Source of the DNA: Roseococcus microcysteis | Lineage (GTDB): Bacteria > Pseudomonadota > Alphaproteobacteria > Acetobacterales > Acetobacteraceae | DNA length: 64,000 nt | Direction of reading: 5' to 3' | NCBI RefSeq assembly: GCF_014764365.1 | Contig: NZ_CP061718.1 | Location: forward strand, 1,612,001-1,676,000 | In this document: piece by piece, positions 1 to 64,000 of the stretch | Layout: the number at the start of each line of letters is the position of its first letter | Position numbering within the stretch: the first letter of the stretch is position 1 | Position numbers and translations under genes: made by a program | Notes under the pieces: model-generated | What the model was told of the DNA's origin: nothing | Databases searched by the model: none | What the model saw: the letters and a program-made list of their open reading frames with translations, nothing else

Positions 1-1
1 G

Positions 2-535
2 CAGGACGGCATCACGCGCTACGACTACAACCCCGAGCGCGCACGCCAGCTTCTGGCCGAGGCGGGCTTCGCCAACGGCTTCACCGTGAACATCATGGGC
101 TATCGCGAACGCCCCTGGGCCGAGGCCATCATCGGCAATCTGCGCGCCGTGGGCATCACCGCGAACCTGCAATGGCAGCAATACGACGCCTACCAGCGCG
201 CGACGCGCGAGGGGCAGGTGCGGCTGGCCTACGGCTCCTGGGGCTCGACCTCGCTGTTCGACGTGGCCAACTCCACCTCCTACTTCTTCCGCGGCTCCAC
301 CGACGACATGACGCGGGACCCGGAGGTGATGGCGCTGCTGGAGCGTGGCGACAACAACACCGATCCCGCCGCCCGGCGCGAGGCCTACACGGCCGCCATG
401 CGCCGCATCACCGAGCAGGCCTATTGGGCGCCGCTGTGGACCTTCCCGCTGACCTACGCCTTCAACTCGCAGCTGGAGTTCGCGCCGACGGCCGATGAGG
501 TGCCGCGCTTCTACTCGGCCCGCTGGCGGCGCTGA
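2..535 (+). CDS. ABC transporter substrate-binding protein, C-terminal part (SBP family 5)
   Basis: This is the C-terminal 177 residues of a periplasmic peptide/nickel-type solute-binding protein; the start lies before the window. The visible stretch has the family's typical end, including the YNPERARQLLAEAG segment that precedes the last lobe and a closing region rich in Tyr and Trp (AYWAPLWTFPL). The gene lies 3 nt upstream of a DppB-type permease and belongs to the importer operon that follows. The ligand cannot be read from this fragment. Dipeptides, opines or other small amide-containing compounds are all possible for this family. Confidence 0.9.
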   Translation, partial: QDGITRYDYNPERARQLLAEAGFANGFTVNIMGYRERPWAEAIIGNLRAVGITANLQWQQYDAYQRATREGQVRLAYGSWGSTSLFDVANSTSYFFRGSTDDMTRDPEVMALLERGDNNTDPAARREAYTAAMRRITEQAYWAPLWTFPLTYAFNSQLEFAPTADEVPRFYSARWRR

Positions 536-538
536 TCG

Positions 539-1456
539 GTGCTGCGTTTCACCCTACGCCGGCTGCTGCTGGCGCTGGTGGTCGGCGTCGCCGTCTCCGC
601 CATCGCCTTCATGCTGCTGCGCATCTCCGGCGACCTGGCCATCTCCCTCGCCGGAGAGGATGCAAGCCCCGCGGATGTCGAACGCATCCGCGAGCAATAC
701 GGCCTGAACCGCCCGATCATCGTCCAATACGCGGAATGGCTGTGGCGGGCGGTGCGGGGTGATCTCGGGCGTTCGCTCTTCTATCCGGAGAGCGTCGCCA
801 ACCTCATCATGTCGCGCCTGCCGGTGACGCTGACGCTGGCGGGCGCGGGCCTCGTCATCGCGCTGCTGATCTCGCTGCCGCTCGGCATCATCGCCGCGCT
901 CAAGCGCAACACCTGGGTGGACCGCGGCGCGCTGGGCATCGCGGTCATCGGCCAGGCCATGCCGAATTTCTGGTTCGGCCTGCTGATGATCTTCTTCTTC
1001 GGCCTCACCCTCGGCTGGCTGCCCATCTCGGGCTCCGACAGCTGGCTGCACTTCGTCCTGCCGGCCATCACGCTGGGCTGGTTCTCCGCCCCGGTGCTGA
1101 TGCGCCTCACGCGCGGCGGCATGGTGGAGGTGATGACCTCCGACTACATCCGCACCGCCCGCGCCAAGGGGTTGCCGGCCCGCGTCGTGGTGCTGAAGCA
1201 CGCGCTGCGCAACGCCATCATCCCCGTGGTGGCGCTGTGCTCCGTGCAGTTCGGCAACATGCTCTCGGGCTCGGTCATCATCGAGACGGTCTTCGCGCTG
1301 CAGGGCATCGGCTATCTCGCCTGGGAGGCGATCTCCCGCCGAGACTTCCCGGTGGTCCAGGGCATCCTGCTGCTGGTGGCGCTGTTCTACGTGGCGCTTA
1401 CCCTGCTGGCCGACATCCTGAACGCCTGGCTCGATCCGCGCATCCGCAGGGGCTGA
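539..1456 (+). CDS. ABC transporter permease, DppB type
   Basis: Inner-membrane permease of a peptide/nickel-class importer, 305 aa, the normal family length. It opens with the classic N-terminal transmembrane segment (LRFTLRRLLLALVVGVAVS) and has the LNRPIIVQYAEWL periplasmic segment seen in DppB/OppB proteins. The EAA loop that contacts the ATPase is visible as YIRTARAKGLP near residue 210. The start is GTG, 3 nt after the binding-protein stop, and the stop is 1 nt before the next permease. Coupling in one operon is therefore very likely. Confidence 0.93.
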   Translation: MLRFTLRRLLLALVVGVAVSAIAFMLLRISGDLAISLAGEDASPADVERIREQYGLNRPIIVQYAEWLWRAVRGDLGRSLFYPESVANLIMSRLPVTLTLAGAGLVIALLISLPLGIIAALKRNTWVDRGALGIAVIGQAMPNFWFGLLMIFFFGLTLGWLPISGSDSWLHFVLPAITLGWFSAPVLMRLTRGGMVEVMTSDYIRTARAKGLPARVVVLKHALRNAIIPVVALCSVQFGNMLSGSVIIETVFALQGIGYLAWEAISRRDFPVVQGILLLVALFYVALTLLADILNAWLDPRIRRG

Positions 1457-1457
1457 C

Positions 1458-2345
1458 ATGAGCGACATCACCGCACCCGCCGGCCCCAAGCTTCGCAAGA
1501 AACGCGGCCGCATCCTCGGCAATTCCGGTCTGATCCTGGCCGCGACGGTCCTCGCCCTCATCACCTTGATGGCGATCTTCGCGCCCTTCATCGCGCCGCA
1601 TGACCCCTATGCGCAGACGCTGGACGACCGGCTGATCCCGCCCGCCTTCATCGACGCCGAGATGGCCGACCCGCGCTACCTGCTGGGCACGGACAATCTC
1701 GGGCGCGACTACCTCTCGCGCCTGATCTATGGCGCGCGCATCTCGCTGCTCATCGGCCTGCTGACCATGCTGGTCTCGGGCGTCATCGGCACGGTGCTGG
1801 GGGTCGCGGCCGGGTATTTCGGCGGGCGGGTGGACACGGTGGTGTCCTTCCTCATCACCACGCGCCTTTCCTTGCCGGTGGTGATGGTGGCGCTGGCCGT
1901 CGTGGCCGTGGCGGGTGGGTCGCTGCAGGTGGTGGTGCTGGTGCTGGGCCTGCTGCTGTGGGACCGCTTCGCCGTGGTGATGCGAAGTGCGACCATGCAG
2001 CTGCGCAACCTCGAATACGTGGCGGCCGCGCAGGCGGTGGGCTGTTCCACGCCGCGCATCCTGGTGGGCGAAATCCTGCCCAACCTCATCCCCGCCCTGG
2101 TGGTCGTGGCCAGCTATGAGATGGCGCAGGCCATCCTGCTGGAGGCGGCGCTCTCCTTCCTCGGCCTTGGCGTGCAGCCGCCGCTCCCCTCCTGGGGGCT
2201 GATGGTGGCGGAGGCGAAGGAGGTCATGCTCTTCGACCCCTGGGTCATCCTGCTGCCGGGCCTCGCCATCTGCATCCTGGTGCTGGCCATCAACATGCTG
2301 GGCGACGGCATCCGTGACGCGACCGCGCCGGAGGGCCGCTCATGA
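1458..2345 (+). CDS. ABC transporter permease, DppC type
   Basis: Second inner-membrane permease of the importer, 295 aa. It has the DppC/OppC pattern: a cytoplasmic N-terminus, one transmembrane helix near residues 27-50, then the APHDPYAQ and LLGTDNLGRDYLSRLIYGAR segments diagnostic of the family. The EAA loop lies around YVAAAQAVGCS. The stop overlaps the next ATG (ATGA at 2342-2345), so it is probably translated in step with the ATPase gene. Confidence 0.94.
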   Translation: MSDITAPAGPKLRKKRGRILGNSGLILAATVLALITLMAIFAPFIAPHDPYAQTLDDRLIPPAFIDAEMADPRYLLGTDNLGRDYLSRLIYGARISLLIGLLTMLVSGVIGTVLGVAAGYFGGRVDTVVSFLITTRLSLPVVMVALAVVAVAGGSLQVVVLVLGLLLWDRFAVVMRSATMQLRNLEYVAAAQAVGCSTPRILVGEILPNLIPALVVVASYEMAQAILLEAALSFLGLGVQPPLPSWGLMVAEAKEVMLFDPWVILLPGLAICILVLAINMLGDGIRDATAPEGRS

Positions 2346-3340
2346 CCACGCCCGTCCTCGATGTGAAGCAGCTCGCCGTCCAGATCCCGGTGGCCGATGG
2401 CGTGCTGCACGCGGTGCGCGACGTGACGCTGACGGTGGCGCGCGGCGAGACGCTCTGCGTGGTGGGCGAGAGCGGCTGCGGCAAGTCGCTCACCTCGCTC
2501 GCCGTCATGGGGCTGCTGCCGGGCTCCGCGCGCCGCACCGCCACGCATATGCGCTTCGCCGGCGAGGATCTGCTCTCCGTCACGCCGCGCCGCCTGCGAG
2601 AATTGCGCGGCAACCGCATGGCCATGATCTTCCAGGAGCCGATGACGAGCCTCAACCCGGCCTGGACCATCGGCGACCAGCTGACCGAGCCCTTCCTGCG
2701 CCACGGCAAGGGCAACCGCCGGGAAGCCACCGACCGCGCCGTCTTCCTGCTGGAGCGCGTGGGCATCGCCGCCGCCGCCCGCCGCCTCGGGCAATACCCG
2801 CATGAGCTCTCGGGCGGGTTGCGCCAGCGCGTGATGATCGCGATGGCGCTGATGTGCGGCCCCGATTTGATCCTGGCCGATGAGCCCACCACCGCGCTCG
2901 ACGTCACCATCCAGGCGGAAATCCTGCATCTGCTGGCGGAACTCCAGCGGGAGTTCGGCATGGGCCTGCTGCTGGTCACGCACGACCTCGGCATCGTGGC
3001 GCGCGTGGCGCACCGCGTGGCGGTCATGTATGCGGGCGAGGTGGTGGAAAGCGGCCCCACCGTCACCGTCTTCGACGAGCCGCGGCACCCCTACACGCGC
3101 GGCCTGATCGACTGCATCCCCATCCCCGCGCGCAGCAAGCCGGGCGTGCCGCTGGGCACCATCCCGGGCCTGGTGCCGAGCCTGGTGGGCGGCATCGAGG
3201 GCTGCGCCTTCCGCGACCGCTGCGCCTTCGCGACCGAACCCTGCACGCGCCCCGTCCCCGTCGTCACCGGCGCGGAGGGCCATGCCTGGCGCTGCATCCT
3301 GCCCGCCGCGGTGCCCTCCCTGCTGGAGAACCCGGCATGA
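2342..3340 (+). CDS. ABC transporter ATP-binding protein, DppD type
   Basis: First of two nucleotide-binding subunits of the importer, 332 aa. Walker A (GESGCGKS, about residue 42), the Q-loop (FQEPMTSLNP), signature LSGGLRQR, Walker B (LILADEPTTALD) and the switch His (LLVTHD) are all present. The C-terminal oligopeptide/dipeptide domain carries the cysteine-rich GCAFRDRCAF segment that in this family can hold an iron-sulfur cluster. It overlaps both neighbours by 4 nt. Confidence 0.95.
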   Translation: MTTPVLDVKQLAVQIPVADGVLHAVRDVTLTVARGETLCVVGESGCGKSLTSLAVMGLLPGSARRTATHMRFAGEDLLSVTPRRLRELRGNRMAMIFQEPMTSLNPAWTIGDQLTEPFLRHGKGNRREATDRAVFLLERVGIAAAARRLGQYPHELSGGLRQRVMIAMALMCGPDLILADEPTTALDVTIQAEILHLLAELQREFGMGLLLVTHDLGIVARVAHRVAVMYAGEVVESGPTVTVFDEPRHPYTRGLIDCIPIPARSKPGVPLGTIPGLVPSLVGGIEGCAFRDRCAFATEPCTRPVPVVTGAEGHAWRCILPAAVPSLLENPA

Positions 3341-4323
3341 GCGACCAACAGCCCATCCTCGAACTGCGGAACGTGGTGAAGCGCTATTCCGTGGGCCGCG
3401 GCATGTTCGCCGCCAAGCGGCCGCTGATGGCGGTGGGGGGCGTCTCGCTCTCCGTGCCGCGCGGGCAGGTGCTGGGCCTGGTGGGGGAAAGCGGCTGCGG
3501 CAAGAGCACGCTGGCCAAGATGGTGCTGGGCCTCGAAACCCCCACCGAGGGCGAGGTGCTGATTGACGGCCGCCCCATCGCGCAGCTGGGGCGCCTGGAA
3601 CGCGCGCGGCTGGTGCAGCCGGTCTTCCAGGACCCCTATTCCTCGCTGAACCCGCGCAAGACCATCGCCTCCATCGTGGGCCTGCCATTGGCCGTGCATG
3701 GCGAGGGAAGTGCGGCCGAACGCGAGACGCGCGTCGCGGAGATGCTGGCCCTGGTGGGCCTCTCCCCCCGCCATGCCGCGGCCTATCCCTCGCAGCTCTC
3801 GGGCGGGCAGCGACAGCGCGTGGCCATCGCGCGCGCGCTGATCCTGAAGCCGCAACTGCTGATCTGCGACGAACCCACCTCGGCCCTCGACGTCTCGGTG
3901 CAGGCGCAGATCCTGAACCTGCTGATGGATCTGCAATCGCGGCTGGGGCTGACCTCGCTCTTCATCAGCCACAATCTCGCGGTCGTGCAGATGCTCGCGA
4001 CGCGCGTGGCCGTGATGTACCTGGGCCGCGTGGTGGAGGAAGGCCCGACCGCCGAGGTCATGGTCCGGGCCCAGCACCCCTATAGCCGCGGGCTGCTCGC
4101 CTCGGTGCTGACGCCCAACCCGCGCCTGGGTCTGCCCGACACAAGGCTCGGCAGCGTCTTCCCCGACCCGCTGGCGCCACCGCCCGGCTGCGCCTTCCAC
4201 CCGCGCTGCCCGCTGGTCTTCGACCGCTGCAAGGTTGAGGCCCCGCAACTGCGCCACCACCAGGGCGCGTCGCGCGCCGCCTGCCATGCGGCGGAGCAGG
4301 ACGCGGCCATGGCGCCCGCCTGA
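3337..4323 (+). CDS. ABC transporter ATP-binding protein, DppF type
   Basis: Second nucleotide-binding subunit of the importer, 328 aa. Walker A is GESGCGKST, the signature is LSGGQRQR, Walker B is LLICDEPTSALDVS, and the switch His is in LFISHN. The C-terminal GCAFHPRCP motif matches the oligopeptide/dipeptide transporter C-terminal domain. The last base of its stop is the first base of the next start codon, which ties the transporter to the enolase-superfamily enzyme downstream. Confidence 0.95.
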   Translation: MSDQQPILELRNVVKRYSVGRGMFAAKRPLMAVGGVSLSVPRGQVLGLVGESGCGKSTLAKMVLGLETPTEGEVLIDGRPIAQLGRLERARLVQPVFQDPYSSLNPRKTIASIVGLPLAVHGEGSAAERETRVAEMLALVGLSPRHAAAYPSQLSGGQRQRVAIARALILKPQLLICDEPTSALDVSVQAQILNLLMDLQSRLGLTSLFISHNLAVVQMLATRVAVMYLGRVVEEGPTAEVMVRAQHPYSRGLLASVLTPNPRLGLPDTRLGSVFPDPLAPPPGCAFHPRCPLVFDRCKVEAPQLRHHQGASRAACHAAEQDAAMAPA

Positions 4324-5387
4324 TGAAGATTCGCGGCGTCTCGGCCGAGATCCGGCATCTCGCCAAGCTTGGCACCGCGGCGCGCGGCTATGCGGCGCTG
4401 GACGCGCCCGCCTTCGTGCTCTGCCGCGTCGAGGGTGAGGACGGGCTGGTCGGCCAGGGCGTCACGGGCCGCTTCCTGGCGCCCCAAGTGGCGGAACTGC
4501 TCAACACCGGCATCGCCGAGGCTTTGGCCGGGCAGGATGCGCGGCGCATCGAGGCGGTGGGGCCCATGCTCACCGCGCGTTTCAACCCGCGCGGCCTGGG
4601 CACGGTGCTGACCGCCGCGATCTCCGCCCTCGACATGGCGCTGTGGGATTTGCGGGCGCGCGCATTGGGTGAGCCGCTGTGGCGGCTGCTGGGCGGCGCG
4701 CGGACGGAGGTGCCCTGCTACGCCACGGTGGGCCTGCCCGGCTACAGTGAGGAACAGCTGGTGCAGGTCTGCCGCGATGCCATCTCGGGCGGCTATGTCG
4801 GCGTGAAGATGCTGGTGGCCGCCGGCGGGCGTTCCGTGGCCGAGGACGCGGCGCGGGTGCGTGCCGTGCGCGCGGCCATCGGGCCCGATGCGTGCCTGAT
4901 CCTCGACGCCAATTGCGGGATGCAGCTGGGCGATGCCAAGCGCCTCGCCCGCATGGTCGAGGAATGCGACATCGCCTGGTTCGAGGAGCCGCTGCGCGAC
5001 AACGACATCGAGGGGCTGGTGGCGCTGCGCCGCGCCGTGCGCATGCCGCTGGGCGCGGGGCAGATGATGCACTCTCTCACCTGGTTCCGCGAGGCGCTGG
5101 CGCGGGGTGCCCTCGACTGGGTGCAGCCCAACGCGGCCTTCTGCGGCGGCATCACGGGATTGCTGCGGGTGCTCGCGCTGGCCGAGGCGCATGGCGTGCC
5201 CGTGGCCCATGCGGGCGGCTGGGACATCGCCAATGCGGCCGCGCTGGCGGCGCATGGCGCGGGCGGCTGGCTGGAGATGCACGGCGCCCAGGCCTCGCTG
5301 CGCGCCATGCTGGAAGAGGACATGGTGGCCGAAGGCGGCGTCATGCGCCTGCCCGACCGTCCCGGCATCGGCTTCGCCTTCCGCTGA
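4323..5387 (+). CDS. Enolase superfamily protein (mandelate racemase/muconate lactonizing group), atypical active site
   Basis: A 354-aa protein with the two-domain enolase-superfamily layout: capping domain to about residue 125, then the TIM barrel. Seen directly: first metal ligand Asp195 (LDAN), second Glu221 (WFEEP), and a His at 296 (VAHAGGW). Three usual positions differ: the KxK pair reads Lys162-Met-Leu164, the third metal-ligand position is Gln247 (GAGQ) where Glu is usual, and the Asp of the His-Asp dyad is Asn270 (VQPN). The reaction therefore cannot be assigned. It overlaps the ATPase gene by 1 nt, so the substrate is probably something the transporter brings in. A dehydratase, a racemase or a non-catalytic relative are all possible. 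Confidence 0.88.
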   Translation: MKIRGVSAEIRHLAKLGTAARGYAALDAPAFVLCRVEGEDGLVGQGVTGRFLAPQVAELLNTGIAEALAGQDARRIEAVGPMLTARFNPRGLGTVLTAAISALDMALWDLRARALGEPLWRLLGGARTEVPCYATVGLPGYSEEQLVQVCRDAISGGYVGVKMLVAAGGRSVAEDAARVRAVRAAIGPDACLILDANCGMQLGDAKRLARMVEECDIAWFEEPLRDNDIEGLVALRRAVRMPLGAGQMMHSLTWFREALARGALDWVQPNAAFCGGITGLLRVLALAEAHGVPVAHAGGWDIANAAALAAHGAGGWLEMHGAQASLRAMLEEDMVAEGGVMRLPDRPGIGFAFR

Positions 5388-5399
5388 GCGGGCGCGGGA

Positions 5400-6659
5400 C
5401 TACTTCCAGCGCTTAAGCCATTCCAGGTCATGGCATAGCACCAAGTCGCCCATGCCGCCCCGCTTCGTGGTGGTGACGTAGAGGAACCACATCAGCAGCG
5501 CATTGTCCTTCAGCGGGGCGGGATTGCCGTCATCGCCGAAAGCCACGATGTGCGGGAAGGCGGCGGCCCAGTTCTCCAGCACGCGGCGCGGATTGGCGCC
5601 GGCCATGGCCATGATGGTCCAGAGGTTGAACTCGATGTGCACCAGGGTCCGGTAGCGCGCCAGCAGGTCTCCGGCACCGGCCAGCACCTCGTCCTCGCCG
5701 CCCTCCACATCCACCTTCAGCACGTCCAGCCGCTCGCAGCCATGGTCCGCCAGCAGCCGGTCCAGCCGCTGCACCGGAACGCGCCGGACCGTGCGCCCGG
5801 CGCCGGCGGCGGCAGCCTCGTGCGCGACCAGATGGCCGGTCGCGGAGTTACGGGCATCGGCCATGAACTCCGCCTCGCCGCCACGCGCGCCCAGCGCCAT
5901 CTCCTCCACCCGGGCGCGGGGCAGGCCATTCGCCGCAAGGTTGTGGCGGAGATGGCCGGCATTGGCGGCATTGGGCTCGATGGCCAGCAGCACCGCATGG
6001 CCGGGTGCGGCCTGCGCCATGGCCAGCGAAGCGAGGCCGATATTGGCGCCCACATCCATCAGCACCGCCCCCTGCCCGCCCCCGGCCAGATGGGCCCGAG
6101 TGACGCGCAGCAGCGAGATGACGGAGCTTTCCACCACCCCATGCCGCAGGGCGGACCAATAGGCGTCTTCCTCCTGGCCACGGATGCGAAGGCGACGCCC
6201 GTCCAGCGTCACCTCCGCCTCGCTATGCGGCGGCAAGGGCTGGGGCGCGGCCTCGACCGGCACAGGCGCCTCGCGTCCGTCGCGTGCGGCGGCATAGGCG
6301 GCGCTGTCGAGGAAGGCCTCGCGCAGCGCCGTACCGGTCGGGCAGAGCTGGAGGGTGGCCTCCACCTCCTCCGGCGCCGGCAGTGTCCCATGCAGCAGAA
6401 GGCCGGTGGCGCGAATGGCCTCGGCATCGAGCGGCGCATCAGGCCAGGTGCCGATCAGCGGGCGGTTCGTGGCCGCGACCTCCGCCGCCTCGCCCGAGCG
6501 CGCCAGGTGGCGCAGCACGGCCTGGGGGTCTTGCAGGGAGGCCCAATTGGCGATGACCTTGTCGCTTTCCGGATCACGGCCGAGCACCAGCCGGTAAGCC
6601 CAGCGCACGGCGGCCACCATGTCGGTCTGCGCCACGGGGGTCTGGCTGGCGGCGTTCAT
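5400..6659 (-). CDS. FkbM family methyltransferase with N-terminal DUF4214-like region
   Basis: A 419-aa predicted SAM-dependent methyltransferase. The FkbM domain occupies about residues 150-400, with the SAM-binding loop MDVGANIGLASLAM near 201 and the family signature LDVLKVDVEGGEDEVL near 311. The first 120 residues resemble DUF4214-like repeats (AYRLVLGRDPES), a fusion seen in some glycan or secondary-metabolite methyltransferases. It ends 12 nt from the convergent enolase-superfamily gene and lies 42 nt downstream of the aminotransferase, so it may be the last gene of that operon. The acceptor substrate is unknown. Confidence 0.87.
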   Translation of the reverse strand: MNAASQTPVAQTDMVAAVRWAYRLVLGRDPESDKVIANWASLQDPQAVLRHLARSGEAAEVAATNRPLIGTWPDAPLDAEAIRATGLLLHGTLPAPEEVEATLQLCPTGTALREAFLDSAAYAAARDGREAPVPVEAAPQPLPPHSEAEVTLDGRRLRIRGQEEDAYWSALRHGVVESSVISLLRVTRAHLAGGGQGAVLMDVGANIGLASLAMAQAAPGHAVLLAIEPNAANAGHLRHNLAANGLPRARVEEMALGARGGEAEFMADARNSATGHLVAHEAAAAGAGRTVRRVPVQRLDRLLADHGCERLDVLKVDVEGGEDEVLAGAGDLLARYRTLVHIEFNLWTIMAMAGANPRRVLENWAAAFPHIVAFGDDGNPAPLKDNALLMWFLYVTTTKRGGMGDLVLCHDLEWLKRWK

Positions 6660-6701
6660 GGAAGCGGTATCCCTGGCGCGGCGGGCCTGGTCAAGCGCGC
6701 G

Positions 6702-7955
6702 TCACAGCGCCCCCAGCGCCTCGTCGAAGAGCGACAGGGTGCGGTCCACATCCGCATCAGTGTGCGCGGTGGAGAGGTAGTATTTGCTGTCGCCCTTCAT
6801 GATGCCGCCCGCGCGCAGATGGCGGTTCACCGCGGCCTGCACGGCGCCATCGGCGCGCAGCGTGTCGCGGTGATTGCGGATTTCGCCCGTGGCGTAGACC
6901 ACGTCGAAGAGCACGGGCTCGCCCACCACCTGGCCCGTCACGCCGTGGCGGCGCAGCGCCTCGGTGAGGCCCGCCATCATGCGGCGCCCGCGCGCGAAGA
7001 CATCGTCATAGGCGCCGGGGCGACGCAGCACGGCCAAGGTGGCGAGGCCCGCCACCGCCGCCACCGGATTGCCGGAGAGGGTGCCCACCTGCATGAGGAA
7101 CCCCTCCTCGCCCACCTTCGCGCGGTCGAAATGCGCCATGATGTCGGCGCGGCCGCAGAGGGCCGCCAGCGGGAAGCCCCCGCCGATGATCTTGCCCAGC
7201 GTGCAGAGATCGGGCGTGACGCCGTAGTGGCCCTGGGCGCCCGCATAGCCGAAGCGGAAGCCGCAGACGACCTCGTCGAAGATGAGCGGGACGCCGAGGC
7301 GCGCGGTGACGTCGCGGATGGCCTGGAGGAAGCCCGGCACGGGCGGGATCAGGCGCTGGAAGGGCTCCAGGATCACGCCGGCGAGTTCGTCGTGATGCGC
7401 CTCGATCAGCGCCACGGCGGCATCGGCGTCGTTGAAGGGCGCGACCAGCACCTCGTCCTGGACACGGGCCGGAATGCCGGCGCTGTCGGGGATGGGGTGG
7501 GGGAAGTTGCCGGGGCGGCGGGGGTTCAGCGACATCAGCGCGTGGTCGCTCATGCCGTGGTAGCCGCCCTCGAACTTCAGGATCTTCTCGCGGCCACGGA
7601 AGGCGCGGACCACGCGCATGGCGTACATGTCGGCCTCGGTGCCGGAGGCCAGGAAGCGCACCTGCTCCGCGCAGGGCATGGCGTCCACGATGGCCGCGGC
7701 GAGTTCGATGCCGGCCGGGTTGTTGGCGAAGAAGGTGGTGCCGCGCGGGATCTGCTCCAGAACCGCCGCCGTCACCTCGGGGTGGGCGTGGCCTATGAAC
7801 ATGGGGCCGGAGCCCAGCAGGTAGTCGATGTACTCGCGGCCCTCGCTGTCCCAGACATGCCCGCCCTCGCCGCGCACCAGCGCGATGTCGGAGGCCATGT
7901 TGCCGAAATGCCCGCCGGGGAGGACGCGGTGGGCCAGCTGGACCATCTCGTTCAT
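6702..7955 (-). CDS. Class III PLP-dependent aminotransferase (glutamate-1-semialdehyde aminomutase-like)
   Basis: A 417-aa fold-type I PLP enzyme. FDEVVCGFRFGY carries the Asp that binds the pyridine nitrogen, and the Schiff-base Lys sits in TLGKIIGGGFPLAA, about residue 250. The sequence resembles HemL-like proteins, but catabolic aminotransferases share this similarity, and the operon context (monooxygenase, AhpD-like and CMD proteins) argues against tetrapyrrole synthesis. The chosen start, MNEMVQLAHR, overlaps the upstream stop as ATGA; longer in-frame upstream extensions only read through the neighbouring gene. Confidence 0.9.
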   Translation of the reverse strand: MNEMVQLAHRVLPGGHFGNMASDIALVRGEGGHVWDSEGREYIDYLLGSGPMFIGHAHPEVTAAVLEQIPRGTTFFANNPAGIELAAAIVDAMPCAEQVRFLASGTEADMYAMRVVRAFRGREKILKFEGGYHGMSDHALMSLNPRRPGNFPHPIPDSAGIPARVQDEVLVAPFNDADAAVALIEAHHDELAGVILEPFQRLIPPVPGFLQAIRDVTARLGVPLIFDEVVCGFRFGYAGAQGHYGVTPDLCTLGKIIGGGFPLAALCGRADIMAHFDRAKVGEEGFLMQVGTLSGNPVAAVAGLATLAVLRRPGAYDDVFARGRRMMAGLTEALRRHGVTGQVVGEPVLFDVVYATGEIRNHRDTLRADGAVQAAVNRHLRAGGIMKGDSKYYLSTAHTDADVDRTLSLFDEALGAL

Positions 7956-8545
7956 CAGGCGGCGTCCTTCGGCATCACCGCCTCGCCCAGGGTCTGCATG
8001 AGGCGGTTGGCATTGGCGAACATCGCGACCGACATGGCGATGTCCAGGATCTGCGCATCCTCCAGCCCCTGTTCGCGCAGCCGCGCCACATCGGCCTCGG
8101 TGGCGGCGGAGGGAGTGGCGGCCAGCTTCACCGCGAAGTCCACGATGGCGCGGGGGCGGGCCTCCATGGGCGTCTCCACGCCGTCTTTCATCAGCCGCGC
8201 CATCAGCGCCGGGTCGCCCTTCATCTGCACATAGCGCAGCGCATGGACCGAGGCGCAGTAGGGGCACCCGTTCAACCGGGATTCCGCCGTGGCGGCCAGC
8301 TCGCGCTCGGCGCGCGAGGCGCCGCGCGGCCCATACATGATGGTGTTGAACAGCTTGGAACGCTGGCGCAGCACCTCCGCCTCCTGCACCAGCAGCAGGT
8401 AGTAGGGGTTTTCCTTGGCCTTGGGGTGGCTTTCCTCCAGCACCTTGATCTCGTCGGGCGTGGCCTTGTCGAGGTCGAGGACGGGGACCCAGCTGGCCCA
8501 GTCCAGGCTTTGCATGGGGAAGCCGAAATCATGGGTGGACGGCAT
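7955..8545 (-). CDS. AhpD-like alkylhydroperoxidase domain protein (resembles the Avi_7169 family)
   Basis: A 196-aa protein of the carboxymuconolactone decarboxylase/AhpD superfamily. The redox core is intact: Glu88, Cys94-Pro-Tyr-Cys97 and His101 (NGCPYCASVH), as in peroxidatic AhpD proteins. The start ATG at 8545 overlaps the stop of the CMD gene and the stop overlaps the aminotransferase start. The pairing with a second CMD protein matches the Avi_7169/Avi_7170 couple I recall from other Proteobacteria, where a peptide-type ABC transporter is often close by. The physiological substrate is not known. Confidence 0.87.
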   Translation of the reverse strand: MPSTHDFGFPMQSLDWASWVPVLDLDKATPDEIKVLEESHPKAKENPYYLLLVQEAEVLRQRSKLFNTIMYGPRGASRAERELAATAESRLNGCPYCASVHALRYVQMKGDPALMARLMKDGVETPMEARPRAIVDFAVKLAATPSAATEADVARLREQGLEDAQILDIAMSVAMFANANRLMQTLGEAVMPKDAA

Positions 8546-8970
8546 CAGGCGCGCTCCAGCAGGCGGAAGGTGGCCAGCATCCGGGCCATGAAGTTCATGT
8601 GCGCGACAAGCTGGGAGAGCATCACCACGTCGCGCGGCGCGAGGCCCGCCTCGGCCAGGGCCTGGACCGCGGCGGGCGTGGCCTGGTCGGGACGCTTCGT
8701 CAGCATCTCTGCATGCGCCAGCATGGCGGGCAGGCGAGGCGAGGCTCCGGCGCGGGCGGCGTGGTGCGCGGCCAGGGCGGCCTCGCCGTTCCATTCGGCC
8801 ACGGCCTGCGCCACGGCGTGGCGCTCTTCCGTGGTCAGGCCGCTCTCGCCCTCGAAGATCGCGGCCTCGCTGCCGGCCACGGCGGCGCGCACATCGGGGC
8901 GCAGGGCGCGCAGCCCATCGAGCCGGCTGCCGGGTTCGATGCCGGCGAGTTCGTCCAGGAGGTCACGCAT
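8545..8970 (-). CDS. CMD domain protein lacking the usual cysteines (resembles the Avi_7170 family)
   Basis: A 141-aa all-helical protein related to carboxymuconolactone decarboxylase. The region where AhpD proteins carry CxxCxxxH reads EWNGEAALAAHHAA: the His is kept but both cysteines are gone, so it is unlikely to be a peroxidase by itself. It may form a mixed assembly with the cysteine-bearing partner next door (inference). ATG at 8970 was chosen over GTG at 8973 because it forms the same ATGA overlap with the upstream gene that recurs through this operon. Confidence 0.82.
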   Translation of the reverse strand: MRDLLDELAGIEPGSRLDGLRALRPDVRAAVAGSEAAIFEGESGLTTEERHAVAQAVAEWNGEAALAAHHAARAGASPRLPAMLAHAEMLTKRPDQATPAAVQALAEAGLAPRDVVMLSQLVAHMNFMARMLATFRLLERA

Positions 8971-10421
8971 CACTTGGGTTCCATGTCTCGCGGCACGTAG
9001 AAGGGTGTGCTTTCCAGCTCGGGTTCGTCAAATGCCTGAAGCGCCTCGCGGATCGCGGGCCATTCCGCCCGCATCAGCGCCCGCAGGATGGCGTGGGCCA
9101 CGCGCTCGCCCGCCACCATGACGCCGGGGATGTCGCTGGAGATCGCGCCCAGCGAGGCGATGGCGCCATGGTTCATCAGGTGGATGCGGCCCAGTTCCGA
9201 CGGCGCGTCGGCGCCGCGCGGCAGAAGTTCGAAGCCCGTGCCCAGGAAGGGGAAGGCCGCGAGGTCGGGCCGCGTGGCGGCATCCGGGATCACGTCGCCG
9301 AAGCGCTGCGCATGCGGCGCGAAGCGGGCCAGTTCCGGCACATGGTCCAGGTCCACGCGATAGCCGGTGGCGACCACCAGGTAGTCATGCGCCACCTCGC
9401 GCGGGGTCTCGCCGCCCAATGACAGCACCACCTGCGCGCCCTCGCGCCGCGCTCCCAGGGTTGGCGCGCCGAAGACGATGGAAAAGCCCTTCAGGCGCAG
9501 CGCGCGGTGCACCGTCTCATGCGGCGGCGGCGAGCGCACGTCGAGCATGTAGCCCATCAACTCCCAGCGCTGCTCGGGCGTCAGCGCGTCCCAGCCGTGG
9601 AAGTAGTGCGGGCCAGTGCTGCCGCGGCCCTTGTTGATCTGCGGCAACGACTTCGCGCGCACATAGAGCGTGGCCGAGGCCGCGCCGCGTTCCAGCGCCG
9701 TCGCGGCATTGTCCCAGGCCGAGGCGCCGGCGCCGATCACGGCCAGCGACTTGCCGACCAGCGGCGCGAAATCCAGCGGCTCGCAGGCCTGGATGGCGAG
9801 GTCGGGCACCAGGGAAAGCGGCACGAAACTCGGCCAGACCAGCCCGCCCGCCCCGGCGCGCCCGGTGGCCAGCACCACATGCCGCGCCAGCAGGGATTGC
9901 GGCCCCTGCGGCGTCTCCACCGCCAGGCGCAGCAGCCCGTCCTCGGGGGCGATGTCCGTCACGCGCAGGCCATGGCGCACCGGCAATTCCAGCACGCGCT
10001 GCAGCCAGGAAAGGTAGTCCTGCCACATGGCGTTCGGGATCTTGTACAGCGCCCCCCAGGCCTCCGGCCCGAAGCGATCCTCATGCCAGGCGCGGAAGGT
10101 GAGCGAGGGGATGCCCAGGCACGGCCCCGGCAGCGTCTTGGGCGAGCGCAGCGTGTCCATGCGCGCCGTCGTCATCCAGGGGCCCTCGCGCCCCGGCTCC
10201 CGCGCCTCCAGCACCGCGATGTTGGAAATGCCGCGATGGATGAGAGCGCCCGCGGCCGCGATGCCGTTCATGCCCGCGCCCACCACCACCACATCCAGCA
10301 CGGCCTCGCCCTGGCGGGCGCGGGGCGGCACCCAGTTGCGCGGCGGCAGGTTCAGGAATTCGAGGTCCCGGCGGACCCGCGCCTCCAGCGCCCCACTGGC
10401 CAAGCGGGTGGTCTGGTTCAT
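8970..10421 (-). CDS. Flavin-containing monooxygenase / NAD(P)-binding FAD protein
   Basis: A 483-aa two-dinucleotide-fold flavoprotein. The FAD loop is VVGAGMNGIAAAGAL near residue 45, and the NAD(P)H loop is AVIGAGASAWDNAA in the middle of the protein. A clear copy of the FMO fingerprint or the Baeyer-Villiger fingerprint is not visible, so it belongs to the broader class B monooxygenase-like group. It is the first gene of the overlapped operon with the CMD, AhpD-like and aminotransferase genes. It probably hydroxylates or otherwise activates a substrate in that pathway. The start MNQTTRLASG is chosen because the longer frame lacks family similarity. Confidence 0.88.
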   Translation of the reverse strand: MNQTTRLASGALEARVRRDLEFLNLPPRNWVPPRARQGEAVLDVVVVGAGMNGIAAAGALIHRGISNIAVLEAREPGREGPWMTTARMDTLRSPKTLPGPCLGIPSLTFRAWHEDRFGPEAWGALYKIPNAMWQDYLSWLQRVLELPVRHGLRVTDIAPEDGLLRLAVETPQGPQSLLARHVVLATGRAGAGGLVWPSFVPLSLVPDLAIQACEPLDFAPLVGKSLAVIGAGASAWDNAATALERGAASATLYVRAKSLPQINKGRGSTGPHYFHGWDALTPEQRWELMGYMLDVRSPPPHETVHRALRLKGFSIVFGAPTLGARREGAQVVLSLGGETPREVAHDYLVVATGYRVDLDHVPELARFAPHAQRFGDVIPDAATRPDLAAFPFLGTGFELLPRGADAPSELGRIHLMNHGAIASLGAISSDIPGVMVAGERVAHAILRALMRAEWPAIREALQAFDEPELESTPFYVPRDMEPK

Positions 10422-10537
10422 GCGGCGTCCTCGGGCAAGGGGCGGCATTGCTGCATCGCGGCACTCTGTCACCACCCCCTTGCCCTGTCCATGCGACGGC
10501 CGCTGCGGGCCTTCCATGGGCATCAGCCGCCTGATGG

Positions 10538-11536
10538 TCAGGCGCGAGGCGGAGCGGGCGGCCAGGCGCGGCCCGGTGCCCCGGCCGGAATTTCGCCGGC
10601 CCGCAGCCAGGCGAGGGCCACTGGCCACAGGCTGTCCCTGAAGCGGTCGTGGAAGAAGGCGAAATGCCCGATGGCCTCCGCGCCGATCTCGGCCGGCGCG
10701 ATCCGCCAATGCCGGCGGGGGCTGGCCTGATAATAGGCCAGCAGCCGGTCCAGCGCCTCGGGCGTGCCGTAGGGGTCATCCTCCAACCCGATCGCCAGGA
10801 TGGGCGCGGTGACATGGGCGAAGCGGCGCAGCAGCGCGCCGGCATCGCCCCGGCGATGATGTGGCCCCAGGCTGTCCTCGAACCGGGCCTTCATCCGGCT
10901 CCAGTCGCGGACGACGCCGGCGGGCGTGTCCTCCATCCAGCCCAGGCGGCGCGCGGGACAATATCCGAAAAGCCGCGTGATCGCCGGCATCAGGAGGTGC
11001 CATTTCACATACATGTGGTGGCGCTGCGGCGCGGCGTAGTCGCGCCAATAGGCGTATTGCGCGCCCACCGTCAGGACCCGCGCGAGCTTCCCGTTCGACG
11101 GCGCGAGGCCGATGGCGAAGCCACCAATGGAGTGGCCGACAAGATGCATGGGCTGGCCAGGGAAGGTCGCCGCCGCATATCCCAGCGCGGCCTCAAGGTC
11201 CTGCTCGCCCCAATCCAGCCAATCGGCACCGAAGCCGCGAAGCCTGGGCGGGCGCGATTCGCCGATGCCCCGGTAGTCGAAGAGCACCACGTCATGGTCG
11301 TTCGCGAAGAGATAGGCGGCGAAGCGGGCATAGTAGCGGCACCGCACGGAGGTCGCGGGCGCGACCACGACGATGGGGCGCGACGGGCCACGGCCGCCAT
11401 GGCGCCAGACGAACCCGCCCAGCACCGTGCCATCCGCCGCCCGCATCCGCACCGGGACGCCCTCCTGGCGCGCCAAGGGAGGGTTCGGCGCCGTCGCATG
11501 CCCCGGCCTTTCGTCCACGCCCTGCCCCCATGCCAC
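10538..11536 (-). CDS. Alpha/beta hydrolase (COG4757-like)
   Basis: A predicted serine hydrolase of up to 332 aa. The nucleophile elbow is GHSIGG near residue 144, the acid is likely in GLEDDPYGTPE, and the catalytic His in IGHFAFFHDRF. An Asn/Asp-rich cap with the aromatic segment YAYWRDYAAP separates core strands, as in the predicted hydrolases of COG4757. The true start may be the internal MRAADGTVLGG about 30 residues in, because the first 29 residues are low-complexity. It lies upstream of the monooxygenase operon on the same strand with a 116-nt gap. Confidence 0.8.
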   Translation of the reverse strand: MAWGQGVDERPGHATAPNPPLARQEGVPVRMRAADGTVLGGFVWRHGGRGPSRPIVVVAPATSVRCRYYARFAAYLFANDHDVVLFDYRGIGESRPPRLRGFGADWLDWGEQDLEAALGYAAATFPGQPMHLVGHSIGGFAIGLAPSNGKLARVLTVGAQYAYWRDYAAPQRHHMYVKWHLLMPAITRLFGYCPARRLGWMEDTPAGVVRDWSRMKARFEDSLGPHHRRGDAGALLRRFAHVTAPILAIGLEDDPYGTPEALDRLLAYYQASPRRHWRIAPAEIGAEAIGHFAFFHDRFRDSLWPVALAWLRAGEIPAGAPGRAWPPAPPRA

Positions 11537-11647
11537 ACACCGCGGCGTCGGCCTTCTCGTGCCGCCCGGATGGACATCTTAGGCATGGGTGGGGATGGCA
11601 GAAAGACGCGCAAATCTTGGCGCGATGGTCAGTCAATTGTGGGAAAG

Positions 11648-11723
11648 TGGCGCGCCCGGGAAGATTCGAACTCCCAACCCTCAGATCCGTAGTCTGATGC
11701 TCTATCCATTGAGCTACGGGCGC
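11648..11723 (-). tRNA. tRNA-Arg (anticodon ACG)
   Basis: A full 76-nt cloverleaf reads on the minus strand. The acceptor stem GCGCCCG pairs with CGGGCGC, followed by discriminator G and an encoded CCA. The D-arm is GCTCAATGGATAGAGC, the anticodon loop CTACGGA (anticodon ACG) sits in a TCAGA/TCTGA stem, and the T-arm contains TTCGAAT. ACG is normally converted to ICG and reads CGU/CGC/CGA arginine codons. Confidence 0.97.
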
Positions 11724-11815
11724 TGGCCGTGACGGGGGAGTTACCGTCCCTCGTGCGGAAGCGCAAGCCCCGGGCCCCGCGCTTTCTGCGCATCAGGCCC
11801 GGGTTTCGCGCCGCC

Positions 11816-12928
11816 TCAGTTGGCGAGCTTCTCCAGCTCCCGCACCACGCTCTCGCCCATCACGCTGGTGCTGACGCGGGCCATGCCGGGCTGCATGATG
11901 TCGGCCGTGCGAAGGCCGCCGCCCAGCACCTTCTCCACCGCCGTTTCGATCAGCTTCGCATCCTCCTCCATGCCGAAGGAGATGCGCAGCAGCATGGCGA
12001 AGGAAAGGATCTGGGCCGAAGGATTCGCGACCCCCTTCCCCGCGATGTCCGGCGCCGAGCCATGGATGGGCTCATACAGCGCATGCCGCTTGCCCGAGGG
12101 CTGCACCGCGCCCAGCGTCGCCGAGGGCAGCATGCCGAGCGAACCCGTCAGCGCCGCCGCGAGGTCGGACAGCACGTCGCCGAACAGGTTGGAGCCCAGG
12201 ATCACGTCGAACTGCTTGGGCCGCGAGCAGAGCTGCATGGCCGCGTTGTCGGCGTACATGTGCTCCAGCTCCACATCGGCGTATTCGGCCTTGTGGACCT
12301 CGCTCACCACGGCGCGCCAGAGGCGGCCGGACTGCATGACGTTCGCCTTCTCGGTGCTGGTCACCTTGTTGCGACGCTGGCGGGCCAGGTCGAAGGCCAC
12401 GCGGGCCACGCGGGCGATCTCGTCCTCTGAATAGACCTCGGTATCAATGCCCACGCGCTTGCCGGCGGCGTCCTTGTGGATGCCGCGCGGCTCACCGAAA
12501 TAGATGCCGCCCGTGCTCTCGCGCACGATCATGATGTCCAGGCCGCGCACCACATCGGGCTTGAGGCTGGAGGCGTCCACCAGCGGGTCCAGTACCACGG
12601 CGGGGCGGAGGTTGGCGAAGAGGCCCAGTTCCTTGCGCAGGCGCAGGATGCCGAGTTCGGGCCGCTGCTCGAAGGGCAGGCTGTCCCATTTCGGGCCGCC
12701 CACGCTGCCGAACAGAACCGCATCGGCCTGGCGCGCGGCTTCGAGGGTGGCATCCGGGCAGGGCTGGCCGGTGGCATCAATGGCGGCCCCGCCGACCAGG
12801 CCCTCATCAATGCTGAAGCGGGCGGCGCGGCGGTGCTCCATCCAGTCAATGACGCGGCGGACCTCGCGCATCACCTCGGGGCCGATACCGTCACCGGGCA
12901 GGACGAGAAGCTTCTTGTTGGCGGACAT
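11816..12928 (-). CDS. leuB: 3-isopropylmalate dehydrogenase
   Basis: Catalyses the NAD-dependent oxidative decarboxylation of 3-isopropylmalate in leucine biosynthesis (cytoplasm). The 370-aa protein begins with [13 protein letters not shown], has the substrate-binding [11 protein letters not shown] and [12 protein letters not shown] segments, the metal-binding [12 protein letters not shown] region and the NAD-binding [14 protein letters not shown] motif. The start at 12928 is supported by GGAG 9 nt upstream; a GTG 4 codons earlier would sit on this site. It is the last gene of the leuC-leuD-leuB operon. Confidence 0.97.
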
Positions 12929-12937
12929 TCTTTTCTC

Positions 12938-12983
12938 CACCGCCCGGCATCAGCCGCCACACCAACCCTGACGCCGGGCGGTG
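12938..12983 (-). other. Hairpin just upstream of leuB
   Basis: The 82-nt gap between leuD and leuB holds a perfect 11-bp inverted repeat (arms 12938-12948 and 12973-12983, CACCGCCCGGC on the minus strand) with a 24-nt loop, ending beside the leuB ribosome-binding site. There is no T-run, so it is not a standard terminator. It could protect or modulate the distal message; no function is proven. Confidence 0.45.
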
Positions 12984-13010
12984 GGGGCCGAGGCCGGGGC
13001 GGGCTTCAGG

Positions 13011-13622
13011 TTAGGCGTAGAGCCAGGGCTGGGCCGCGCGCTGGCGGGCCTCGAAATCATCAATGGCGGGCTTGTGCTGCATGGTCTGGCCGATGTCGTC
13101 CAAACCGTTCAGCAGGCAGTGTTTGCGGAAGGGGTCCACCTCGAAGGGGATTTCCTCGCCGCTCGGGCGCACCACCACCTGGCGCTCCAAATCCACCGTG
13201 ATGCGCGCATTGCCGCCGAGCTTCGCATCCTCCATCAGCGCCGCGCAGATTTCGCGCGGCAGCTTCACGGGCAGGATGCCGTTCTTGAAGCTGTTGTTGT
13301 GGAAGATGTCCGCGAAGTCCGGCGCGATGACGCAGCGGATGCCGAAATCGAGCAGCGCCCAGGGCGCGTGCTCACGCGACGAACCGCAGCCGAAATTCTC
13401 GAAGGCGATGAGGATTTCGGCCTGGCGGTAGGGCGCCTGGTTCAGCACGAAGTCGGGGTTCTCTTTGCCCTGCTCATCATAGCGGAAATTGGCGAAGAGG
13501 CTCTTGCCCAGACCCGTGCGCGCGATGGTCTTGAGGAAGCGCGCGGGGATGATCTGGTCCGTGTCCACATTGGCCTTGGGCAGCGGTGCCGCCACCCCGG
13601 TCAGCGTCGTGAAGGGCTTCAT
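13011..13622 (-). CDS. leuD: 3-isopropylmalate dehydratase small subunit
   Basis: Small subunit of isopropylmalate isomerase, 203 aa, the normal length. It carries the swivelling-domain signatures [14 protein letters not shown] near residue 18 and [14 protein letters not shown] near 77, plus [11 protein letters not shown], which helps form the active site with LeuC. It lies 3 nt downstream of leuC on the same strand, so the two subunits are probably made in equal amounts. Confidence 0.97.
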
Positions 13623-13625
13623 GGC

Positions 13626-15056
13626 TCAGTGGCTCCCCTGCGGCTGGAAGTCGCGCACATCGGCCAGGTGGCCGGCCAAAGCGGCGGCGGTGGCCATGGC
13701 GGGCGAGACGAGATGCGTGCGCCCGCCCGGCCCCTGCCGCCCCTCGAAGTTGCGGTTGGAGGTGGAGGCGCAGCGCTGCCCCGGCGTCAGCTTGTCCGGG
13801 TTCATGCCGAGGCACATCGAGCACCCGGCCTCGCGCCACTCGAAGCCCGCCTCGGTCAGGATGCGGTCCAGCCCCTCCGCCTCGGCCTGCTGCTTGATGA
13901 GGCCGGAGCCGGGAACCACCATGGCGCGCACGCCGTCCGCCACCTTGCGGCCCTTGGCGATGGCGGCGGCGACGCGGATGTCCTCGATGCGGCTGTTGGT
14001 GCAGCTGCCGATGAAGACCACGTCCACCTTGAGGTCCGTCAGCTTCTGGCCGGGCGTCAGGCCCATATATTGCAGCATGCGCTCGAGCTGCGCGCGGCGC
14101 GTCTCGTTGGGCGCCTCGGCGGGGTTCGGGACGGTGGCCGTGATGGGCGCCACATCCTCGGGGCTCGTGCCCCAGGAGACCATGGGCGCGATCTCGGCCG
14201 CGTCCAGGAACACCTCCTTGTCGAACACCGCGCCGGGGTCGGACGGCAGGGTGGACCACCAGGCGACGGCGCGGTCGAAGGCCTCTCCCTTGGGGGCGTA
14301 GGGGCGGCCCTTCACATAGTCGAAGGTGGTCTGGTCCGGCGCCACCATGCCGGCGCGGGCACCCGCCTCGATGGACATGTTGCAGACCGTCATGCGGCCC
14401 GCCATGTCCAGCGCACGGATGGCCTCGCCCGCGAATTCGATGACATGCCCCGTGCCGCCCGCGGTGCCGATCTTGCCGATGATGGCCAGCACGATGTCCT
14501 TGGCGGTGCAGCCCAGGGGCAGCTTGCCATCCACCGTCACGCGCATGTTCTTGGCGGGCTTCTGCAGCAGCGTCTGGGTGGCCAGCACATGCTCCACCTC
14601 GGAGGTGCCGATGCCGAAGGCCAGCGCGCCCATCGCGCCATGCGTCGAGGTGTGGCTGTCCCCGCACACGATCGTCATGCCCGGGAGCGAGAGCCCCTGC
14701 TCCGGCCCGATGACATGCACGATGCCCTGCCGCGCATCGAGCAGCGGGATATAGGGCACGCCGAACTCGACGACGTTCTTCTCCAGCGTCTCGACCTGCA
14801 CGCGGCTTTCAGGGTCGGTGATGCCGGTGCGGCGGCTGCTGTCGGTCGCGATGTTGTGATCCACCACGGCGATGGTGGCATCCGGGCGGCGCACCGGGCG
14901 GCCGGCCGCGCGCAGCCCCTCGAAGGCCTGGGGGCTGGTCACTTCATGGACGAGGTGACGGTCGATGTAGAGAAGCGCGGTGCCATCGGGCAGCGTCTCG
15001 ACGACGTGGTGCGCCCAGATCTTGTCGAAGAGTGTGCGGGGCCTGTTCTCGGCCAT
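13626..15056 (-). CDS. leuC: 3-isopropylmalate dehydratase large subunit
   Basis: Large subunit of isopropylmalate isomerase, 476 aa, an aconitase-family [4Fe-4S] enzyme. Seen: [12 protein letters not shown] at the N-terminus, [11 protein letters not shown], and the cluster ligands in [12 protein letters not shown] and [13 protein letters not shown]. The start MAENRP at 15056 has a strong purine-rich site (GGGGGAAG) about 6 nt upstream, and is preferred over the longer upstream start that would run into the rplS terminator. Confidence 0.97.
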
Positions 15057-15087
15057 GGTGCTTCCCCCGGAAGTGATCGTCACAGTC

Positions 15088-15117
15088 AAAAAAGGCCGCG
15101 CCTCGCGGCGCGGCCTT
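15088..15117 (-). terminator. Rho-independent terminator between rplS and leuC
   Basis: On the minus strand an 11-bp perfect stem (AAGGCCGCGCC, loop GCGA) is followed by a run of six T. It starts 7 nt after the rplS stop and ends 31 nt before the leuC start. It should end or attenuate transcription of the ribosomal operon and leaves almost no room for a separate leuC promoter. Confidence 0.85.
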
Positions 15118-15124
15118 GGAAGGC

Positions 15125-15529
15125 TCAGCCCTCGGCGGCCGGCGTGGCCGGCGTGTCCTTGGTGCCGCGCAGCCCCAGCTTCTCGGCGATGCGGGCCGAC
15201 TTGCCCGTGCGGCCGCGCAGGTAATAGAGCTTCGCGCGCCGCACCTTGCCGCGCCGCACCACCGTGATCTCGGCGATGGCGGGCGAATGCAGCGGGAAGA
15301 CGCGCTCCACACCCTCGCCATAGGAGAGCTTGCGCACGGTGAAGTTGCTGTGCAGGCCGCGGTTGGAGCGCGCGATCACCACGCCCTCATAGGCCTGGGT
15401 GCGGACGCGCTCGCCCTCCACCACCTTCACCATCACGCGCACCGTGTCACCGGCGTCGAATTCCGGCACGGGGCGGGCGGCGACGAGCTTGGCCTTCTGC
15501 TCGGCGTCGAACTGCTGCAACAGGTTCAT
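15125..15529 (-). CDS. rplS: 50S ribosomal protein L19
   Basis: Ribosomal protein L19, 134 aa, at the 30S-50S interface. The family core is clear: [31 protein letters not shown], then [14 protein letters not shown] and [25 protein letters not shown]. The last 15 residues are an Ala/Pro/Thr-rich tail. It is the last gene of ffh-rpsP-rimM-trmD-rplS, immediately before the terminator. Confidence 0.98.
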
Positions 15530-15552
15530 CGGTCAGTCCTTTCTCAATTCAT

Positions 15553-16260
15553 CTAGGCCGCGGCAGCGCCGGCGGCAATGCGGTTCCACAGATCAGGCCG
15601 CCGCTCACGCGTCGCGGCCTCGGCTTGTTCGCGGCGCCAGCGGGCCACCTCGGCGTGGTGGCCGGAGAGCAGCACGGGCGGCACGGCGCGGCCCTGCCAT
15701 TCGGCGGGCCGGGTGTAGTGCGGGTATTCCAGCAGGCCGGCGGAGTGGCTTTCCTCCAGCGCGCTCTCGGCGCCGCCCATCACGCCGGGCAGCAGCCGCA
15801 CGCAGGCGTCGAGCAAGGTCAGCGCCGCCATCTCGCCCCCGCTCAGCACATAGTCGCCGAGCGAGATTTCGCGCATGGCGCGCGCCTCGATCACACGCTG
15901 GTCCACGCCCTCATATCGGCCGCAGAGCAGCACCACGCCCGGCCCCGAAGCGATCTCCCGCACCAGCGCCTGGTCGAGCAGGCGCCCGCGCGGGGTGAGG
16001 TAGACCAGCGGGCGCGTGTCCCCCTCCGGCATGGCAGCCGCGATGGCCGCGTCCACCACATCGGGGCGCATCACCATCCCCGCCCCGCCGCCGAAGGGCG
16101 TGTCGTCCACCGTGCGGTGGCGATCCCGCGCCTGGGCGCGGATGTCCTGGGCGTCGAGCCGCCAGATCCCCTCCCGCAGGGCACGCCCGGCGAGGGAAAG
16201 GCCGAGCGGGCCCGGGAACATCTCGGGGAAGAGGGTCAGCGCCGTCGCGTGGAAGCTCAT
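15553..16260 (-). CDS. trmD: tRNA (guanine-37-N1)-methyltransferase
   Basis: SPOUT-class methyltransferase that makes m1G37 in tRNAs and prevents +1 frameshifting, 235 aa. The trefoil-knot SAM site is visible as [15 protein letters not shown] near residue 112 and [14 protein letters not shown] near 136; the catalytic Asp region [13 protein letters not shown] is also intact. The start overlaps the rimM stop by 4 nt. Confidence 0.97.
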
Positions 16261-16763
16261 GCCGCGTCCTCCGCACCGCCCGCCACGCTTTCGGTGGGCG
16301 GGACGATGACGAGGCGCCGCGCCGCCACATCCACCACTGGCACCGCGGCGCGGGTGAAGGGGATGAGGCGCTCGGGCGGGCCGGAGAGCACCAGGAAGGC
16401 GCCGCCGCCATGATCCTCGACCGCGCGCACCTCGCCCAGGCTTTCGCCCGCCTCGGTGAAGGCGGCCATGCCCTGGAGGTCGGCGAGGTAGAACTCCTCC
16501 TCCTCCGGCGGCGGCAGGGCCTCGCGGGGGACGTAGAGCTTGGTGCCGGTGAGGCGCGCGGCGGCGTCGCGGTCGGTGATGCCTTCCACGCGGGCCAGGT
16601 CGGCGGCGACCAGGGTCAGCACGAGCTTGCGGCCGGCCTCATCCACCAGCGGCCCATAGGCGGTCAGGCCCTCGGGCGCCGCGGCGAAGCTGCGGACGCG
16701 CACCAGGCCCCGCACGCCGTGCGGCCGCCCGATCTCGCCCAGCAGGATCATTCCCGCGCCCAT
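16257..16763 (-). CDS. rimM: Ribosome maturation factor RimM
   Basis: 16S rRNA processing factor that binds S19 during 30S head assembly, 168 aa. The N-terminal barrel begins [20 protein letters not shown], and the PRC-barrel domain contains [11 protein letters not shown] and [20 protein letters not shown]. The start could be the ATG at 16763 or 16751; both fit the family. Confidence 0.95.
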
Positions 16764-16789
16764 GGTGCCGCCCTATGCGCCCCCTTGCC

Positions 16790-17125
16790 TCAGCCGCGCG
16801 CGGCCGCGGCGGCGCGTTCCTGCGCCTTCTTCTTCGGCGCGGACTGGATGGGCTGCTCCTTGTAGACGGGCATGGGAATGATGCCGGCCTTGCCCAGGAA
16901 CTTCGCCACGCGCTCGGTCGGCAGGGCGCCCTTGCCCACCCATTCGGCGATCTTCTCGTTCTGCAGCCGCACGCGGTCGGCGTGCTCGGCCGGCAGCATG
17001 GGGTTGTAGCTGCCCAGCTTCTCGATGAAGCGGCCGTCGCGCGGGCTGCGGCTGTCGGCCACCACGATGTGGTAGTAGGGGCGCTTCTTGGCGCCGGCGC
17101 GGGCGAGGCGGATCTTCAGGCCCAT
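16790..17125 (-). CDS. rpsP: 30S ribosomal protein S16
   Basis: Ribosomal protein S16, 111 aa. The N-terminus [22 protein letters not shown] and the segment [14 protein letters not shown] are the family signatures. The C-terminal tail is extended with a lysine/alanine-rich stretch, common in alphaproteobacterial S16. It sits between ffh and rimM in the same operon. Confidence 0.98.
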
Positions 17126-17146
17126 GAACTCACTTCTCCTGTCGGT

Positions 17147-18526
17147 CTAGAATGGACGCTTGCCTTGGGGGAGGAGCGCGGACAGACCGCCGCGCATCAG
17201 CCCTTTCTGGCCCATCTTGTTCATGCGCTTCATCATGTCGCGCATGTCCTCGAATTGCTTGAGCAGCCGGTTCACCTCCTGCACGGAGGACCCTGAACCG
17301 GCCGCGATGCGCCGCTTGCGCGACGCCTTGATGAGGTCCGGGGCGCGGCGTTCCTTCACCGTCATGGACGAGATGATGGCCGCCTGCTTCTTCAAAATCG
17401 TCTGGTCGAGGTTGGCGCCCTCGAGCTGCGCCTTCAGCTTGCCCACGCCCGGCAGCATGCCGAGCATTCCGGACAGGCTGCCCATCTTGTTGATCTGCTT
17501 GAGCTGGGAGGCATAGTCCTCCAGCGTGAACTGCCCCTTCTGCATCCGGGCGGCCAGCTTCTCGGCCTCCGCCTGGTCAATGGTCTCGGCCGCGCGCTCC
17601 ACGAGGGAGACGATGTCGCCCATGCCCAGGATGCGGCCGGCGATGCGGTCGGGGTGAAAATCCTCAAGGGCGTCGAGCTTCTCGCCCGCGCCCAGCAGCT
17701 TGATGGGGGCGCCGGTGACGGCGCGCATGGACAGCGCCGCACCGCCCCGCGCATCGCCATCCACGCGGGTCATGACGATGCCGGTGACGCCGACCTTCTC
17801 GTTGAAGGCGCGGGCGGTGTTCACCGCGTCCTGGCCGGTCATGGCGTCCACGACCAGCAGCGTCTCGTGCGGCTTCACGGCGGCCTTCACGGCCGCCACC
17901 TCCTCCATCAGCGCCTCGTCAATGGCGAGGCGGCCGGCGGTGTCGAGGATGACCACGTCATAGAGTTCGCCGCGCGCCGTCTCCATGGCCCGCTGCGCGA
18001 TCTGCAAGGGTGTCTGGCCGGCGATGATGGGCAGCGAGGTGACCTCGGCCTGACGCGCCAGCGTCTCCAGCTGGAGCTGCGCGGCCGGGCGGTGCACGTC
18101 CAGGCTCGCCAGGAGCACCTTCTTGCGCTCACGCCCGCGCAGGCGCAGCGCGATCTTGCCGGAGGTGGTCGTCTTGCCCGAGCCCTGGAGCCCCACCATC
18201 AGGATGGGCACCGGGGCGGCCGCCGCGAGGTCAATGCCCTTGGCGCCATCCTTGCCGCCCAGCGCGTCCACCAGCGCGTCATGGACGATCTTCACCACCA
18301 TCTGGCCGGGCTGGATGGAGCGGATCACCTCCTGCCCCACCGCGCGCTCCCGCACCTTGGCGGTGATGTCCTTCACGACCGGAAGCGCGACATCGGCCTC
18401 CAGCAGGGCCACGCGCACCTCGCGCAGGGCGTCGTTCACATCGGCTTCGGACAGGGCGCCACGGCCGCGCAGGCGGTCGAACACACCCTGCAGCTTGGAA
18501 CCCAACGCCTCGAACACGATGAACAC
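17147..18526 (-). CDS. ffh: Signal recognition particle protein Ffh
   Basis: SRP54-type GTPase that binds signal sequences and 4.5S RNA for co-translational membrane targeting, 459 aa. N-domain to about residue 85; G-domain with GLQGSGKTTT (G1), DVHRPAAQLQLE, DTAGRLAIDEALM (G3) and TRVDGDARGGAALS; M-domain from about residue 320 with the methionine-rich MGSLSGMLGMLPG loop and the RNA-binding region around SGSSVQEVNRLLKQF. It is the first gene of the operon that runs to rplS. Confidence 0.97.
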   Translation of the reverse strand: MFIVFEALGSKLQGVFDRLRGRGALSEADVNDALREVRVALLEADVALPVVKDITAKVRERAVGQEVIRSIQPGQMVVKIVHDALVDALGGKDGAKGIDLAAAAPVPILMVGLQGSGKTTTSGKIALRLRGRERKKVLLASLDVHRPAAQLQLETLARQAEVTSLPIIAGQTPLQIAQRAMETARGELYDVVILDTAGRLAIDEALMEEVAAVKAAVKPHETLLVVDAMTGQDAVNTARAFNEKVGVTGIVMTRVDGDARGGAALSMRAVTGAPIKLLGAGEKLDALEDFHPDRIAGRILGMGDIVSLVERAAETIDQAEAEKLAARMQKGQFTLEDYASQLKQINKMGSLSGMLGMLPGVGKLKAQLEGANLDQTILKKQAAIISSMTVKERRAPDLIKASRKRRIAAGSGSSVQEVNRLLKQFEDMRDMMKRMNKMGQKGLMRGGLSALLPQGKRPF

Positions 18527-18712
18527 GCCTCCAAACGAAAATGCGCCGCTGCGCGAAACTCGCGGAGCGACGGTGATCCCGCATGGGGCGGGACCGGGGT
18601 CGGCCTTGGGCCGGAGTGTCGCGAATAGGCGCCGGGGCCCGGAGAGTCAATGGTTGGGAGTAGGACCGCCAACGGCCCTCACAAAAACGACCTATGGAAG
18701 ATCAGGTCGGCC

Positions 18713-18763
18713 CTGCGAGGATCCGGCCGCAAGGCGGCCGGCGCGCCCAAACCAACCTCGCAG
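18713..18763. repeat. Nested palindrome in the infC-ffh gap
   Basis: Outer arms CTGCGAGG (18713-18720) and CCTCGCAG (18756-18763) enclose a perfect inner hairpin CCGGCCGC-AAG-GCGGCCGG (18723-18741). The whole could fold as a branched RNA or extrude as a cruciform. It may be a dispersed intergenic palindrome or part of an untranslated leader; nothing shows which. Confidence 0.5.
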
Positions 18764-18807
18764 CCCGCGCGCCAGCAGCGGCGCGCAAGCCAAGCGCGCG
18801 GAGCGCG

Positions 18808-18853
18808 CGCCCGGCGTTTGAGGGCGAGAAGACTCGCCCGGCGTTTGAGGGCG
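18808..18853. repeat. Two 19-nt direct repeats
   Basis: The 19-mer CGCCCGGCGTTTGAGGGCG occurs at 18808-18826 and again, identical, at 18835-18853, separated by 8 nt. Two copies are too few for a CRISPR array and the spacer is too short. It may be a binding site or a slippage-derived duplication. Confidence 0.6.
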
Positions 18854-18855
18854 GC

Positions 18856-18889
18856 AAAAACACCAAATAACGGCTTTGCCGTTATTTGG
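18856..18889 (-). terminator. Rho-independent terminator of infC
   Basis: A perfect 12-bp stem (CCAAATAACGGC, loop AAA) followed by TGTTTTT on the minus strand. The infC stop codon lies inside the left arm of the stem, so the terminator starts within the last codons of the gene. The arms are unusually AT-rich for this genome. Confidence 0.85.
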
Positions 18890-19421
18890 GCGCCAGCACC
18901 ATGATCATCTGGCGGTTTTCCAGGCGGGGCATGGATTCCACCTTCACGATCTCGGCCAGCTCGGTCCGAATCCGCTCCAGCAGCTTCACACCCAGCTCCT
19001 GGTGCGCCATCTCGCGCCCGCGGAACCGCAGCGTGACCTTCACCTTGTCGCCCTCGCCGATGAAGTTCTTCGCCTGCTTCATCTTCACTTCGTAGTCATG
19101 GTCATCAATGTTCGGGCGAACCTTGATTTCCTTGATCTCGACGACCTTCTGCTTCTTGCGGGCCTCGTTGGCCTTCTTCTGCTGTTCGTACTTGAACTTG
19201 CCGTAGTCGGTGATCTTGCAGACGGGCGGAACCGCGTTGGGGCTGATCTCCAGCAGGTCCAGGCCCGACTGGTAGGCGCGATACAGCGCATCGCGGATGC
19301 TCAGCACACCGAGCATTTCGCCATTCTCGTCGATCAGGCGGACCTGCGGGACGCGGATTTCTTCATTGACGCGGGGGCCTTCGCGCGAGGGCGGCGAGGG
19401 CGGCATGGGGCCACGGGCTAT
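18882..19421 (-). CDS. infC: Translation initiation factor IF-3 (probable AUA start)
   Basis: IF-3 binds the 30S subunit and proofreads start codons. The N-domain contains [21 protein letters not shown] and [39 protein letters not shown] (in two parts, residues about 20-75); the basic linker is [16 protein letters not shown]; the C-domain runs to the end. The only good ribosome-binding site, AGGAG, lies 6 nt before an in-frame ATA at 19421, giving [19 protein letters not shown], which lines up with the IARRP-type N-termini I recall for related IF-3 proteins. The first ATG is 15 nt further on (19406) and poorly spaced. Non-AUG starts in infC are a known autoregulation device. If the ATG is used instead, the protein has 174 aa. 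Confidence 0.93.
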
Positions 19422-19474
19422 GGTCTTCTCCTGTGTCTGTTGCGAGGCAATTGGGCAATCTTATGGGGCGGCGT

Positions 19475-21427
19475 TCATTCCGCTGCAACGGGGGTGCTTG
19501 ACAAATCGGGCGCCATGCCCTCGCGGCGCAGCAAGGCCACGGCCTCGGCGAGCGGCAGCACCTCCTGTTCGCGGCCCGGCAGGCGACGGAGAACCAGCTT
19601 GCCCTCCTCCGCCTCGCGCCTTCCGACCACGGCCAGCACGGGCACGCGCTGCTCGATATGGTCCACCACCTTGCGGTTGATCTTCTCGTTCCGCAGGTCG
19701 GTCTCGACGCGCAGCCCGGCGGCGCGCAGGGCGGCCGCGGCCTGCTGGGCGAAGGGGGTGGCGTCGTCCACGATGGTCGCCACCACCACCTGCACCGGCG
19801 CCAGCCAGAGCGGGAAGCGGCCGGCGTGCTGCTCGATCAGGATGCCCAGGAAGCGCTCGAAACTGCCCAGGATGGCGCGGTGCAACATGACGGGGCGCTT
19901 GCGGGTGCCGTCCTCGGCCACATAGGTGGCGTCCAGACGTTCGGGCAGCACGAAATCCACCTGCAACGTGCCGCATTGCCAGTCGCGGCCGATGGCATCC
20001 CGCAGCACGAATTCCAGCTTGGGGCCGTAGAAGGCGCCTTCGCCCGGGTTCAGCTCATATTCCACGCCGGCGGTGACGCAGGCTTCCTTCAGCGCGCCCT
20101 CGGCACGGTCCCAGACCGCGTCCTCGCCGGCGCGCACCTCGGGCCTATCGCTGAACTTCACGCGGAAATCCGTGAAGCCCAGGTCACGGTAGATGCCCGA
20201 AAGCAGGTCCACGAAGCGCACCGTCTCGGCCGCGATCTGGTGCTCCTCGCAGAAGATGTGCGCGTCATCCTGGGTGAAGGCACGCACGCGCATGATCCCG
20301 TGCAGCGCGCCCGAGGGCTCGAAGCGATGGCAGGCGCCGAATTCCGCCATCCGCATCGGCAGGTCGCGGTAGGAGCGGATGCCCTGGTTGAAGATCTGCA
20401 CATGGCAGGGGCAGTTCATGGGCTTCAGCGCATAGGTGCGGTCCGCCTCGTCCTTGTCCTCGACCTTGGCGAGGAACATGGCGTGGCGGAATTTTTCCCA
20501 GTGGCCGGAGGCTTCCCAGAGGCGCCTGTCCACCAGCTGCGGGGTCTTCACCTCCTCATAGTCGGCCGCGTCCAGGCGGCGGCGCATGTAGTCCTCGACG
20601 GTGCGATACAGCTTCCAACCCTTGGGGTGCCAGAAGACGCTGCCCGTCGCCTCCTCCTGGAGGTGGAAGAGGTGCATCTCGCGGCCGATCTTGCGGTGGT
20701 CCCGCTTCTCGGCCTCCTCCAGCATGGTGAGGTAGGCGTCGAGTTCCTTCTGGTCGCGCCAGGCGGTGCCGTAGATGCGGCTCAGCACCGGGTTTTCGGG
20801 CTTGCCGCGCCAATAGGCGCCGGCCACCTTCTGCAGCTTGAAGGCCGGACCGATGTCGGCGGTGGTCCGCATGTGCGGGCCGCGGCAGAGATCCGTCCAT
20901 TCGCCCTGGCTGTAGAGGGTGATCACCTGGTCGGCCGGCAGGTCGCGGATCAGCTCCACCTTGAAGCGCTCGCCCTTCTTGACGAACACGTCCACGGCCT
21001 CGGCGCGGCTCACCACCCGGCGCTGGAAGGCGGCCCCGCGCGCGATGATCTCGCGCATCTTGGCCTCGATGGCCGGGAAGTCCTCGGGGGTGAAGGGCTC
21101 ATTGCGGTGGAAGTCGTAGTAGAAGCCGTTCTCGATCGAGGGGCCGATGGTCACCTGGGTGCCGGGAAACAGCTCCTGCACGGCTTCCGCCAGCACATGG
21201 GCGCAGTCATGGCGGATGAGGTCCAGCGCCTCGGGGTCGCGGCGGGTGATGAAGCGCAGCTTCGCGTCGGCGACGATCTCGGCCGAGAGGTCCATCAGCC
21301 GGCCATCCACCTCCATGGCCAAGGCCGCCTTGGCCAGGCCCGGCCCGATGCTGGCGGCCACCGTCGTGCCCGTCACCGCGCCGTCGAAGGGGCGGGTGGA
21401 ACCGTCGGGCAGGGTGATCACGGGCAT
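19475..21427 (-). CDS. thrS: Threonyl-tRNA synthetase
   Basis: Charges tRNA-Thr, 650 aa, full length. TGS domain at residues 1-62, editing domain with [17 protein letters not shown] near 75 and ENGFYYDF near 100, class II catalytic core with [10 protein letters not shown] (zinc Cys) and [14 protein letters not shown], then the anticodon-binding domain beginning [12 protein letters not shown]. It lies 53 nt upstream of infC on the same strand, the usual thrS-infC pairing. Confidence 0.97.
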
Positions 21428-21555
21428 CGGGGACTCACGATAGAACAGGGGTTGCGCGAAGGGGCGGGACCATGGGCACCCCCCGCCCCGCGGTCAAGGG
21501 CGGCCATTCGCGACCAGCGCTTGCGGCGCCCCCCGCCCGCGCGCAGATTGGGGGC

Positions 21556-22401
21556 ATGAGCGAAACCAATGCGCGGCGCAGCGCGATCTATGTCGATTTC
21601 GACAACGTCCTGTCAGGCCTTCGCGAGGGCGCGGGGGTCGAGGTGGCGCGCCACTTCGCGGAGGCGCCGGAGGAGTGGCTCGCCTGGCTCAGCCAGGGCG
21701 TGCCCCGTCGCTTCCTGCTGCGCCGCTGCTACATGAACCCGGCCGGCTACCTCGAGGAAGCCGACGGCATGCGCCGCTATTTCAGCTCCTTCCGCTATGC
21801 CTTCCAGGCGGCGGGCTTCGAGGTGGTGGACTGCCCGCGCCTGACCCGCATGAAGAATGGCGCGGATTTGCGGATCGCGCTGGACGTCATGGACGCGCTG
21901 GCCTCGCCGCTCGCCCATATCGACGAGTTCACCCTGCTCTCCTCCGACAGCGACTTCGTGCCCCTGCTGCTGCGGCTGCGCGCGGCGGACCGGACCACGC
22001 GGCTGGTCGCCCATCCGGAGCTGGGCCGGGTGGTGCGCGCTGCGGCCGATGAGGTGCTGGGCCTCGACGCCCTGGCCGAGGCGCTGGGCTGGCAGCGCGA
22101 GGCCAACCGGGACCAGCTCTTCGGCCCCGACCTGAACCAGGCCATTCTCGGCGTGATCCGTGAGGCCATGGAGGGCGCGGCGGAGCCCCTGCACCTGCCC
22201 GACCTCGGCCAGATCGTCCGCGACCGCACGGGCGAAACGCTGCGCGGCAGCGACTATGCCGGCTTCGGCTCGGTGGATGCGATGCTGGAGGCGGCGGGCG
22301 GCTATGTCCGCCAGGACGGCACGGGCGGCGGCTATGTGCTCCGCCCCGAATGGCTTGCGGCACCGGAGCCCGCCGCCGAGCCGGCCAGCATCTCCGAATA
22401 G
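21556..22401 (+). CDS. NYN domain ribonuclease-like protein with C-terminal LOTUS/OST-HTH-like domain
   Basis: A 281-aa protein. The N-terminal NYN (PIN-like) domain shows the acidic metal-site pattern: SAIYVDFDNVL near residue 12, ADLRIALDVMDAL near 103 and LLSSDSDFVPLL near 130. The last 80 residues (from LNQAILGVIREAME) look like an OST-HTH/LOTUS winged helix, a common RNA-binding partner of NYN domains. A role in RNA cleavage or turnover is an inference from the family. Its 3' end overlaps the convergent glycosyltransferase by 70 nt. The start at MSETNARRS avoids a low-complexity upstream extension. Confidence 0.87.
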   Translation: MSETNARRSAIYVDFDNVLSGLREGAGVEVARHFAEAPEEWLAWLSQGVPRRFLLRRCYMNPAGYLEEADGMRRYFSSFRYAFQAAGFEVVDCPRLTRMKNGADLRIALDVMDALASPLAHIDEFTLLSSDSDFVPLLLRLRAADRTTRLVAHPELGRVVRAAADEVLGLDALAEALGWQREANRDQLFGPDLNQAILGVIREAMEGAAEPLHLPDLGQIVRDRTGETLRGSDYAGFGSVDAMLEAAGGYVRQDGTGGGYVLRPEWLAAPEPAAEPASISE

Positions 22402-23498
22402 ACCGCGAGCGTGGCCGCCTGCATCGCGGCCACGCTGGGCGCCGCGGCGCGGGCCGCCCGCCCCAGCCGCGCCAGCGCGGCGGCATCCAGCGCCAGCACA
22501 TGGGCGATGGCGTCCGCCAACGCCGCCGCATCCCCGGGCGGGACGCGCCACCCTGTCACCCCTTCCTCCACCGTCTCGCGCGGGGCGCCAAGGTCCGAGG
22601 CGATGACGGGGCGGCCCATGGCCTGGGCCTCGACCACGGTGCGGCCGAAGCCCTCCGGCTGGGTGCTGGCATGGATCACGACATCGGCGGCCAGCAAAGC
22701 GGCGGGCATGTCGGCCACATGGCCCACGATATGTGTGCGCGTGGCCACCCCCAGACGTTCCGCCAAGGCACGCAGTTCCGCCACGAAACCCTCCCGCCCC
22801 TGGGCATCGCCCGCCAGCACGGCACGGGCGCCGGGCAGGCGGGCCAGGGCCTCCACCAGCACCGCCTGGCCCTTCCAGCGCGTCAGGCGGCCGGGCAGCA
22901 GGATGAGGGGCGCGCCCTCCGGCACCCCCCATTCCGTCCGCAGCGCGGCCACGCGCGCCGGGTCCACCCGCGCCGGGTCGAACAATGTAAGGTCCGCCCC
23001 ACGCGGGATGATCCGCAGCCGGTCCTCCCCCACCCCATGCCGCGCGCGGATATGGTCGGCGATGTGGTGACTGATGGCGATGACGCGGTCGCCCTTCGCC
23101 ATCACCGCGTTGTAGGCGCGCTTGCCCGGGAAATTCTCGGAATAGGTGGCGTGGTAGGTGGTGACGAAGGGCACGCCCGCCCGCCGCGCCGCCCACAGCG
23201 CCGACCAGGCCGGGGCACGGGACCGCGCATGGACCAGCGACACGCCCTCGGCGGCGATCACCGCCTCAAGCCGCGCCGCGTTGCGCCAGATGCCCCAGGG
23301 GGATTTGGTGGCGAGCGGCAGCGTCACATGCCGCGCGCCCAGCGCCTCCAGCGCCGGCACAAGCCGCCCGCCGGCCGAGGCCACGACGGCCCGGTGCCCC
23401 GCCGCCGCCAGCGCGGCCGCGATCTCCAGCGTGCCGCGCTCGACGCCCCCCGCCTCCAGGGCGGGCAGCACCTGCAGGATGGTGGCGGGGCGTTCCAT
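22332..23498 (-). CDS. Glycosyltransferase family 4
   Basis: A 388-aa GT-B fold retaining glycosyltransferase. The N-terminal half has LQVLPALEAGGVERGTLEIA (glycine loop) and VHARSRAPAWSAL; the C-terminal half has LLPGRLTRWKGQAVLVEAL and the nucleotide-sugar EX7E motif in EGFGRTVVEAQAMG near residue 286. The family commonly builds lipopolysaccharide or exopolysaccharide; the sugar is not predictable. The start MERPATIL is used; the longer frame adds a non-homologous 63 residues reaching into the divergent hydrolase gene. Confidence 0.92.
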   Translation of the reverse strand: MERPATILQVLPALEAGGVERGTLEIAAALAAAGHRAVVASAGGRLVPALEALGARHVTLPLATKSPWGIWRNAARLEAVIAAEGVSLVHARSRAPAWSALWAARRAGVPFVTTYHATYSENFPGKRAYNAVMAKGDRVIAISHHIADHIRARHGVGEDRLRIIPRGADLTLFDPARVDPARVAALRTEWGVPEGAPLILLPGRLTRWKGQAVLVEALARLPGARAVLAGDAQGREGFVAELRALAERLGVATRTHIVGHVADMPAALLAADVVIHASTQPEGFGRTVVEAQAMGRPVIASDLGAPRETVEEGVTGWRVPPGDAAALADAIAHVLALDAAALARLGRAARAAAPSVAAMQAATLAVYSEMLAGSAAGSGAASHSGRST

Positions 23499-23582
23499 CC
23501 CCCGGTGGTAGGGGAGGCGCGCCGCCACCTCAAGGCCATGCCCCCGCTTGTCGCCCGCCCGGCCCGGTGTCATGCCGGCCCC

Positions 23583-24340
23583 ATGGACGAGATCACCGGC
23601 ACCCTCCCCGCCCCAGATGGCACCCCCATCGCCTTCCGGCGCCTGGAGGGTTCCGGGCCGGGCATCGTCTTCCTGGGCGGCTTCCACAGCGACATGACGG
23701 GCAGCAAGGCGCAGTTCCTCGCCGAATGGTGCGCGGCGCGGGGCAGGCCTATCTGCGCCTGGACTACAGCGGGCACGGCGCCTCGGGCGGGCGTTTCGAG
23801 GAGGGCACCATCGGCCGCTGGGCCAGCGATGCCGAGGCAGCGTTGCTGGCGCTGACCCAGGGGCCGCAAATCCTGGTGGGCTCCTCCATGGGCGGCTGGA
23901 TCGCGCTGCTGCTGGCCCTGCGCCACCCTGGGCGGGTGCGGGCGCTGGTCGGCATCGCCCCCGCGCCGGACTTCACCGAGGACCTCATGTGGGCCGAGAT
24001 GCCCGAGCCGGTGCGCCAGGCCATCCTGACGGAAGGCCAATGGCTGCGCCCCAGCGCCTATGGCGATGCCTACCCCATCACCCGCGCGCTGATCGAGGAG
24101 GGGCGGAACCACCTGTTGCTCCGCACCCCCATCGTCCTCGACATGCCCATCCGGCTGCTGCACGGCCAGGCGGATGCGGACGTGCCCTGGCAGCACTCCC
24201 TTCGCATCGCCGAGCAGGTGACGGGGCAGGATGTGCAGGTCACGCTGGTCAAGGGCGGCGACCACCGCCTCTCCGGCCCGGCCGAGCTGTCACTGCTGGG
24301 CCGCACCCTGGCGTCTCTCCTCGGCGAGAATCCCGCGTAG
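23583..24340 (+). pseudogene. Alpha/beta hydrolase with one frameshift
   Basis: The reading frame starts at 23583 (MDEITGTLPAPDG) and runs to WCAARG, then continues one frame away as QAYLRLDYSGHGASGG to the stop at 24340. Restoring one G in the G4 run at 23740-23743 rejoins both halves into a complete hydrolase of about 252 aa. It has the oxyanion region FLGGFHSDMTGSKA, nucleophile GSSMGG, acid HGQADADVPW and His GGDHRLSG. The combination resembles ABHD10-like thioesterases/esterases. No other lesion is present, so a sequencing deletion is as likely as a real mutation. The 3' end overlaps the convergent epimerase by 51 nt. Confidence 0.85.
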
Positions 24341-25159
24341 CCCCTCGCGGAAGCTCGGATAGGCCCATTCGATGCCCAGCGCCGCCTTCGTGCGGGCGCT
24401 GGAAACCAGGCGGCTCTCGGCCCAGAAGCTGCGGCCCATCTCGCTCATGCGCGGCGCGGCCTCGGCATAGGGGATTTCGGGCGGCGGGGTCATGCCCAGG
24501 AGGCGCGCGGCTTCCTCCACCACCTCGGCGCCGGTGCAGGGTTCGTCATCCACCAGGTGCAGCACCCGCACCCCGGGCGCGGGCGGGCGGCTGGCGGCCG
24601 CGAAGAGGGCGCGGGCGATGTCATCCCGGTGGATGCGGCTGAAGCGGTGGCCGGGCCGCACCACCCGCCGCGCCGTGCCGGCCCGCATCTCGTCCAGCGG
24701 GCTGCGGCCGGGGCCGTAGATGCCGCCGGTGCGGAACAGGTCCACTGCCGCGCGCCCGGCCAGCTCGGCCCATTGCCCCTCCGCCGCCACGCGGCGCCGG
24801 CTGCGGTCCTGGGTAGGCGCTGGGGGCGTCGTCTCGTCCACCCAGGCGCCGCCGCGGTCGCCATAGACGCCGGTGGTCGAAATGTAGCCCACCCAGCGCA
24901 GGGGCGCGGCCCGCAACGCCTCCCGATGCGCGGCCCAGACGGGGTCGCCCTCCGGCCCGGGCGGGGCGGTGGCGACGAGGTGCGTGGCCGCCCGCAGCGC
25001 CGCGCCGTCGGCGAAGGGCACCACCTCCACGCCCCGCGGGGCGGCCACGCGGGCGGGGTCGCGCGCCGTGGCCAGCACGCGCCAGCCGCCGCGCATGGCG
25101 CGTTCTGCCAGGGCACGCCCGGAATAGCCAAGGCCGATCAGGGTCAGGGTCTGTGTCAT
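24290..25159 (-). CDS. NAD-dependent epimerase/dehydratase family protein (YeeZ-like)
   Basis: A 289-aa extended SDR-type protein. It begins LTLIGLGYSGRALAERAM (nucleotide-binding glycine loop, shorter than the classical GxxGxxG) and has STTGVYGDRGGAWVDE near residue 108, where the catalytic Tyr region lies, followed by FRTGGIYGPGRSPLD. This pattern fits the YeeZ group of SDR-related proteins whose substrates are unknown. The start MTQTLTLIG at 25159 is the only one that makes the glycine loop N-terminal. Confidence 0.88.
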   Translation of the reverse strand: MTQTLTLIGLGYSGRALAERAMRGGWRVLATARDPARVAAPRGVEVVPFADGAALRAATHLVATAPPGPEGDPVWAAHREALRAAPLRWVGYISTTGVYGDRGGAWVDETTPPAPTQDRSRRRVAAEGQWAELAGRAAVDLFRTGGIYGPGRSPLDEMRAGTARRVVRPGHRFSRIHRDDIARALFAAASRPPAPGVRVLHLVDDEPCTGAEVVEEAARLLGMTPPPEIPYAEAAPRMSEMGRSFWAESRLVSSARTKAALGIEWAYPSFREGLRGILAEERRQGAAQQ

Positions 25160-25238
25160 GCGCCCATCTGGAAGGATCGTCGCAAATTCGGCAACGGGGC
25201 TGATTCCGCTGCGGCGCATCACGCCCTATGTTCCGGGC

Positions 25239-26108
25239 GTGAATCGCCGCCTCCCCCTGCTGCTCAGCCTCGCCGCGCTGCTCGTGCTCCTGGCACTCGG
25301 CGCGCTGTGGTGGCGCGAACCGCCGCCGGTGGTGAACGTCGCCGCCCCGCCGCCGCCCGCAACCCCCAGCCCCAGCCCCGCCCAGGAGCTTCCCCTGCCC
25401 CTGCCGCCCGAATTGCCACGGCTGAGCGACGGGCCGGATTACGACAACTGCCTCGCCCTGCTGCGCGACGACCCGGAGGAGGCGATGCGCTTCGCCCAGG
25501 CCTGGGACGCGACCGGCGGTGGCGATGGCGCGTTGCATTGCGCCGCTCTCGCCATGATCGGCCTGGGCCAGCCCGACACCGCGGCCGAGCGGCTGGAACG
25601 GCTGGGCGCCGGCAGCCGCGCGGGCGGGCTCGCGCGCGCCGCGGTCTATGGCCAGGCCTCCCAGGCCTGGATGATGGCGGGTGACGCCAACCGCGCCTTC
25701 GGCGCCGCCACCATGGCGCTGACCCTGGCCCCCAACGACCCCGACCTGCTGGTGGACCGTGCCGTGATCCAGGCGGCCCTGGCCCGCTACGGCGATGCGC
25801 TGGACGACCTGGACCGCGCCCTGGCGCTGGAGCCCGACCGGGTGGAGGCCCTGGTCTTCCGCGCCGCCGCCCTGCGCCACCTCGACCGCGCGACCGAGGC
25901 GGTGAACATGATCCAGCGCGCGCTGAACCTCGCCCCCGACAATGCCGAGGCCCTGCTGGAACGCGGCATCCTGCGGCAGCTGCGCGGCGACGCCGCCGGG
26001 GCCCGGCAGGATTGGGAGCGCGTGATCACCGTGGCGCCGGAGAGCATGGCGGCGAACCTCGCCGCGCAGAACATCGCCCTCAGCGAGGTGGGACCGGCGT
26101 CGCGCTAG
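25239..26108 (+). CDS. Membrane-anchored TPR protein
   Basis: A 289-aa protein starting at GTG 25239. One N-terminal transmembrane helix (LPLLLSLAALLVLLALGALWW), a Pro/Ala-rich linker to about residue 60, then several tetratricopeptide repeats in the periplasmic part (for example DANRAFGAATMALTLAPNDPDLLVDRA and the two following 34-residue units). It probably mediates protein-protein contact. The specific role is unknown. Its last 29 nt overlap the convergent DUF1289 gene. Confidence 0.8.
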   Translation: MNRRLPLLLSLAALLVLLALGALWWREPPPVVNVAAPPPPATPSPSPAQELPLPLPPELPRLSDGPDYDNCLALLRDDPEEAMRFAQAWDATGGGDGALHCAALAMIGLGQPDTAAERLERLGAGSRAGGLARAAVYGQASQAWMMAGDANRAFGAATMALTLAPNDPDLLVDRAVIQAALARYGDALDDLDRALALEPDRVEALVFRAAALRHLDRATEAVNMIQRALNLAPDNAEALLERGILRQLRGDAAGARQDWERVITVAPESMAANLAAQNIALSEVGPASR

Positions 26109-26295
26109 GGCGGGCTCCACCTTCGATAGGCCGCCGCGCCATCGCGGCCTTCACGATCGCCGCGCGCTGCGCCTCGGTGGCGGTGGACCAGGCGGCGATC
26201 TCGTCCAGCGTCCGCCCGCAGCCACGGCAGACGCCCTGTGCGCCGACGCGGCATTCTCCGGTGCAGGGCGAGGGCGTGGCCATGGGGCGCTGCAT
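26080..26295 (-). CDS. DUF1289 family protein
   Basis: A small protein of about 71 aa with the DUF1289 core SPCTGECRVGAQGVCRGCGRT followed by DEIAAWS. The four spaced cysteines suggest a metal or iron-sulfur site, as proposed for the family. Starts at 26295 (MQRPMATPSPC) and 26283 (MATPSPC) are both possible. The function is unknown. Confidence 0.78.
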   Translation of the reverse strand: MQRPMATPSPCTGECRVGAQGVCRGCGRTLDEIAAWSTATEAQRAAIVKAAMARRPIEGGARPSATPVPPR

Positions 26296-26384
26296 GTGCC
26301 CTGCCCTCGCCCCCCTGTCCATGGCTTGCATCCGTCCGGGATGCACGGGATAGCTTGCCCGCCCGTTTCTGACCGGAGAGTGGA

Positions 26385-27701
26385 ATGCCCCATTTCGACA
26401 TGATCCTGCGCGGCGGCCAGGCCGTCCTGCCCTGGGGCATCGAGCCTTTGGACATCGGCGTGCGCGACGGGCGCATCGCCGCCATGGGCGACCTCCGCCG
26501 AGCCGAGGCCGAGCAGGTGCTGGACTGCGCGCGACTGCATGTCCTGCCCGGGCTGATTGATGCCCATGTCCATCTGCGCGAGCCGGGTGACCCCAATGTC
26601 GAGACGATCGCCACCGGCACCAGGGCCGCCGTGCTGGGTGGGCTGGCGGCGGTGTTCGACATGCCCAACACCAACCCCTCCATCACCGACAGCGACCAGC
26701 TGGCCTGGAAGCGCGGCCATGTGAGCGAACACGCCTGGTGCGACATGGGCATCTATGTCGGCGCCTCGAAGAAGAACATCGCCGACCTCGCCGCGCTGGA
26801 AGCGGAAGACAATGTCTGCGCGGTGAAGGTCTTCGCCGGCTCCTCCACCGGTGACCTGCTGATCGAGGATGACGCGACGCTGGAGGCCGTGATGCGCTCC
26901 GGCCGCCGACGCATCTGCTACCATTCCGAGGACGAATACCGGCTGCAGGAGCGCAAGAAGCTCTTCACCTCCGGCATGCCGCACCGCAACCACATGGAGT
27001 GGCGCGACGTCGAGACCGCCATGCTGGGCACGAAGCGCCTGATGGCCCTGGCCCGCAAGACCGGCCGCCCCGCCCATATCCTGCACGTGAGCAGCGCGGA
27101 GGAGCTGGAATACCTGGCCGGCTTCCGCGACCTCTGCACCGTCGAGGTGCTGATGAACCACCTGACCCAGACCGACGAGGCCTATGACCGCCTCGGCGGC
27201 TATGCCGTGATGAACCCCCCCATCCGCGACCGCCGCCACCTGGAGGCCGCCTGGGAGGCCGTCCGCAACGGCACGGTGGACGTGGTGGGCAGCGACCATG
27301 CGCCCCACAGCCGCGCCGCCAAGGAACGCCCCTGGCCCGACACGGCGGCGGGCCTGACCGGCGTGCAGACCATCGTGCCCGTCATGCTGGACCATGTGAG
27401 CCAGGGGCGCCTGAGCCTCATGCGGCTGGTGGACCTGATGTGCGCGGGGCCGGCGCGGGTCTATGGCGCGGTGAACAAGGGGCGGCTCGCGGTCGGCTAT
27501 GACGCCGACTTCACCCTGGTGGACATGGCCGCCAGCCGCGAGATCACCGAGGACTGGATCGCGAGCCCCTGCGGCTGGACGCCCTTCGCCGGCTATCGCT
27601 GCCAGGGCTGGCCGGTGGGGACCATCGTGCGCGGCCATGCGGTCATGCGCGAGGGCGAGGTGCTGGGCGCGCCGGTCGGCAAGCCCGTGCAGTTCAGGTA
27701 G
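26385..27701 (+). CDS. Dihydroorotase (PyrC/AllB-like amidohydrolase)
   Basis: A 438-aa amidohydrolase. Metal ligands are visible: DAHVHLREPG, the candidate carboxylated Lys in CAVKVFAGSS, HSED, HVSS and GSDHAPHS. HLREPG and the length suit class I dihydroorotase, which closes N-carbamoyl-aspartate in pyrimidine synthesis; RGHAVMREGEV near the end is also typical. Annotation as dihydroorotase is safe at family level, while the exact paralogue (pyrC or a catabolic cyclic amidase) is less sure because no other pyr gene is nearby. Confidence 0.9.
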   Translation: MPHFDMILRGGQAVLPWGIEPLDIGVRDGRIAAMGDLRRAEAEQVLDCARLHVLPGLIDAHVHLREPGDPNVETIATGTRAAVLGGLAAVFDMPNTNPSITDSDQLAWKRGHVSEHAWCDMGIYVGASKKNIADLAALEAEDNVCAVKVFAGSSTGDLLIEDDATLEAVMRSGRRRICYHSEDEYRLQERKKLFTSGMPHRNHMEWRDVETAMLGTKRLMALARKTGRPAHILHVSSAEELEYLAGFRDLCTVEVLMNHLTQTDEAYDRLGGYAVMNPPIRDRRHLEAAWEAVRNGTVDVVGSDHAPHSRAAKERPWPDTAAGLTGVQTIVPVMLDHVSQGRLSLMRLVDLMCAGPARVYGAVNKGRLAVGYDADFTLVDMAASREITEDWIASPCGWTPFAGYRCQGWPVGTIVRGHAVMREGEVLGAPVGKPVQFR

Positions 27702-27702
27702 G

Positions 27703-27921
27703 TCACAGGAACTTGCCGCGCTCCAGGATTTCGAGCGTGTACTCCCGGTAGGTCATGCCGAGCTCCTCGGCGCGGGCGAGGCGCCGCAGCGCGATCTCCG
27801 GCGGCGGCGTCTTCCAGGCGCGGCGATGCGCGCGGCGCCAGGCCCATAGCCGCCAGGAGGCGCCGCCCGGGTCCTCCTCCTCCAGCGGCGGGCCGCCATT
27901 GTGGCCGAGAGGGGCCGTCAC
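27703..27921 (-). CDS. Small conserved protein with HNGGPPL motif
   Basis: A 72-aa protein starting MTAPLGHNGGPPLEEE. The GHNGGPPL segment recurs in many small alphaproteobacterial proteins of unknown function; I recognise the motif but no role. The rest is basic and helical, closing with MTYREYTLEILERGKFL. It overlaps the acetyltransferase stop by 4 nt, which supports real coupled translation with the regulator operon. Confidence 0.78.
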   Translation of the reverse strand: MTAPLGHNGGPPLEEEDPGGASWRLWAWRRAHRRAWKTPPPEIALRRLARAEELGMTYREYTLEILERGKFL

Positions 27922-28439
27922 GCGAGGCGCTTGTACATGATGGCCGTGCCCTCCAGCCGGTCCTCCCGCGCCGCGCGCGCCCAGCCGGGCAGCACGCCCA
28001 CCAACACATAGCCCAGCGATTCATAGAGAGGCTGCGCCGCGCTGCCCGCCACGGTGTCCAGCGTGAGCAGGCTGCGCCCCTCGGCGCGGGCGATGGGCTC
28101 CATCGCCTGCATCAGCGCCCGGCCCAGCCCCTGGCGGCGGGAATCGGGACGGACCAGCACCTTGCAGACCTCGGCGCGGTGGCGCTGGTTGGGCGGGGTG
28201 GCGAGGTCGAGCTGGGCGGTGCCCAGGATGCGCCCCGCGCGGCTTGCCACCAGCAGCCGGCGTTCGCCCGCCGCCACGGCGGGCAGCACCTTGGCGCGCC
28301 ACCAGTGGGCAGCATCCTCAACGGCGAAGGGCAGGATGAACCCCACGCTGGCCCCGCCATGGACGCAGCCATGCAGGATTTCGGACAGGGCCGGCAGCGC
28401 GGCCTCGGCGGCGGTGGCGTCCAGTTCCTGAATGGTCAT
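27918..28439 (-). CDS. GNAT family N-acetyltransferase
   Basis: A 173-aa acetyl-CoA-dependent acyltransferase. The CoA-binding motif A is VLVRPDSRRQGLGRALMQAME near residue 90, followed by LTLDTVAGSAAQPLYESLGY (motif B). The acceptor is unknown; antibiotic or metabolite acetylation is possible. The gene overlaps the upstream XRE-cupin regulator by 4 nt and is therefore probably its regulated partner. Confidence 0.9.
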   Translation of the reverse strand: MTIQELDATAAEAALPALSEILHGCVHGGASVGFILPFAVEDAAHWWRAKVLPAVAAGERRLLVASRAGRILGTAQLDLATPPNQRHRAEVCKVLVRPDSRRQGLGRALMQAMEPIARAEGRSLLTLDTVAGSAAQPLYESLGYVLVGVLPGWARAAREDRLEGTAIMYKRLA

Positions 28440-29011
28440 GGCGCGGCGATCGCGATGAGGTAGGCCGCGCCCTCCGGCCCCGCCGCCAGCCTTGTGGGGC
28501 CGGTCAGGATCAGGCGCAGGCAGTCGCCTGGTGCCAGATCCCAGCCCTGCGGGCCATGCTCGAAGCGCAGCGCGCCCGCCGTCAGCAGCAAATGCTGTTC
28601 CATCCGCGGCACGGGCGGGGCCGGGTAGGCGATGGCCGCCCCCGCGGGCAATTCGCCCGCCACCATCTCCATCCGCAGCCCCGCCCCGGGGGGCGAGGCG
28701 GCGCGGCGGCGGAAGCCCGTCTCGGGGTCGGTCCAGCGGGGCTGGTCGGCCAGGCGCACCAGCGCGGGGGCGGTGCCCTCGGCCTCGGCCATCAGGCGCG
28801 AGAGGGTCCAGCCATGCACGGCGCAGAGACGGCCGAGCATGGCGGCGGTGGGGCTGGTCTCCCCGCGTTCGAGGCGGGAGAGGGTGGCGCGGGAAATGCC
28901 GCTGCGCTGGGCCAGCTCCTCCAGCGACAGGCCGGATTCGGCGCGCAGCGCGGCCAGGCGGGCGGCGAGGCGGCGTTCAAGCGGGTCATCCACCAGCGTG
29001 GCGTCTTGCAT
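28436..29011 (-). CDS. XRE family regulator with C-terminal cupin
   Basis: A 191-aa regulator. The N-terminal helix-turn-helix is SLEELAQRSGISRATLSRLERGETSPT (split across residues 30-56); the C-terminal half is a cupin barrel (MEQHLLLTAGALRFEHG and APGDCLRLIL) that could sense a small ligand. The ATG at 29011 abuts a perfect palindrome with no ribosome-binding site between, so either the message is nearly leaderless or the TTG 12 codons upstream is used. Self-regulation of the regulator-GNAT-HNGGPPL operon is the simplest reading. Confidence 0.9.
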   Translation of the reverse strand: MQDATLVDDPLERRLAARLAALRAESGLSLEELAQRSGISRATLSRLERGETSPTAAMLGRLCAVHGWTLSRLMAEAEGTAPALVRLADQPRWTDPETGFRRRAASPPGAGLRMEMVAGELPAGAAIAYPAPPVPRMEQHLLLTAGALRFEHGPQGWDLAPGDCLRLILTGPTRLAAGPEGAAYLIAIAAP

Positions 29012-29028
29012 GTGAGAAAATTTCTCAC
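29012..29028. promoter_or_regulatory. Operator-like palindrome at the XRE-cupin gene
   Basis: GTGAGAAA-A-TTTCTCAC is a perfect 8+8 nt palindrome around a single central base, AT-rich in a very GC-rich genome and touching the regulator start codon. This is what an autoregulatory XRE binding site should look like. Binding is inferred. Confidence 0.7.
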
Positions 29029-29054
29029 CAACAAGATGCCGCGTCAAGCGCCTC

Positions 29055-29453
29055 TCAGAACAGTCCGGGCCAGCGGGCGGTGCGGTCGGCCTCCTGCGCC
29101 GGGGTCAGGCCGGTGGGGCCGTCCACCACGCCGCGCGGGCCATTGGCCAAAGGTGGGCCCAGCAGGGGCGGCCGCGTCACCCAGCAATCCGTCTGGCCCA
29201 GGCTGCGCGTGCAATAGGGCGCGTTGCCGGGCGCGGGGGCGGCGGCGGCGCAATAGCTCATGCCGCGGTCCAGCCGGACGATGGAGCAATCCCGCCCCGT
29301 GACGGCGCTGACGATCAAATCCGGCGGCGCGCGGCCCGTCAGCGGGAGGGAGACGACCGTCGCCGCGCCCAGCCCGACCAGGGTCGGGCCATCACAGGCG
29401 GGCAGCGCCAGGGCCAGCAGCAGGGGGAGGAAACGCCGGGGAAAGGGAGCCAT
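29055..29453 (-). CDS. Hypothetical lipoprotein
   Basis: A 132-aa protein with a signal peptide and lipobox (LLALALPAC, Cys20). The mature part has four further Cys (DCSIVRLDRGMSYC and PYCTRSLGQTDCW), which may form disulfides in the periplasm. I do not recognise a named family. It lies divergently from the YfgM-like gene and upstream of the XRE regulator with a 43-nt gap. Confidence 0.72.
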   Translation of the reverse strand: MAPFPRRFLPLLLALALPACDGPTLVGLGAATVVSLPLTGRAPPDLIVSAVTGRDCSIVRLDRGMSYCAAAAPAPGNAPYCTRSLGQTDCWVTRPPLLGPPLANGPRGVVDGPTGLTPAQEADRTARWPGLF

Positions 29454-29547
29454 TCCCCCCTTCCAGCACGCCCAGCCTTAACGCAAGGCGAAGCGCAAGC
29501 TATACCCCCTGCTCCCACGCGGCCCACATCCGGAAAAGCCCAGAGCC

Positions 29548-30198
29548 TTGCCCGATCTTGTTGACGAAGTTGATGAGGAACTGCGCGCCGAACGCGCCAA
29601 GCGGCTGGCCATGCGCTATGGCAGCCTGCTGGCCGGGGCGCTGCTGCTGGTGCTGGCGGGCGTGGCCGGCTGGCAGGGCTGGCGCTGGTATGAGAATCGC
29701 CAGGCCGGCCAGGCCGCCGCGCAATTCCTGACCGTGGCCCAGCAGGCCGCTACCGAGGGCGCCGACATGCGCGCGGCCGCCGAGCGCTTCAACGCCATCG
29801 CCGCCGAGGCGCCCCCCGGCTACCGCACCCTGGCCCGGCTGCGCGCCGCCGCCCTGCTGGCCGAGACGGGCCAGCGTGACGAGGCGCTGGCCGCCTACAA
29901 CGCCCTGGCCGGCGATGGCGGGGTGGACAGCCTCTACCGTGACCTCGCCACCGTGCTATGGGGCCTGCACGCGGTGGACGTGGCCGATGCGGGAGAGATC
30001 ACGGCCCGCCTCACCCCGCTGGCGGGCGATGCCGCCCCCTGGCGCGCCTCCGCGCGGGAGGTGCTGGCGTTGGTCGCGCTGCGCGCCGGACGCAATGCCG
30101 AGGCGCGGGGACATCTTCAGGCCCTGCTGGCCGATGCGGCGACGCCGCCCGGAATCCGGGAACGCGCGAACCGCCTGATGCAAGGAATGGGAAGCTGA
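29548..30198 (+). CDS. YfgM-like membrane-anchored tetratricopeptide protein
   Basis: A 216-aa protein beginning at TTG (29548). After a charged cytoplasmic start (VDEVDEELRAERAKRLAMRYG) comes one transmembrane helix and a periplasmic helical-repeat domain, the layout of YfgM/TPR-21 proteins that lie before bamB and der in many Proteobacteria. YfgM associates with the Sec translocon and periplasmic chaperones in E. coli; the same here is an inference. It overlaps bamB by 1 nt (TGATG). Confidence 0.82.
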   Translation: MPDLVDEVDEELRAERAKRLAMRYGSLLAGALLLVLAGVAGWQGWRWYENRQAGQAAAQFLTVAQQAATEGADMRAAAERFNAIAAEAPPGYRTLARLRAAALLAETGQRDEALAAYNALAGDGGVDSLYRDLATVLWGLHAVDVADAGEITARLTPLAGDAAPWRASAREVLALVALRAGRNAEARGHLQALLADAATPPGIRERANRLMQGMGS

Positions 30199-31568
30199 TG
30201 GACAAGCCCGTGAATGCCCCTCTCTGGGGCCGCCGCGCCGCCCTGCTGGGCGCCGCCGCGCTGGTCGCCGGCTGCGACACCATCACCGACGCGACCGACC
30301 GGCTGCTCGGCACCCGCAAGGAGCCGCTGCCCGGCGCCCGCGCGCCCGTGCTCTCGGCCCAGCGCACGCTGGGGGTGGATGCCTCCGCCCAGGCGCGCCC
30401 CTTCACACTGCCCGCCCCCGTGGTGAACACCGCCTGGACCACGCCCGGCGGCAATGCCGGCCACGCGCCGGGGCACCTGGCCCTCGCCCGCCCGCTGGGC
30501 GAGGTGTGGCGCAGCTCCATCGGCACCGGCACCGGCTACCGCCAGCGCATGACCGCGCCGCCCCTGGTCGAGGGCGAGACCGTCTATGCCATGGACGCCA
30601 TGGGCCGTGTCTCGGCGCTCGACATCGCGCGCGGCAACCGCCGCTGGCAGCGCGACACCCGCCCCGAGGATTCGCGCGGCGGCGCGCTGGGCGGCGCCAT
30701 GGCCCTGCATGAGGGCAGCCTCTACGTCGTCACCGGCCTCGCCGAGGTCATGGCGCTGGACCCCGCCACGGGCGAAATCCGCTGGCGCGCGCCCATGCCC
30801 TCGGCCGCGCGCGGCGGCATCGCGGTGGCGGGCGGGCGCATCCTGGTGCCCAATGTCGAGAACAATGTGGTGGCCTTCTCCACCCAGGATGGCAGCCGCG
30901 CCTGGTCCTTCCGCGGCACGCCCGTGCAGGCGCTGATGCTGGGCCAGCCCAGCCCCGCCGTGGACGGGGACATCGCGGTGGTGGGCCTCGCCTCGGGCGA
31001 GATCGTGGCGCTGCGCGTGGCCGATGGCCGCACCGTCTGGACCGAGAGCCTGGGCATGGCGCGTTCCGGCGCACCCTCGCTCTCCGACATCAGCGCCATC
31101 ACCGCCATGCCCGTCATTGACCGTGGGCGCGTGCATGTGACCAGCGTGGGCGGCACCAGCGCCTCGCTCGACCTGCGCTCGGGCCGGCGGGTATGGGAGC
31201 GCGATGTGGGCGGACCCGTAACGGTGGCCGCGGCCGGCGATTGGGTGTGGCTGCTCTCGCGCGAAGCGGAACTGATCTGCATGGGGCGCGAGGATGGGCG
31301 CATCCGCTGGATCACCGCCCTGCCCTCCTTCGGCGACCCGGACCGGCGGCGCGACCCCATCCTCTACGGCCCGCCCGTCCTCGGCGGCGGGCGCCTGCTG
31401 CTGACCAGCAGCACGGGCCAGGCCATCGAGGTGGACGCAGATGCGGGCGAGATCATCGCGCGCTCCCGCCTGCCCTCGGGCTGCACGCTGCAGCCGGCGC
31501 TGGCGCTGGAAGGCGCCTATCTGCTGGTGGACAGCGGCAGCGTCGTCGCCCTGCGCGGCGTGGGATGA
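30198..31568 (+). CDS. bamB: Outer membrane protein assembly factor BamB
   Basis: A 456-aa PQQ-type beta-propeller lipoprotein of the BAM complex, which helps insert beta-barrel proteins. It has a lipobox (AALVAGC, Cys26) and repeated propeller blades such as SALDIARGNRRWQRD, MALDPATGEIRWRA and LDLRSGRRVWERDVGG. Position between a YfgM-like gene and der is the conserved arrangement. It overlaps der by 4 nt. Confidence 0.9.
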   Translation: MDKPVNAPLWGRRAALLGAAALVAGCDTITDATDRLLGTRKEPLPGARAPVLSAQRTLGVDASAQARPFTLPAPVVNTAWTTPGGNAGHAPGHLALARPLGEVWRSSIGTGTGYRQRMTAPPLVEGETVYAMDAMGRVSALDIARGNRRWQRDTRPEDSRGGALGGAMALHEGSLYVVTGLAEVMALDPATGEIRWRAPMPSAARGGIAVAGGRILVPNVENNVVAFSTQDGSRAWSFRGTPVQALMLGQPSPAVDGDIAVVGLASGEIVALRVADGRTVWTESLGMARSGAPSLSDISAITAMPVIDRGRVHVTSVGGTSASLDLRSGRRVWERDVGGPVTVAAAGDWVWLLSREAELICMGREDGRIRWITALPSFGDPDRRRDPILYGPPVLGGGRLLLTSSTGQAIEVDADAGEIIARSRLPSGCTLQPALALEGAYLLVDSGSVVALRGVG

Positions 31569-32929
31569 GCACGGCCGAACAGGGCGGCGGGCTGCCCGTC
31601 GTCGCCATTCTGGGCCGGCCGAATGTGGGGAAATCCTCCCTGTTCAACCGGCTGGTCGGGCGGCGCATCGCCATCGTGGACGACACGCCCGGCGTCACGC
31701 GCGACCGCAAGGAAGCGGAGACGATGATCGCCGGCCGCGACGTCATGCTGGTGGACACGGCCGGGCTGGAGGAAGCGGCCCCCGAGACGCTGTTCGGCCG
31801 CATGCGCGCGAGCAGCGAGGCGGCGCTGGACATGGCGGACGTGGCCATCTTCGTGGTGGATGTCCGCGCGGGCATCACGGCGGCCGACCGCGCCTTCGCC
31901 AACTGGCTGCGCCGCGCCCGCCGCCCCGTGATCCTGGTGGCCAACAAGGCCGAGGGCCGCGGCGGCGCCTCCGCCGCCATGGAGGCCTATGAGCTGGGCC
32001 TGGGCGACCCCATCGCCGTCTCGGCCGAGCATGGCGAGGGCATCGGCACCCTCATGGACGAGATCGCGGAACACCTGCCCGCCCCACCGGAGGATACGGG
32101 CCAGGACGAGGACAACCGCCCGCTGCGCCTGGCCATCCTGGGCCGGCCCAATGCCGGCAAGTCCACCCTGCTGAACACGCTGATCGGCGAGGAACGCATG
32201 ATCACGGGGCCGGAGCCCGGCCTCACGCGCGACGCCATCGCCTCGGAATTCGAGGATGAGGTGGGGCGCATCCGCGTGGTGGACACGGCGGGGATGCGCA
32301 AGCGCGCCCGCATCACCCACCGGCTGGAGGAGATGAGTGTCGCCGCCTCCATCAACGCGCTGCGCGAGGCGGAGGTGGTGGTGCTGGTCCTCGACGCCCT
32401 GCTGGGGCTGGAGGAGCAGGACATCCGCATCGCCCGCCTGGCGGAGCGCGAGGGCCGCGCCGTGGTCATCGCGCTGAACAAGTGGGATGCGGTGGAGGAC
32501 CGCGCGGCGGCGCGGGGCCGCGTGGCGGACACGCTGGAGACCTCGCTGAACCAGCTGCGCGGCATCGAGGTGGTGACCATGTCCGCCGCCACGGGCGCGG
32601 GGGTGGACAAGCTGATGCCCGCGGTGCGCCGCACCCATGAACGCTGGAACCGCCGCATCGGCACGGGCGCCTTGAACCGCTGGTTCGAGCACATGCTGGA
32701 AAAGCACCAGCCGCCGCTGGTGGATGGGCGGCGCCTCAAGCTGCGCTACGCCACCATGCCGAAGGCACGCCCGCCCACCATCGTGATCTTCGGCACGCGG
32801 GCCGAGCAGCTGCCGCTGGAATACCAGCGCTATCTGCTGAACGGCTTCCGGACGGAGTTCGACATGCCGGGCGTGCCCATCCGGCTGCAATTGCGCGGGA
32901 CCGAGAACCCCTACGCCGAGGCCGAATAG
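31565..32929 (+). CDS. der: Ribosome biogenesis GTPase Der (EngA)
   Basis: A 454-aa protein with two tandem GTPase domains needed for 50S assembly. Domain 1: GRPNVGKSSLFN, TPGVTRD, DTAGLE, NKAEG. Domain 2 from about residue 187: GRPNAGKSTLLN, PGLTRD, DTAGMRKRARI, NKWDAVED. The KH-like C-domain follows from TGALNRWFEHML. In domain 1 the G4 motif reads NKAEG, where many Der proteins also diverge from NKxD. Confidence 0.97.
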   Translation: MSTAEQGGGLPVVAILGRPNVGKSSLFNRLVGRRIAIVDDTPGVTRDRKEAETMIAGRDVMLVDTAGLEEAAPETLFGRMRASSEAALDMADVAIFVVDVRAGITAADRAFANWLRRARRPVILVANKAEGRGGASAAMEAYELGLGDPIAVSAEHGEGIGTLMDEIAEHLPAPPEDTGQDEDNRPLRLAILGRPNAGKSTLLNTLIGEERMITGPEPGLTRDAIASEFEDEVGRIRVVDTAGMRKRARITHRLEEMSVAASINALREAEVVVLVLDALLGLEEQDIRIARLAEREGRAVVIALNKWDAVEDRAAARGRVADTLETSLNQLRGIEVVTMSAATGAGVDKLMPAVRRTHERWNRRIGTGALNRWFEHMLEKHQPPLVDGRRLKLRYATMPKARPPTIVIFGTRAEQLPLEYQRYLLNGFRTEFDMPGVPIRLQLRGTENPYAEAE

Positions 32930-33014
32930 GCGCACGGCAGGGTTTCGCAGAATGCCGAAGCGTTGAGGCTCCCTCCCGGTGCAGGCTTGTCGCCCGCGCC
33001 GAGGAGACGCCGCC

Positions 33015-33830
33015 ATGTCCGCCGCCTATGAAGCCTTCCGCGCCCTGCATGAAGGCCCCGGCTTCGTCATGCCCAACCCCTGGGACGGCGCCTCCGCGGT
33101 GCTGCTGGCGCGGGAGGGTTTTCCGGCGCTTGCCTCCACCTCGCTCGGCATCGCCTTCGCGGCGGGGGTGCCCGATGCGCGGGCGGCCATCAGCCGCGAG
33201 GCCGCCATCGCCAATGCGGCGCTGATCGGGCGGCTCACCGGCCTGCCGGTGAATGGCGATTTGGAGGATGGCTTCGGCCCCGCGCCCGAGGATGTGGTGG
33301 CGACGGTGGAAGCGGCCATCGCCGCCGGCCTGGCGGGGCTGGGCATCGAGGACATCACGACCGACCCCGCGCGGCCCATCCATGATTTCGACCACGCGGT
33401 GGCTCGCGTCGCGGCCGCCGCGAAGGCCGCGCGCGGGCGCATCCTGCTGACCGCGCGCTGCGACAATTTCCTGCACGGGCGGCCGGACCTGGACGACACC
33501 ATCCGCCGCCTGGTCGCCTTCGCCGAGGTGGGGGCGGATGTGCTCTACGCCCCCGGCCTGCCGGACATGGACAGCATCCGCGCCGTGGTCCGCGCCGTGG
33601 CGCCGCGCCCTGTGAACGTGGTGTTCGGGCCGCGCTCCGGCCCCGTGCCCCTGGAGGAACTTGCGGCGGCGGGCGTGCGGCGCGTCTCCTTGGGCGGGGC
33701 GCTCTACCGCCACGCCATGGGGGCGCTGGTGGGGGCAGCGCGCGAACTCCGCGCCGGGCGTTTCGACTTCATGCAGGGGGCGGTGACGACGCCCGAGGTC
33801 ACGGCGCTGCTGCCGCCCGCAAAAGGCTGA
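33015..33830 (+). CDS. Isocitrate lyase/PEP mutase family protein
   Basis: A 271-aa TIM-barrel protein of the isocitrate lyase/phosphoenolpyruvate mutase superfamily. Seen: MPNPWDGASA near residue 19, NGDLEDGFG near 80 (metal-binding acidic loop), GIEDIT near 110, and LLTARCDNFL where isocitrate lyases carry KKCGH. Lacking that loop, it is not a classical isocitrate lyase; oxaloacetate hydrolase, 2-methylisocitrate lyase-like or carboxy-PEP mutase-like activities are possible. It stands alone before the CoA-transferase operon, with a 135-nt gap that holds an 8-bp GC hairpin at 33895-33915. Confidence 0.88.
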   Translation: MSAAYEAFRALHEGPGFVMPNPWDGASAVLLAREGFPALASTSLGIAFAAGVPDARAAISREAAIANAALIGRLTGLPVNGDLEDGFGPAPEDVVATVEAAIAAGLAGLGIEDITTDPARPIHDFDHAVARVAAAAKAARGRILLTARCDNFLHGRPDLDDTIRRLVAFAEVGADVLYAPGLPDMDSIRAVVRAVAPRPVNVVFGPRSGPVPLEELAAAGVRRVSLGGALYRHAMGALVGAARELRAGRFDFMQGAVTTPEVTALLPPAKG

Positions 33831-33965
33831 AAATCCGCCGCGCCCCCTTGGAGAACGCGGCCCCTGCCCGCACAATCCGCGCCGACAGAGTAGCGGCGGC
33901 GCGCGGTGCGCCGCCCACCGGGCTGCGGCGTGCCTCGCGCCCGGGACTTGAGGGCAGGAAAGCGG

Positions 33966-34646
33966 ATGATCAACAAGATCGTGAATTCGGTGGCGGAAGC
34001 CCTGGCGGGCGTGAAGGATGGCAGCACCGTCCTGATCGGTGGCTTCGGCAGCGTGGGCCAGCCCGATGAACTCATCGAGGGGCTGATCGAACAGGGCGCC
34101 ACCGACCTCACCTGCGTCGCGAACAATGCGGGCACGGGGCATGTGGGCCTCGCGCGGCTCATGGAGCTGGGCCGGGTGCGGAAGATCATCTGCTCCTTCC
34201 CGCGCAGCGCCGGCAGCGTCGTCTTCGAGGAGCTGTACCGCGAGGGCAAGATCGAGCTGGAGATCGTCCCCCAGGGCACCATGGCCGAGCGCATGCGCGC
34301 CGCGGGTGCCGGCATCCCGGCCTTCTACACCGCCACCTCCACCGGCACGCTTCTGGCCAAGGGCAAAGAGGAGCGCGAGTTCAACGGCCGCAAATACGTG
34401 ATGGAGCACGCGCTGAAGGCCGATGTGGCCCTCATCGAGGGCTGGGAGGCCGACCGCTGGGGCAACATCACCTACAACCAGTCGGGCCGGAACTTTAACC
34501 CGGTGATGGCCATGGCCGCCGACCTGACCATCGCGCAGGTGCAGCACATCCGCGAGCTGGGCGAGCTGAACCCCGAGATGATCGCGACCCCCGGCATCTA
34601 TGTGAAGCGCGTGGTGCGCGTGGATCGCGGCGCGCCCTGGGCGTGA
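33966..34646 (+). CDS. 3-oxoacid CoA-transferase subunit A
   Basis: A 226-aa class I CoA-transferase alpha subunit (PcaI/ScoA type). The CoA-binding GGFGSVGQPDELIEGL motif sits near residue 25, followed by CVANNAGTGHVGL and GIPAFYTATSTGT. It moves CoA from succinyl-CoA to a 3-oxoacid such as acetoacetate or 3-oxoadipate; which one cannot be read. Subunit B follows after 46 nt with its own good ribosome-binding site (GAGGAG). Confidence 0.92.
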   Translation: MINKIVNSVAEALAGVKDGSTVLIGGFGSVGQPDELIEGLIEQGATDLTCVANNAGTGHVGLARLMELGRVRKIICSFPRSAGSVVFEELYREGKIELEIVPQGTMAERMRAAGAGIPAFYTATSTGTLLAKGKEEREFNGRKYVMEHALKADVALIEGWEADRWGNITYNQSGRNFNPVMAMAADLTIAQVQHIRELGELNPEMIATPGIYVKRVVRVDRGAPWA

Positions 34647-34692
34647 CCGCCGGCTCTTTCCTGACCTAAACTCCCCAACGAGGAGAAACGCC

Positions 34693-35337
34693 ATGCAGCC
34701 CTTTTCCCGCGCCCAGATGGCCGCCAAGGCCGCCGCCGACATTCCCGAAGGCTGGGTCGTCAATCTCGGCATCGGCATTCCCACGCTGATCGCCGACCAT
34801 GTGCCGCTGGAGCGCGAGGTCATCTTCCAGTCCGAGAACGGCGTGCTGGGCATGGGCCCCGCCCCCGAGAAGGGCAAGGAGGATCCCTGGCTGATCAATG
34901 CCGGCAAGCAGATGATCACGCTGCGGCCGGGCGGCAGCTTCTGCCACCACGCCGACAGCTTCGCCATGATCCGCGGCGGGCACATTGACCTCTGCGTGCT
35001 GGGCGGCTTCGAGGTGGCGGAGAATGGCGACCTCGCCAACTGGGCCACCTCCGAGAACGACACCGCCCCCGCCGTGGGCGGCGCCATGGACCTGGGCGTG
35101 GGCGCCAAGCAGCTCTGGGTGGTGATGGAGCACACCACCAAGGATGGCCGCCCCAAGATCGTGGAGCGCTGCGGCTATCCGTTGACCGCGCCCGGCAATG
35201 TGCGGCGGGTCTATACGAACCTGGCGGTGCTCGACATCGAGCCGGGGCTTGGCTTCGTGGTGCGTGACATCGCGCCCGGCATCAGCCTCGAGGAACTCCA
35301 GGCGAAGAGTGCGGCCAAGCTGCACACCCGTTCGTGA
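34693..35337 (+). CDS. 3-oxoacid CoA-transferase subunit B
   Basis: A 214-aa class I CoA-transferase beta subunit. The catalytic Glu is in QSENGVLGMGP near residue 51, which forms the glutamyl-CoA intermediate; GWVVNLGIGIPTL and LGGFEVAENGDLANW are the other family marks. The stop overlaps the GTG start of the acyl-CoA dehydrogenase, so the transferase and the oxidation genes share one operon. Confidence 0.93.
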   Translation: MQPFSRAQMAAKAAADIPEGWVVNLGIGIPTLIADHVPLEREVIFQSENGVLGMGPAPEKGKEDPWLINAGKQMITLRPGGSFCHHADSFAMIRGGHIDLCVLGGFEVAENGDLANWATSENDTAPAVGGAMDLGVGAKQLWVVMEHTTKDGRPKIVERCGYPLTAPGNVRRVYTNLAVLDIEPGLGFVVRDIAPGISLEELQAKSAAKLHTRS

Positions 35338-36443
35338 GCGCCGCACTCGCCGCCGGCGTGGCGCCCTTCGAGGGCGACCGCGCCGAGAGCATCGAGATGA
35401 TCCGCGACAGCGCGCGCGGGCTTCTCGGCACCGACATGGCGCGCGTGCGCGCCCTGCGCTTCCAGGAACCGGGCTTCGACCCGGCCCTGCTGCGCGCCAT
35501 GGGCGAGGCGGGCTGGATCGGCCTCTCCGTCCCTGAGGAAGCCGGCGGCACGGGGCTCGGCCTCGGCGAGGGCGTGGCCCTGGCCGAGGAGGTGGGCCGC
35601 GCCTCGGCCCCCGAACCCGTGGTGGCGCTGATGCTCTCGGCCCATCTGCTGGCGGCCGCGGGGGAATCCACCGTCCTGCCACAACTCCTGGCCGGCGAGG
35701 CGGTGGTGCTGACCGCCTGGCAGGACCGCGCGCACACGCTCTCGCCCGCCACCTCGGCGGACGGCGCGCGGCGCTTCGTGCCCATGGCGGCGGGGGCCAC
35801 GCATATCCTCTGGCCCGTGGCCGAGGGCGGGCGCGTGGCGCTCCACCTCCTGACGCGCGACCAGGTCGAGATCACGACCGAACATACCCAGGATGGCGGC
35901 CATTACGGCACCGTTCGCCCTCTGCCCTTCACCGGCCATGGGCCCGGCACGCACATCGCCGACGATGTGGGCGCCGCCCTGGCCGAGGGGCTCGACCGCG
36001 CGGCGCTGCTGACCGCGGCCTCGCTGCTGGGCGGCATGGAGGCGGCGTTCACCATGACGCTGGATTACCTCCGCACCCGCCAGCAATTCGGCAAGATCAT
36101 CGGCACCTTCCAGGCGCTGCAGCACAAGGCCGCCGACGCCAAGATCCAGGTGGCGCTGACCCGCGCCGCCGTTGAGCAGGCGGCCGCCGCGCTCGATGAT
36201 GGCCTGACCGGCGACGCCGCCCGCGCCCTGGTCAGCCGCGCCAAGGCCCGCGCCAGCGAGGCCGGCATGGCGGTGCAGCAGGCCTGCGTCCAGCTGCATG
36301 GCGGCATCGGCTACACCGACCAATACGATGTGGGGCTGCATCTGCGGCGGACCATGGTGCTGGCGCCGGCCTATGGCGGTGCCAACCTGCACCGCCGCCG
36401 CTTCATGGAACTGGCACCCGAGACCGAGGACGAAGCGGCCTGA
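35334..36443 (+). CDS. Acyl-CoA dehydrogenase family protein
   Basis: A 369-aa flavoprotein of the acyl-CoA dehydrogenase fold. Seen: WIGLSVPEEAGGTGLGLGE, the FAD-binding TRQQFGKIIGTFQALQHKAAD near residue 245, and the C-terminal QLHGGIGYTDQYDVGLHLRR. The middle beta domain is poorly conserved and short, typical of the partner-type dehydrogenases found beside a second ACAD gene. It may act with the downstream ACAD on one substrate. The start is GTG 35334. Confidence 0.9.
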   Translation: MSAALAAGVAPFEGDRAESIEMIRDSARGLLGTDMARVRALRFQEPGFDPALLRAMGEAGWIGLSVPEEAGGTGLGLGEGVALAEEVGRASAPEPVVALMLSAHLLAAAGESTVLPQLLAGEAVVLTAWQDRAHTLSPATSADGARRFVPMAAGATHILWPVAEGGRVALHLLTRDQVEITTEHTQDGGHYGTVRPLPFTGHGPGTHIADDVGAALAEGLDRAALLTAASLLGGMEAAFTMTLDYLRTRQQFGKIIGTFQALQHKAADAKIQVALTRAAVEQAAAALDDGLTGDAARALVSRAKARASEAGMAVQQACVQLHGGIGYTDQYDVGLHLRRTMVLAPAYGGANLHRRRFMELAPETEDEAA

Positions 36444-36463
36444 GCGCCGCGCGGGAGGAAACA

Positions 36464-37249
36464 ATGGACGGCATGGACCCCAAGACCCGCATGCGCATCA
36501 CCGAGGAGCGCCATGGCGCGGTGGTGGTGCTGACGCTGGACTACCCCGCGCGCCGCAATGCCCTGGCGGTGCCGCTGCGCGTGGAACTCGAACAGGCCCT
36601 CGAACGCGCCTCGGCCGATGGGCAGACGCGCGCTTTGGTGCTGACGGGCAGCGAGGGCGTGTTCTCGGCCGGGGGCGACATCTCGGGCATGGACATCGAA
36701 AGCGCCTATGACGGGCGGGAGCGGATGCGCCGCACCCACCGCCTGGTGCGCCTTCTGGCCCGCGGCAACCTGCCCATCGTCGCCGCCGTGGAAGGCTGGG
36801 CGGTGGGCGCGGGTCTCTCGCTCGCTTTGCTCTGCGACCACATCGTGGCCGCCGAGGATGCGCGCTTCATGGCCGGCTTCCACAAGATCGGCCTGATGTC
36901 GGACATGGGCATGCCCGCCACCCTGCCGGCACGTATTGGTGTGGGCCGCGCGCGCGACATGCTGCTGTTCCACACGCAGTATCTGGGCACCGAAGCCAAG
37001 ACGATCGGCCTCGTGGACCACGTGGTGCCCAAGGGCAAGGCCCTGGAAGTGGCGCTCGAACGCGCGCAGACCCTGGCCCAGGAAGCGCCCCTGCCCATCG
37101 CCTTCACCAAGCAGTGGTTCGCGGACGAGCTCGAAACCGCCCTCGCCCGCGAATCCGACTTCCAGGCCACCCTCTTCACCACGGCCGACTTCCGCGAAGG
37201 CCGCGCCGCCTTCCTGGGCAAGCGCAAGCCCAGCTTCCAGGGGCGATGA
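36464..37249 (+). CDS. Enoyl-CoA hydratase/isomerase family protein
   Basis: A 261-aa crotonase-fold protein. Oxyanion-hole segments are SAGGDISGMD near residue 65 and EGWAVGAGLSLALLCDHIVA near 110. The position of the first catalytic Glu in true hydratases lies in a region reading MSDMGMPATLPARIG without a clear Glu, so the activity may be isomerase- or hydrolase-like. It is in the operon with the acyl-CoA dehydrogenases. Confidence 0.9.
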   Translation: MDGMDPKTRMRITEERHGAVVVLTLDYPARRNALAVPLRVELEQALERASADGQTRALVLTGSEGVFSAGGDISGMDIESAYDGRERMRRTHRLVRLLARGNLPIVAAVEGWAVGAGLSLALLCDHIVAAEDARFMAGFHKIGLMSDMGMPATLPARIGVGRARDMLLFHTQYLGTEAKTIGLVDHVVPKGKALEVALERAQTLAQEAPLPIAFTKQWFADELETALARESDFQATLFTTADFREGRAAFLGKRKPSFQGR

Positions 37250-37267
37250 GGGTGGCGCGGGTGGCGC

Positions 37268-37485
37268 TTGGGAGGGCCCTGCCCTCCCAAACCCTCCCGC
37301 CAGGGGCCAGTGGGCCCCTGGACCCTTTCACCGGGGTTGGGTTTGGAGGGAGGGGGCCGCGCGCGCCCTTCCCCAAGGCTGCGACCTCGACGCCCCCTCC
37401 CTCCAAACCCAATACACAGCGAGAGGGGTCCGGGGACCCAAAGTCCCCGGCGGATAGGGTCTGGGGAAGGCGGCGCCTTCCCCAG
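37268..37485. repeat. Mosaic of five perfect hairpins between two acyl-CoA genes
   Basis: The 277-nt gap holds five perfect inverted repeats: 37268-37290 (10-bp stem), 37301-37320 (8 bp), 37337-37357 with 37392-37412 (21 bp, 34-nt loop), 37430-37450 (8 bp) and 37461-37485 (11 bp, 3-nt loop). None has a T-run on the + strand, so they are not ordinary terminators. The pattern suggests an intergenic palindromic element rather than coding DNA. It could reduce expression of the downstream dehydrogenase or stabilise the upstream message. Confidence 0.75.
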
Positions 37486-37526
37486 CAACCGCCGCACCGC
37501 CCCCATCATCTCCCGGGAGAAGCCCC

Positions 37527-38695
37527 ATGAATGCCATCACGCCGCGTGAGCCGGATGATCTGAACGCCCTGCCGGACGAGGCCTTCCGCCTGCACATCCG
37601 GTCCTGGATCGAGGCCAATTATCCGGCGGAGTTGCGGAACCCCGAGAAGCGCCTCCACTGGGAGGAGAACAAGGTCTGGTATTTCAAGCTGGCCGAGAAG
37701 GGCTGGCTCTGCCCCGGCTGGCCGCGGGAGTATGGCGGGCTTGGCCTGTCGCCCGCGAAGCAGATCATCTTCACCGAGGAGCTGGAGCGCTGGGGCTGCG
37801 CGCGCTGCAACGACCACGGCATCATCATGCTGGGGCCGCTCGTGATCCGGTACGGCACCGAGGCGCAGAAGCAGCATTTCCTGCCCAAGATCCTGAATGG
37901 CGAGCATATCTGGTGCCAGGGCTATTCGGAGCCCAACAGCGGCTCCGACCTGGCCAGCCTCCGCACCGAGGCGGTGGACATGGGCGACCATTATGTCGTG
38001 AACGGCCAGAAGACCTGGACGACGCTGGCGCAGGACGCGAACTGGATCTTCCTGCTGGTCCGCACCGACAAGGCGGCGAAGAAGCAGGAGGGCATCTCCT
38101 TCCTGCTGGTGGACATGAACACGCCCGGCATCACCGTGCGGCCCATCATCAACCTCGAGATGCATGACGAGTTCTGCGAGGTCTTCTTCGACAATGTGAA
38201 GGTGCCGAAGGAGAACCTGGTCGGCCAGCTCAACAAGGGCTGGGACATGGCCAAGGCGCTGCTGAGCTTCGAGCGCATCTACCTGGGCTCCCCCGCCAAT
38301 CCGCCTACGCCCTGACCCGGCTGCGGCAGCTGGCCGAGCGGATGGGCCTGGCGGACGACCCTCTGTTTGCCGACCGCTACGGCCGCCACCGCACCGATCT
38401 GGAGGACCTCAAGGCCCTCTACGCCCGCTATGTGGAGGTGCTGAAGCAGGGCCGCCCGCTGGGCGCCGATGTCTCGCAGCTCAAGATCGTGCAGTCGGAA
38501 CTGTTCCAGCGCATCACCGAGACGGCGCTGGAGGTGGCGGGCGAGAATGCCGGGCTGTTCGGCCCCATGGAGGGCAACCGGAACCTCAACCCCGGCGCGC
38601 TCTACATCCAGGCGCGGCCGACCACGATCTATGGCGGCACCAACGAGATCCAGCGGAACATCCTGAGCAAGAACGTGCTGGAACTGCCGGGATGA
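37527..38695 (+). pseudogene. Acyl-CoA dehydrogenase with one frameshift
   Basis: A complete acyl-CoA dehydrogenase (about 389 aa) if one base is restored near 38300. The first part ends in AKALLSFERIYLGSPAN; the continuation YALTRLRQLAERMGL is in the next frame. A missing T in AATCCGCC (expected AATTCCGCC, giving NSAYAL) explains it. Before the break: WLCPGWPREYGGLGL, CQGYSEPNSGSDLASL and NGQKTWTT (FAD/acyl-CoA sites); after it: GPMEGNRNLNPGALYIQARPTTIYGGTNEIQRNI in two parts, the usual end. No other damage is seen. Confidence 0.88.
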
Positions 38696-39063
38696 GCCAG
38701 CGCGACGAATTCCACAGCCTCACCGACACGGCGGCCGGCCTGTTCCGGGAACTCGCGCCGGGTGTGACCACCCGCATCTTCGCGGGCGAGCAGGCCATGC
38801 TCTCGGTGGTGGAGATCGCGCCCAACGCCGAGGGCGTCATGCACCATCACCCGGAGGAGCAATGGGGCGTGCTGCTGGAAGGCAGCGCGATCCGCTTCCA
38901 GGGCGATGAGGCCATCGAGGTGAAGAAGGGCGATTTCTGGCGCACGCCCGGCGGCGTGCCCCACACCATGCGGGCAGGGCCGGAGGGGTGCCGCGTGCTC
39001 GACATCTTCAGCCCGCCGCGCCCGGAATACCGCAAGCCGGGCTCGGGCTTCGGCACCGGCTGA
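38692..39063 (+). CDS. Cupin domain protein
   Basis: A 123-aa single-domain cupin. Metal-ligand motif 1 is MHHHPEEQWGVLLEG near residue 50 and motif 2 is GDFWRTPGGVPHTMRAG near 83, so metal binding is likely. Small cupins in catabolic operons act as isomerases, dioxygenases or ligand sensors. It overlaps the preceding dehydrogenase by 4 nt. Confidence 0.87.
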   Translation: MSQRDEFHSLTDTAAGLFRELAPGVTTRIFAGEQAMLSVVEIAPNAEGVMHHHPEEQWGVLLEGSAIRFQGDEAIEVKKGDFWRTPGGVPHTMRAGPEGCRVLDIFSPPRPEYRKPGSGFGTG

Positions 39064-39119
39064 TTGACGCCCGGCCCCTCCCGGCGATGATGCCGGGAGA
39101 ACCGAGCACGGGGGCGGCG

Positions 39120-40522
39120 ATGACGGAGATCTGGGGCTGGACGGCCAGCGAAACGGTGGCGGCCATCGCCGCGCGCAAGGTTTCGGCGCGGGAGGTGGCG
39201 CAGTCGGCGCTGGCGCGGCTCGATGCCGTGAACCCCCGCCTCAACGCCGTGGTCCAGACCATGCCGGAGCAGGCCCTGGCCGCCGCCGACGCCGTGGACG
39301 CCGCCCTGGCACGGGGCGAGGCGCCGGGCCTGCTGGCCGGCGTGCCCGTCACCATCAAGGTGAATGTGGACCAGGCGGGTTTCGCCACCACCAACGGGCT
39401 GCGCGCCCAGGCCAGCCACCGCGCCACCGAGGACAACCCGGTGGTGGCGAACCTCAAGAAGGCCGGCGCCGTCATCATCGGGCGGACCAACACGCCCGCC
39501 TTCTCGGTGCGCTGGTTCTGCTCGAACCTGATCCATGGCGCGACCTATAATCCGCTGGGCAAGCACATCACGCCGGGGGGTTCCTCGGGCGGGGCCGGTT
39601 CGGCCACGGCGGCGGGCATCGGCGCCATCGGGCATGGGACGGATATCGGCGGGTCCGTGCGCTACCCGGCCTATGTCTGCGGCATCCATGGGCTGCGGCC
39701 GACGCTGGGGCGGATTCCGGTGTGGAACCCCTCGCTGCCCGAACGCGACATCGGCCCGCAGCTGATGTCGGTCAGCGGCCCGCTGGCGCGCAGCGTGGCG
39801 GATGTGCGCCTCGGCCTGCATGCGATGAGCCTGCCCGACCACCGCGACCCCTGGTATGTGCCCGCGCCCCATGAAGGGCCGGAGCTGCCGCGCCGCGCCG
39901 CCCTCTGCGTGGCGCCGGAGGGGATGAAGGTGGACCCCGCCATCGAGAAGGCCCTGCGCGAGGCCGCCGCCCGCCTCAAGGAAGCAGGCTGGGTGGTGGA
40001 GGAGGTGGACGCCCTGCCCCCCTGCGCGAGCCCGCCCGCCTGCAGGGCATGCTCTGGATGGAGCTGCTGCACCGGGGCGTGATGGCCGCGGTGGAGCAGG
40101 AGAACGAGCCCGCCTCGCTCGCCGTCTACCGGCATTTGGCGAAGCTGACCCCGCCGCCGGCCGACCTCGCGGAGTTGCAGGACGCGCTGACCGCCCGCGC
40201 GGGCTTCGTGCGGCAGTGGATGCAATTCTTCACCCAATACCCCGTGGTGCTGCTGCCGGTCTGTGGTGAACTGCCCTTCGACAATGAGGAGGACACCAAG
40301 GGCTTCGACCGTTTCCGGGAACTCCTGGAAGCGCAGTTGACCCAGGTGGGCCTGCCCTTCATCGGTGTGCCGGCGCTCGCCATCACCACCGGGATGGCGG
40401 GCGACCGGCCGGTGGGCGTGCAGCTCGCCGGGCCCCGCTACCGCGAGGATGCGCTGCTGGCGGCCGGCGAGGCCATCACCGGCGGCGGCGCCATCCCCGC
40501 CATTGACCCGAATTGGAGCTGA
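39120..40522 (+). pseudogene. Amidase (amidase signature family) with one frameshift
   Basis: An amidase-signature enzyme of about 468 aa once a single C is restored. Catalytic Lys is in VPVTIKVNVD, the cis-Ser in PGGSSGGAGSATAAG and the nucleophile in GHGTDIGGSVRYPA, all intact upstream. The frame breaks at the C6 run at 40017-40022 (seven C would rejoin the frames): after VVEEVDALPP the continuation LREPARLQGMLWMELL is in the next frame and ends normally at 40522. It may hydrolyse an amide that feeds the acyl-CoA pathway. Confidence 0.88.
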
Positions 40523-40524
40523 CC

Positions 40525-40865
40525 ATGTGGCGCGTTCTTCCCCTCTTCCTCCTGGCCGGCTGCGTGGCGGCCGGCGGCGGCACGCCCATGGGCCGCTGCG
40601 ACGCCGTGCTGCGCGTGAGCAATGGCGCGGGCCAGGCCATCGAACAGCTCTATGTCAGCGGCACCGGCCCGGCCGGCTGGGGGCGTGACCGGCTGGCGCC
40701 CAACCTCCTGCCCCCGGCGGCACCTTCCAGACGCCGGCGGGCGCCGAACCGCAGGCGGTGCGGGTGGTCTTCGTGGATGGCAGCGCCATCGAGATGGCGG
40801 GGCTGGAGGTCTGCGCAACGCCCGTGCTGCGCGTGGGGCCGCGCAGTTTGCAGCCGGAGCGGTAG
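40525..40865 (+). pseudogene. Small lipoprotein gene with one frameshift
   Basis: The gene starts at 40525 with a lipoprotein signal (FLLAGCVAAGG). After DRLAPNLLP, the natural continuation GGTFQTPAGAEPQAVRVVF is one frame away and runs to TAG at 40865 (SLQPER). One extra C in the C5 run at 40711-40715 would restore a protein of about 113 aa. Without repair, the frame runs on across the 3' end of rnhA, which supports the repaired model. The function is unknown. Confidence 0.7.
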
Positions 40866-40901
40866 GCCGGCGCTATTGATTGCCGAGCGGCCGATCAGGC
40901 G

Positions 40902-41366
40902 CTACCGGCCCAGGCTCTCCCGCGCCTGGGTCGCCAGCACATCGGCGCGTTCGTTCATCACGTCGCCGGCATGGCCGCGCACCCATTTCCACTCGACCTG
41001 GTGGGGCTTGGCGGCGGCCAGCAGGCGCTGCCACAGCTCGTAATTCTTCACGGGTTCGCGCGCCGCGTTGCGCCAGTTGTTGCGCACCCAGCCCTTGATC
41101 CAGCGCTCCATGCCGTTGCGGACATATTCACTGTCCGTGTGCAGCACCACGCGGCAAGGGCGCTTCAGCGCCTCCAGCGCCGCGATGGCGGCGGAAAGCT
41201 CCATCCGGTTGTTGGTGGTGGCGGGCTCGGCGCCCGTCAGTTCCCGCTCGGCCGCGCCGAAGCGCAGGATGGCCGCCCAGCCGCCCGGGCCCGGATTGGG
41301 CTTGCAGCCGCCATCGGTCCAGATCTCGACCACGCCGCCCGGCGTGTTCTCCGGCGTCTCCACCAT
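40902..41366 (-). CDS. rnhA: Ribonuclease HI
   Basis: Removes RNA from RNA-DNA hybrids, 154 aa. The catalytic D-E-D-D set is present: [38 protein letters not shown] and [12 protein letters not shown]. The basic handle region [13 protein letters not shown] is intact. The start at 41366 is 2 nt before the thrB stop, in the ispH-thrB-rnhA order common in Alphaproteobacteria. Confidence 0.97.
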
Positions 41367-41367
41367 C

Positions 41368-42339
41368 TCAGCCCCCGATCGCGGCGGCGTCGCGCGCATG
41401 GGCGAAGAAACGCAGGCGGTGCAGGTATTCCAGCGGGTCCTTGCGCGTGACCATGGCGCCCGGGGGCGTGTTCACCCAGTCATAGAGGCGGGTCAGCAGG
41501 AAGCGCATGGCGGCCCCCCGGCACAGCACCGGCAGCGCCGCCCATTCGGCCGGGCTCAGCGGGCGCCGCGCCTGATAGGCGGAAAGGATGGCCCGCGCCT
41601 TGGTCACGTTGAACTGGTAGTCGCTCTCGAAGCACCAGGCGTTCAGCACGATGGCGATGTCATAGGCCAGCATGTCCGTGCAGGCGAAGTAGAAATCAAT
41701 CAGCCCCGAGATGCGCGGCCGCCGCCCCGCATCCTCCAGGAAGAAGACATTGTCCGGGAACAAATCGGCATGGATATGCCCGATGGGCAGGGCGCCCGTG
41801 GCGGGCCATTGGACCAGGATGGCGGCGAGTGCGGCGTCCAGTTCCACGATCAGGCCGGGCTCGCCATCCGCCCGGCAGCGGTCCAGCAGCGGGGCCCAGG
41901 AATCGGCGCCCAGCCCGTTCTTCCGGGTGGCCGGGAAGCCCATGCCGGCCGCGTGCAGCCGCGCCAGCGCATCGCCCAGCGGCGCGCAATGCGAGGGCCG
42001 CACCCGCCGCGGCCAGAAGCCGGGCAGGAAGGTGCAGATGGCGGCCGGCCGCCCCGCCAGTTGCCGCAGCGCCGCGCCATCCCGCCCCGGCACCGGCTCC
42101 GGGCAGGAGATGCCCTGCGCCGCCAGATGCCGCATCAGCCCCAGGAACCAGGGCAGTTCCGCCGGGTCCACCCGCTTCTCATACAGGGTCAGGATGAAGT
42201 CGCCCTGGGTCGTCTTCAGCGCGTAGTTGGAATTCTCGACGCCTTCCGCGATGCCGCGATAGGCCTGAAGCTCGCCGATGCCATATTCGGCCAGGAAGGC
42301 GCGCAGCGCCTCATCCGTGACCTCGGTGTAGACCGCCAC
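41368..42339 (-). CDS. thrB: Homoserine kinase (ThrB2, aminoglycoside phosphotransferase fold)
   Basis: Phosphorylates homoserine in threonine synthesis, 323 aa. This alphaproteobacterial type has a kinase (APH) fold and not the GHMP fold. Seen: [24 protein letters not shown] near residue 35 (nucleotide site), the catalytic loop [15 protein letters not shown] near 186, and the metal Asp in GLIDFYFAC. The gene is between ispH and rnhA. Confidence 0.95.
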
Positions 42340-42354
42340 TGAACAGGATGCAGG

Positions 42355-43317
42355 TCAGGCGGCGGGCGCGGTGGCGAGGGCGGAGGGCAGCTTGAAGATG
42401 ATCTTTTCCTCGGCCACCACCACCTCCTCGATGTCGAGGCTGTAGCGCTCACGCAGCCTGGCCAGAACCTCCTCCACCAGCAGCTCGGGCGCGCTGGCGC
42501 CGGCCGTGATGCCGAGGCTGGAATACCGGGCCACCTGGTCCAGATCCAGCTCACGCCCGCGCTGCACCATCACCGCGGCCTTGCAGCCCGAACGGCTGGC
42601 CACCTCGACCAGGCGCAGCGAGTTGGAGGAATTGGGCGCCCCCACCACGATCATCATCTCCACCCGCGGCGCGATCTCCTTCACGGCGGCCTGGCGGTTG
42701 GTGGTCGCGTAGCAGATGTCCTCCTTGGCGGGGGCGGAGATCTGCGGGAAGCGCTCGCGCAGGATGTCCACGATCTCGGCCGTGTCATCCACCGAGAGCG
42801 TGGTCTGCGTGATGAAGGAGAGGTCGTGGCCGGCGGGGGGTTCCACGCTGCGGGCCTGGGCCTCGTCCTCGACCAGGGTGATGGCACCGGGCGGCAGCTG
42901 GCCCATGGTGCCGATCACCTCCGGGTGGCCCGCATGGCCGATCAGGAAGATGTGGCGGTTGCGGGTGAAGTGATGCTCGGCCTCGCGGTGGACCTTGCTG
43001 ACCAGCGGGCAGGTGGCGTCCAGGAAGAACATCTGGCGCCGCTCGGCCTCGGCCGGGATGGCCTTGGGCACGCCATGGGCGCTGAAGACCACGGGCTGGC
43101 CGTCATTGGGGATTTCGTCGAGTTCCTCCACGAAGACCGCGCCCTGCGCCTCCAACGACTGCACGACGAAACGGTTGTGGACGATCTCGTGCCGCACATA
43201 GACCGGCGCGCCGTAGCGTTTCAGCGCCTCCTCGACGATCTTGATGGCGCGGTCCACCCCGGCGCAAAAGCCGCGCGGACCGGCGAGCAGAACCTTCAGG
43301 GTGGGCTTTTGGTCCAT
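42355..43317 (-). CDS. ispH: 4-hydroxy-3-methylbut-2-enyl diphosphate reductase
   Basis: Last enzyme of the MEP isoprenoid pathway, an [4Fe-4S] protein of 320 aa. The three cluster cysteines are in [23 protein letters not shown] and [10 protein letters not shown]; catalytic Glu lies in the [11 protein letters not shown] region. The start MDQKPTLK at 43317 is used; the longer frame adds 11 unconserved residues. Confidence 0.97.
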
Positions 43318-43471
43318 GGATGGTTGTATTCCCAGCGCGTGTTCGAGCACCCGAGACTACCGCTTCGGCGCGATCGGTGCCAGACGTGAGGCGCCGGAGA
43401 CATGGCGCCGCCCCGGCACCGCGACAAGTCATGCGGGCGCCGGGCTGCGCGTGGAACAGAGGGAAGTGGCG

Positions 43472-44017
43472 ATGCGGGGCAAGTTCTGGGGTTTGGGGAT
43501 GGTTCTTCTGGCCGCGCTGGGGCTGGCCGGATGCTCGCAACCCCGCGTGGACAACCTGTTGATCGCCTGCCCGACGCTGAGCCTGCCCTCGGACGTGGCC
43601 GATCTCTCGCGCCACCGCCCCGGCACGCCGCCGGACCTCTCGACCCTGCTGCTCGACGCCCGCATCCAGGCGCTGGACGGCACCTGCCGCGGCGCGCGGC
43701 GCGGCGAGGGCGTTTCCGTCTCGCTCGCCGCCCGCTTCCAGGTGGAACGCGGCCCCGCGGGCACGGAGCGCAGCGTGGACCTGCCCTGGTTCATCGCCAT
43801 CGTCGAGGACGGGACGGAGACGATCCTGAACCGCCAGACCTTCGTCCAGCGCGTGACCTTCGCCCCCAACACGACGGTCGCGACCGTGACCTCGCCCCGA
43901 TTCGAACTGGTCTTCCCCCTCCGGGCCGAGCGTCGCATCCAGGACCACCGGATCATGGTGGGCTTCCTGCTGACGCCGGAGGAATTGGCGCTCAACCGGA
44001 CGCGCGGGCCACGCTGA
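43472..44017 (+). CDS. Hypothetical lipoprotein
   Basis: A 181-aa protein with a signal peptide and lipobox (AALGLAGC). The mature part (from SQPRVDNLLIACPTLSLPSDV) has the look of a small beta-sandwich domain and contains two more Cys. No named family is recognised. It is divergent from ispH with a 154-nt gap in which no other feature stands out, and is followed by a 243-nt gap holding the promoter of the signalling operon. Confidence 0.75.
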   Translation: MRGKFWGLGMVLLAALGLAGCSQPRVDNLLIACPTLSLPSDVADLSRHRPGTPPDLSTLLLDARIQALDGTCRGARRGEGVSVSLAARFQVERGPAGTERSVDLPWFIAIVEDGTETILNRQTFVQRVTFAPNTTVATVTSPRFELVFPLRAERRIQDHRIMVGFLLTPEELALNRTRGPR

Positions 44018-44122
44018 CATGCGAGGCGCAAACCCGCCCGGCGAAACACCCAAGAATCAAGCGGCAAAGATCCCGGGTGAAATCTTCTGAGGTTTGCCAC
44101 GCGGGAACCTCCAGCTACTTCC

Positions 44123-44152
44123 TTGACCCGGATGGCCCTTGGCCACCATAAT
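44123..44152 (+). promoter_or_regulatory. Sigma-70-type promoter of the signalling operon
   Basis: TTGACC (44123-44128), an 18-nt spacer, and CATAAT (44147-44152) lie in a locally AT-rich patch about 100 nt before the MetOD1-like gene. Both hexamers match four or five of six consensus positions. Confidence 0.6.
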
Positions 44153-44260
44153 TGGTCCGTGCAAACTTATTTGTTCCAAGGGACACCGAGCTGTTCCGAG
44201 GCACGGCACGTAAATGTGCGATTCCCGCACCTTTGGCTTCTCTCGATGGGGGATGTGGAC

Positions 44261-44818
44261 ATGTCCGATCATCACTCCCCCGTATCGCCGCCCCCGGGGG
44301 ATGTCGCCGGGCTCGCCGTGCCGCTGGAGCGGGACGTCTTCCTCCGCCGCCTGCTGCGGGAGCTTTCGGGCGCCCTCGAGGATGTGGTCGGGCTGGAAGA
44401 GGCCTCGGGCTACATCAGCCTCGTGGGCGCCGCCATGGGCGAGCACATCCACGATGAATATCGCCGCGCCCTGGCGGTAGGGCGCCTCGACCGCCGGCAG
44501 CTTGCCGAGGTCCTGGTGGACCTGAAGCGCCGCATCCATGGCGATTTTTCCATCCTCGAGGAGGATGAGAACCAGATCGTCTTCGGCAACACCGCCTGCC
44601 CCTTCGGCGATTTCGTGCAGGGGCGGCCCTCGCTCTGCATGATGACCTCCAACGTCTTCGGCGCCATCGCGGCCGAGAGCCAGGGCTATGCGGCCGTGCG
44701 CCTGGAGCGGACGATCGCGGCCGGAGACCCCGCCTGCCGGGTGGTCGTGCTGCTCCGCCCCGACGAGGCTGCAACGCCAGGGGCCCGGGAGTACTTTCGT
44801 CGAGATGACGTTGGCTGA
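44261..44818 (+). CDS. Methanogen output domain 1 (MetOD1)-like protein
   Basis: A 185-aa soluble protein. The first 80 residues are helical with [22 protein letters not shown]-type character; the second half has the Cys-bearing segments [12 protein letters not shown] and [16 protein letters not shown], and ends [15 protein letters not shown], which fits the MetOD1 output domain as I know it. The three Cys may bind a cofactor. It overlaps the kinase gene by 14 nt, so it is probably the sensing partner of that kinase. The start at 44261 has GGGGGAT about 10 nt upstream. Confidence 0.75.
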
Positions 44819-45878
44819 AGGCGCGGCCCAGGTGCTCCAGACCCTACCCGAACCCGCACTCGTCCTGGGCACCGATGCGCGGATCGGCTTCGCGAACCGG
44901 GCGGCGCGGGCGCGCTTCGGCGCGGGCGTGGAGGCGGGCGCGGACCTCACCGCCCTGGGCCCCGACCCGGCGGCGGCCGAGCGGATGCGGCAATGGCTGC
45001 GGCGCTGCTCGGGCAGCCGCACCGCCCTGCCGGGCGCGTTGCAGCTGCGCGGCGCCGACGGCCAGGTGACCCGGTTCCGTGGCTTCGGCGCCATCCTCGC
45101 CCCCGCGGGGGCCGAAAGCCGCGCCAAGCTTCTGCTGCGCCTGGTGGACCGCGAGGATGACCGCTTCCCCCTGCTGGGCCGCAAGCTCGACGAACTGAAC
45201 ATCGAGATCAGCCGCCGGCGGCGCGCCCAGCTTGCCCTTGAGGTCGCGGTGCAGGACCGGGACGTGCTGCTGAACGAGCTGCACCACCGGGTGAAGAACA
45301 ACATCCAGATGCTGGTGGGCATGCTGGCCATGACCCGTCGCGCCGCGGCCTGGGCGACGGACCCGCAGGCGGTGCTGGCCGAAGCCTCGCGCCGCCTGGC
45401 GGCGGTCGGCACGGTCCACCAGATGCTGTACCTGGGCGACAATCTGCGTGGCGTACCGGGCGAGACCTTCCTGCAACAGGTGGCCGGCGCGGTGCTGGCC
45501 AGCATGGGGGTGCCCCACAGCGTCAGCCTCTCGGCGGACCCGCTCGAGATCTCGAACGATGCCGCCGTGCCGCTCGGCCTCGTTCTTCACGAATTGTTGG
45601 TCAATGCCGTGAAGCATGGCTGCCCGGACGGCGTGGAGCCAGGCGGCATTCGCGTCTCCCTCCGACGCCTTGAGGGTGCGCTGGTCGAGCTGCGGGTCGA
45701 GGATGATGGACCCGGCTTCACGCTCGACGCCGCAACCCGCGTGGGCGCAACCGGGTTGAAGCTGGTGCTCGGACTTGCGCGGCAGTTAAATGGTGAACTG
45801 TCGGTGACACCGGGCGCGGTGGGAGGGACCTGCGCGGTGCTGCGTTTTCCGGCATCGGTCGACCCGCCGAAGGAATGA
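44805..45878 (+). CDS. HisKA_2-type sensor histidine kinase
   Basis: A 357-aa cytoplasmic kinase with no membrane segment. A PAS-like sensor covers residues 1-120 ([22 protein letters not shown]). The H-box is [20 protein letters not shown] near residue 160, which marks the HisKA_2 class; the ATPase part has the N-box [14 protein letters not shown], then DDGPGF and [12 protein letters not shown]. It probably receives its input from the overlapping MetOD1-like protein and phosphorylates the next gene's product. Confidence 0.92.
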
Positions 45879-45894
45879 AAGGAGTGCGACGGAC

Positions 45895-46389
45895 ATGTCG
45901 CAGGTGAAGGATCGCGGCGAAACCGTCATGGCGCAGGGCGATGCCGAACGGCCCGGGCGCATGGTGCGCGCGGCCGATGACCGCCAGGGCGGCGTCGAGC
46001 TCCCGCGCGGACGTGTGCTGATCGTCGAGGATGAGTTCTTCGTGGCCATGGATGCCGAGGACAGCCTGACGGCCGCCGGCTTCACCGTCATCGGCATCGC
46101 CGCCACGGCGGAGGCGGCCGTGACCCTGGCCGAATCGCAATCGCCCGACATCGTGCTGATGGACATCCGCCTCGTCGGCCGGCGGGACGGCATTGATGCC
46201 GCGGCCGAAATCCGCGACCGCTTCGGCATCCCCTCCGTCTTCGCCACGGCCCATTCGGACCCCACCACCCGCCACCGGGCGGAGGTGGCGGCGGCGCCGC
46301 TCGGCTGGCTGTCCAAGCCCTATACGCGGACCGAAGTCACCAACGCCCTCGGTCGCGCCCTGCTGCGCTACCGGCAGGAACGCGGCTGA
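45895..46389 (+). CDS. Single-domain response regulator
   Basis: A 164-aa CheY-like receiver with a 37-residue unconserved N-terminal extension. Acidic pocket EDEFF, phospho-acceptor Asp in IVLMDIRLVGRRDG, Thr/Ser in FATAHSD and Lys in LSKPYT are all present. There is no DNA-binding output domain, so it acts through protein contact or as a phosphate shuttle. It is 16 nt downstream of the kinase gene. Confidence 0.92.
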   Translation: MSQVKDRGETVMAQGDAERPGRMVRAADDRQGGVELPRGRVLIVEDEFFVAMDAEDSLTAAGFTVIGIAATAEAAVTLAESQSPDIVLMDIRLVGRRDGIDAAAEIRDRFGIPSVFATAHSDPTTRHRAEVAAAPLGWLSKPYTRTEVTNALGRALLRYRQERG

Positions 46390-46396
46390 GGCGCCG

Positions 46397-46696
46397 CTAC
46401 ATCCCCAGCGCGCGCTTGTAGAGGTCGAGCAGGGTCTCCTGCTCCTCCACCTCCGCCGGCTCCTTGCGGCGGAGCATGATGAGCTGGCGGATCACCTTGG
46501 GCTCGAACCCCGCCGATTTCGCTTCGGCGTAGATGTCCTTGATGTCGGAAGCGAGCGCCTTGCGCTCCTCCTCCAGCCGCTCGATCCGGTCAATGATGGA
46601 GCGCAGCCGCTCGGGCGCGATGCCGCCCACCTCGGATTCGGCGGCCTTGGCCTGGCGGGCGCGGCTCTCGGCGGCGGTGTCGGGCGTGTCGGACAT
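46397..46696 (-). CDS. gapR: GapR family DNA-binding protein (DUF2312)
   Basis: A 99-aa coiled-coil protein. The segment LRSIIDRIERLEEERKAL, then IKDIYAEAKSAGFEPKVIR and ETLLDLYKRALGM match GapR, the Caulobacter nucleoid protein that encircles overtwisted DNA ahead of polymerases. The N-terminal 25 residues are variable. Convergent with the response regulator, 7 nt apart. Confidence 0.92.
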   Translation of the reverse strand: MSDTPDTAAESRARQAKAAESEVGGIAPERLRSIIDRIERLEEERKALASDIKDIYAEAKSAGFEPKVIRQLIMLRRKEPAEVEEQETLLDLYKRALGM

Positions 46697-46760
46697 GGGC
46701 GCCTCCTTGGGCCGTTCAGGGGGGCTGGGTCTAGCCCCAAAACCCCCTGCGCGAAAGCCG

Positions 46761-47111
46761 TCAGCCGTGCTTGGCCATGGCGTCCTTGAAGGCGGCCTGC
46801 TGGGTGGGGCTGGCCTCCTTCTGGTGGGCGGCCTGCCAAGCCTTGTAGTCCATGCCGTAGACGATCTCGCGCGCGGCGGGGGTCTCCAGGGGCAGCCCGA
46901 CCTCGCCGGCGGCTTCCTGGTACCAGCGGCTGAGGCAATTCCGGCAGAACCCCGTCAGGTTCATCATGTCGATGTTCTGCACGTCGGTCCGGTCGCGCAG
47001 ATGGGCGACCAGCTTGCGGAAGGCCGCGGCCTCGATGCGGTCACGGGTGGCCTGGTCCAGGCTGGTGGCGGCGCCGAGCGCCAGGTCGGCTTCGGGCTGG
47101 GGGGCGGGCAT
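46761..47111 (-). CDS. DUF1244 family protein
   Basis: A 116-aa protein carrying the DUF1244 core FRKLVAHLRDRTDVQNIDMMNL followed by GFCRNCLSRWYQEA and EIVYGMDYKAWQ (residues about 30-92). The CRNC pair could bind metal. The function is unknown, though the family is widespread in Alphaproteobacteria. It is 64 nt upstream of gapR on the same strand. Confidence 0.88.
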   Translation of the reverse strand: MPAPQPEADLALGAATSLDQATRDRIEAAAFRKLVAHLRDRTDVQNIDMMNLTGFCRNCLSRWYQEAAGEVGLPLETPAAREIVYGMDYKAWQAAHQKEASPTQQAAFKDAMAKHG

Positions 47112-47176
47112 GGCGTCTCTCCTCTGCTCTCCCGCCCCAGATGCGCCCGAAGGGGCCCCGCTTCAACGAGGGGGCT

Positions 47177-48256
47177 TCAATCCGGGGCGTTGTCGCCCCG
47201 GATGGCGGCGATGACGGCCTGGGTCACGTCATCCATCCGCGCGGTGCCGCCGAGATCGGCCGTCAGCACGCCCTGGGCCGTCACGGCCTCGATGGCGCGC
47301 ATCAGGCGGCGGGCGCCGGCGGCCTCGCCCAGATGCTCCAGCATCATGCAGGCGGTCCAGAAGGTGGCGATGGGGTTGGCCACGCCCTGTCCCATGATGT
47401 CGAAGGCCGAGCCATGGATGGGCTCGAACATCGAGGGGTATTGCCGGGTCGGATCCAGGTTGGCGGTGGGCGCGACACCCAGCGAACCCGCCAGCGCGCC
47501 CGCCAGGTCGCTCAGGATGTCGGCGTGCAGGTTGGTGGCCACGACGGTATCAATGCCGGCCGGCTTGCGGACCATGCGGGCCGCCATGGCGTCCACCAGC
47601 TCCTTCTCCCAGCGCACCTCGGGGAAGTCCTCGGCGACCTTGGCCGCCACCTCGTCCCAGAAGACCATGCCGTGGCGCTGGGCGTTGGACTTGGTCACCA
47701 CCGTCAGCAGCTTGCGCGGGCGTGAGGCCGCGATGGCGAAGGCCGCGCGCATGATCCGTTCCACGCCGGCGCGGGTGAAGATGGAGGTCTCGGTCGCCAC
47801 CTCGATGGCGTGGCCGCGATGGGCGCGCCCGCCATGGCCGGCATATTCGCCCTCGCTGTTCTCGCGCACGATCACCCAGTCAATGGCGCCGGGCGCCAGG
47901 CCGCGCAGCGGGCTTTCGAGGCCGGGCAGCACGCGGGTGGGGCGGATGTTCGCGAACTGGTCGAAGCCCTGGCAGATGGCCAGGCGCAGGCCCCACAGCG
48001 TCAGGTCATCGGGCAGATGCGGGTCGCCCACCGCGCCGAAATAGATGGCATCGAAGCGCTTGAGCTGGTCCAGCCCGTCCTCGGGCATCATGCGCCCATT
48101 GGCGCGGTAGTAGTCGCTGCCCCAGGGGAATTCCGTCACGTCGAGGGAAAAATCGCCGGCGCGCTCGGTCAGGGCCCGCAGCACGGCGAGGCCGGCGGGA
48201 ATGACCTCCTGGCCGATGCCATCGCCCGGAATGGCCGCGATCTTGTGGGTCCGCAT
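47177..48256 (-). CDS. Tartrate dehydrogenase / D-malate dehydrogenase-type enzyme (TtuC-like)
   Basis: A 359-aa NAD-dependent beta-decarboxylating dehydrogenase. Seen: AAIPGDGIGQEVIPAG, VRENSEGEYAGHGGRAHRG near residue 133 (the ENSEGEY form marks tartrate/malate enzymes, not LeuB), DILSDLAGALAGSLGVAPTAN and the NAD site EPIHGSAFDIMGQG. It converts tartrate or D-malate to keto acids. With the TtuD-like and pyruvate kinase genes 3 kb away it fits a tartrate-glycerate route. Confidence 0.9.
   Translation of the reverse strand: MRTHKIAAIPGDGIGQEVIPAGLAVLRALTERAGDFSLDVTEFPWGSDYYRANGRMMPEDGLDQLKRFDAIYFGAVGDPHLPDDLTLWGLRLAICQGFDQFANIRPTRVLPGLESPLRGLAPGAIDWVIVRENSEGEYAGHGGRAHRGHAIEVATETSIFTRAGVERIMRAAFAIAASRPRKLLTVVTKSNAQRHGMVFWDEVAAKVAEDFPEVRWEKELVDAMAARMVRKPAGIDTVVATNLHADILSDLAGALAGSLGVAPTANLDPTRQYPSMFEPIHGSAFDIMGQGVANPIATFWTACMMLEHLGEAAGARRLMRAIEAVTAQGVLTADLGGTARMDDVTQAVIAAIRGDNAPD
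47180..47203 (-). terminator. Possible terminator hairpin at the end of the TtuC-like gene
   Basis: A perfect 10-bp stem, ATCCGGGGCG-ACAA-CGCCCCGGAT, encodes the last residues of the dehydrogenase and ends beside its stop. No T-run follows, so it may only slow polymerase or block exonucleases. Confidence 0.4.
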
Positions 48257-48307
48257 TGGGGGGTGCCTCCTTGCCTTCCCCGCCGCATTGCCATGGCCGG
48301 ACGGGGC

Positions 48308-48778
48308 CTACCAGCCCCGGGTGCCGGGCGCGCCCTTGAAGGGCCCTTCCACATCGGGGGTGATCCAACCGCCATAGAAGCCGCCGGGCTGGGGCTCGAC
48401 GCGGTCCTCGTCCACCCAGCAGGCGTCCACCCGGCCGGCATAGAGCGCGACATGCCCGGCGATGGCGGCGAATTCGGGCGTGGGGTCGGGGTAGGACCAG
48501 GCGGCGCGCGCCGCGACCTTCCCGCCGCCCAGCAGGTCCAGATAGCGCGCGCTGCCCTTCCATTCGCAGAAGCTCGACCCCTGGGCAGGGCGCAGCGCGC
48601 CGGGGGCGAAGGCGGCGGCGGGGATATACCAGGAAGGCGGGTGCCAGGTTTCCAGCACCCGCCAACACTCCCGGCTGTCCACGATCACCTCCCCGCCCAG
48701 GATCACCCGCACGCGGCGCGTGCTGGGCTCCAGCCGGGGCGGGCGGGGGTAGTCGGGGGCGCGTTCGCGGGCGGGCAT
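48308..48778 (-). CDS. DUF427 family protein
   Basis: A 156-aa protein of the DUF427 fold. Family marks are SSFCEWKGSARYLDL and AAWSYPDPTPEF. Homologues are common stand-alone proteins of unknown role. The start ATG at 48778 overlaps the stop of the Bug receptor gene, so it is co-translated with that gene. Confidence 0.87.
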   Translation of the reverse strand: MPARERAPDYPRPPRLEPSTRRVRVILGGEVIVDSRECWRVLETWHPPSWYIPAAAFAPGALRPAQGSSFCEWKGSARYLDLLGGGKVAARAAWSYPDPTPEFAAIAGHVALYAGRVDACWVDEDRVEPQPGGFYGGWITPDVEGPFKGAPGTRGW

Positions 48779-49764
48779 CAGAAGGTGGAGCGGATGCCGG
48801 CGCTGCGGATCAGGGCACCCCATTTCGCCTGCTCCCGCGCCAGGAAGGCGTCGCCATCCGCGGGGTTGGAGTGGATGGGCGCGAAGCCCAGTTCCGCGAG
48901 GCGCGGGGCGATCTCGGGCGCCTGGGCGGCGGCCAGCGCCACCTCGTTCAGCCGGTTCACCACCGCATCGGGCGTGGCCTTGGGCGCCACCAGCATGACC
49001 CAGGTGTAGACCTCGTATTCCGCCAGGCGCTGGTCGGTCTCGGCCATGGTGGGCACGTCGGGGTATCCCGGGATGCGCGCCTGCACCAGCGAGGCCAGGG
49101 GCCGGATGGTGCCCGCCCGCATCTGCGCGCCGGCGCCGGGCAGGTCGGCGAAGACCATCTGCACCTGCCCGCCCATCAGCGCCGCGATGGCGGGGCCTGA
49201 GCCGCGATAGGCGACATGCACGATGTCGGCGCCCATCATCATCCGGTACATCTCGCCGCCCAGGTGCAGCGGCGTGCCATTGCCGGACGAACCATAGTTG
49301 AGACGCCCTGGGTTGGCCGCCACGTAACGGTGGAACTCGGCCATGTCCCGCGCCGGGAAGTCATTCCGCACCACCAGGATGTAGGGCACGGTCGCGATAT
49401 GGCTGATCACGCGGAAGCTCGCCGCCGTGTCGAAGGGCGGCGGATCCATGGTCAGCGGCGCCGTCAGGAAGGAGATGGGCGCCATCATGATGGTGTGGCC
49501 ATCGGGCTGCGCCTGCATCACGGCGCGCGAGCCGATGGTGGAACCGGCCCCGGGGCGGTTGTCCACATTCACCGGGCGGCCCAGCAGTTCGGCCATGCGC
49601 GGCGCCATGAGGCGGGCCGCGATGTCGGGCGAGCCGCCGGGTGCGAAGGGGACGATGACGGTGATGGGCCGCTCGGGGAAGGCCGACTGCGCGCGGGTCG
49701 CGGCGGCCGGCAGCGCCGCCCCCATCAGGCCCAGCGCCACGCGGCGCGATGTGTGGATCGCCAT
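48778..49764 (-). CDS. Bug-type tripartite tricarboxylate transporter receptor
   Basis: A 328-aa periplasmic solute-binding protein. The N-terminal RRVALGLMGAALPAAATRA looks like a Sec or Tat export signal. Family marks follow: FPERPITVIVPFAPGGSPDIAAR in two parts, DNRPGAGSTIG, NYGSSGNGTPLHL and VHVAYRGSGPA. Bug proteins bind carboxylates such as tartrate, malate or aromatic acids; TctA/TctB membrane partners are not in the window. The context suggests a hydroxy-acid ligand. Confidence 0.93.
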   Translation of the reverse strand: MAIHTSRRVALGLMGAALPAAATRAQSAFPERPITVIVPFAPGGSPDIAARLMAPRMAELLGRPVNVDNRPGAGSTIGSRAVMQAQPDGHTIMMAPISFLTAPLTMDPPPFDTAASFRVISHIATVPYILVVRNDFPARDMAEFHRYVAANPGRLNYGSSGNGTPLHLGGEMYRMMMGADIVHVAYRGSGPAIAALMGGQVQMVFADLPGAGAQMRAGTIRPLASLVQARIPGYPDVPTMAETDQRLAEYEVYTWVMLVAPKATPDAVVNRLNEVALAAAQAPEIAPRLAELGFAPIHSNPADGDAFLAREQAKWGALIRSAGIRSTF

Positions 49765-49843
49765 CCTGGTGTTCTCCTCCTGCTTGTTGTTGGGGAGGAG
49801 GTTAGGACGACGATCGCCCGCAAGGGAACGGCTTGCGGGCGCC

Positions 49844-51160
49844 TCAGCCGGGGAAGAAGCGGTTGGGTGGGCGTGGCAGGCCCAGATTTTCCCGCAGGGT
49901 GGCGCCCGCATATTCGCCGCGCACCAGGCCGCGCCGGCGCAGGATGGGCACCACATCCTCGACGAAACGCTCGAACTGGGTCGGGAAGAAGGGCGGCATG
50001 ATGTTGAAGCCATCGGCCGCGCCGCCGCGGAACCATTCCTCCAGCGCATCGGCCACCTGTTCGGGCGTGCCCCAGACGATGCGGTGCCCCCGCGCCCCGG
50101 CCACCAGGTAGTAGAGCTCCCGAAGGGTCAGGTTCTCGCGCCGGGCGAGGTCGGTCAGCAGCCGCGCGCGGCTTTGCAACTGGTCGGATTGCGGCAGGTC
50201 GGGCAGGGGGCCGTCGAGGTCGTAGCCGGAGATGTCATGGCCCAGCCGGTCGCTCAGCAGCAGGATGGCGGCGGCGGGGTCAATGCCGCCCTGGAGCTGG
50301 GCGTAGAGCGCCTTCGCCTCGGCCTCGGTCCCGCCGATCACGGGGCAGACGCCGGGCAGCACCATCACATGGGCGGGGTCGCGCCCCGCCTCGCGCACCT
50401 GGGCGTGGAGGCCCTCGCGGAAGGCGCGGCCCTCGGCCTCAGTCTGCTGGGCGGTGAAGATGATCTCCCCCACCCGCGCCGCCAGCCGCTGCCCCGGCCC
50501 GGAGGAACCCGACTGGATGATGACCGGATGCCCCTGCGGCGGCCGCGAAACGTTCAGGGGCCCGGACACCGTGAAGAACTCGCCCTGATGGTTCAGCGTG
50601 TGGACGCGCCCCGGCTCGACATAGACGCCCCGCGCCTTGTCCTTCACGAAGGCGTCATCGGCGAAGCTGTCCCAAAGCCCGCGCACGACATCGATAAATT
50701 CTTCCGCAATGGCGTAGCGGTCGTCATGGGAGGGGTGCTGTCCCCGCATGAAATTGGCCGAGGACCGCGCATAGGAGGTGGTGACGGCATTCCACGCGGC
50801 CCGGCCGCCGCTGATGTGGTCCAGGCTCGCGAAGGCGCGGGCCAAGTGGAAGGGCTCCGTGTAGGTCGTGGACATGGTGGCGGCCAGGCCGATGTGCCGC
50901 GTTCCCATGGCGAGCGCCGAAAGCAGCGCCACCGGCTCCAGCCGCGCGACGAAGGAGGGGTGGGCATCGACGCTGGTGGTCAACCCATCGGCAAGGAAGA
51001 GCAGGTCAAAATGCCCCGCCTCGGCCGTGGCGGCGATGCGCTGGATCAGGCCCAGGTTCTCGCCGCCGAACTCCGCCTCGGGGTGGCGCCATCCGGCGAC
51101 GTGGTGGCCCGCGCCCTGGAGGAAGAGGCCAAGGCGCATGGGGCGAGCGAGGGCGTTCAT
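49844..51160 (-). CDS. LLM class flavin-dependent monooxygenase (NtaA/SnaA family)
   Basis: A 438-aa luciferase-like enzyme. It begins LARPMRLGLFLQGAGHHVAGWRHP, typical of the nitrilotriacetate monooxygenase group, and has FDLLFLADGLTTSVD, TYTEPFHLARAFASLDHISGGRAAWN in two parts and PVIIQSGSSGPGQ, which bind FMN. It needs reduced FMN from a reductase not present here. The substrate (sulfonate, aminopolycarboxylate or similar) is unknown. Confidence 0.92.
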   Translation of the reverse strand: MNALARPMRLGLFLQGAGHHVAGWRHPEAEFGGENLGLIQRIAATAEAGHFDLLFLADGLTTSVDAHPSFVARLEPVALLSALAMGTRHIGLAATMSTTYTEPFHLARAFASLDHISGGRAAWNAVTTSYARSSANFMRGQHPSHDDRYAIAEEFIDVVRGLWDSFADDAFVKDKARGVYVEPGRVHTLNHQGEFFTVSGPLNVSRPPQGHPVIIQSGSSGPGQRLAARVGEIIFTAQQTEAEGRAFREGLHAQVREAGRDPAHVMVLPGVCPVIGGTEAEAKALYAQLQGGIDPAAAILLLSDRLGHDISGYDLDGPLPDLPQSDQLQSRARLLTDLARRENLTLRELYYLVAGARGHRIVWGTPEQVADALEEWFRGGAADGFNIMPPFFPTQFERFVEDVVPILRRRGLVRGEYAGATLRENLGLPRPPNRFFPG

Positions 51161-51259
51161 GGAAGCGACTGAAAAGCCACGGCCCTGCCCTGTCAATCAG
51201 CGCCCCGGTGGCCGTGGCGCGCATCCTTGTCCATAGTGGGAGGAAGAGGAGGGCAAGGC

Positions 51260-52552
51260 ATGTCTGGCGGCTGGGATGATGCGCGGGCCGAGGCCGCGCT
51301 GCGGGCAATGTTCGCGGCGGGCGTGCGCGCGGCCGATCCGCTGTCGGTGCTGGCCGCCCATCTGCCCGAGCCCCCGCGCCAGGGCCGCGTGATCGTGGTG
51401 GGTGTCGGCAAGGCCGCGGCCAAGATGGCGCAGGCCGTGGAAGCCGCCTGGGCCGATGTGCCGCTGACCGGCCTCGTCATCGCGCCGCACGGGGCGGGGC
51501 TGCCGCTGTCGCGCATCGCGCTGCGCTTCGGTGCCCATCCGGTGCCCGATGCCGGGGGGGCCGCGGCGGCGGGCGAGATCCTGTCCATGCTGGACGGCCT
51601 GACCGAGCGCGACCTGGTGCTGGCCCTGATCTCGGGCGGGGGTTCGGCGCTGGCCACTCTGCCCGCGCCGGGGCTGACCCTGGAGGACCTGATCGCCACC
51701 AACCGGGCGCTGCTGGCCTCGGGCGCCTCCATCCACGCCATGAACGCCATCCGCAAGCATCTCTCGGCCTTCTCGGGCGGGCGGCTGGCGGCGGCGGCGC
51801 ATCCGGCGCGCGTCGTGACGCTCGCCATCTCCGACGTGCCGGGGGATGACCCGGAGGTGATCGCCTCCGGCCCCACCGTCGCCGACCCCACCACCTTCGC
51901 CGAGGCGCGCGCCCTGGTCGCCCATCACCGCATGGCGCTGCCCGAGGCGGTGCGGCGCCACCTGGAGGCGGGCGCGGAGGAAAGCCCCAAGCCCGGCGAC
52001 CCGCGCCTCGCCACCGCCGAATTCCGCATGATCGCGACCCCCATGATGGCGCTGCGGGCCATGGCCGAGGCCGCGCGGGCGGAAGGCCTCACCCCCCTCA
52101 TCCTCGGCGATGCGCTGGAGGGCGAGGCCCGGCATGTCGGCACGGCCCTGGCCGGCATCGCGCGCAGCGTGGCCGCGCATGGCCACCCCCTGCCCGCCCC
52201 CTGCGTGCTGCTCTCGGGCGGCGAGACCACGGTCACCCTCCCTGCCGGCACGAAGGGCAGCGGCGGGCGCAACACCGCCTGCCTGCTGGCCATGGCGCTG
52301 ACGCTGAACGGCGCCCCCGCCACCTGGGCGCTGGCCGCCGACACGGATGGGATAGACGGAAGGTCGGAAGCCGCCGGCGCCATCGCGGGACCGGGCACGC
52401 TCGCCGCCGCCCGCCAGAAAGGCCTCGACCCGCGCGCCTGCCTGGAGGAGCATCGCAGCCTCGACGTCTTCGAGGCCGCGGGGACCGCGCTGCGGACCGG
52501 CCCCACCCTCACCAATGTGAACGACGTCCGCGCCATCCTGATCGGCGCCTGA
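51260..52552 (+). CDS. Glycerate 2-kinase (MOFRL family; TtuD-like)
   Basis: A 430-aa protein of the glycerate kinase/hydroxypyruvate reductase (TtuD) family. N-terminal part: VVGVGKAAAKMAQAVEAAW and LALISGGGSALATLPAPGLTL; HAMNAIRKHLSAFSGGRLA carries conserved Lys/Arg; the C-terminal MOFRL domain holds LLSGGETTVTLP, GSGGRNTACLLAMAL and AADTDGIDG. It makes 2-phosphoglycerate from glycerate. It is divergent from the LLM gene and 10 nt upstream of pyruvate kinase. Confidence 0.93.
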   Translation: MSGGWDDARAEAALRAMFAAGVRAADPLSVLAAHLPEPPRQGRVIVVGVGKAAAKMAQAVEAAWADVPLTGLVIAPHGAGLPLSRIALRFGAHPVPDAGGAAAAGEILSMLDGLTERDLVLALISGGGSALATLPAPGLTLEDLIATNRALLASGASIHAMNAIRKHLSAFSGGRLAAAAHPARVVTLAISDVPGDDPEVIASGPTVADPTTFAEARALVAHHRMALPEAVRRHLEAGAEESPKPGDPRLATAEFRMIATPMMALRAMAEAARAEGLTPLILGDALEGEARHVGTALAGIARSVAAHGHPLPAPCVLLSGGETTVTLPAGTKGSGGRNTACLLAMALTLNGAPATWALAADTDGIDGRSEAAGAIAGPGTLAAARQKGLDPRACLEEHRSLDVFEAAGTALRTGPTLTNVNDVRAILIGA

Positions 52553-52562
52553 AGGAGACGCG

Positions 52563-53999
52563 ATGCCCCCTCGCATTCCCATGCGGCGCCACCGGCGCAC
52601 CAAGATCATCGCCACCCTCGGCCCCGCGAGCAGCACGGTCGAGATGATCGAGAAGCTGTTCCGCGCCGGCGCCGACGTGTTCCGGCTGAATTTCAGCCAT
52701 GGCAGCCATGAGGACCACGCCCAGCGCATCGAGATGATCCGCGACGTGGAGAAGCGCCTGGGCCGGCCTATCGGCATCCTGGCCGATGTGCAGGGGCCCA
52801 AGCTGCGCGTGGGCAAGTTCGCCGCCGGGCGCGTGCAGCTCACCCCCGGCAAGCCCTTCCGCCTCGACCTCAGCCCCACGCCGGGCGATGTGCGCCGCGC
52901 CCAATTGCCCCACCCCGAGATCATCGCCGCCGCGCGCATCGGCACCACGCTGCTGCTCGATGACGGCAAGCTGAAGCTGCGCGTCACGCGCCAGGTGGAG
53001 GGCGACCACCTGGAGACCGAGGTGGTGGTGGGCGGGCCCCTGTCGGACCGCAAGGGCGTGAACGTGCCGGACGTAGCCCTGCCCATCCCGGCGCTGACGG
53101 CCAAGGACCGCGCGGACCTCGACTTCGTGCTGCCGCTGGGCATCGAATATGTGGGCCTCAGCTTCGTGCAGCGCCCTGAGGACGTGGCCGAGGCGCAGGA
53201 GATCGCGGCCGGACGCGCCTGGATCATGGTGAAGATGGAGAAGCCCCAGGCCGTCGAGAACATGGACGGCATCCTGGCGCTGGCCGATGCCGTGATGGTC
53301 GCGCGCGGCGATCTTGGCGTGGAACTCCCACCCGAGGAGGTGCCGCTGGTGCAGAAGCGACTGGTGCGCGCCGCCCGGGCGCTGGGCAAGCCGGTCGTGG
53401 TGGCGACGCAGATGCTGGAGAGCATGATCACCGCCCCCTCCCCCACCCGCGCCGAAGCCAGTGACGTGGCGACGGCGGTGTTCGACGGGGCGGATGCGGT
53501 GATGCTCTCGGCCGAGACGGCGGCGGGGCAATACCCGCTGGAGGCCGTCTCCATCATGGACCGCATCGTGGCCCGCACCGAGCAGGATGCCGGCTGGCGC
53601 GCCCAGACCGACCAGAGCCGCCCCGAGGCCGAGCGCACCAGCGCGGGCGCCATCGCCGCCGCGGCCGCCCAGGTGGCGCGCACCATCGGTGCGCAGGTGG
53701 TGGCCACCTTCACCTCCACCGCCAGCACCACCCTGCGGGTGGCGCGGGAGCGGCCGGACTGTCCCATCCTGGGCCTGACGCCCCGCATGGAATCGGCGCG
53801 GCGCCTGGCGGTGGTGTGGGGGGTGCATCCGCTCGTGGTCCAGGATATCCACTCCATGACGGAGATGGTGGCGCGCGCCACCCGGGCCGCCATGCAGGAG
53901 GGGTTCGCGAGGACGGGCGAGGAGATCGTCGTCACCGCGGGCGTTCCCTTCGGCACCCCGGGGACGACCAACTCGCTCCGTGTCGCCCTGGTGAAATGA
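52563..53999 (+). CDS. pyk: Pyruvate kinase
   Basis: A 478-aa glycolytic enzyme. KIIATLGPASS at the start, FRLNFSHGSHEDH near residue 40, the catalytic MVKMEKPQAVENMDGIL near 223 followed by MVARGDLGVELP, and the K+/ADP site VATQMLESMI. The C-domain is of normal length. Following a TtuD-type glycerate kinase, it corresponds to TtuE of tartrate operons, taking 2-phosphoglycerate-derived PEP to pyruvate; it may also be the only pyk of the cell. Confidence 0.95.
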   Translation: MPPRIPMRRHRRTKIIATLGPASSTVEMIEKLFRAGADVFRLNFSHGSHEDHAQRIEMIRDVEKRLGRPIGILADVQGPKLRVGKFAAGRVQLTPGKPFRLDLSPTPGDVRRAQLPHPEIIAAARIGTTLLLDDGKLKLRVTRQVEGDHLETEVVVGGPLSDRKGVNVPDVALPIPALTAKDRADLDFVLPLGIEYVGLSFVQRPEDVAEAQEIAAGRAWIMVKMEKPQAVENMDGILALADAVMVARGDLGVELPPEEVPLVQKRLVRAARALGKPVVVATQMLESMITAPSPTRAEASDVATAVFDGADAVMLSAETAAGQYPLEAVSIMDRIVARTEQDAGWRAQTDQSRPEAERTSAGAIAAAAAQVARTIGAQVVATFTSTASTTLRVARERPDCPILGLTPRMESARRLAVVWGVHPLVVQDIHSMTEMVARATRAAMQEGFARTGEEIVVTAGVPFGTPGTTNSLRVALVK

Positions 54000-54013
54000 G
54001 GATACCCGCCCCG

Positions 54014-54445
54014 ATGAAGCGCCTTTTCCTGGCCGCGCTGCTGGCCCCCACCCTGCTTTGGGCCGCCGCCGCCCCGGCCGCCGCCCAGCGCAGCGGTGTC
54101 TATGAGGTGACGGGGCGCAACCTCGACGGCTCCGAATACCGGGGGTTGCTGGAACTGCGGCAGGTGGGGCTGACAAGCTTCCACCTGATCTGGAACATCG
54201 GGCGCGAGACGATCGAGGGGGTGGGGATGGTCTCCGGCCGCACCTTCGCCACCGCCTTCACCGCCGGCAACATGACCGGCATGGGCATCTATGAGCTGCG
54301 CGACGGTGACGTGATGGAGGGCAGCTGGACGCTGATGGGCGCCCAGGGCAATGGCAGCGAAACGCTGCGCCCGGCCACCGAGACGCCGCCCCCGGGCATC
54401 ACCCCGGGCGTCACCCCCGGCACCCAGGCCCCCGCCCGCCCCTGA
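54014..54445 (+). CDS. Exported hypothetical protein
   Basis: A 143-aa protein with a signal peptide (MKRLFLAALLAPTLLWAAAAPAAAQ). The mature part, from SGVYEVTGRNLDGSEYRG, is a small beta-rich domain with repeated Gly-containing strands, and the end is Pro/Thr-rich. An upstream ATG at 53996 overlaps the pyk stop as ATGA and is an alternative start, although the signal peptide is cleaner from 54014. No named family is recognised. Confidence 0.77.
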   Translation: MKRLFLAALLAPTLLWAAAAPAAAQRSGVYEVTGRNLDGSEYRGLLELRQVGLTSFHLIWNIGRETIEGVGMVSGRTFATAFTAGNMTGMGIYELRDGDVMEGSWTLMGAQGNGSETLRPATETPPPGITPGVTPGTQAPARP

Positions 54446-54476
54446 GCCGCAACCCTTTCGCCGGCGGGCAACTGAT

Positions 54477-54506
54477 GGCACCCTCGCGGCAAATGCGAGG
54501 GATGCC
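54477..54506 (+). promoter_or_regulatory. Leader hairpin of the metY-like gene
   Basis: GGCA-CCCTCGC (54477-54487), loop GGCAAAT, then GCGAGGG-A-TGCC (54495-54506) form an 11-bp stem with one bulged A, ending 3 nt before the start codon and next to the AGG of the ribosome-binding site. Sulfhydrylase genes of this type are often under SAM riboswitches in Alphaproteobacteria. I could not match this leader to a known class. Confidence 0.5.
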
Positions 54507-54509
54507 AGG

Positions 54510-55796
54510 ATGAGCCAGTACACCAACCCCGAGACCATCGCCCTCCACGGCGGCAGCCACCGCGCGGACCCGAACACGGGCTCCGTCGCGGTGCCCATCC
54601 ACCAGACCACCAGCTTCCAGTTCCAGGACACGGGCCACGCCGCCCGCCTCTTCGGGCTCGCGGAGCTGGGCAACATCTACACCCGCATCATGAACCCCAC
54701 CTGTGATGCGCTGGAGACGCGCATCGCGGCGATGGAGGGGGGTGCGGCCGCACTCGCGGTGGGCTCGGGCCAGGCGGCGACCACCTTCTGCGTGATGAAC
54801 CTCTGCGAGGCGGGCGACAACATCGTCAGCTCCACCGACCTCTATGGCGGCACCTGGAACCTCTTCGCCAACACGCTGAAGCAGTTCGGCATCGAGGTCC
54901 GCTTCGTGGACCCCGCCGACCCCGAGGGCTTCGCCCGCGCCACCGACGCCCGCACCCGCGCCTATTACGCCGAGACCCTGCCCAACCCGAAGCTGCAGGT
55001 GTTTCCTATCGCGGAGGTGGCGGCCATCGGGCGCAGGCTCGGCGTGCCGCTGATCATGGACAACACGGCGGCGCCCATCATCTGCAAGCCCTTCCAGCAT
55101 GGCGCGGCCATCGTCATGCACTCCACCACCAAGTGGATCGGCGGGCATGGCACCTCCATCGGCGGCATCGTGGTGGATGGCGGCAATTTCGACTGGGAGG
55201 CGGGCGGCGACCGGTTCCCGACGCTGAACAAGCCCGACCCGAGCTATCACGGCGCGGTGTGGTCGCAGGCGGCCAAGCCGCTCGGCCCCATCGCCTATAT
55301 CCTGCGGATGCGGACCTGCCTGCTGCGCGACATCGGCGCGCCCATGTCGCCCTTCAACGCCTTCATGTTCCTGCAGGGGCTGGAGACGCTGCCGCTGCGT
55401 ATGGAGCGGCATTGCAGCAACGCCATCAAGGCCGCCGCCTGGCTGGCGGCCCACCCCAAGGTGACGAAGGTGATCCACCCCTCGCTCGCGGAGGGCGAGG
55501 CACGTAAGCGCGCCGACGCGCACCTCAAGGGCGGCATGGGCAGCCTGATGGGCATCGAGCTGGCGGGCGGAAAGGAGGCGGGGCAGGCCTTCATCGAGAA
55601 GCTCAAGATGTTCTACCACGTGGCGAATATCGGCGATGCGCGCAGTCTCGCCATCCATCCGGCCACCACCACCCACAGCCAGCTCGACGAGAGCGAGCAG
55701 GCGATGAGCGGGGTGACGCCGGGCTATGTGCGCCTGTCCATCGGCATCGAGCACATTGACGACATCATCGCCGATCTCGAACAGGCGTTGAACTGA
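54510..55796 (+). CDS. metY: O-acetylhomoserine sulfhydrylase / Cys-Met metabolism PLP enzyme
   Basis: A 428-aa fold-type I PLP enzyme of the gamma-synthase family. It begins PETIALHGGSHRADPNTG; cofactor contacts include GSGQAATTFCVMNL and LYGGTWNLFANTL, and the Schiff-base Lys is in HSTTKWIGGHGT near residue 210. The length and the long insert around GGNFDWEAGGDRFP suit O-acetylhomoserine aminocarboxypropyltransferase, which makes homocysteine from sulfide. The stop overlaps the next start as TGATG. Confidence 0.93.
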   Translation: MSQYTNPETIALHGGSHRADPNTGSVAVPIHQTTSFQFQDTGHAARLFGLAELGNIYTRIMNPTCDALETRIAAMEGGAAALAVGSGQAATTFCVMNLCEAGDNIVSSTDLYGGTWNLFANTLKQFGIEVRFVDPADPEGFARATDARTRAYYAETLPNPKLQVFPIAEVAAIGRRLGVPLIMDNTAAPIICKPFQHGAAIVMHSTTKWIGGHGTSIGGIVVDGGNFDWEAGGDRFPTLNKPDPSYHGAVWSQAAKPLGPIAYILRMRTCLLRDIGAPMSPFNAFMFLQGLETLPLRMERHCSNAIKAAAWLAAHPKVTKVIHPSLAEGEARKRADAHLKGGMGSLMGIELAGGKEAGQAFIEKLKMFYHVANIGDARSLAIHPATTTHSQLDESEQAMSGVTPGYVRLSIGIEHIDDIIADLEQALN

Positions 55797-55855
55797 TGCG
55801 CGCCGCCGATTCAGTCCTCCGCGCCCTGCGGGCGCTTCAGCCATCGGAGGCGTGA
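55796..55855 (+). CDS. Putative 19-codon leader ORF 1
   Basis: A short frame encoding MRAADSVLRALRALQPSEA. Its ATG overlaps the metY stop (TGATG) and its TGA overlaps the ATG of a near-identical second copy. GGAGGCG at its end provides the ribosome-binding site for the next frame. Basic, Ala/Leu-rich helix. It may be a true leader peptide or a by-product of a repeated palindromic unit. Confidence 0.35.
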   Translation: MRAADSVLRALRALQPSEA

Positions 55856-55914
55856 TGCGCGCCGCCGATTCAGCCTTCCGCGCCCTGCGGGCGCTCCAGC
55901 CATCGGAGGCGTGA
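55797..55914 (+). repeat. Tandem duplication of a 59-nt unit between metY and hemB
   Basis: Two head-to-tail 59-nt units (55797-55855 and 55856-55914) differ at three positions. Each has the core GCCGATTCA, an inner hairpin GCGCCC-TGC-GGGCGC and outer arms CCTCCG/CGGAGG. A related palindrome lies just after hemB (56950-56975), which points to a dispersed intergenic element. Confidence 0.85.
55855..55914 (+). CDS. Putative 19-codon leader ORF 2
   Basis: Second copy of the short frame, encoding MRAADSAFRALRALQPSEA. Three bases differ from copy 1 (V to A, L to F, one silent). The stop overlaps the hemB start as TGATG, and its GGAGG is the hemB ribosome-binding site. If translated, ribosomes finishing it would reinitiate on hemB. 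Confidence 0.35.
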   Translation: MRAADSAFRALRALQPSEA

Positions 55915-56924
55915 TGAACTACGCGGGAAGCTTCCCCACCACCCGCATGCGGCGCAACCGTCAGGACGCCTGGACGCGCGCCCTGGTGGCCGAGAACGCG
56001 CTGCATGTGGGCGACCTGATCTGGCCCATCTTCCTCACGGAAGGCACCGGCCAGCGGGTCGAGGTGCCCTCCATGCCCGGCGTGCTGCGCGTCAGCCCCG
56101 ATGTGGTGGCGGAGCATGTGGCCGAGGCCGCCGCGCTGGGCATCCCCGCGGTGGCGCTGTTTCCCTACACGCCCATGGAGGCGCGCGACGAGGACGGCAC
56201 GGGCGCGCTCGACCCCGACAACCTCACCTGCCGCGCCGCGCGCGCGCTGAAGGCCGCGCATCCGGGGCTTGGCGTCATCGGCGACGTGGCGCTCGACACC
56301 TATACCAGCCACGCCCATGACGGCGTGGTGCGGAATGGCGAGGTGGACAATGAGGAGAGCGTGAAGGCGCTTGTCACCATGTCCATCAACTACGCCAAGG
56401 CGGGCGTGGACATCGTGGCGCCCTCCGACATGATGGATGGCCGCATCGGCACCATCCGCGCGGCCCTCGACGCCGAGGGGCTGCAGCGCACACGCATCAT
56501 GTCCTACGCGGCCAAGTATGCGTCGGGCTTCTACGCGCCCTTCCGCGACGCCATCGGCTCCTTGACCGGCCCAGACCGCGCCGGGCCCAAGGACAAGAAG
56601 ACCTACCAGATGGACCCGGCCAATACCGACGAGGCGCTGCGCGAAGTGGCGCTGGACCTCGCCGAGGGGGCGGACATGGTGATGGTGAAGCCCGGCCTGC
56701 CCTATCTGGATGTGGTGCACCGGGTGCGGCGGGAGTTCGGCGCGCCCACCTTCGTCTATCAGGTGAGCGGCGAGTATTCGATGCTGATGGCGGCGGTCGA
56801 GCGCGGCTGGCTGGACCATGACCGCGCCATGATGGAAAGCCTGATCTGCTTCAAGCGCGCCGGCGCCAACGGCATCCTGACCTATTTCGCGGTCAAGGCC
56901 GCGCGGCTGCTCAAGGCGGGCTGA
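55914..56924 (+). CDS. hemB: Delta-aminolevulinic acid dehydratase (porphobilinogen synthase)
   Basis: Joins two 5-aminolevulinate molecules to porphobilinogen in tetrapyrrole synthesis, 336 aa. Schiff-base Lys residues lie in AAKYASGFYAPFRD and MVMVKPGLPYLD. The metal loop reads DVALDTYTSHAHDG without the Cys triplet of zinc enzymes, so this is the magnesium-dependent type usual in Alphaproteobacteria. The start at 55914 (MNYAGSFP) overlaps the stop of the short frame before it. Confidence 0.96.
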   Translation: MNYAGSFPTTRMRRNRQDAWTRALVAENALHVGDLIWPIFLTEGTGQRVEVPSMPGVLRVSPDVVAEHVAEAAALGIPAVALFPYTPMEARDEDGTGALDPDNLTCRAARALKAAHPGLGVIGDVALDTYTSHAHDGVVRNGEVDNEESVKALVTMSINYAKAGVDIVAPSDMMDGRIGTIRAALDAEGLQRTRIMSYAAKYASGFYAPFRDAIGSLTGPDRAGPKDKKTYQMDPANTDEALREVALDLAEGADMVMVKPGLPYLDVVHRVRREFGAPTFVYQVSGEYSMLMAAVERGWLDHDRAMMESLICFKRAGANGILTYFAVKAARLLKAG

Positions 56925-56949
56925 CCTCTCAAGCCGCACGGCCGATTCA

Positions 56950-56975
56950 CGCCTCCGGTGCTGCCACCGGAGGCG
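56950..56975 (+). terminator. Hairpin between hemB and the DUF5368 gene
   Basis: A perfect 11-bp stem, CGCCTCCGGTG-CTGC-CACCGGAGGCG, lies in the 59-nt gap between the convergent ends of hemB and the DUF5368 gene. It could end transcription from both sides, although there is no T-run. The flanking GCCGATTCA links it to the units upstream of hemB. Confidence 0.5.
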
Positions 56976-56983
56976 ATCAGACG

Positions 56984-57331
56984 CTACGCCACGCGGCGCC
57001 GGAACAGCCCGAGCGCCGCGTAGAGCCCCAGCGCCGTGCCCACGGTGCCGAAGCCGAAGATGGCCAGCACCAGCAGCCAATCAATCGGCCCGCCGAGGTC
57101 GGCGAAGCCCGAGCTGGTCACGGTGAACATCACCAGCACCGCGACCACGCCGCCCATGACACCCAGCGCCTCGGCCCAGACCAGCCGCTGGGGAATGAGC
57201 GAACGGTCACGCAGCAGCACGCGCAGGAAGGCCAGCGTGGCCAGGGCGGCCAACGCCACCAGCGGCCAGAAGGTCCAGCCCAGCATTTCCTGGAAGACGG
57301 CCACCAGCGTGGCGAGATCGAGTTCCTTCAT
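56984..57331 (-). CDS. DUF5368 family membrane protein
   Basis: A 115-aa integral membrane protein with three likely helices (WPLVALAALATLAFLRVLL, EALGVMGGVVAVLVMFTVTS and WLLVLAIFGFGTVGTALGLY). The layout and MKELDLATLVAVFQEML start match DUF5368, which I recall beside sulfide-oxidation flavoproteins in Rhodobacterales. It lies 15 nt downstream of the sulfide:quinone oxidoreductase in the same operon. The role is unknown; membrane docking of that enzyme is one possibility. Confidence 0.82.
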   Translation of the reverse strand: MKELDLATLVAVFQEMLGWTFWPLVALAALATLAFLRVLLRDRSLIPQRLVWAEALGVMGGVVAVLVMFTVTSSGFADLGGPIDWLLVLAIFGFGTVGTALGLYAALGLFRRRVA

Positions 57332-57346
57332 GGGTTCACCCCCCCT

Positions 57347-58672
57347 TCACGCGCGGCCACGGAGCATGGCGAGGTAGGTGGGCTTCAGCCCCACCTCCTT
57401 CATGATCCAGGAAATCCAGAGCTCCTCCAGCGGCGCGATCACGCCGGGGAAGGAGGGCACCAGATTGTCGTTGTAGTCGAACTCCACCAGCATCGCCCGG
57501 CCCACCCGCGTGATGAGCGGGCAGGAAGTGTAGCCGTTGTAGCGCTCGGCGCTCTCGCGGCCCTGGATGGTGGCGATGAGGTGGTCCACCGCCACCGGCA
57601 CCTGCCACTTCACGCTGGCCGCCGTCTTGCCCTTCGGCACGCCCGCGATGTCGCCCACGCAGAAGACCTCCGGGAAGCGGACATGGCGGAGCGTGTGGCG
57701 GTCCACCTCCGCCCAGCCATCGGCGGCCCAGGGGCCGGTCTGCCAGGGCAGCGGCGAGTTGCGGACCACCTCCGGCGCGCGCATGGGCGGGATCACGTTG
57801 ATGAAGTCGTATTGCTGCTCGGCATCGCCCTGCGGCGTGCGGAAGGTCGCGATGCGGCGGTCCAGGTCGATCTTGCGCAGCACATGGTCATGCGTCACGC
57901 GGATGTTGCGCTCGGCATAGAGCATCCGCACCCGCTCGGCCACGATCGGCACGCTGAACAGCACGCGGTTCTGCGCGTTGTAGGTGAGTTCCGCGCGGCC
58001 CCGGTTGCCGCGGCGGCGCAGGAAGTCATCGGTCAGGAAGGCGTATTTCAGGGGCGCGCCGGCGCATTTCATTTCGGTGGCGGGGCGCAGGAAGACGCCC
58101 TGCCCGCCCTTGTCCGCGAAGTCCGACATGGCGCGCCAGGTGGCTGCGGCCTGGGCGGGGCCGGCATAGACGCTGCCCAGCCCGTTCTGGCCGATGCGGG
58201 AGACATCCATGCCCTCGATGGCGCCGTAGTCGAGCGTGAGGCCCGTGGCCACCACCAGGAAGTCGTAGGGCAGGCGCTGGCCGGCATCGGTGGTGACGGT
58301 CTTGCCCACCGGGTCGATCTCGGCCGCGGCCTCCTCCACCCAGTTCACGCCGCGCGCCACCCATTCGCGGGTGGAGGAGAGCACATAGTCCGGGCTTTTC
58401 AGCCCCGCGGCCACCAGGGTGTAGCCCGGCTGGTAGTGATGCTCCCGCCGCTTGTCGAGCATCGTGATGCTGGCCCCCGACAGCCCCATGGCGAGGCGGG
58501 AGGCGGTGGCGAGGCCGGCCGCGCCGGCGCCGATCACGATGATCCGCGCCGAGGTGGCGACCGCCGCCTGGGGCGCGCGCGCCACGGCGCCCACCCCTGC
58601 CAGGGCGCCCGCGCCTACCAAAAGGCCGCGCCGGCCCAAGGCCGCACGGAGAATTTCTGCTGAGACCGGCAT
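57347..58672 (-). CDS. sqr: Type II sulfide:quinone oxidoreductase (SQOR-like)
   Basis: A 441-aa FAD protein that oxidises sulfide and passes electrons to quinone. The N-terminus has a Tat-like signal (GRRGLLVGAGALAGVGAVARA), then IIVIGAGAAGLATASRLA (FAD) and HHYQPGYTLVAAGL. The redox Cys pair is in EMKCAGAPLKY and TSCPLITRVGRAMLVEFDY, the latter very like mitochondrial SQOR, so type II is the best fit. CVGDIAGVPKGKTAA is the second FAD contact. A third Cys typical of type I is absent. Export by Tat is inferred and would place it on the periplasmic face. Confidence 0.87.
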   Translation of the reverse strand: MPVSAEILRAALGRRGLLVGAGALAGVGAVARAPQAAVATSARIIVIGAGAAGLATASRLAMGLSGASITMLDKRREHHYQPGYTLVAAGLKSPDYVLSSTREWVARGVNWVEEAAAEIDPVGKTVTTDAGQRLPYDFLVVATGLTLDYGAIEGMDVSRIGQNGLGSVYAGPAQAAATWRAMSDFADKGGQGVFLRPATEMKCAGAPLKYAFLTDDFLRRRGNRGRAELTYNAQNRVLFSVPIVAERVRMLYAERNIRVTHDHVLRKIDLDRRIATFRTPQGDAEQQYDFINVIPPMRAPEVVRNSPLPWQTGPWAADGWAEVDRHTLRHVRFPEVFCVGDIAGVPKGKTAASVKWQVPVAVDHLIATIQGRESAERYNGYTSCPLITRVGRAMLVEFDYNDNLVPSFPGVIAPLEELWISWIMKEVGLKPTYLAMLRGRA

Positions 58673-58722
58673 GCCGCCTCCTCGACGGATCGCTTTATCT
58701 GAGCGTTTCCGTATATCTGAAT

Positions 58723-58738
58723 GTCCTTAATAAAGGAC
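58723..58738. promoter_or_regulatory. Operator-like palindrome upstream of sqr
   Basis: GTCCTT-AATA-AAGGAC is a perfect 6+6 palindrome 51 nt before the sqr start, in an AT-rich patch. Its place near the expected transcription start suggests a repressor site. Confidence 0.5.
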
Positions 58739-58766
58739 AAACTAGGCGGCTTCGGCGCGGCGGCCT

Positions 58767-58780
58767 TTGATCCAGATCAA
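58767..58780. promoter_or_regulatory. FNR/FixK-type box upstream of sqr
   Basis: TTGAT-CCAG-ATCAA matches the FNR/FixK consensus TTGAT-N4-ATCAA perfectly, with one more matching base on each side. It is centred about 101 nt before the sqr start codon. A TAGTTT hexamer (minus strand, near 58739-58744) lies at about class II distance from it. The upstream neighbour reads the same way and ends at 58791, so the site can only serve sqr and DUF5368. Confidence 0.65.
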
Positions 58781-58790
58781 ATCTCTGGTT

Positions 58791-59639
58791 TCAGGCGCGC
58801 GCCAGGAACCCCGCCACGAGGGCGACATGGGTGCTGTCCATCAAGGAGGGCGCGTGGCCGCATTCGGGGATGGTTTCCAGCCGCACGCCCGGGCTCTGGG
58901 CCATGCGCGCCGCCACCTCGGGCGCCAGGAGGTCGGAGTGCGCGCCGCGCAGCACCAGCACCGGCCGCTTCGCCACCATGGGCCAGAGCGGCCAGAGATC
59001 CACATCGGCAAGCACAGGTTTCATCAGTGGCACCAGGATGGCCGGGTCGAAATGCGCCACCACACGGCCACCGGGCGTCATCCGCGCGCCATGCCGGGCC
59101 ATGGCCGCCCATTGCGCGTCGGTCAGCGAGCCGAAGCCCGCATTGGCGCGGCGCAAATGGGCTTCATAGGCGGCCATGTCCGCGAAGTCGGCGGGCGCGG
59201 CGCGCAGATGGTCGCGCAGGCGCATCGTGGCCTCCGCCGACAGGTATGGGCCGACATCATTCAGCACCAGCCTCCGGATGCGCGCACCGGGCACCGTGCA
59301 TTGTCCCATGGCGATCAGCCCGCCCATGGAGGTGCCCACCCAATCCACCTCGCCCAACCCTTCCAGCAGGGGGGCGAGGGCGGCGAGATAGGTCGGCACC
59401 GCATAGGCTGTGGGACCGGGCAGCCACCCCGACGCGCCACGCCCCGGAATATCAGGACAGACCACGCGCCGGCCCTGCTCCGCCAGCGCCATGGCCAGTG
59501 CGTCGAAGTCGCGCCCGTTGCGGGTCAGCCCATGGACGCAGAGCACGGGTCGGCCATCGGCCGGCCCCCACTCCACCCAGCGCAGCAGCACACTGCCGGC
59601 CGGTGTCTGCGCCTGGAGCTGCCCCGCGCGCGGCGTCAC
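58791..59639 (-). CDS. Alpha/beta hydrolase
   Basis: A 282-aa hydrolase starting at GTG 59639, which overlaps the CoA-transferase stop as GTGA. Oxyanion His-Gly in VLCVHGLTRNGRD, nucleophile GTSMGG near residue 101, acid in RGAHSDLLAPE and His in ECGHAPSLMD. The substrate is unknown; coupling to the CoA-transferase suggests an ester or CoA-derived intermediate. Confidence 0.88.
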   Translation of the reverse strand: MTPRAGQLQAQTPAGSVLLRWVEWGPADGRPVLCVHGLTRNGRDFDALAMALAEQGRRVVCPDIPGRGASGWLPGPTAYAVPTYLAALAPLLEGLGEVDWVGTSMGGLIAMGQCTVPGARIRRLVLNDVGPYLSAEATMRLRDHLRAAPADFADMAAYEAHLRRANAGFGSLTDAQWAAMARHGARMTPGGRVVAHFDPAILVPLMKPVLADVDLWPLWPMVAKRPVLVLRGAHSDLLAPEVAARMAQSPGVRLETIPECGHAPSLMDSTHVALVAGFLARA

Positions 59640-60840
59640 AGGATGCCCTTTTCCTTCAGCGCGGCCACCTCGGCCGCCTCCATGCCCAGCAGCCCGCGCA
59701 GCACCTCCTCCGTGTGCTGGCCCAGCACCGGCGGCGGCACACGGTAGTCGGGCGGCGTGGCCGAGAGCTTCACGGGGTTGGCGATGACCTCGATCTCCTG
59801 CCCCGAGGCATGGGGCATCTTCACCCGCATCCCCCGCGCCTGGACGTGCGGGTCGGCGAAGACCTGCTCCAGCGTGTTGATCGGCCCGCAGGCGATCTTG
59901 AGCGCCTCCAGCGCCTCCACCCATTCGGAGGTGGTCTTGGACTTGGTCAGCGGCGTCAGCGTCTGCGTCACCAGGTCGCGATTGGCCACGCGCTGGGGGT
60001 TGGTGGCGAAACGCGGGTCGGCCAGCAGCGCCTCCTGGCCGAAGGCCTTGCAGAAGCGCTCGAAGGTGGGGTCGTTGCCGACGGCCAGGATCATGTAGCC
60101 ATCCTTGGTCGGGAATTCCTGGTAGGGGCTGATATTGGGGTGCTGGTTGCCCAGGCGCGGCGGGTTCTCGCCGGTGGCGATGTAGTTCATGCCCTGGTTG
60201 GCCAGCCACGCCACATGCGTGTCCAGCATGCCGATGTCGATCTGCTGGCCCTGGCCGGTGGCGTTGCGATGGTTCAGCGCGGCCAGGATGCCGATGCAGC
60301 CATAGAGGCCGGCGAAGAGGTCCGCCACGGGCACGCCCACCTTCTGCGGGCTGCCATTGGGCTCGCCCGTCAGGGACATGACGCCGCCCATCGCCTGGAT
60401 CAGCGCGTCATAGCCGGGGCGCGGGGCATAGGGCCCGGTCTGGCCGAAGCCGGTGATGGAGCAATAGATCAGCCGGGGGTACTTCTCCTTCAGCTGCTCC
60501 CAGCCCAGCCCGTACTTGGCCAGGGCGCCGACCTTGAAGTTCTCGGCCAGGATGTCGCAATGCTCCAGCAGCTTGTGGATCACCGCCTGGCCCTCGGGCT
60601 TGGCGATATCCACCGTGACCGAGAGCTTGTTGCGGTTCACACCCAGGAAATAGGCGCTCTCCTTCGTCTCCGGCCAGAAGGGGGGGCGAAGCCGCGCGTG
60701 TCGTCGCCCGCCTCGGGCCGTTCGATCTTGATGACCTCGGCGCCGAGGTCCCCCAGCATCTGGGTGCAGGTGGGGCCCGCCAGGACGCGGGTGAGGTCGA
60801 GCACGCGAAGCCCCTTGAGCGGGCCGGAAGGATTGGTCAT
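59636..60840 (-). pseudogene. CaiB/BaiF family CoA-transferase with one frameshift
   Basis: Family III CoA-transferase, about 401 aa after repair. The N-terminal part [20 protein letters not shown] runs to TRGFAPP; the rest, from [21 protein letters not shown], is in another frame. The break is a run of seven C (minus strand, G7 at 60680-60686) where eight C would rejoin the halves. The catalytic Asp region VPVADLFAGLYG and LTGEPNGSPQKVG are intact. It lies between a nucleotide kinase-like gene and the hydrolase with 4-nt overlaps on both sides, so the operon looks whole apart from the missing base. Confidence 0.88.
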
Positions 60841-61388
60841 GCGAATATCTTCTCCAGCGCCGCTTCCGTGCGGCGCACCAGTTCATCCGGCGGCAGAGTG
60901 CCTTCGAGGCGCAGCAGGGGGCAAGGGAGGGTGGTGAACCAGGCCTCGTGCCGGGCTCGGCTGCGCCCCGGCTCGGTGCCGGCGTCATAGGAGGCGGCCC
61001 AGGCCAGGAATTCCAGGTATTCCGCCCGGCGTGCGCCGCCAGGCGCGACCGCCGCGCCAAATCGCGCCGCCTCGCGCAGCCTGAGGCGCGCCAGCCGCAC
61101 CTCCCGCGGGGTGTCGAGAAACACCACCAGGCGGAATTCCGGGGTCAGCGCCTCGCCCCAGCCCAATACGGCACCGGCCAGAACATAGGGCTGGCCCTGC
61201 GGGATCTGCGTGCGAAGGAAGGGGATTCGCTCCGGCGCCGGACGCAGCTCCTGATAGGGTGGCTCGGTGGGCAGCCACAGCGCGTCGTCCGTTTCGGCAT
61301 AGGCCCAGCCCCGGCGCTGCGCGAGCCGCGCACCCAGGGTGGAGGTCCCCGCCCCCGCCGCGCCGGTGATGTGGATACCTCCCGCCAT
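60837..61388 (-). CDS. P-loop nucleotide/adenylate kinase-like protein
   Basis: A 183-aa small P-loop protein. The P-loop is [11 protein letters not shown] near residue 8, AETDDALW follows, and [20 protein letters not shown] is the Arg-rich lid-like segment. Related proteins are annotated as AAA or adenylate-kinase-like; no true substrate is known. The start MAGGIHITG at 61388 puts the P-loop at the N-terminus. Confidence 0.8.
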
Positions 61389-61434
61389 GGGAAGGCCCCT
61401 TCGCACTTGCAGCATGGCCGGCGCAAGCGCGAAA

Positions 61435-62008
61435 TCAGGGACGCTTCCAAGTGTTGGCACGCTCACCCCGCGCCGCCCGCGTCGCGATCTCGGCGATGCG
61501 GACGGCCCGCGTGGCGGGGCGCCTGGCCTGCGCCACCCATTCGAGGTTCGCCCGGCGGTGCGAGGCCGGAAAACCCTGCCAAGCCTCCAAGGCGCCGGGC
61601 GTCGCGCAGCGCGTCCAGCAGGGCCTCCGGCTCGGTCAGCGCCGTCGCGGCGTCGAGGCGCGTCCAGCCGCCATCCTGCATGCTGCGCCGGATGGCGGCC
61701 TCACCCGGGGCGGCCATCAGGCCGGCGGCCGCCAGCCGCTCCACCCGCGCCTTGTTCACGCCCGACCAGGCGCTGCCCGGTCGGCGCGGTGACATCAGCA
61801 GCAGGGAGCGCGTGGCGTCGAGCTTGCGCGGGCGGCTGTCGATCCAGCCGAAGCAAAGCGCCTCCAGCACCGCGTCCTCGCTGGTCAGCGCGCCATGGCC
61901 CTTGCGCGGGATCACGAGCCACACGCTGCCCGAAGCGCCGTGATTCTCCGCGAGCCAGGCGCGCCAAGCGGCGCGATCGGGAAGGTCGAGAAGGGGGTGG
62001 TCGGGCAT
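61435..62008 (-). pseudogene. YdeI/OmpD-associated family protein with one frameshift
   Basis: Reads as a normal YdeI-family protein from MPDHPLLDLPDRAAWRAWLAE through LCFGWIDSRPRKLD and MSPRRPGSAWSGVNKARVERL to LLDALR. The conserved C-terminus (FPASHRRANLEWVAQARRP, then TRAVRIAEIATRAARGERA) continues in a different frame and stops at 61435. A 2-nt deletion in the alternating GC tract at 61603-61607 explains this. The family is bacteriocin-protection/OmpD-associated by name, with no firm function. Confidence 0.82.
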
Positions 62009-62110
62009 CGGGCCTCCGGCCGGGCGGCGGCGCTTTCACTACAGCGTCATCGCCGCGCCGCGCCACGGTCATCAGCCGGCGTTACCCGAGCGGCCTTGCG
62101 GCCGGGGGCA

Positions 62111-62614
62111 TCAGCCCCCGAACTTCGCCTTGCCGTGCTGGGCCTCGCCTTCCTCGCCCTCATGCATCGCCTGGATGTAGCTGAAGGCCAGGAAGCCGCC
62201 GGTGGGCTTGCTGTCCCAGTATTCGGCCGAGCGCATGGTGACGGAGATCAGCGCCAGATCCTCGCTCCGCGCGCCTTCCGGGAACCAGGGGCGGGCATCC
62301 TCGGTCCAGAGCTCGCGCTGCTTCGCCACGTCCTGCACCACACGGGCGGTGCCGGCCACCGAGACATATTCCTTCCGCTCGGGGCAGGAGGCGGCGACCA
62401 GCACGTCATGGTCGCGCCCGATCTCCATGGATTTCGGGCTATCCACATCGGTGAAGAACCAGATGGTGCTGCCCTCCAGGCCCACGATCTGCATGGGGCG
62501 CGCATGCAGCCCGCCCTCGGGCGAATGGGTGGCCAGCATGACGATGCGGATATCGTCCAGCAGGGCGCGGGCCTTCTCGCGCGACATGGCATCAGGGGTG
62601 GTGGGCTCGGTCAT
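62111..62614 (-). CDS. Pyridoxamine 5'-phosphate oxidase family protein (general stress protein 26-like)
   Basis: A 167-aa split-barrel flavin-binding protein. Family marks are IRIVMLATHSPEGGLHARPM near residue 22, STIWFFTDVDSPKSMEI and KEYVSVAGTARVV. Proteins of this type bind FMN or F420-like cofactors and many have no proven activity. The ALDH gene is divergent from it with a 100-nt shared gap. Confidence 0.9.
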   Translation of the reverse strand: MTEPTTPDAMSREKARALLDDIRIVMLATHSPEGGLHARPMQIVGLEGSTIWFFTDVDSPKSMEIGRDHDVLVAASCPERKEYVSVAGTARVVQDVAKQRELWTEDARPWFPEGARSEDLALISVTMRSAEYWDSKPTGGFLAFSYIQAMHEGEEGEAQHGKAKFGG

Positions 62615-62714
62615 CGGGGGTCTCCTCTATGGACCAAGCAACGGCGGCGGCCCGCCAGGGTTGCCCGGCGCCCCCCATCCGTCGCATGGTCCGACCCCTA
62701 CGGAGGACACCGCC

Positions 62715-64000
62715 ATGCTCGACACGCCGCACCCCACCCCGGCCGACCCCACCACGGATTGCCGCGCTCTGGCCAAGGCGCTGTCCGGCCTGCACTTCAT
62801 CGGCGGGCGCTATGTGCCGGCCCGCTCCGGCAAGAGCTTCGCGGTGGTGAACCCCGCGACGGGCGAGGAAGTGGCCCGCGCCGCCGAGGGCGATGCCGCC
62901 GATGTGGACGCCGCGGTCCAGGACGCCGCCCGCGCCCAGAAGGAATGGGCCAAGGTCCCGGCCCGCAAGCGGGGCGCCCTGGTGCACCAATGCGCGGCCC
63001 TGCTGAAGGCGCATCAGGAGGAGCTGTCGCGCCTCATCGCGCTGGAAACCGGCAAGGCGCTGCGCACCGAAAGCCGCGTGGAAGCGGGCGTGGTGGCCGA
63101 TGTGTTCGAGTTCTTCGGCGGCCTGGGTTCCGAGCTGAAGGGCGAGAGCGTCCCCTTCGCCCCCAACGTGCTGTCCGTGACGGTGCGTGAGCCGCTGGGC
63201 GTGGTCGGCGCCATCATCCCCTGGAACGTGCCGCTGCTGCTGATGGCGCTGAAGATCGCGCCCGCGCTGGTGGCCGGCAACACGGTGGTGGTGAAGTCGG
63301 CCGAGGAAGCGCCGCTGACCGTGCTGCGCATCTGCGAGCTGATGAACCGCATCCTGCCGCCCGGCTGCTTCAACATGCTGAGCGGCTTCGGGCCGGAATG
63401 CGGCGCGCCGCTGGTCACGCATCCCAAGGTGCGGAAGGTCACCTTCACCGGCAGCGTCGAGACCGGCAAGATCGTGGCCAAGGCCGCGGCCGACAAGCTC
63501 GTGCCCGTCACGCTGGAGCTGGGCGGCAAGTCGCCCATGATCGTCTTCGCGGATTGCGATTTCGAGAAGACCGTCTCCGGCGCCATCACCTCCATGCGCT
63601 TCACCCGCCAGGGCCAGAGTTGCACGGCGGCAAGCCGCATCTATGTGGAGCGCCCCATCTTCGACCGCTTCGTGGCCGAGATGAAGAAGGCCGTGGACGC
63701 CATGGTGATGGGCGACCCGCTGGACGAGAAGACCGACATCGGCACCATCATCAGCGAGGGCCAGTTCGAGAAGGTCCAGGGCTTCATCGAGGAAGGCAAG
63801 CGCACGCCCGGCGCCACCGCGCATGAGTGCAGCGCCATGCCGACCGACCCCGCGCTGAAGAAGGGCCTTTTCCTGCGCCCCGTGATCTTCACGGGCCTGG
63901 ATGGCAATTCCCGCCTGGTGCGCGAGGAAATCTTCGGCCCCGTCACCGTCATCCAGCCCTTCGACGACGCCGAGGCCGTGCTGGCCGAAGCCAATGACAG
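62715..64000 (+). CDS. Aldehyde dehydrogenase family protein, 3' end outside the window
   Basis: 428 residues of an NAD(P)-dependent aldehyde dehydrogenase; the stop lies beyond the window. Seen: IPWNVPLLLMALKIAPALVAGN near residue 167, FTGSVETGK, the Glu in LELGGKSP near 272, the catalytic Cys in GQSCTAASR near 306, and EEIFGPV near 412. The start at 62715 follows GGAGG about 8 nt upstream. The substrate is unclear. The first 28 residues are an unconserved extension. Confidence 0.94.
   Translation, partial: MLDTPHPTPADPTTDCRALAKALSGLHFIGGRYVPARSGKSFAVVNPATGEEVARAAEGDAADVDAAVQDAARAQKEWAKVPARKRGALVHQCAALLKAHQEELSRLIALETGKALRTESRVEAGVVADVFEFFGGLGSELKGESVPFAPNVLSVTVREPLGVVGAIIPWNVPLLLMALKIAPALVAGNTVVVKSAEEAPLTVLRICELMNRILPPGCFNMLSGFGPECGAPLVTHPKVRKVTFTGSVETGKIVAKAAADKLVPVTLELGGKSPMIVFADCDFEKTVSGAITSMRFTRQGQSCTAASRIYVERPIFDRFVAEMKKAVDAMVMGDPLDEKTDIGTIISEGQFEKVQGFIEEGKRTPGATAHECSAMPTDPALKKGLFLRPVIFTGLDGNSRLVREEIFGPVTVIQPFDDAEAVLAEAND

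Follow-up and report, generated by a model that had tools for sequence, protein, structure and literature searches.

Several described systems place a small sensor gene beside the gene for a signalling enzyme. For H-NOX, a stand-alone sensor gene lies beside a co-encoded kinase or diguanylate cyclase (GGDEF) gene, and the neighbours given in PMC8738867 include kinase, GGDEF/EAL and FIST genes. In the NosP system, a FIST auxiliary sensor, the soluble kinase NosK and the response regulator NosR share one operon (PMC12570481). The literature consulted places the protein family MetOD1 (PF18546) in archaea. Methanogens have it as REC-MetOD1, REC-PAS-MetOD1 or a lone protein, and it was proposed, from sequence, to be similar to HNOB, V4R and ATC hydrolase (PMC5847659). 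Archaeal MetOD1 is not described there as an upstream partner of bacterial PAS proteins. Full-text literature searches, with most subscription papers outside their coverage, found no study of a bacterial MetOD1-PAS pair.

The locus studied here lies in the window, by which we mean the whole 64,000-nucleotide stretch of Roseococcus microcysteis DNA that was analysed. It consists of three co-directional genes on the + strand. The first (44261..44818; 185 aa, with an alternative in-frame ATG start at 44246 on the + strand) encodes a MetOD1 protein, which matches PF18546 with E 1.3e-20 and 74.3 bits (curated cut-off 23.8). The second (44805..45878; 357 aa) encodes a HisKA_2 histidine kinase. Both the HisKA_2 dimerisation/phosphoacceptor region (45276..45497, residues 158-231; 53.5 bits) and the HATPase_c catalytic region (45567..45854, residues 255-350; 42.6 bits) score above the Pfam cut-off. 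An N-terminal PAS domain (44823..45242), placed by a profile and a structure model, is matched weakly in Pfam by PAS_8/PAS_4 (E 0.015-0.02). The third gene (45895..46389; 164 aa) encodes a stand-alone receiver, with the receiver domain proper at 46015..46350 (residues 41-152; Response_reg 60.6 bits) and no Pfam output domain. Direct reading shows AAGGAG, resembling a ribosome binding site, 10 nt upstream of this gene (45879..45884). No likely transmembrane stretch is present in MetOD1, the kinase or the receiver (highest 19-residue Kyte-Doolittle means 1.08, 1.30 and 1.59, respectively). A preliminary description of this DNA had reported these three genes, a 14-nt overlap between the first two, a soluble kinase with a PAS-like domain and a receiver lacking an output domain. 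All of this was borne out by the open reading frames, Pfam, hydropathy and the modelled PAS fold; the overlap is 44805-44818. MetOD1 is present in a single copy in the genome (one contig, 4.2 Mb).

The arrangement resembles that of the NosP operon, with a proposed auxiliary sensor, a soluble kinase and a response regulator. The two differ in the fold of the sensor, in NosK having no recognised sensor domain and in NosR having an output domain. A direct parallel is seen in Nostoc (L119 984-6943), where a FIST-kinase set lies just upstream of a MetOD1-kinase pair. The upstream genes encode a receiver-kinase, a FIST protein and a kinase. A FIST protein that clusters with this one also occurs in three other Nostoc loci. 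Across 80 loci, clustering of neighbours gave mostly lineage-specific synteny and common families, and no neighbour that names a ligand, the FIST gene near the Nostoc copies apart.

We then asked which part of the locus is conserved. Named genomes were scanned with an alignment of 17 MetOD1 sequences and the best 80 of 453 matches were kept. These 80 span Alpha-, Beta- and Gammaproteobacteria and Cyanobacteria. Further assemblies among them are labelled Planctomycetota, Nitrospira, Acidobacteriota, Armatimonadetes and others, labels that may be wrong where the assembly is a MAG. The closest named relatives in this set are Roseococcus species, with 96% identity. In 79 of the 80 loci, a signalling gene on the same strand comes next downstream, with a gap of between -122 and +176 nt. 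The 80th locus (L078) meets the end of its contig about 110 nt after MetOD1 and was dropped from the counts. In two loci, L089 and L052, the kinase ORF was taken in place of the one picked automatically. L052 was omitted from alignment A2, since its match extended beyond a stop codon; its kinase is still counted. Outputs of the partners vary between HisKA_2, HisKA, hybrid kinase and GGDEF-EAL. Pfam finds HisKA_2 in 45 of the 79, HisKA in 29, GGDEF in 3 (L095, L101 and L121), EAL in 3, HATPase_c in 67 and Response_reg in 12.

By our own criterion, a receiver gene comes next in 39 of the 80 loci, and 36 of these 39 belong to the 42 partners with a HisKA_2-like H-box. Within the host family, 11 of 13 sampled loci, the window included, hold the full trio; the other two have a hybrid kinase instead. 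Note that MetOD1 is patchy, occurring in 13 of 200 genomes of the host family and 4 of 13 of the host genus. The trio is the alphaproteobacterial form; the stand-alone receiver is found mainly in the alphaproteobacterial HisKA_2 version. The preliminary description had proposed conservation of the trio as a check. MetOD1 and the N-terminal PAS domain of its partner are conserved; the trio as such is not the conserved unit.

The PAS domain, of about 137 residues, is common to all 79 partners whatever their output. A profile trained on only 25 alphaproteobacterial HisKA_2 partners also recovered each of the 54 partners outside the training set, with E <= 6.3e-16. For comparison, later regions of the same partners, second PAS domains included, gave E 2.8e-4 at best and other ORFs of the loci E 0.13 at best. 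The match in the window's own genome is E 3.7e-42. The window domain was modelled with a pLDDT of 92.0 and has a PAS fold. Among 42 PAS sequences one residue is invariant, an Asn. No His or Cys is invariant in these 42, and a Cys is found in 25.

Samples drawn without regard to neighbours gave a similar picture. Among 385 genomes of the host class, 7 had PF18546 above cut-off, as did 8 of 299 in the host phylum (two common to the class sample). In the phylum to which an Arthrospira genome belongs, 8 genomes out of 146 had it, with 9 genes. Three sub-cut-off Pfam matches (G201, G381 and G765) were dropped, the MetOD1 profile having no match in their loci. For L154-L157, L178 and L184-L191, the next gene was scored for the PAS domain only. 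The samples yielded 22 distinct MetOD1 genes, of which 21 adjoin the PAS domain; the last forms a fusion with a sigma-54 AAA+/Fis protein. Among the 21, one partner matches at only E 9e-4 (G453) and one is split over two ORFs. The latter (L153 138-1432) reflects a frameshift or sequencing error. Two genomes, G850 (also the source of L084; loci L177 and L183) and G878 (L184 and L191), each have two MetOD1 genes with a PAS-bearing partner after each.

The reverse search started from the PAS domain; for each genome, scoring covered the top 20 first-look candidates in the family scan and the top 10 in the class scan. In 200 family genomes, strong matches (E <= 9.5e-27) occurred in exactly the 13 genomes that bear MetOD1; the next match was 5.0e-11. 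Across the class sample, the top five matches (E <= 1.9e-15) all adjoin MetOD1. At E <= 1e-9, 14 class genomes matched and 6 have MetOD1. These weaker matches mix with ordinary PAS domains, and some of them (8.9e-12 to 4e-10) occur without MetOD1. Class-wide, PAS/MetOD1 reciprocity is therefore clean only at E <= 1.9e-15, and the diverged members G453 and G463 weaken the pairing rule. We conclude that the conserved unit is MetOD1 plus the N-terminal PAS domain of its partner, rather than the trio.

The preliminary description had also suggested that MetOD1 may be a sensor that feeds the kinase, and had named rarity of MetOD1 beside kinases as a finding that would count against this. The opposite is seen, with adjacency in 79 of 80 loci and for 21 of the 22 Pfam-found genes. 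Near-constant adjacency supports the sensor role as the most likely one. It also agrees with one mark of an auxiliary sensor, a sensor gene that adjoins a kinase or c-di-GMP gene. A second mark, a kinase without a sensor domain of its own, is not seen here, since the window kinase has the N-terminal PAS fold.

MetOD1 also occurs on plasmids and with other outputs. There are 16 matching plasmid records, most carrying the name 'methanogen output domain 1-containing protein', and six were examined in detail. The trio is present on plasmid pDE of Cereibacter sphaeroides 2.4.1 (L193; genes DQL45_RS22680-RS22690) and on a Sulfitobacter plasmid. Directly upstream of the pDE trio are genes for heme oxygenase and a phytochrome-GGDEF-EAL protein (L193 882-6996); a light or c-di-GMP link to the trio is possible. 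On a Streptomyces plasmid, MetOD1 overlaps a gene for a SpoIIE-type PP2C phosphatase bearing the shared PAS domain (E 1.8e-30; L195 3992-6099). STAS and anti-sigma genes are close by, which suggests partner switching. A Rhodobacteraceae plasmid has a weaker PAS partner (E 8.2e-6) and a Priestia plasmid has a diverged MetOD1 without a PAS partner (L194 2772-4597). In the Priestia case, a gene for an RsbR-like STAS protein is divergent from MetOD1. A Methylobacter plasmid record holds a fusion of MetOD1 to a sigma-54 activator. MetOD1 had no match in phages.

Sigma-54 fusions were examined at two loci (L158 1450-3012 and L197 2812-4479). MetOD1 stands at the N-terminus of the AAA+ activator and shows the motif in a variant form, LCR[MT]T. 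The PAS profile has no match in either. This bears on the direction of signalling. The name of MetOD1, and the archaeal REC-MetOD1 architecture, would fit a pathway output under phosphorylation control, as proposed for the archaeal protein. We consider this very improbable for the bacterial proteins. The pair is kept with partners that are not kinases (GGDEF in L095, L101 and L121; SpoIIE in L195), and in the fusions MetOD1 occupies the N-terminal input position, which is where DmpR and PoxR have their V4R domain.

The MetOD1 structure was modelled with a pLDDT of 83.1, residues 1-22 being below 50, and has a predicted fold like that of V4R and Bet3, and possibly that of H-NOX. Foldseek matched it to TRAPP Bet3, PoxR, MopR and DmpR with E values from 1.4e-5 to about 1e-3 (PoxR, 2.7e-5). 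With VIA-align, PoxR, MopR, DmpR and Bet3 gave Z about 14-15.5 (for DmpR, Z 14.8, rmsd 2.9, 149 aligned) and MJ1460 gave Z 10.7 (rmsd 3.8, 124 aligned). The match to H-NOX is weaker than that to V4R and Bet3 (Z 8.8, rmsd 4.1-4.9, 133-142 aligned), and the two folds may be related. This outcome agrees with the sequence-based proposal of PMC5847659. At the sequence level, MetOD1 had no match to Pfam V4R (PF02830) at E <= 1. No relative with a solved structure was found by sequence; the one match, E 0.055, was an antifreeze-protein repeat construct.

The preliminary description had pointed to three cysteines in the conserved half of MetOD1. They are C113 (codon 44597..44599, in a CPF motif), C126 (44636..44638, in a motif of 10 protein letters) and C159 (44735..44737), all on the + strand. 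Each is invariant in all 80 aligned relatives from the best 80 of 453, a count biased at C126 because one search pattern contained it. All three are likewise invariant in 33 of 33 members reached by routes independent of the search patterns. Archaeal MetOD1, in the same Pfam family, also has three Cys (PMC5847659). Conversely, there is no conserved His column among the 80 sequences. An H-NOX-type heme site was rejected on these grounds. MetOD1 further differs from H-NOX in that its partners bear one dedicated PAS subfamily and its outputs also include a SpoIIE phosphatase.

A Cys cluster is shared, together with the fold, with the V4R domains of DmpR, PoxR, MopR and MsvR. In DmpR the zinc ligands are C151, E172, C177 and C185 (PMC7264223). 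The C126-C159 distance is 33, against 34 for C151-C185 of DmpR. The position of the middle DmpR Cys is mostly Thr in MetOD1 (T 23 and S 4 of 33) and C113 is extra; hence any metal site would be built differently from that of DmpR. A DmpR-type phenol sensor was rejected, since the Cys spacing differs and the phenol His/Trp pair is missing, neither His nor Trp being conserved. In addition, bacterial MetOD1 is usually a separate protein, unlike the fused V4R domains. Two precedents concern the kind of signal. Cysteines of the MsvR V4R domain act in redox switching (PMC3729527) and, in heme-free Vibrio cholerae H-NOX, a zinc/Cys site responds to oxidants and inhibits the partner kinase (PMC8738867). 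Because of these, we tentatively favour a thiol or zinc switch as the likeliest input of MetOD1, at rather less than even confidence.

The fold and the pairing also bear on whether MetOD1 senses at all. It might instead be an ATC hydrolase-related enzyme, producing or removing some small ligand for which the partner PAS domain is the true sensor. We regard this as unlikely. There are weak matches to ATC_hydrolase (PF14196), at 16.3 bits and E 0.018 here, under the cut-off of 28.1, and at E 0.0029 in the Priestia protein. PMC5847659 suggests a related activity, and obligate pairing with one PAS subfamily fits an enzyme and its ligand sensor equally well. However, a conserved His is absent, the fold matches fall among sensors, TRAPP and BcsD proteins and not among hydrolases, and the L158 and L197 activators hold MetOD1 alone at the input. 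Strict pairing would similarly suit a chaperone that loads the PAS domain with its cofactor or ligand, or protects that molecule, and the V4R/TRAPP fold elsewhere holds hydrophobic ligands (phenol and palmitate, according to structure titles). The fusion of MetOD1 to sigma-54 activators lacking PAS, and the PAS domain lacking an invariant His or Cys, make such a role improbable.

Our preferred reading is that MetOD1 is probably a heme-less auxiliary sensor, which would dock on the partner PAS domain and switch phosphotransfer from kinase to receiver, much as H-NOX and NosP act with their kinases; MetOD1 and the PAS domain would form a portable input unit. Briefly, MetOD1 would be a soluble protein, translated together with the kinase, that binds the N-terminal PAS domain. 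On meeting its signal, it would switch kinase activity, and the kinase would then phosphorylate the adjoining receiver. The signal would most likely be read at the three invariant cysteines, a probable zinc or thiol site. Redox, NO or an electrophile are therefore candidate signals; a V4R-like hydrophobic pocket is also possible. The same unit would serve ahead of HisKA kinases, hybrid kinases, diguanylate cyclases and SpoIIE phosphatases. This reading is based on the exclusivity of the pair, on a PAS domain that persists across differing outputs and on the finding of MetOD1 at the N-terminus of sigma-54 activators.

For docking, the partners that carry out no phosphotransfer (GGDEF-EAL and SpoIIE) bear the same PAS domain. 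Several observations point the other way. In a mirror-tree test, MetOD1 gave a partial correlation of 0.35 with PAS, 0.39 with the catalytic part and 0.34 with the receiver, so the PAS domain was not singled out over the catalytic or receiver domains. No PAS partner accompanies the Priestia homologue, the G453 partner matches at just 9e-4 and some PAS matches in the class have no MetOD1. Finally, no sensor domain is recognised within NosK itself (PMC12570481), whereas this kinase has PAS.

The downstream end of the pathway is a separate matter. The trio could be chiefly a further input to the alphaproteobacterial general stress response, in which case the receiver would be an SdrG/MrrA-type hub to PhyR. 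This is compatible with MetOD1 as an auxiliary sensor, and we think it possible but doubtful. The kinase is of the HisKA_2 type and, in this genome, the receiver is second only to PhyR itself (E 2.4e-26), PhyR being encoded at 236774-237466 in genome coordinates. Like the window receiver, SdrG and MrrA are single-domain receivers linked to HisKA_2/HWE kinases, and they take phosphate from many such kinases (PMC5964349). Against this, the pair is found outside Alphaproteobacteria too, and the receiver motif is PSVFATAHSD. Membership of the FATGUY receivers was rejected because PFxFATG[G/Y], the motif given in PMC5964349, is absent. The receiver may be specific to its kinase or may feed PhyR.

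A Pfam family named for methanogens thus probably supplies the stand-alone input to hundreds of signalling proteins in bacteria, whose conserved receptor domain Pfam matches only weakly as PAS. The pairing suggests a regulator for soluble kinases, cyclases and phosphatases and gives each a testable partner. Since the trio occurs in Cereibacter sphaeroides 2.4.1, a strain in common laboratory use, the auxiliary-sensor reading is itself testable. We give roughly even chances to the broader view, in which MetOD1 and PAS form a general, horizontally mobile two-protein receptor, made of a thiol, zinc or small-molecule sensor and an adaptor PAS domain compatible with any output. On that view it would be a third auxiliary-sensor system, beside H-NOX and NosP, across several phyla. 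The sensor role, if true, would extend the small set of auxiliary sensors by one that lacks heme.
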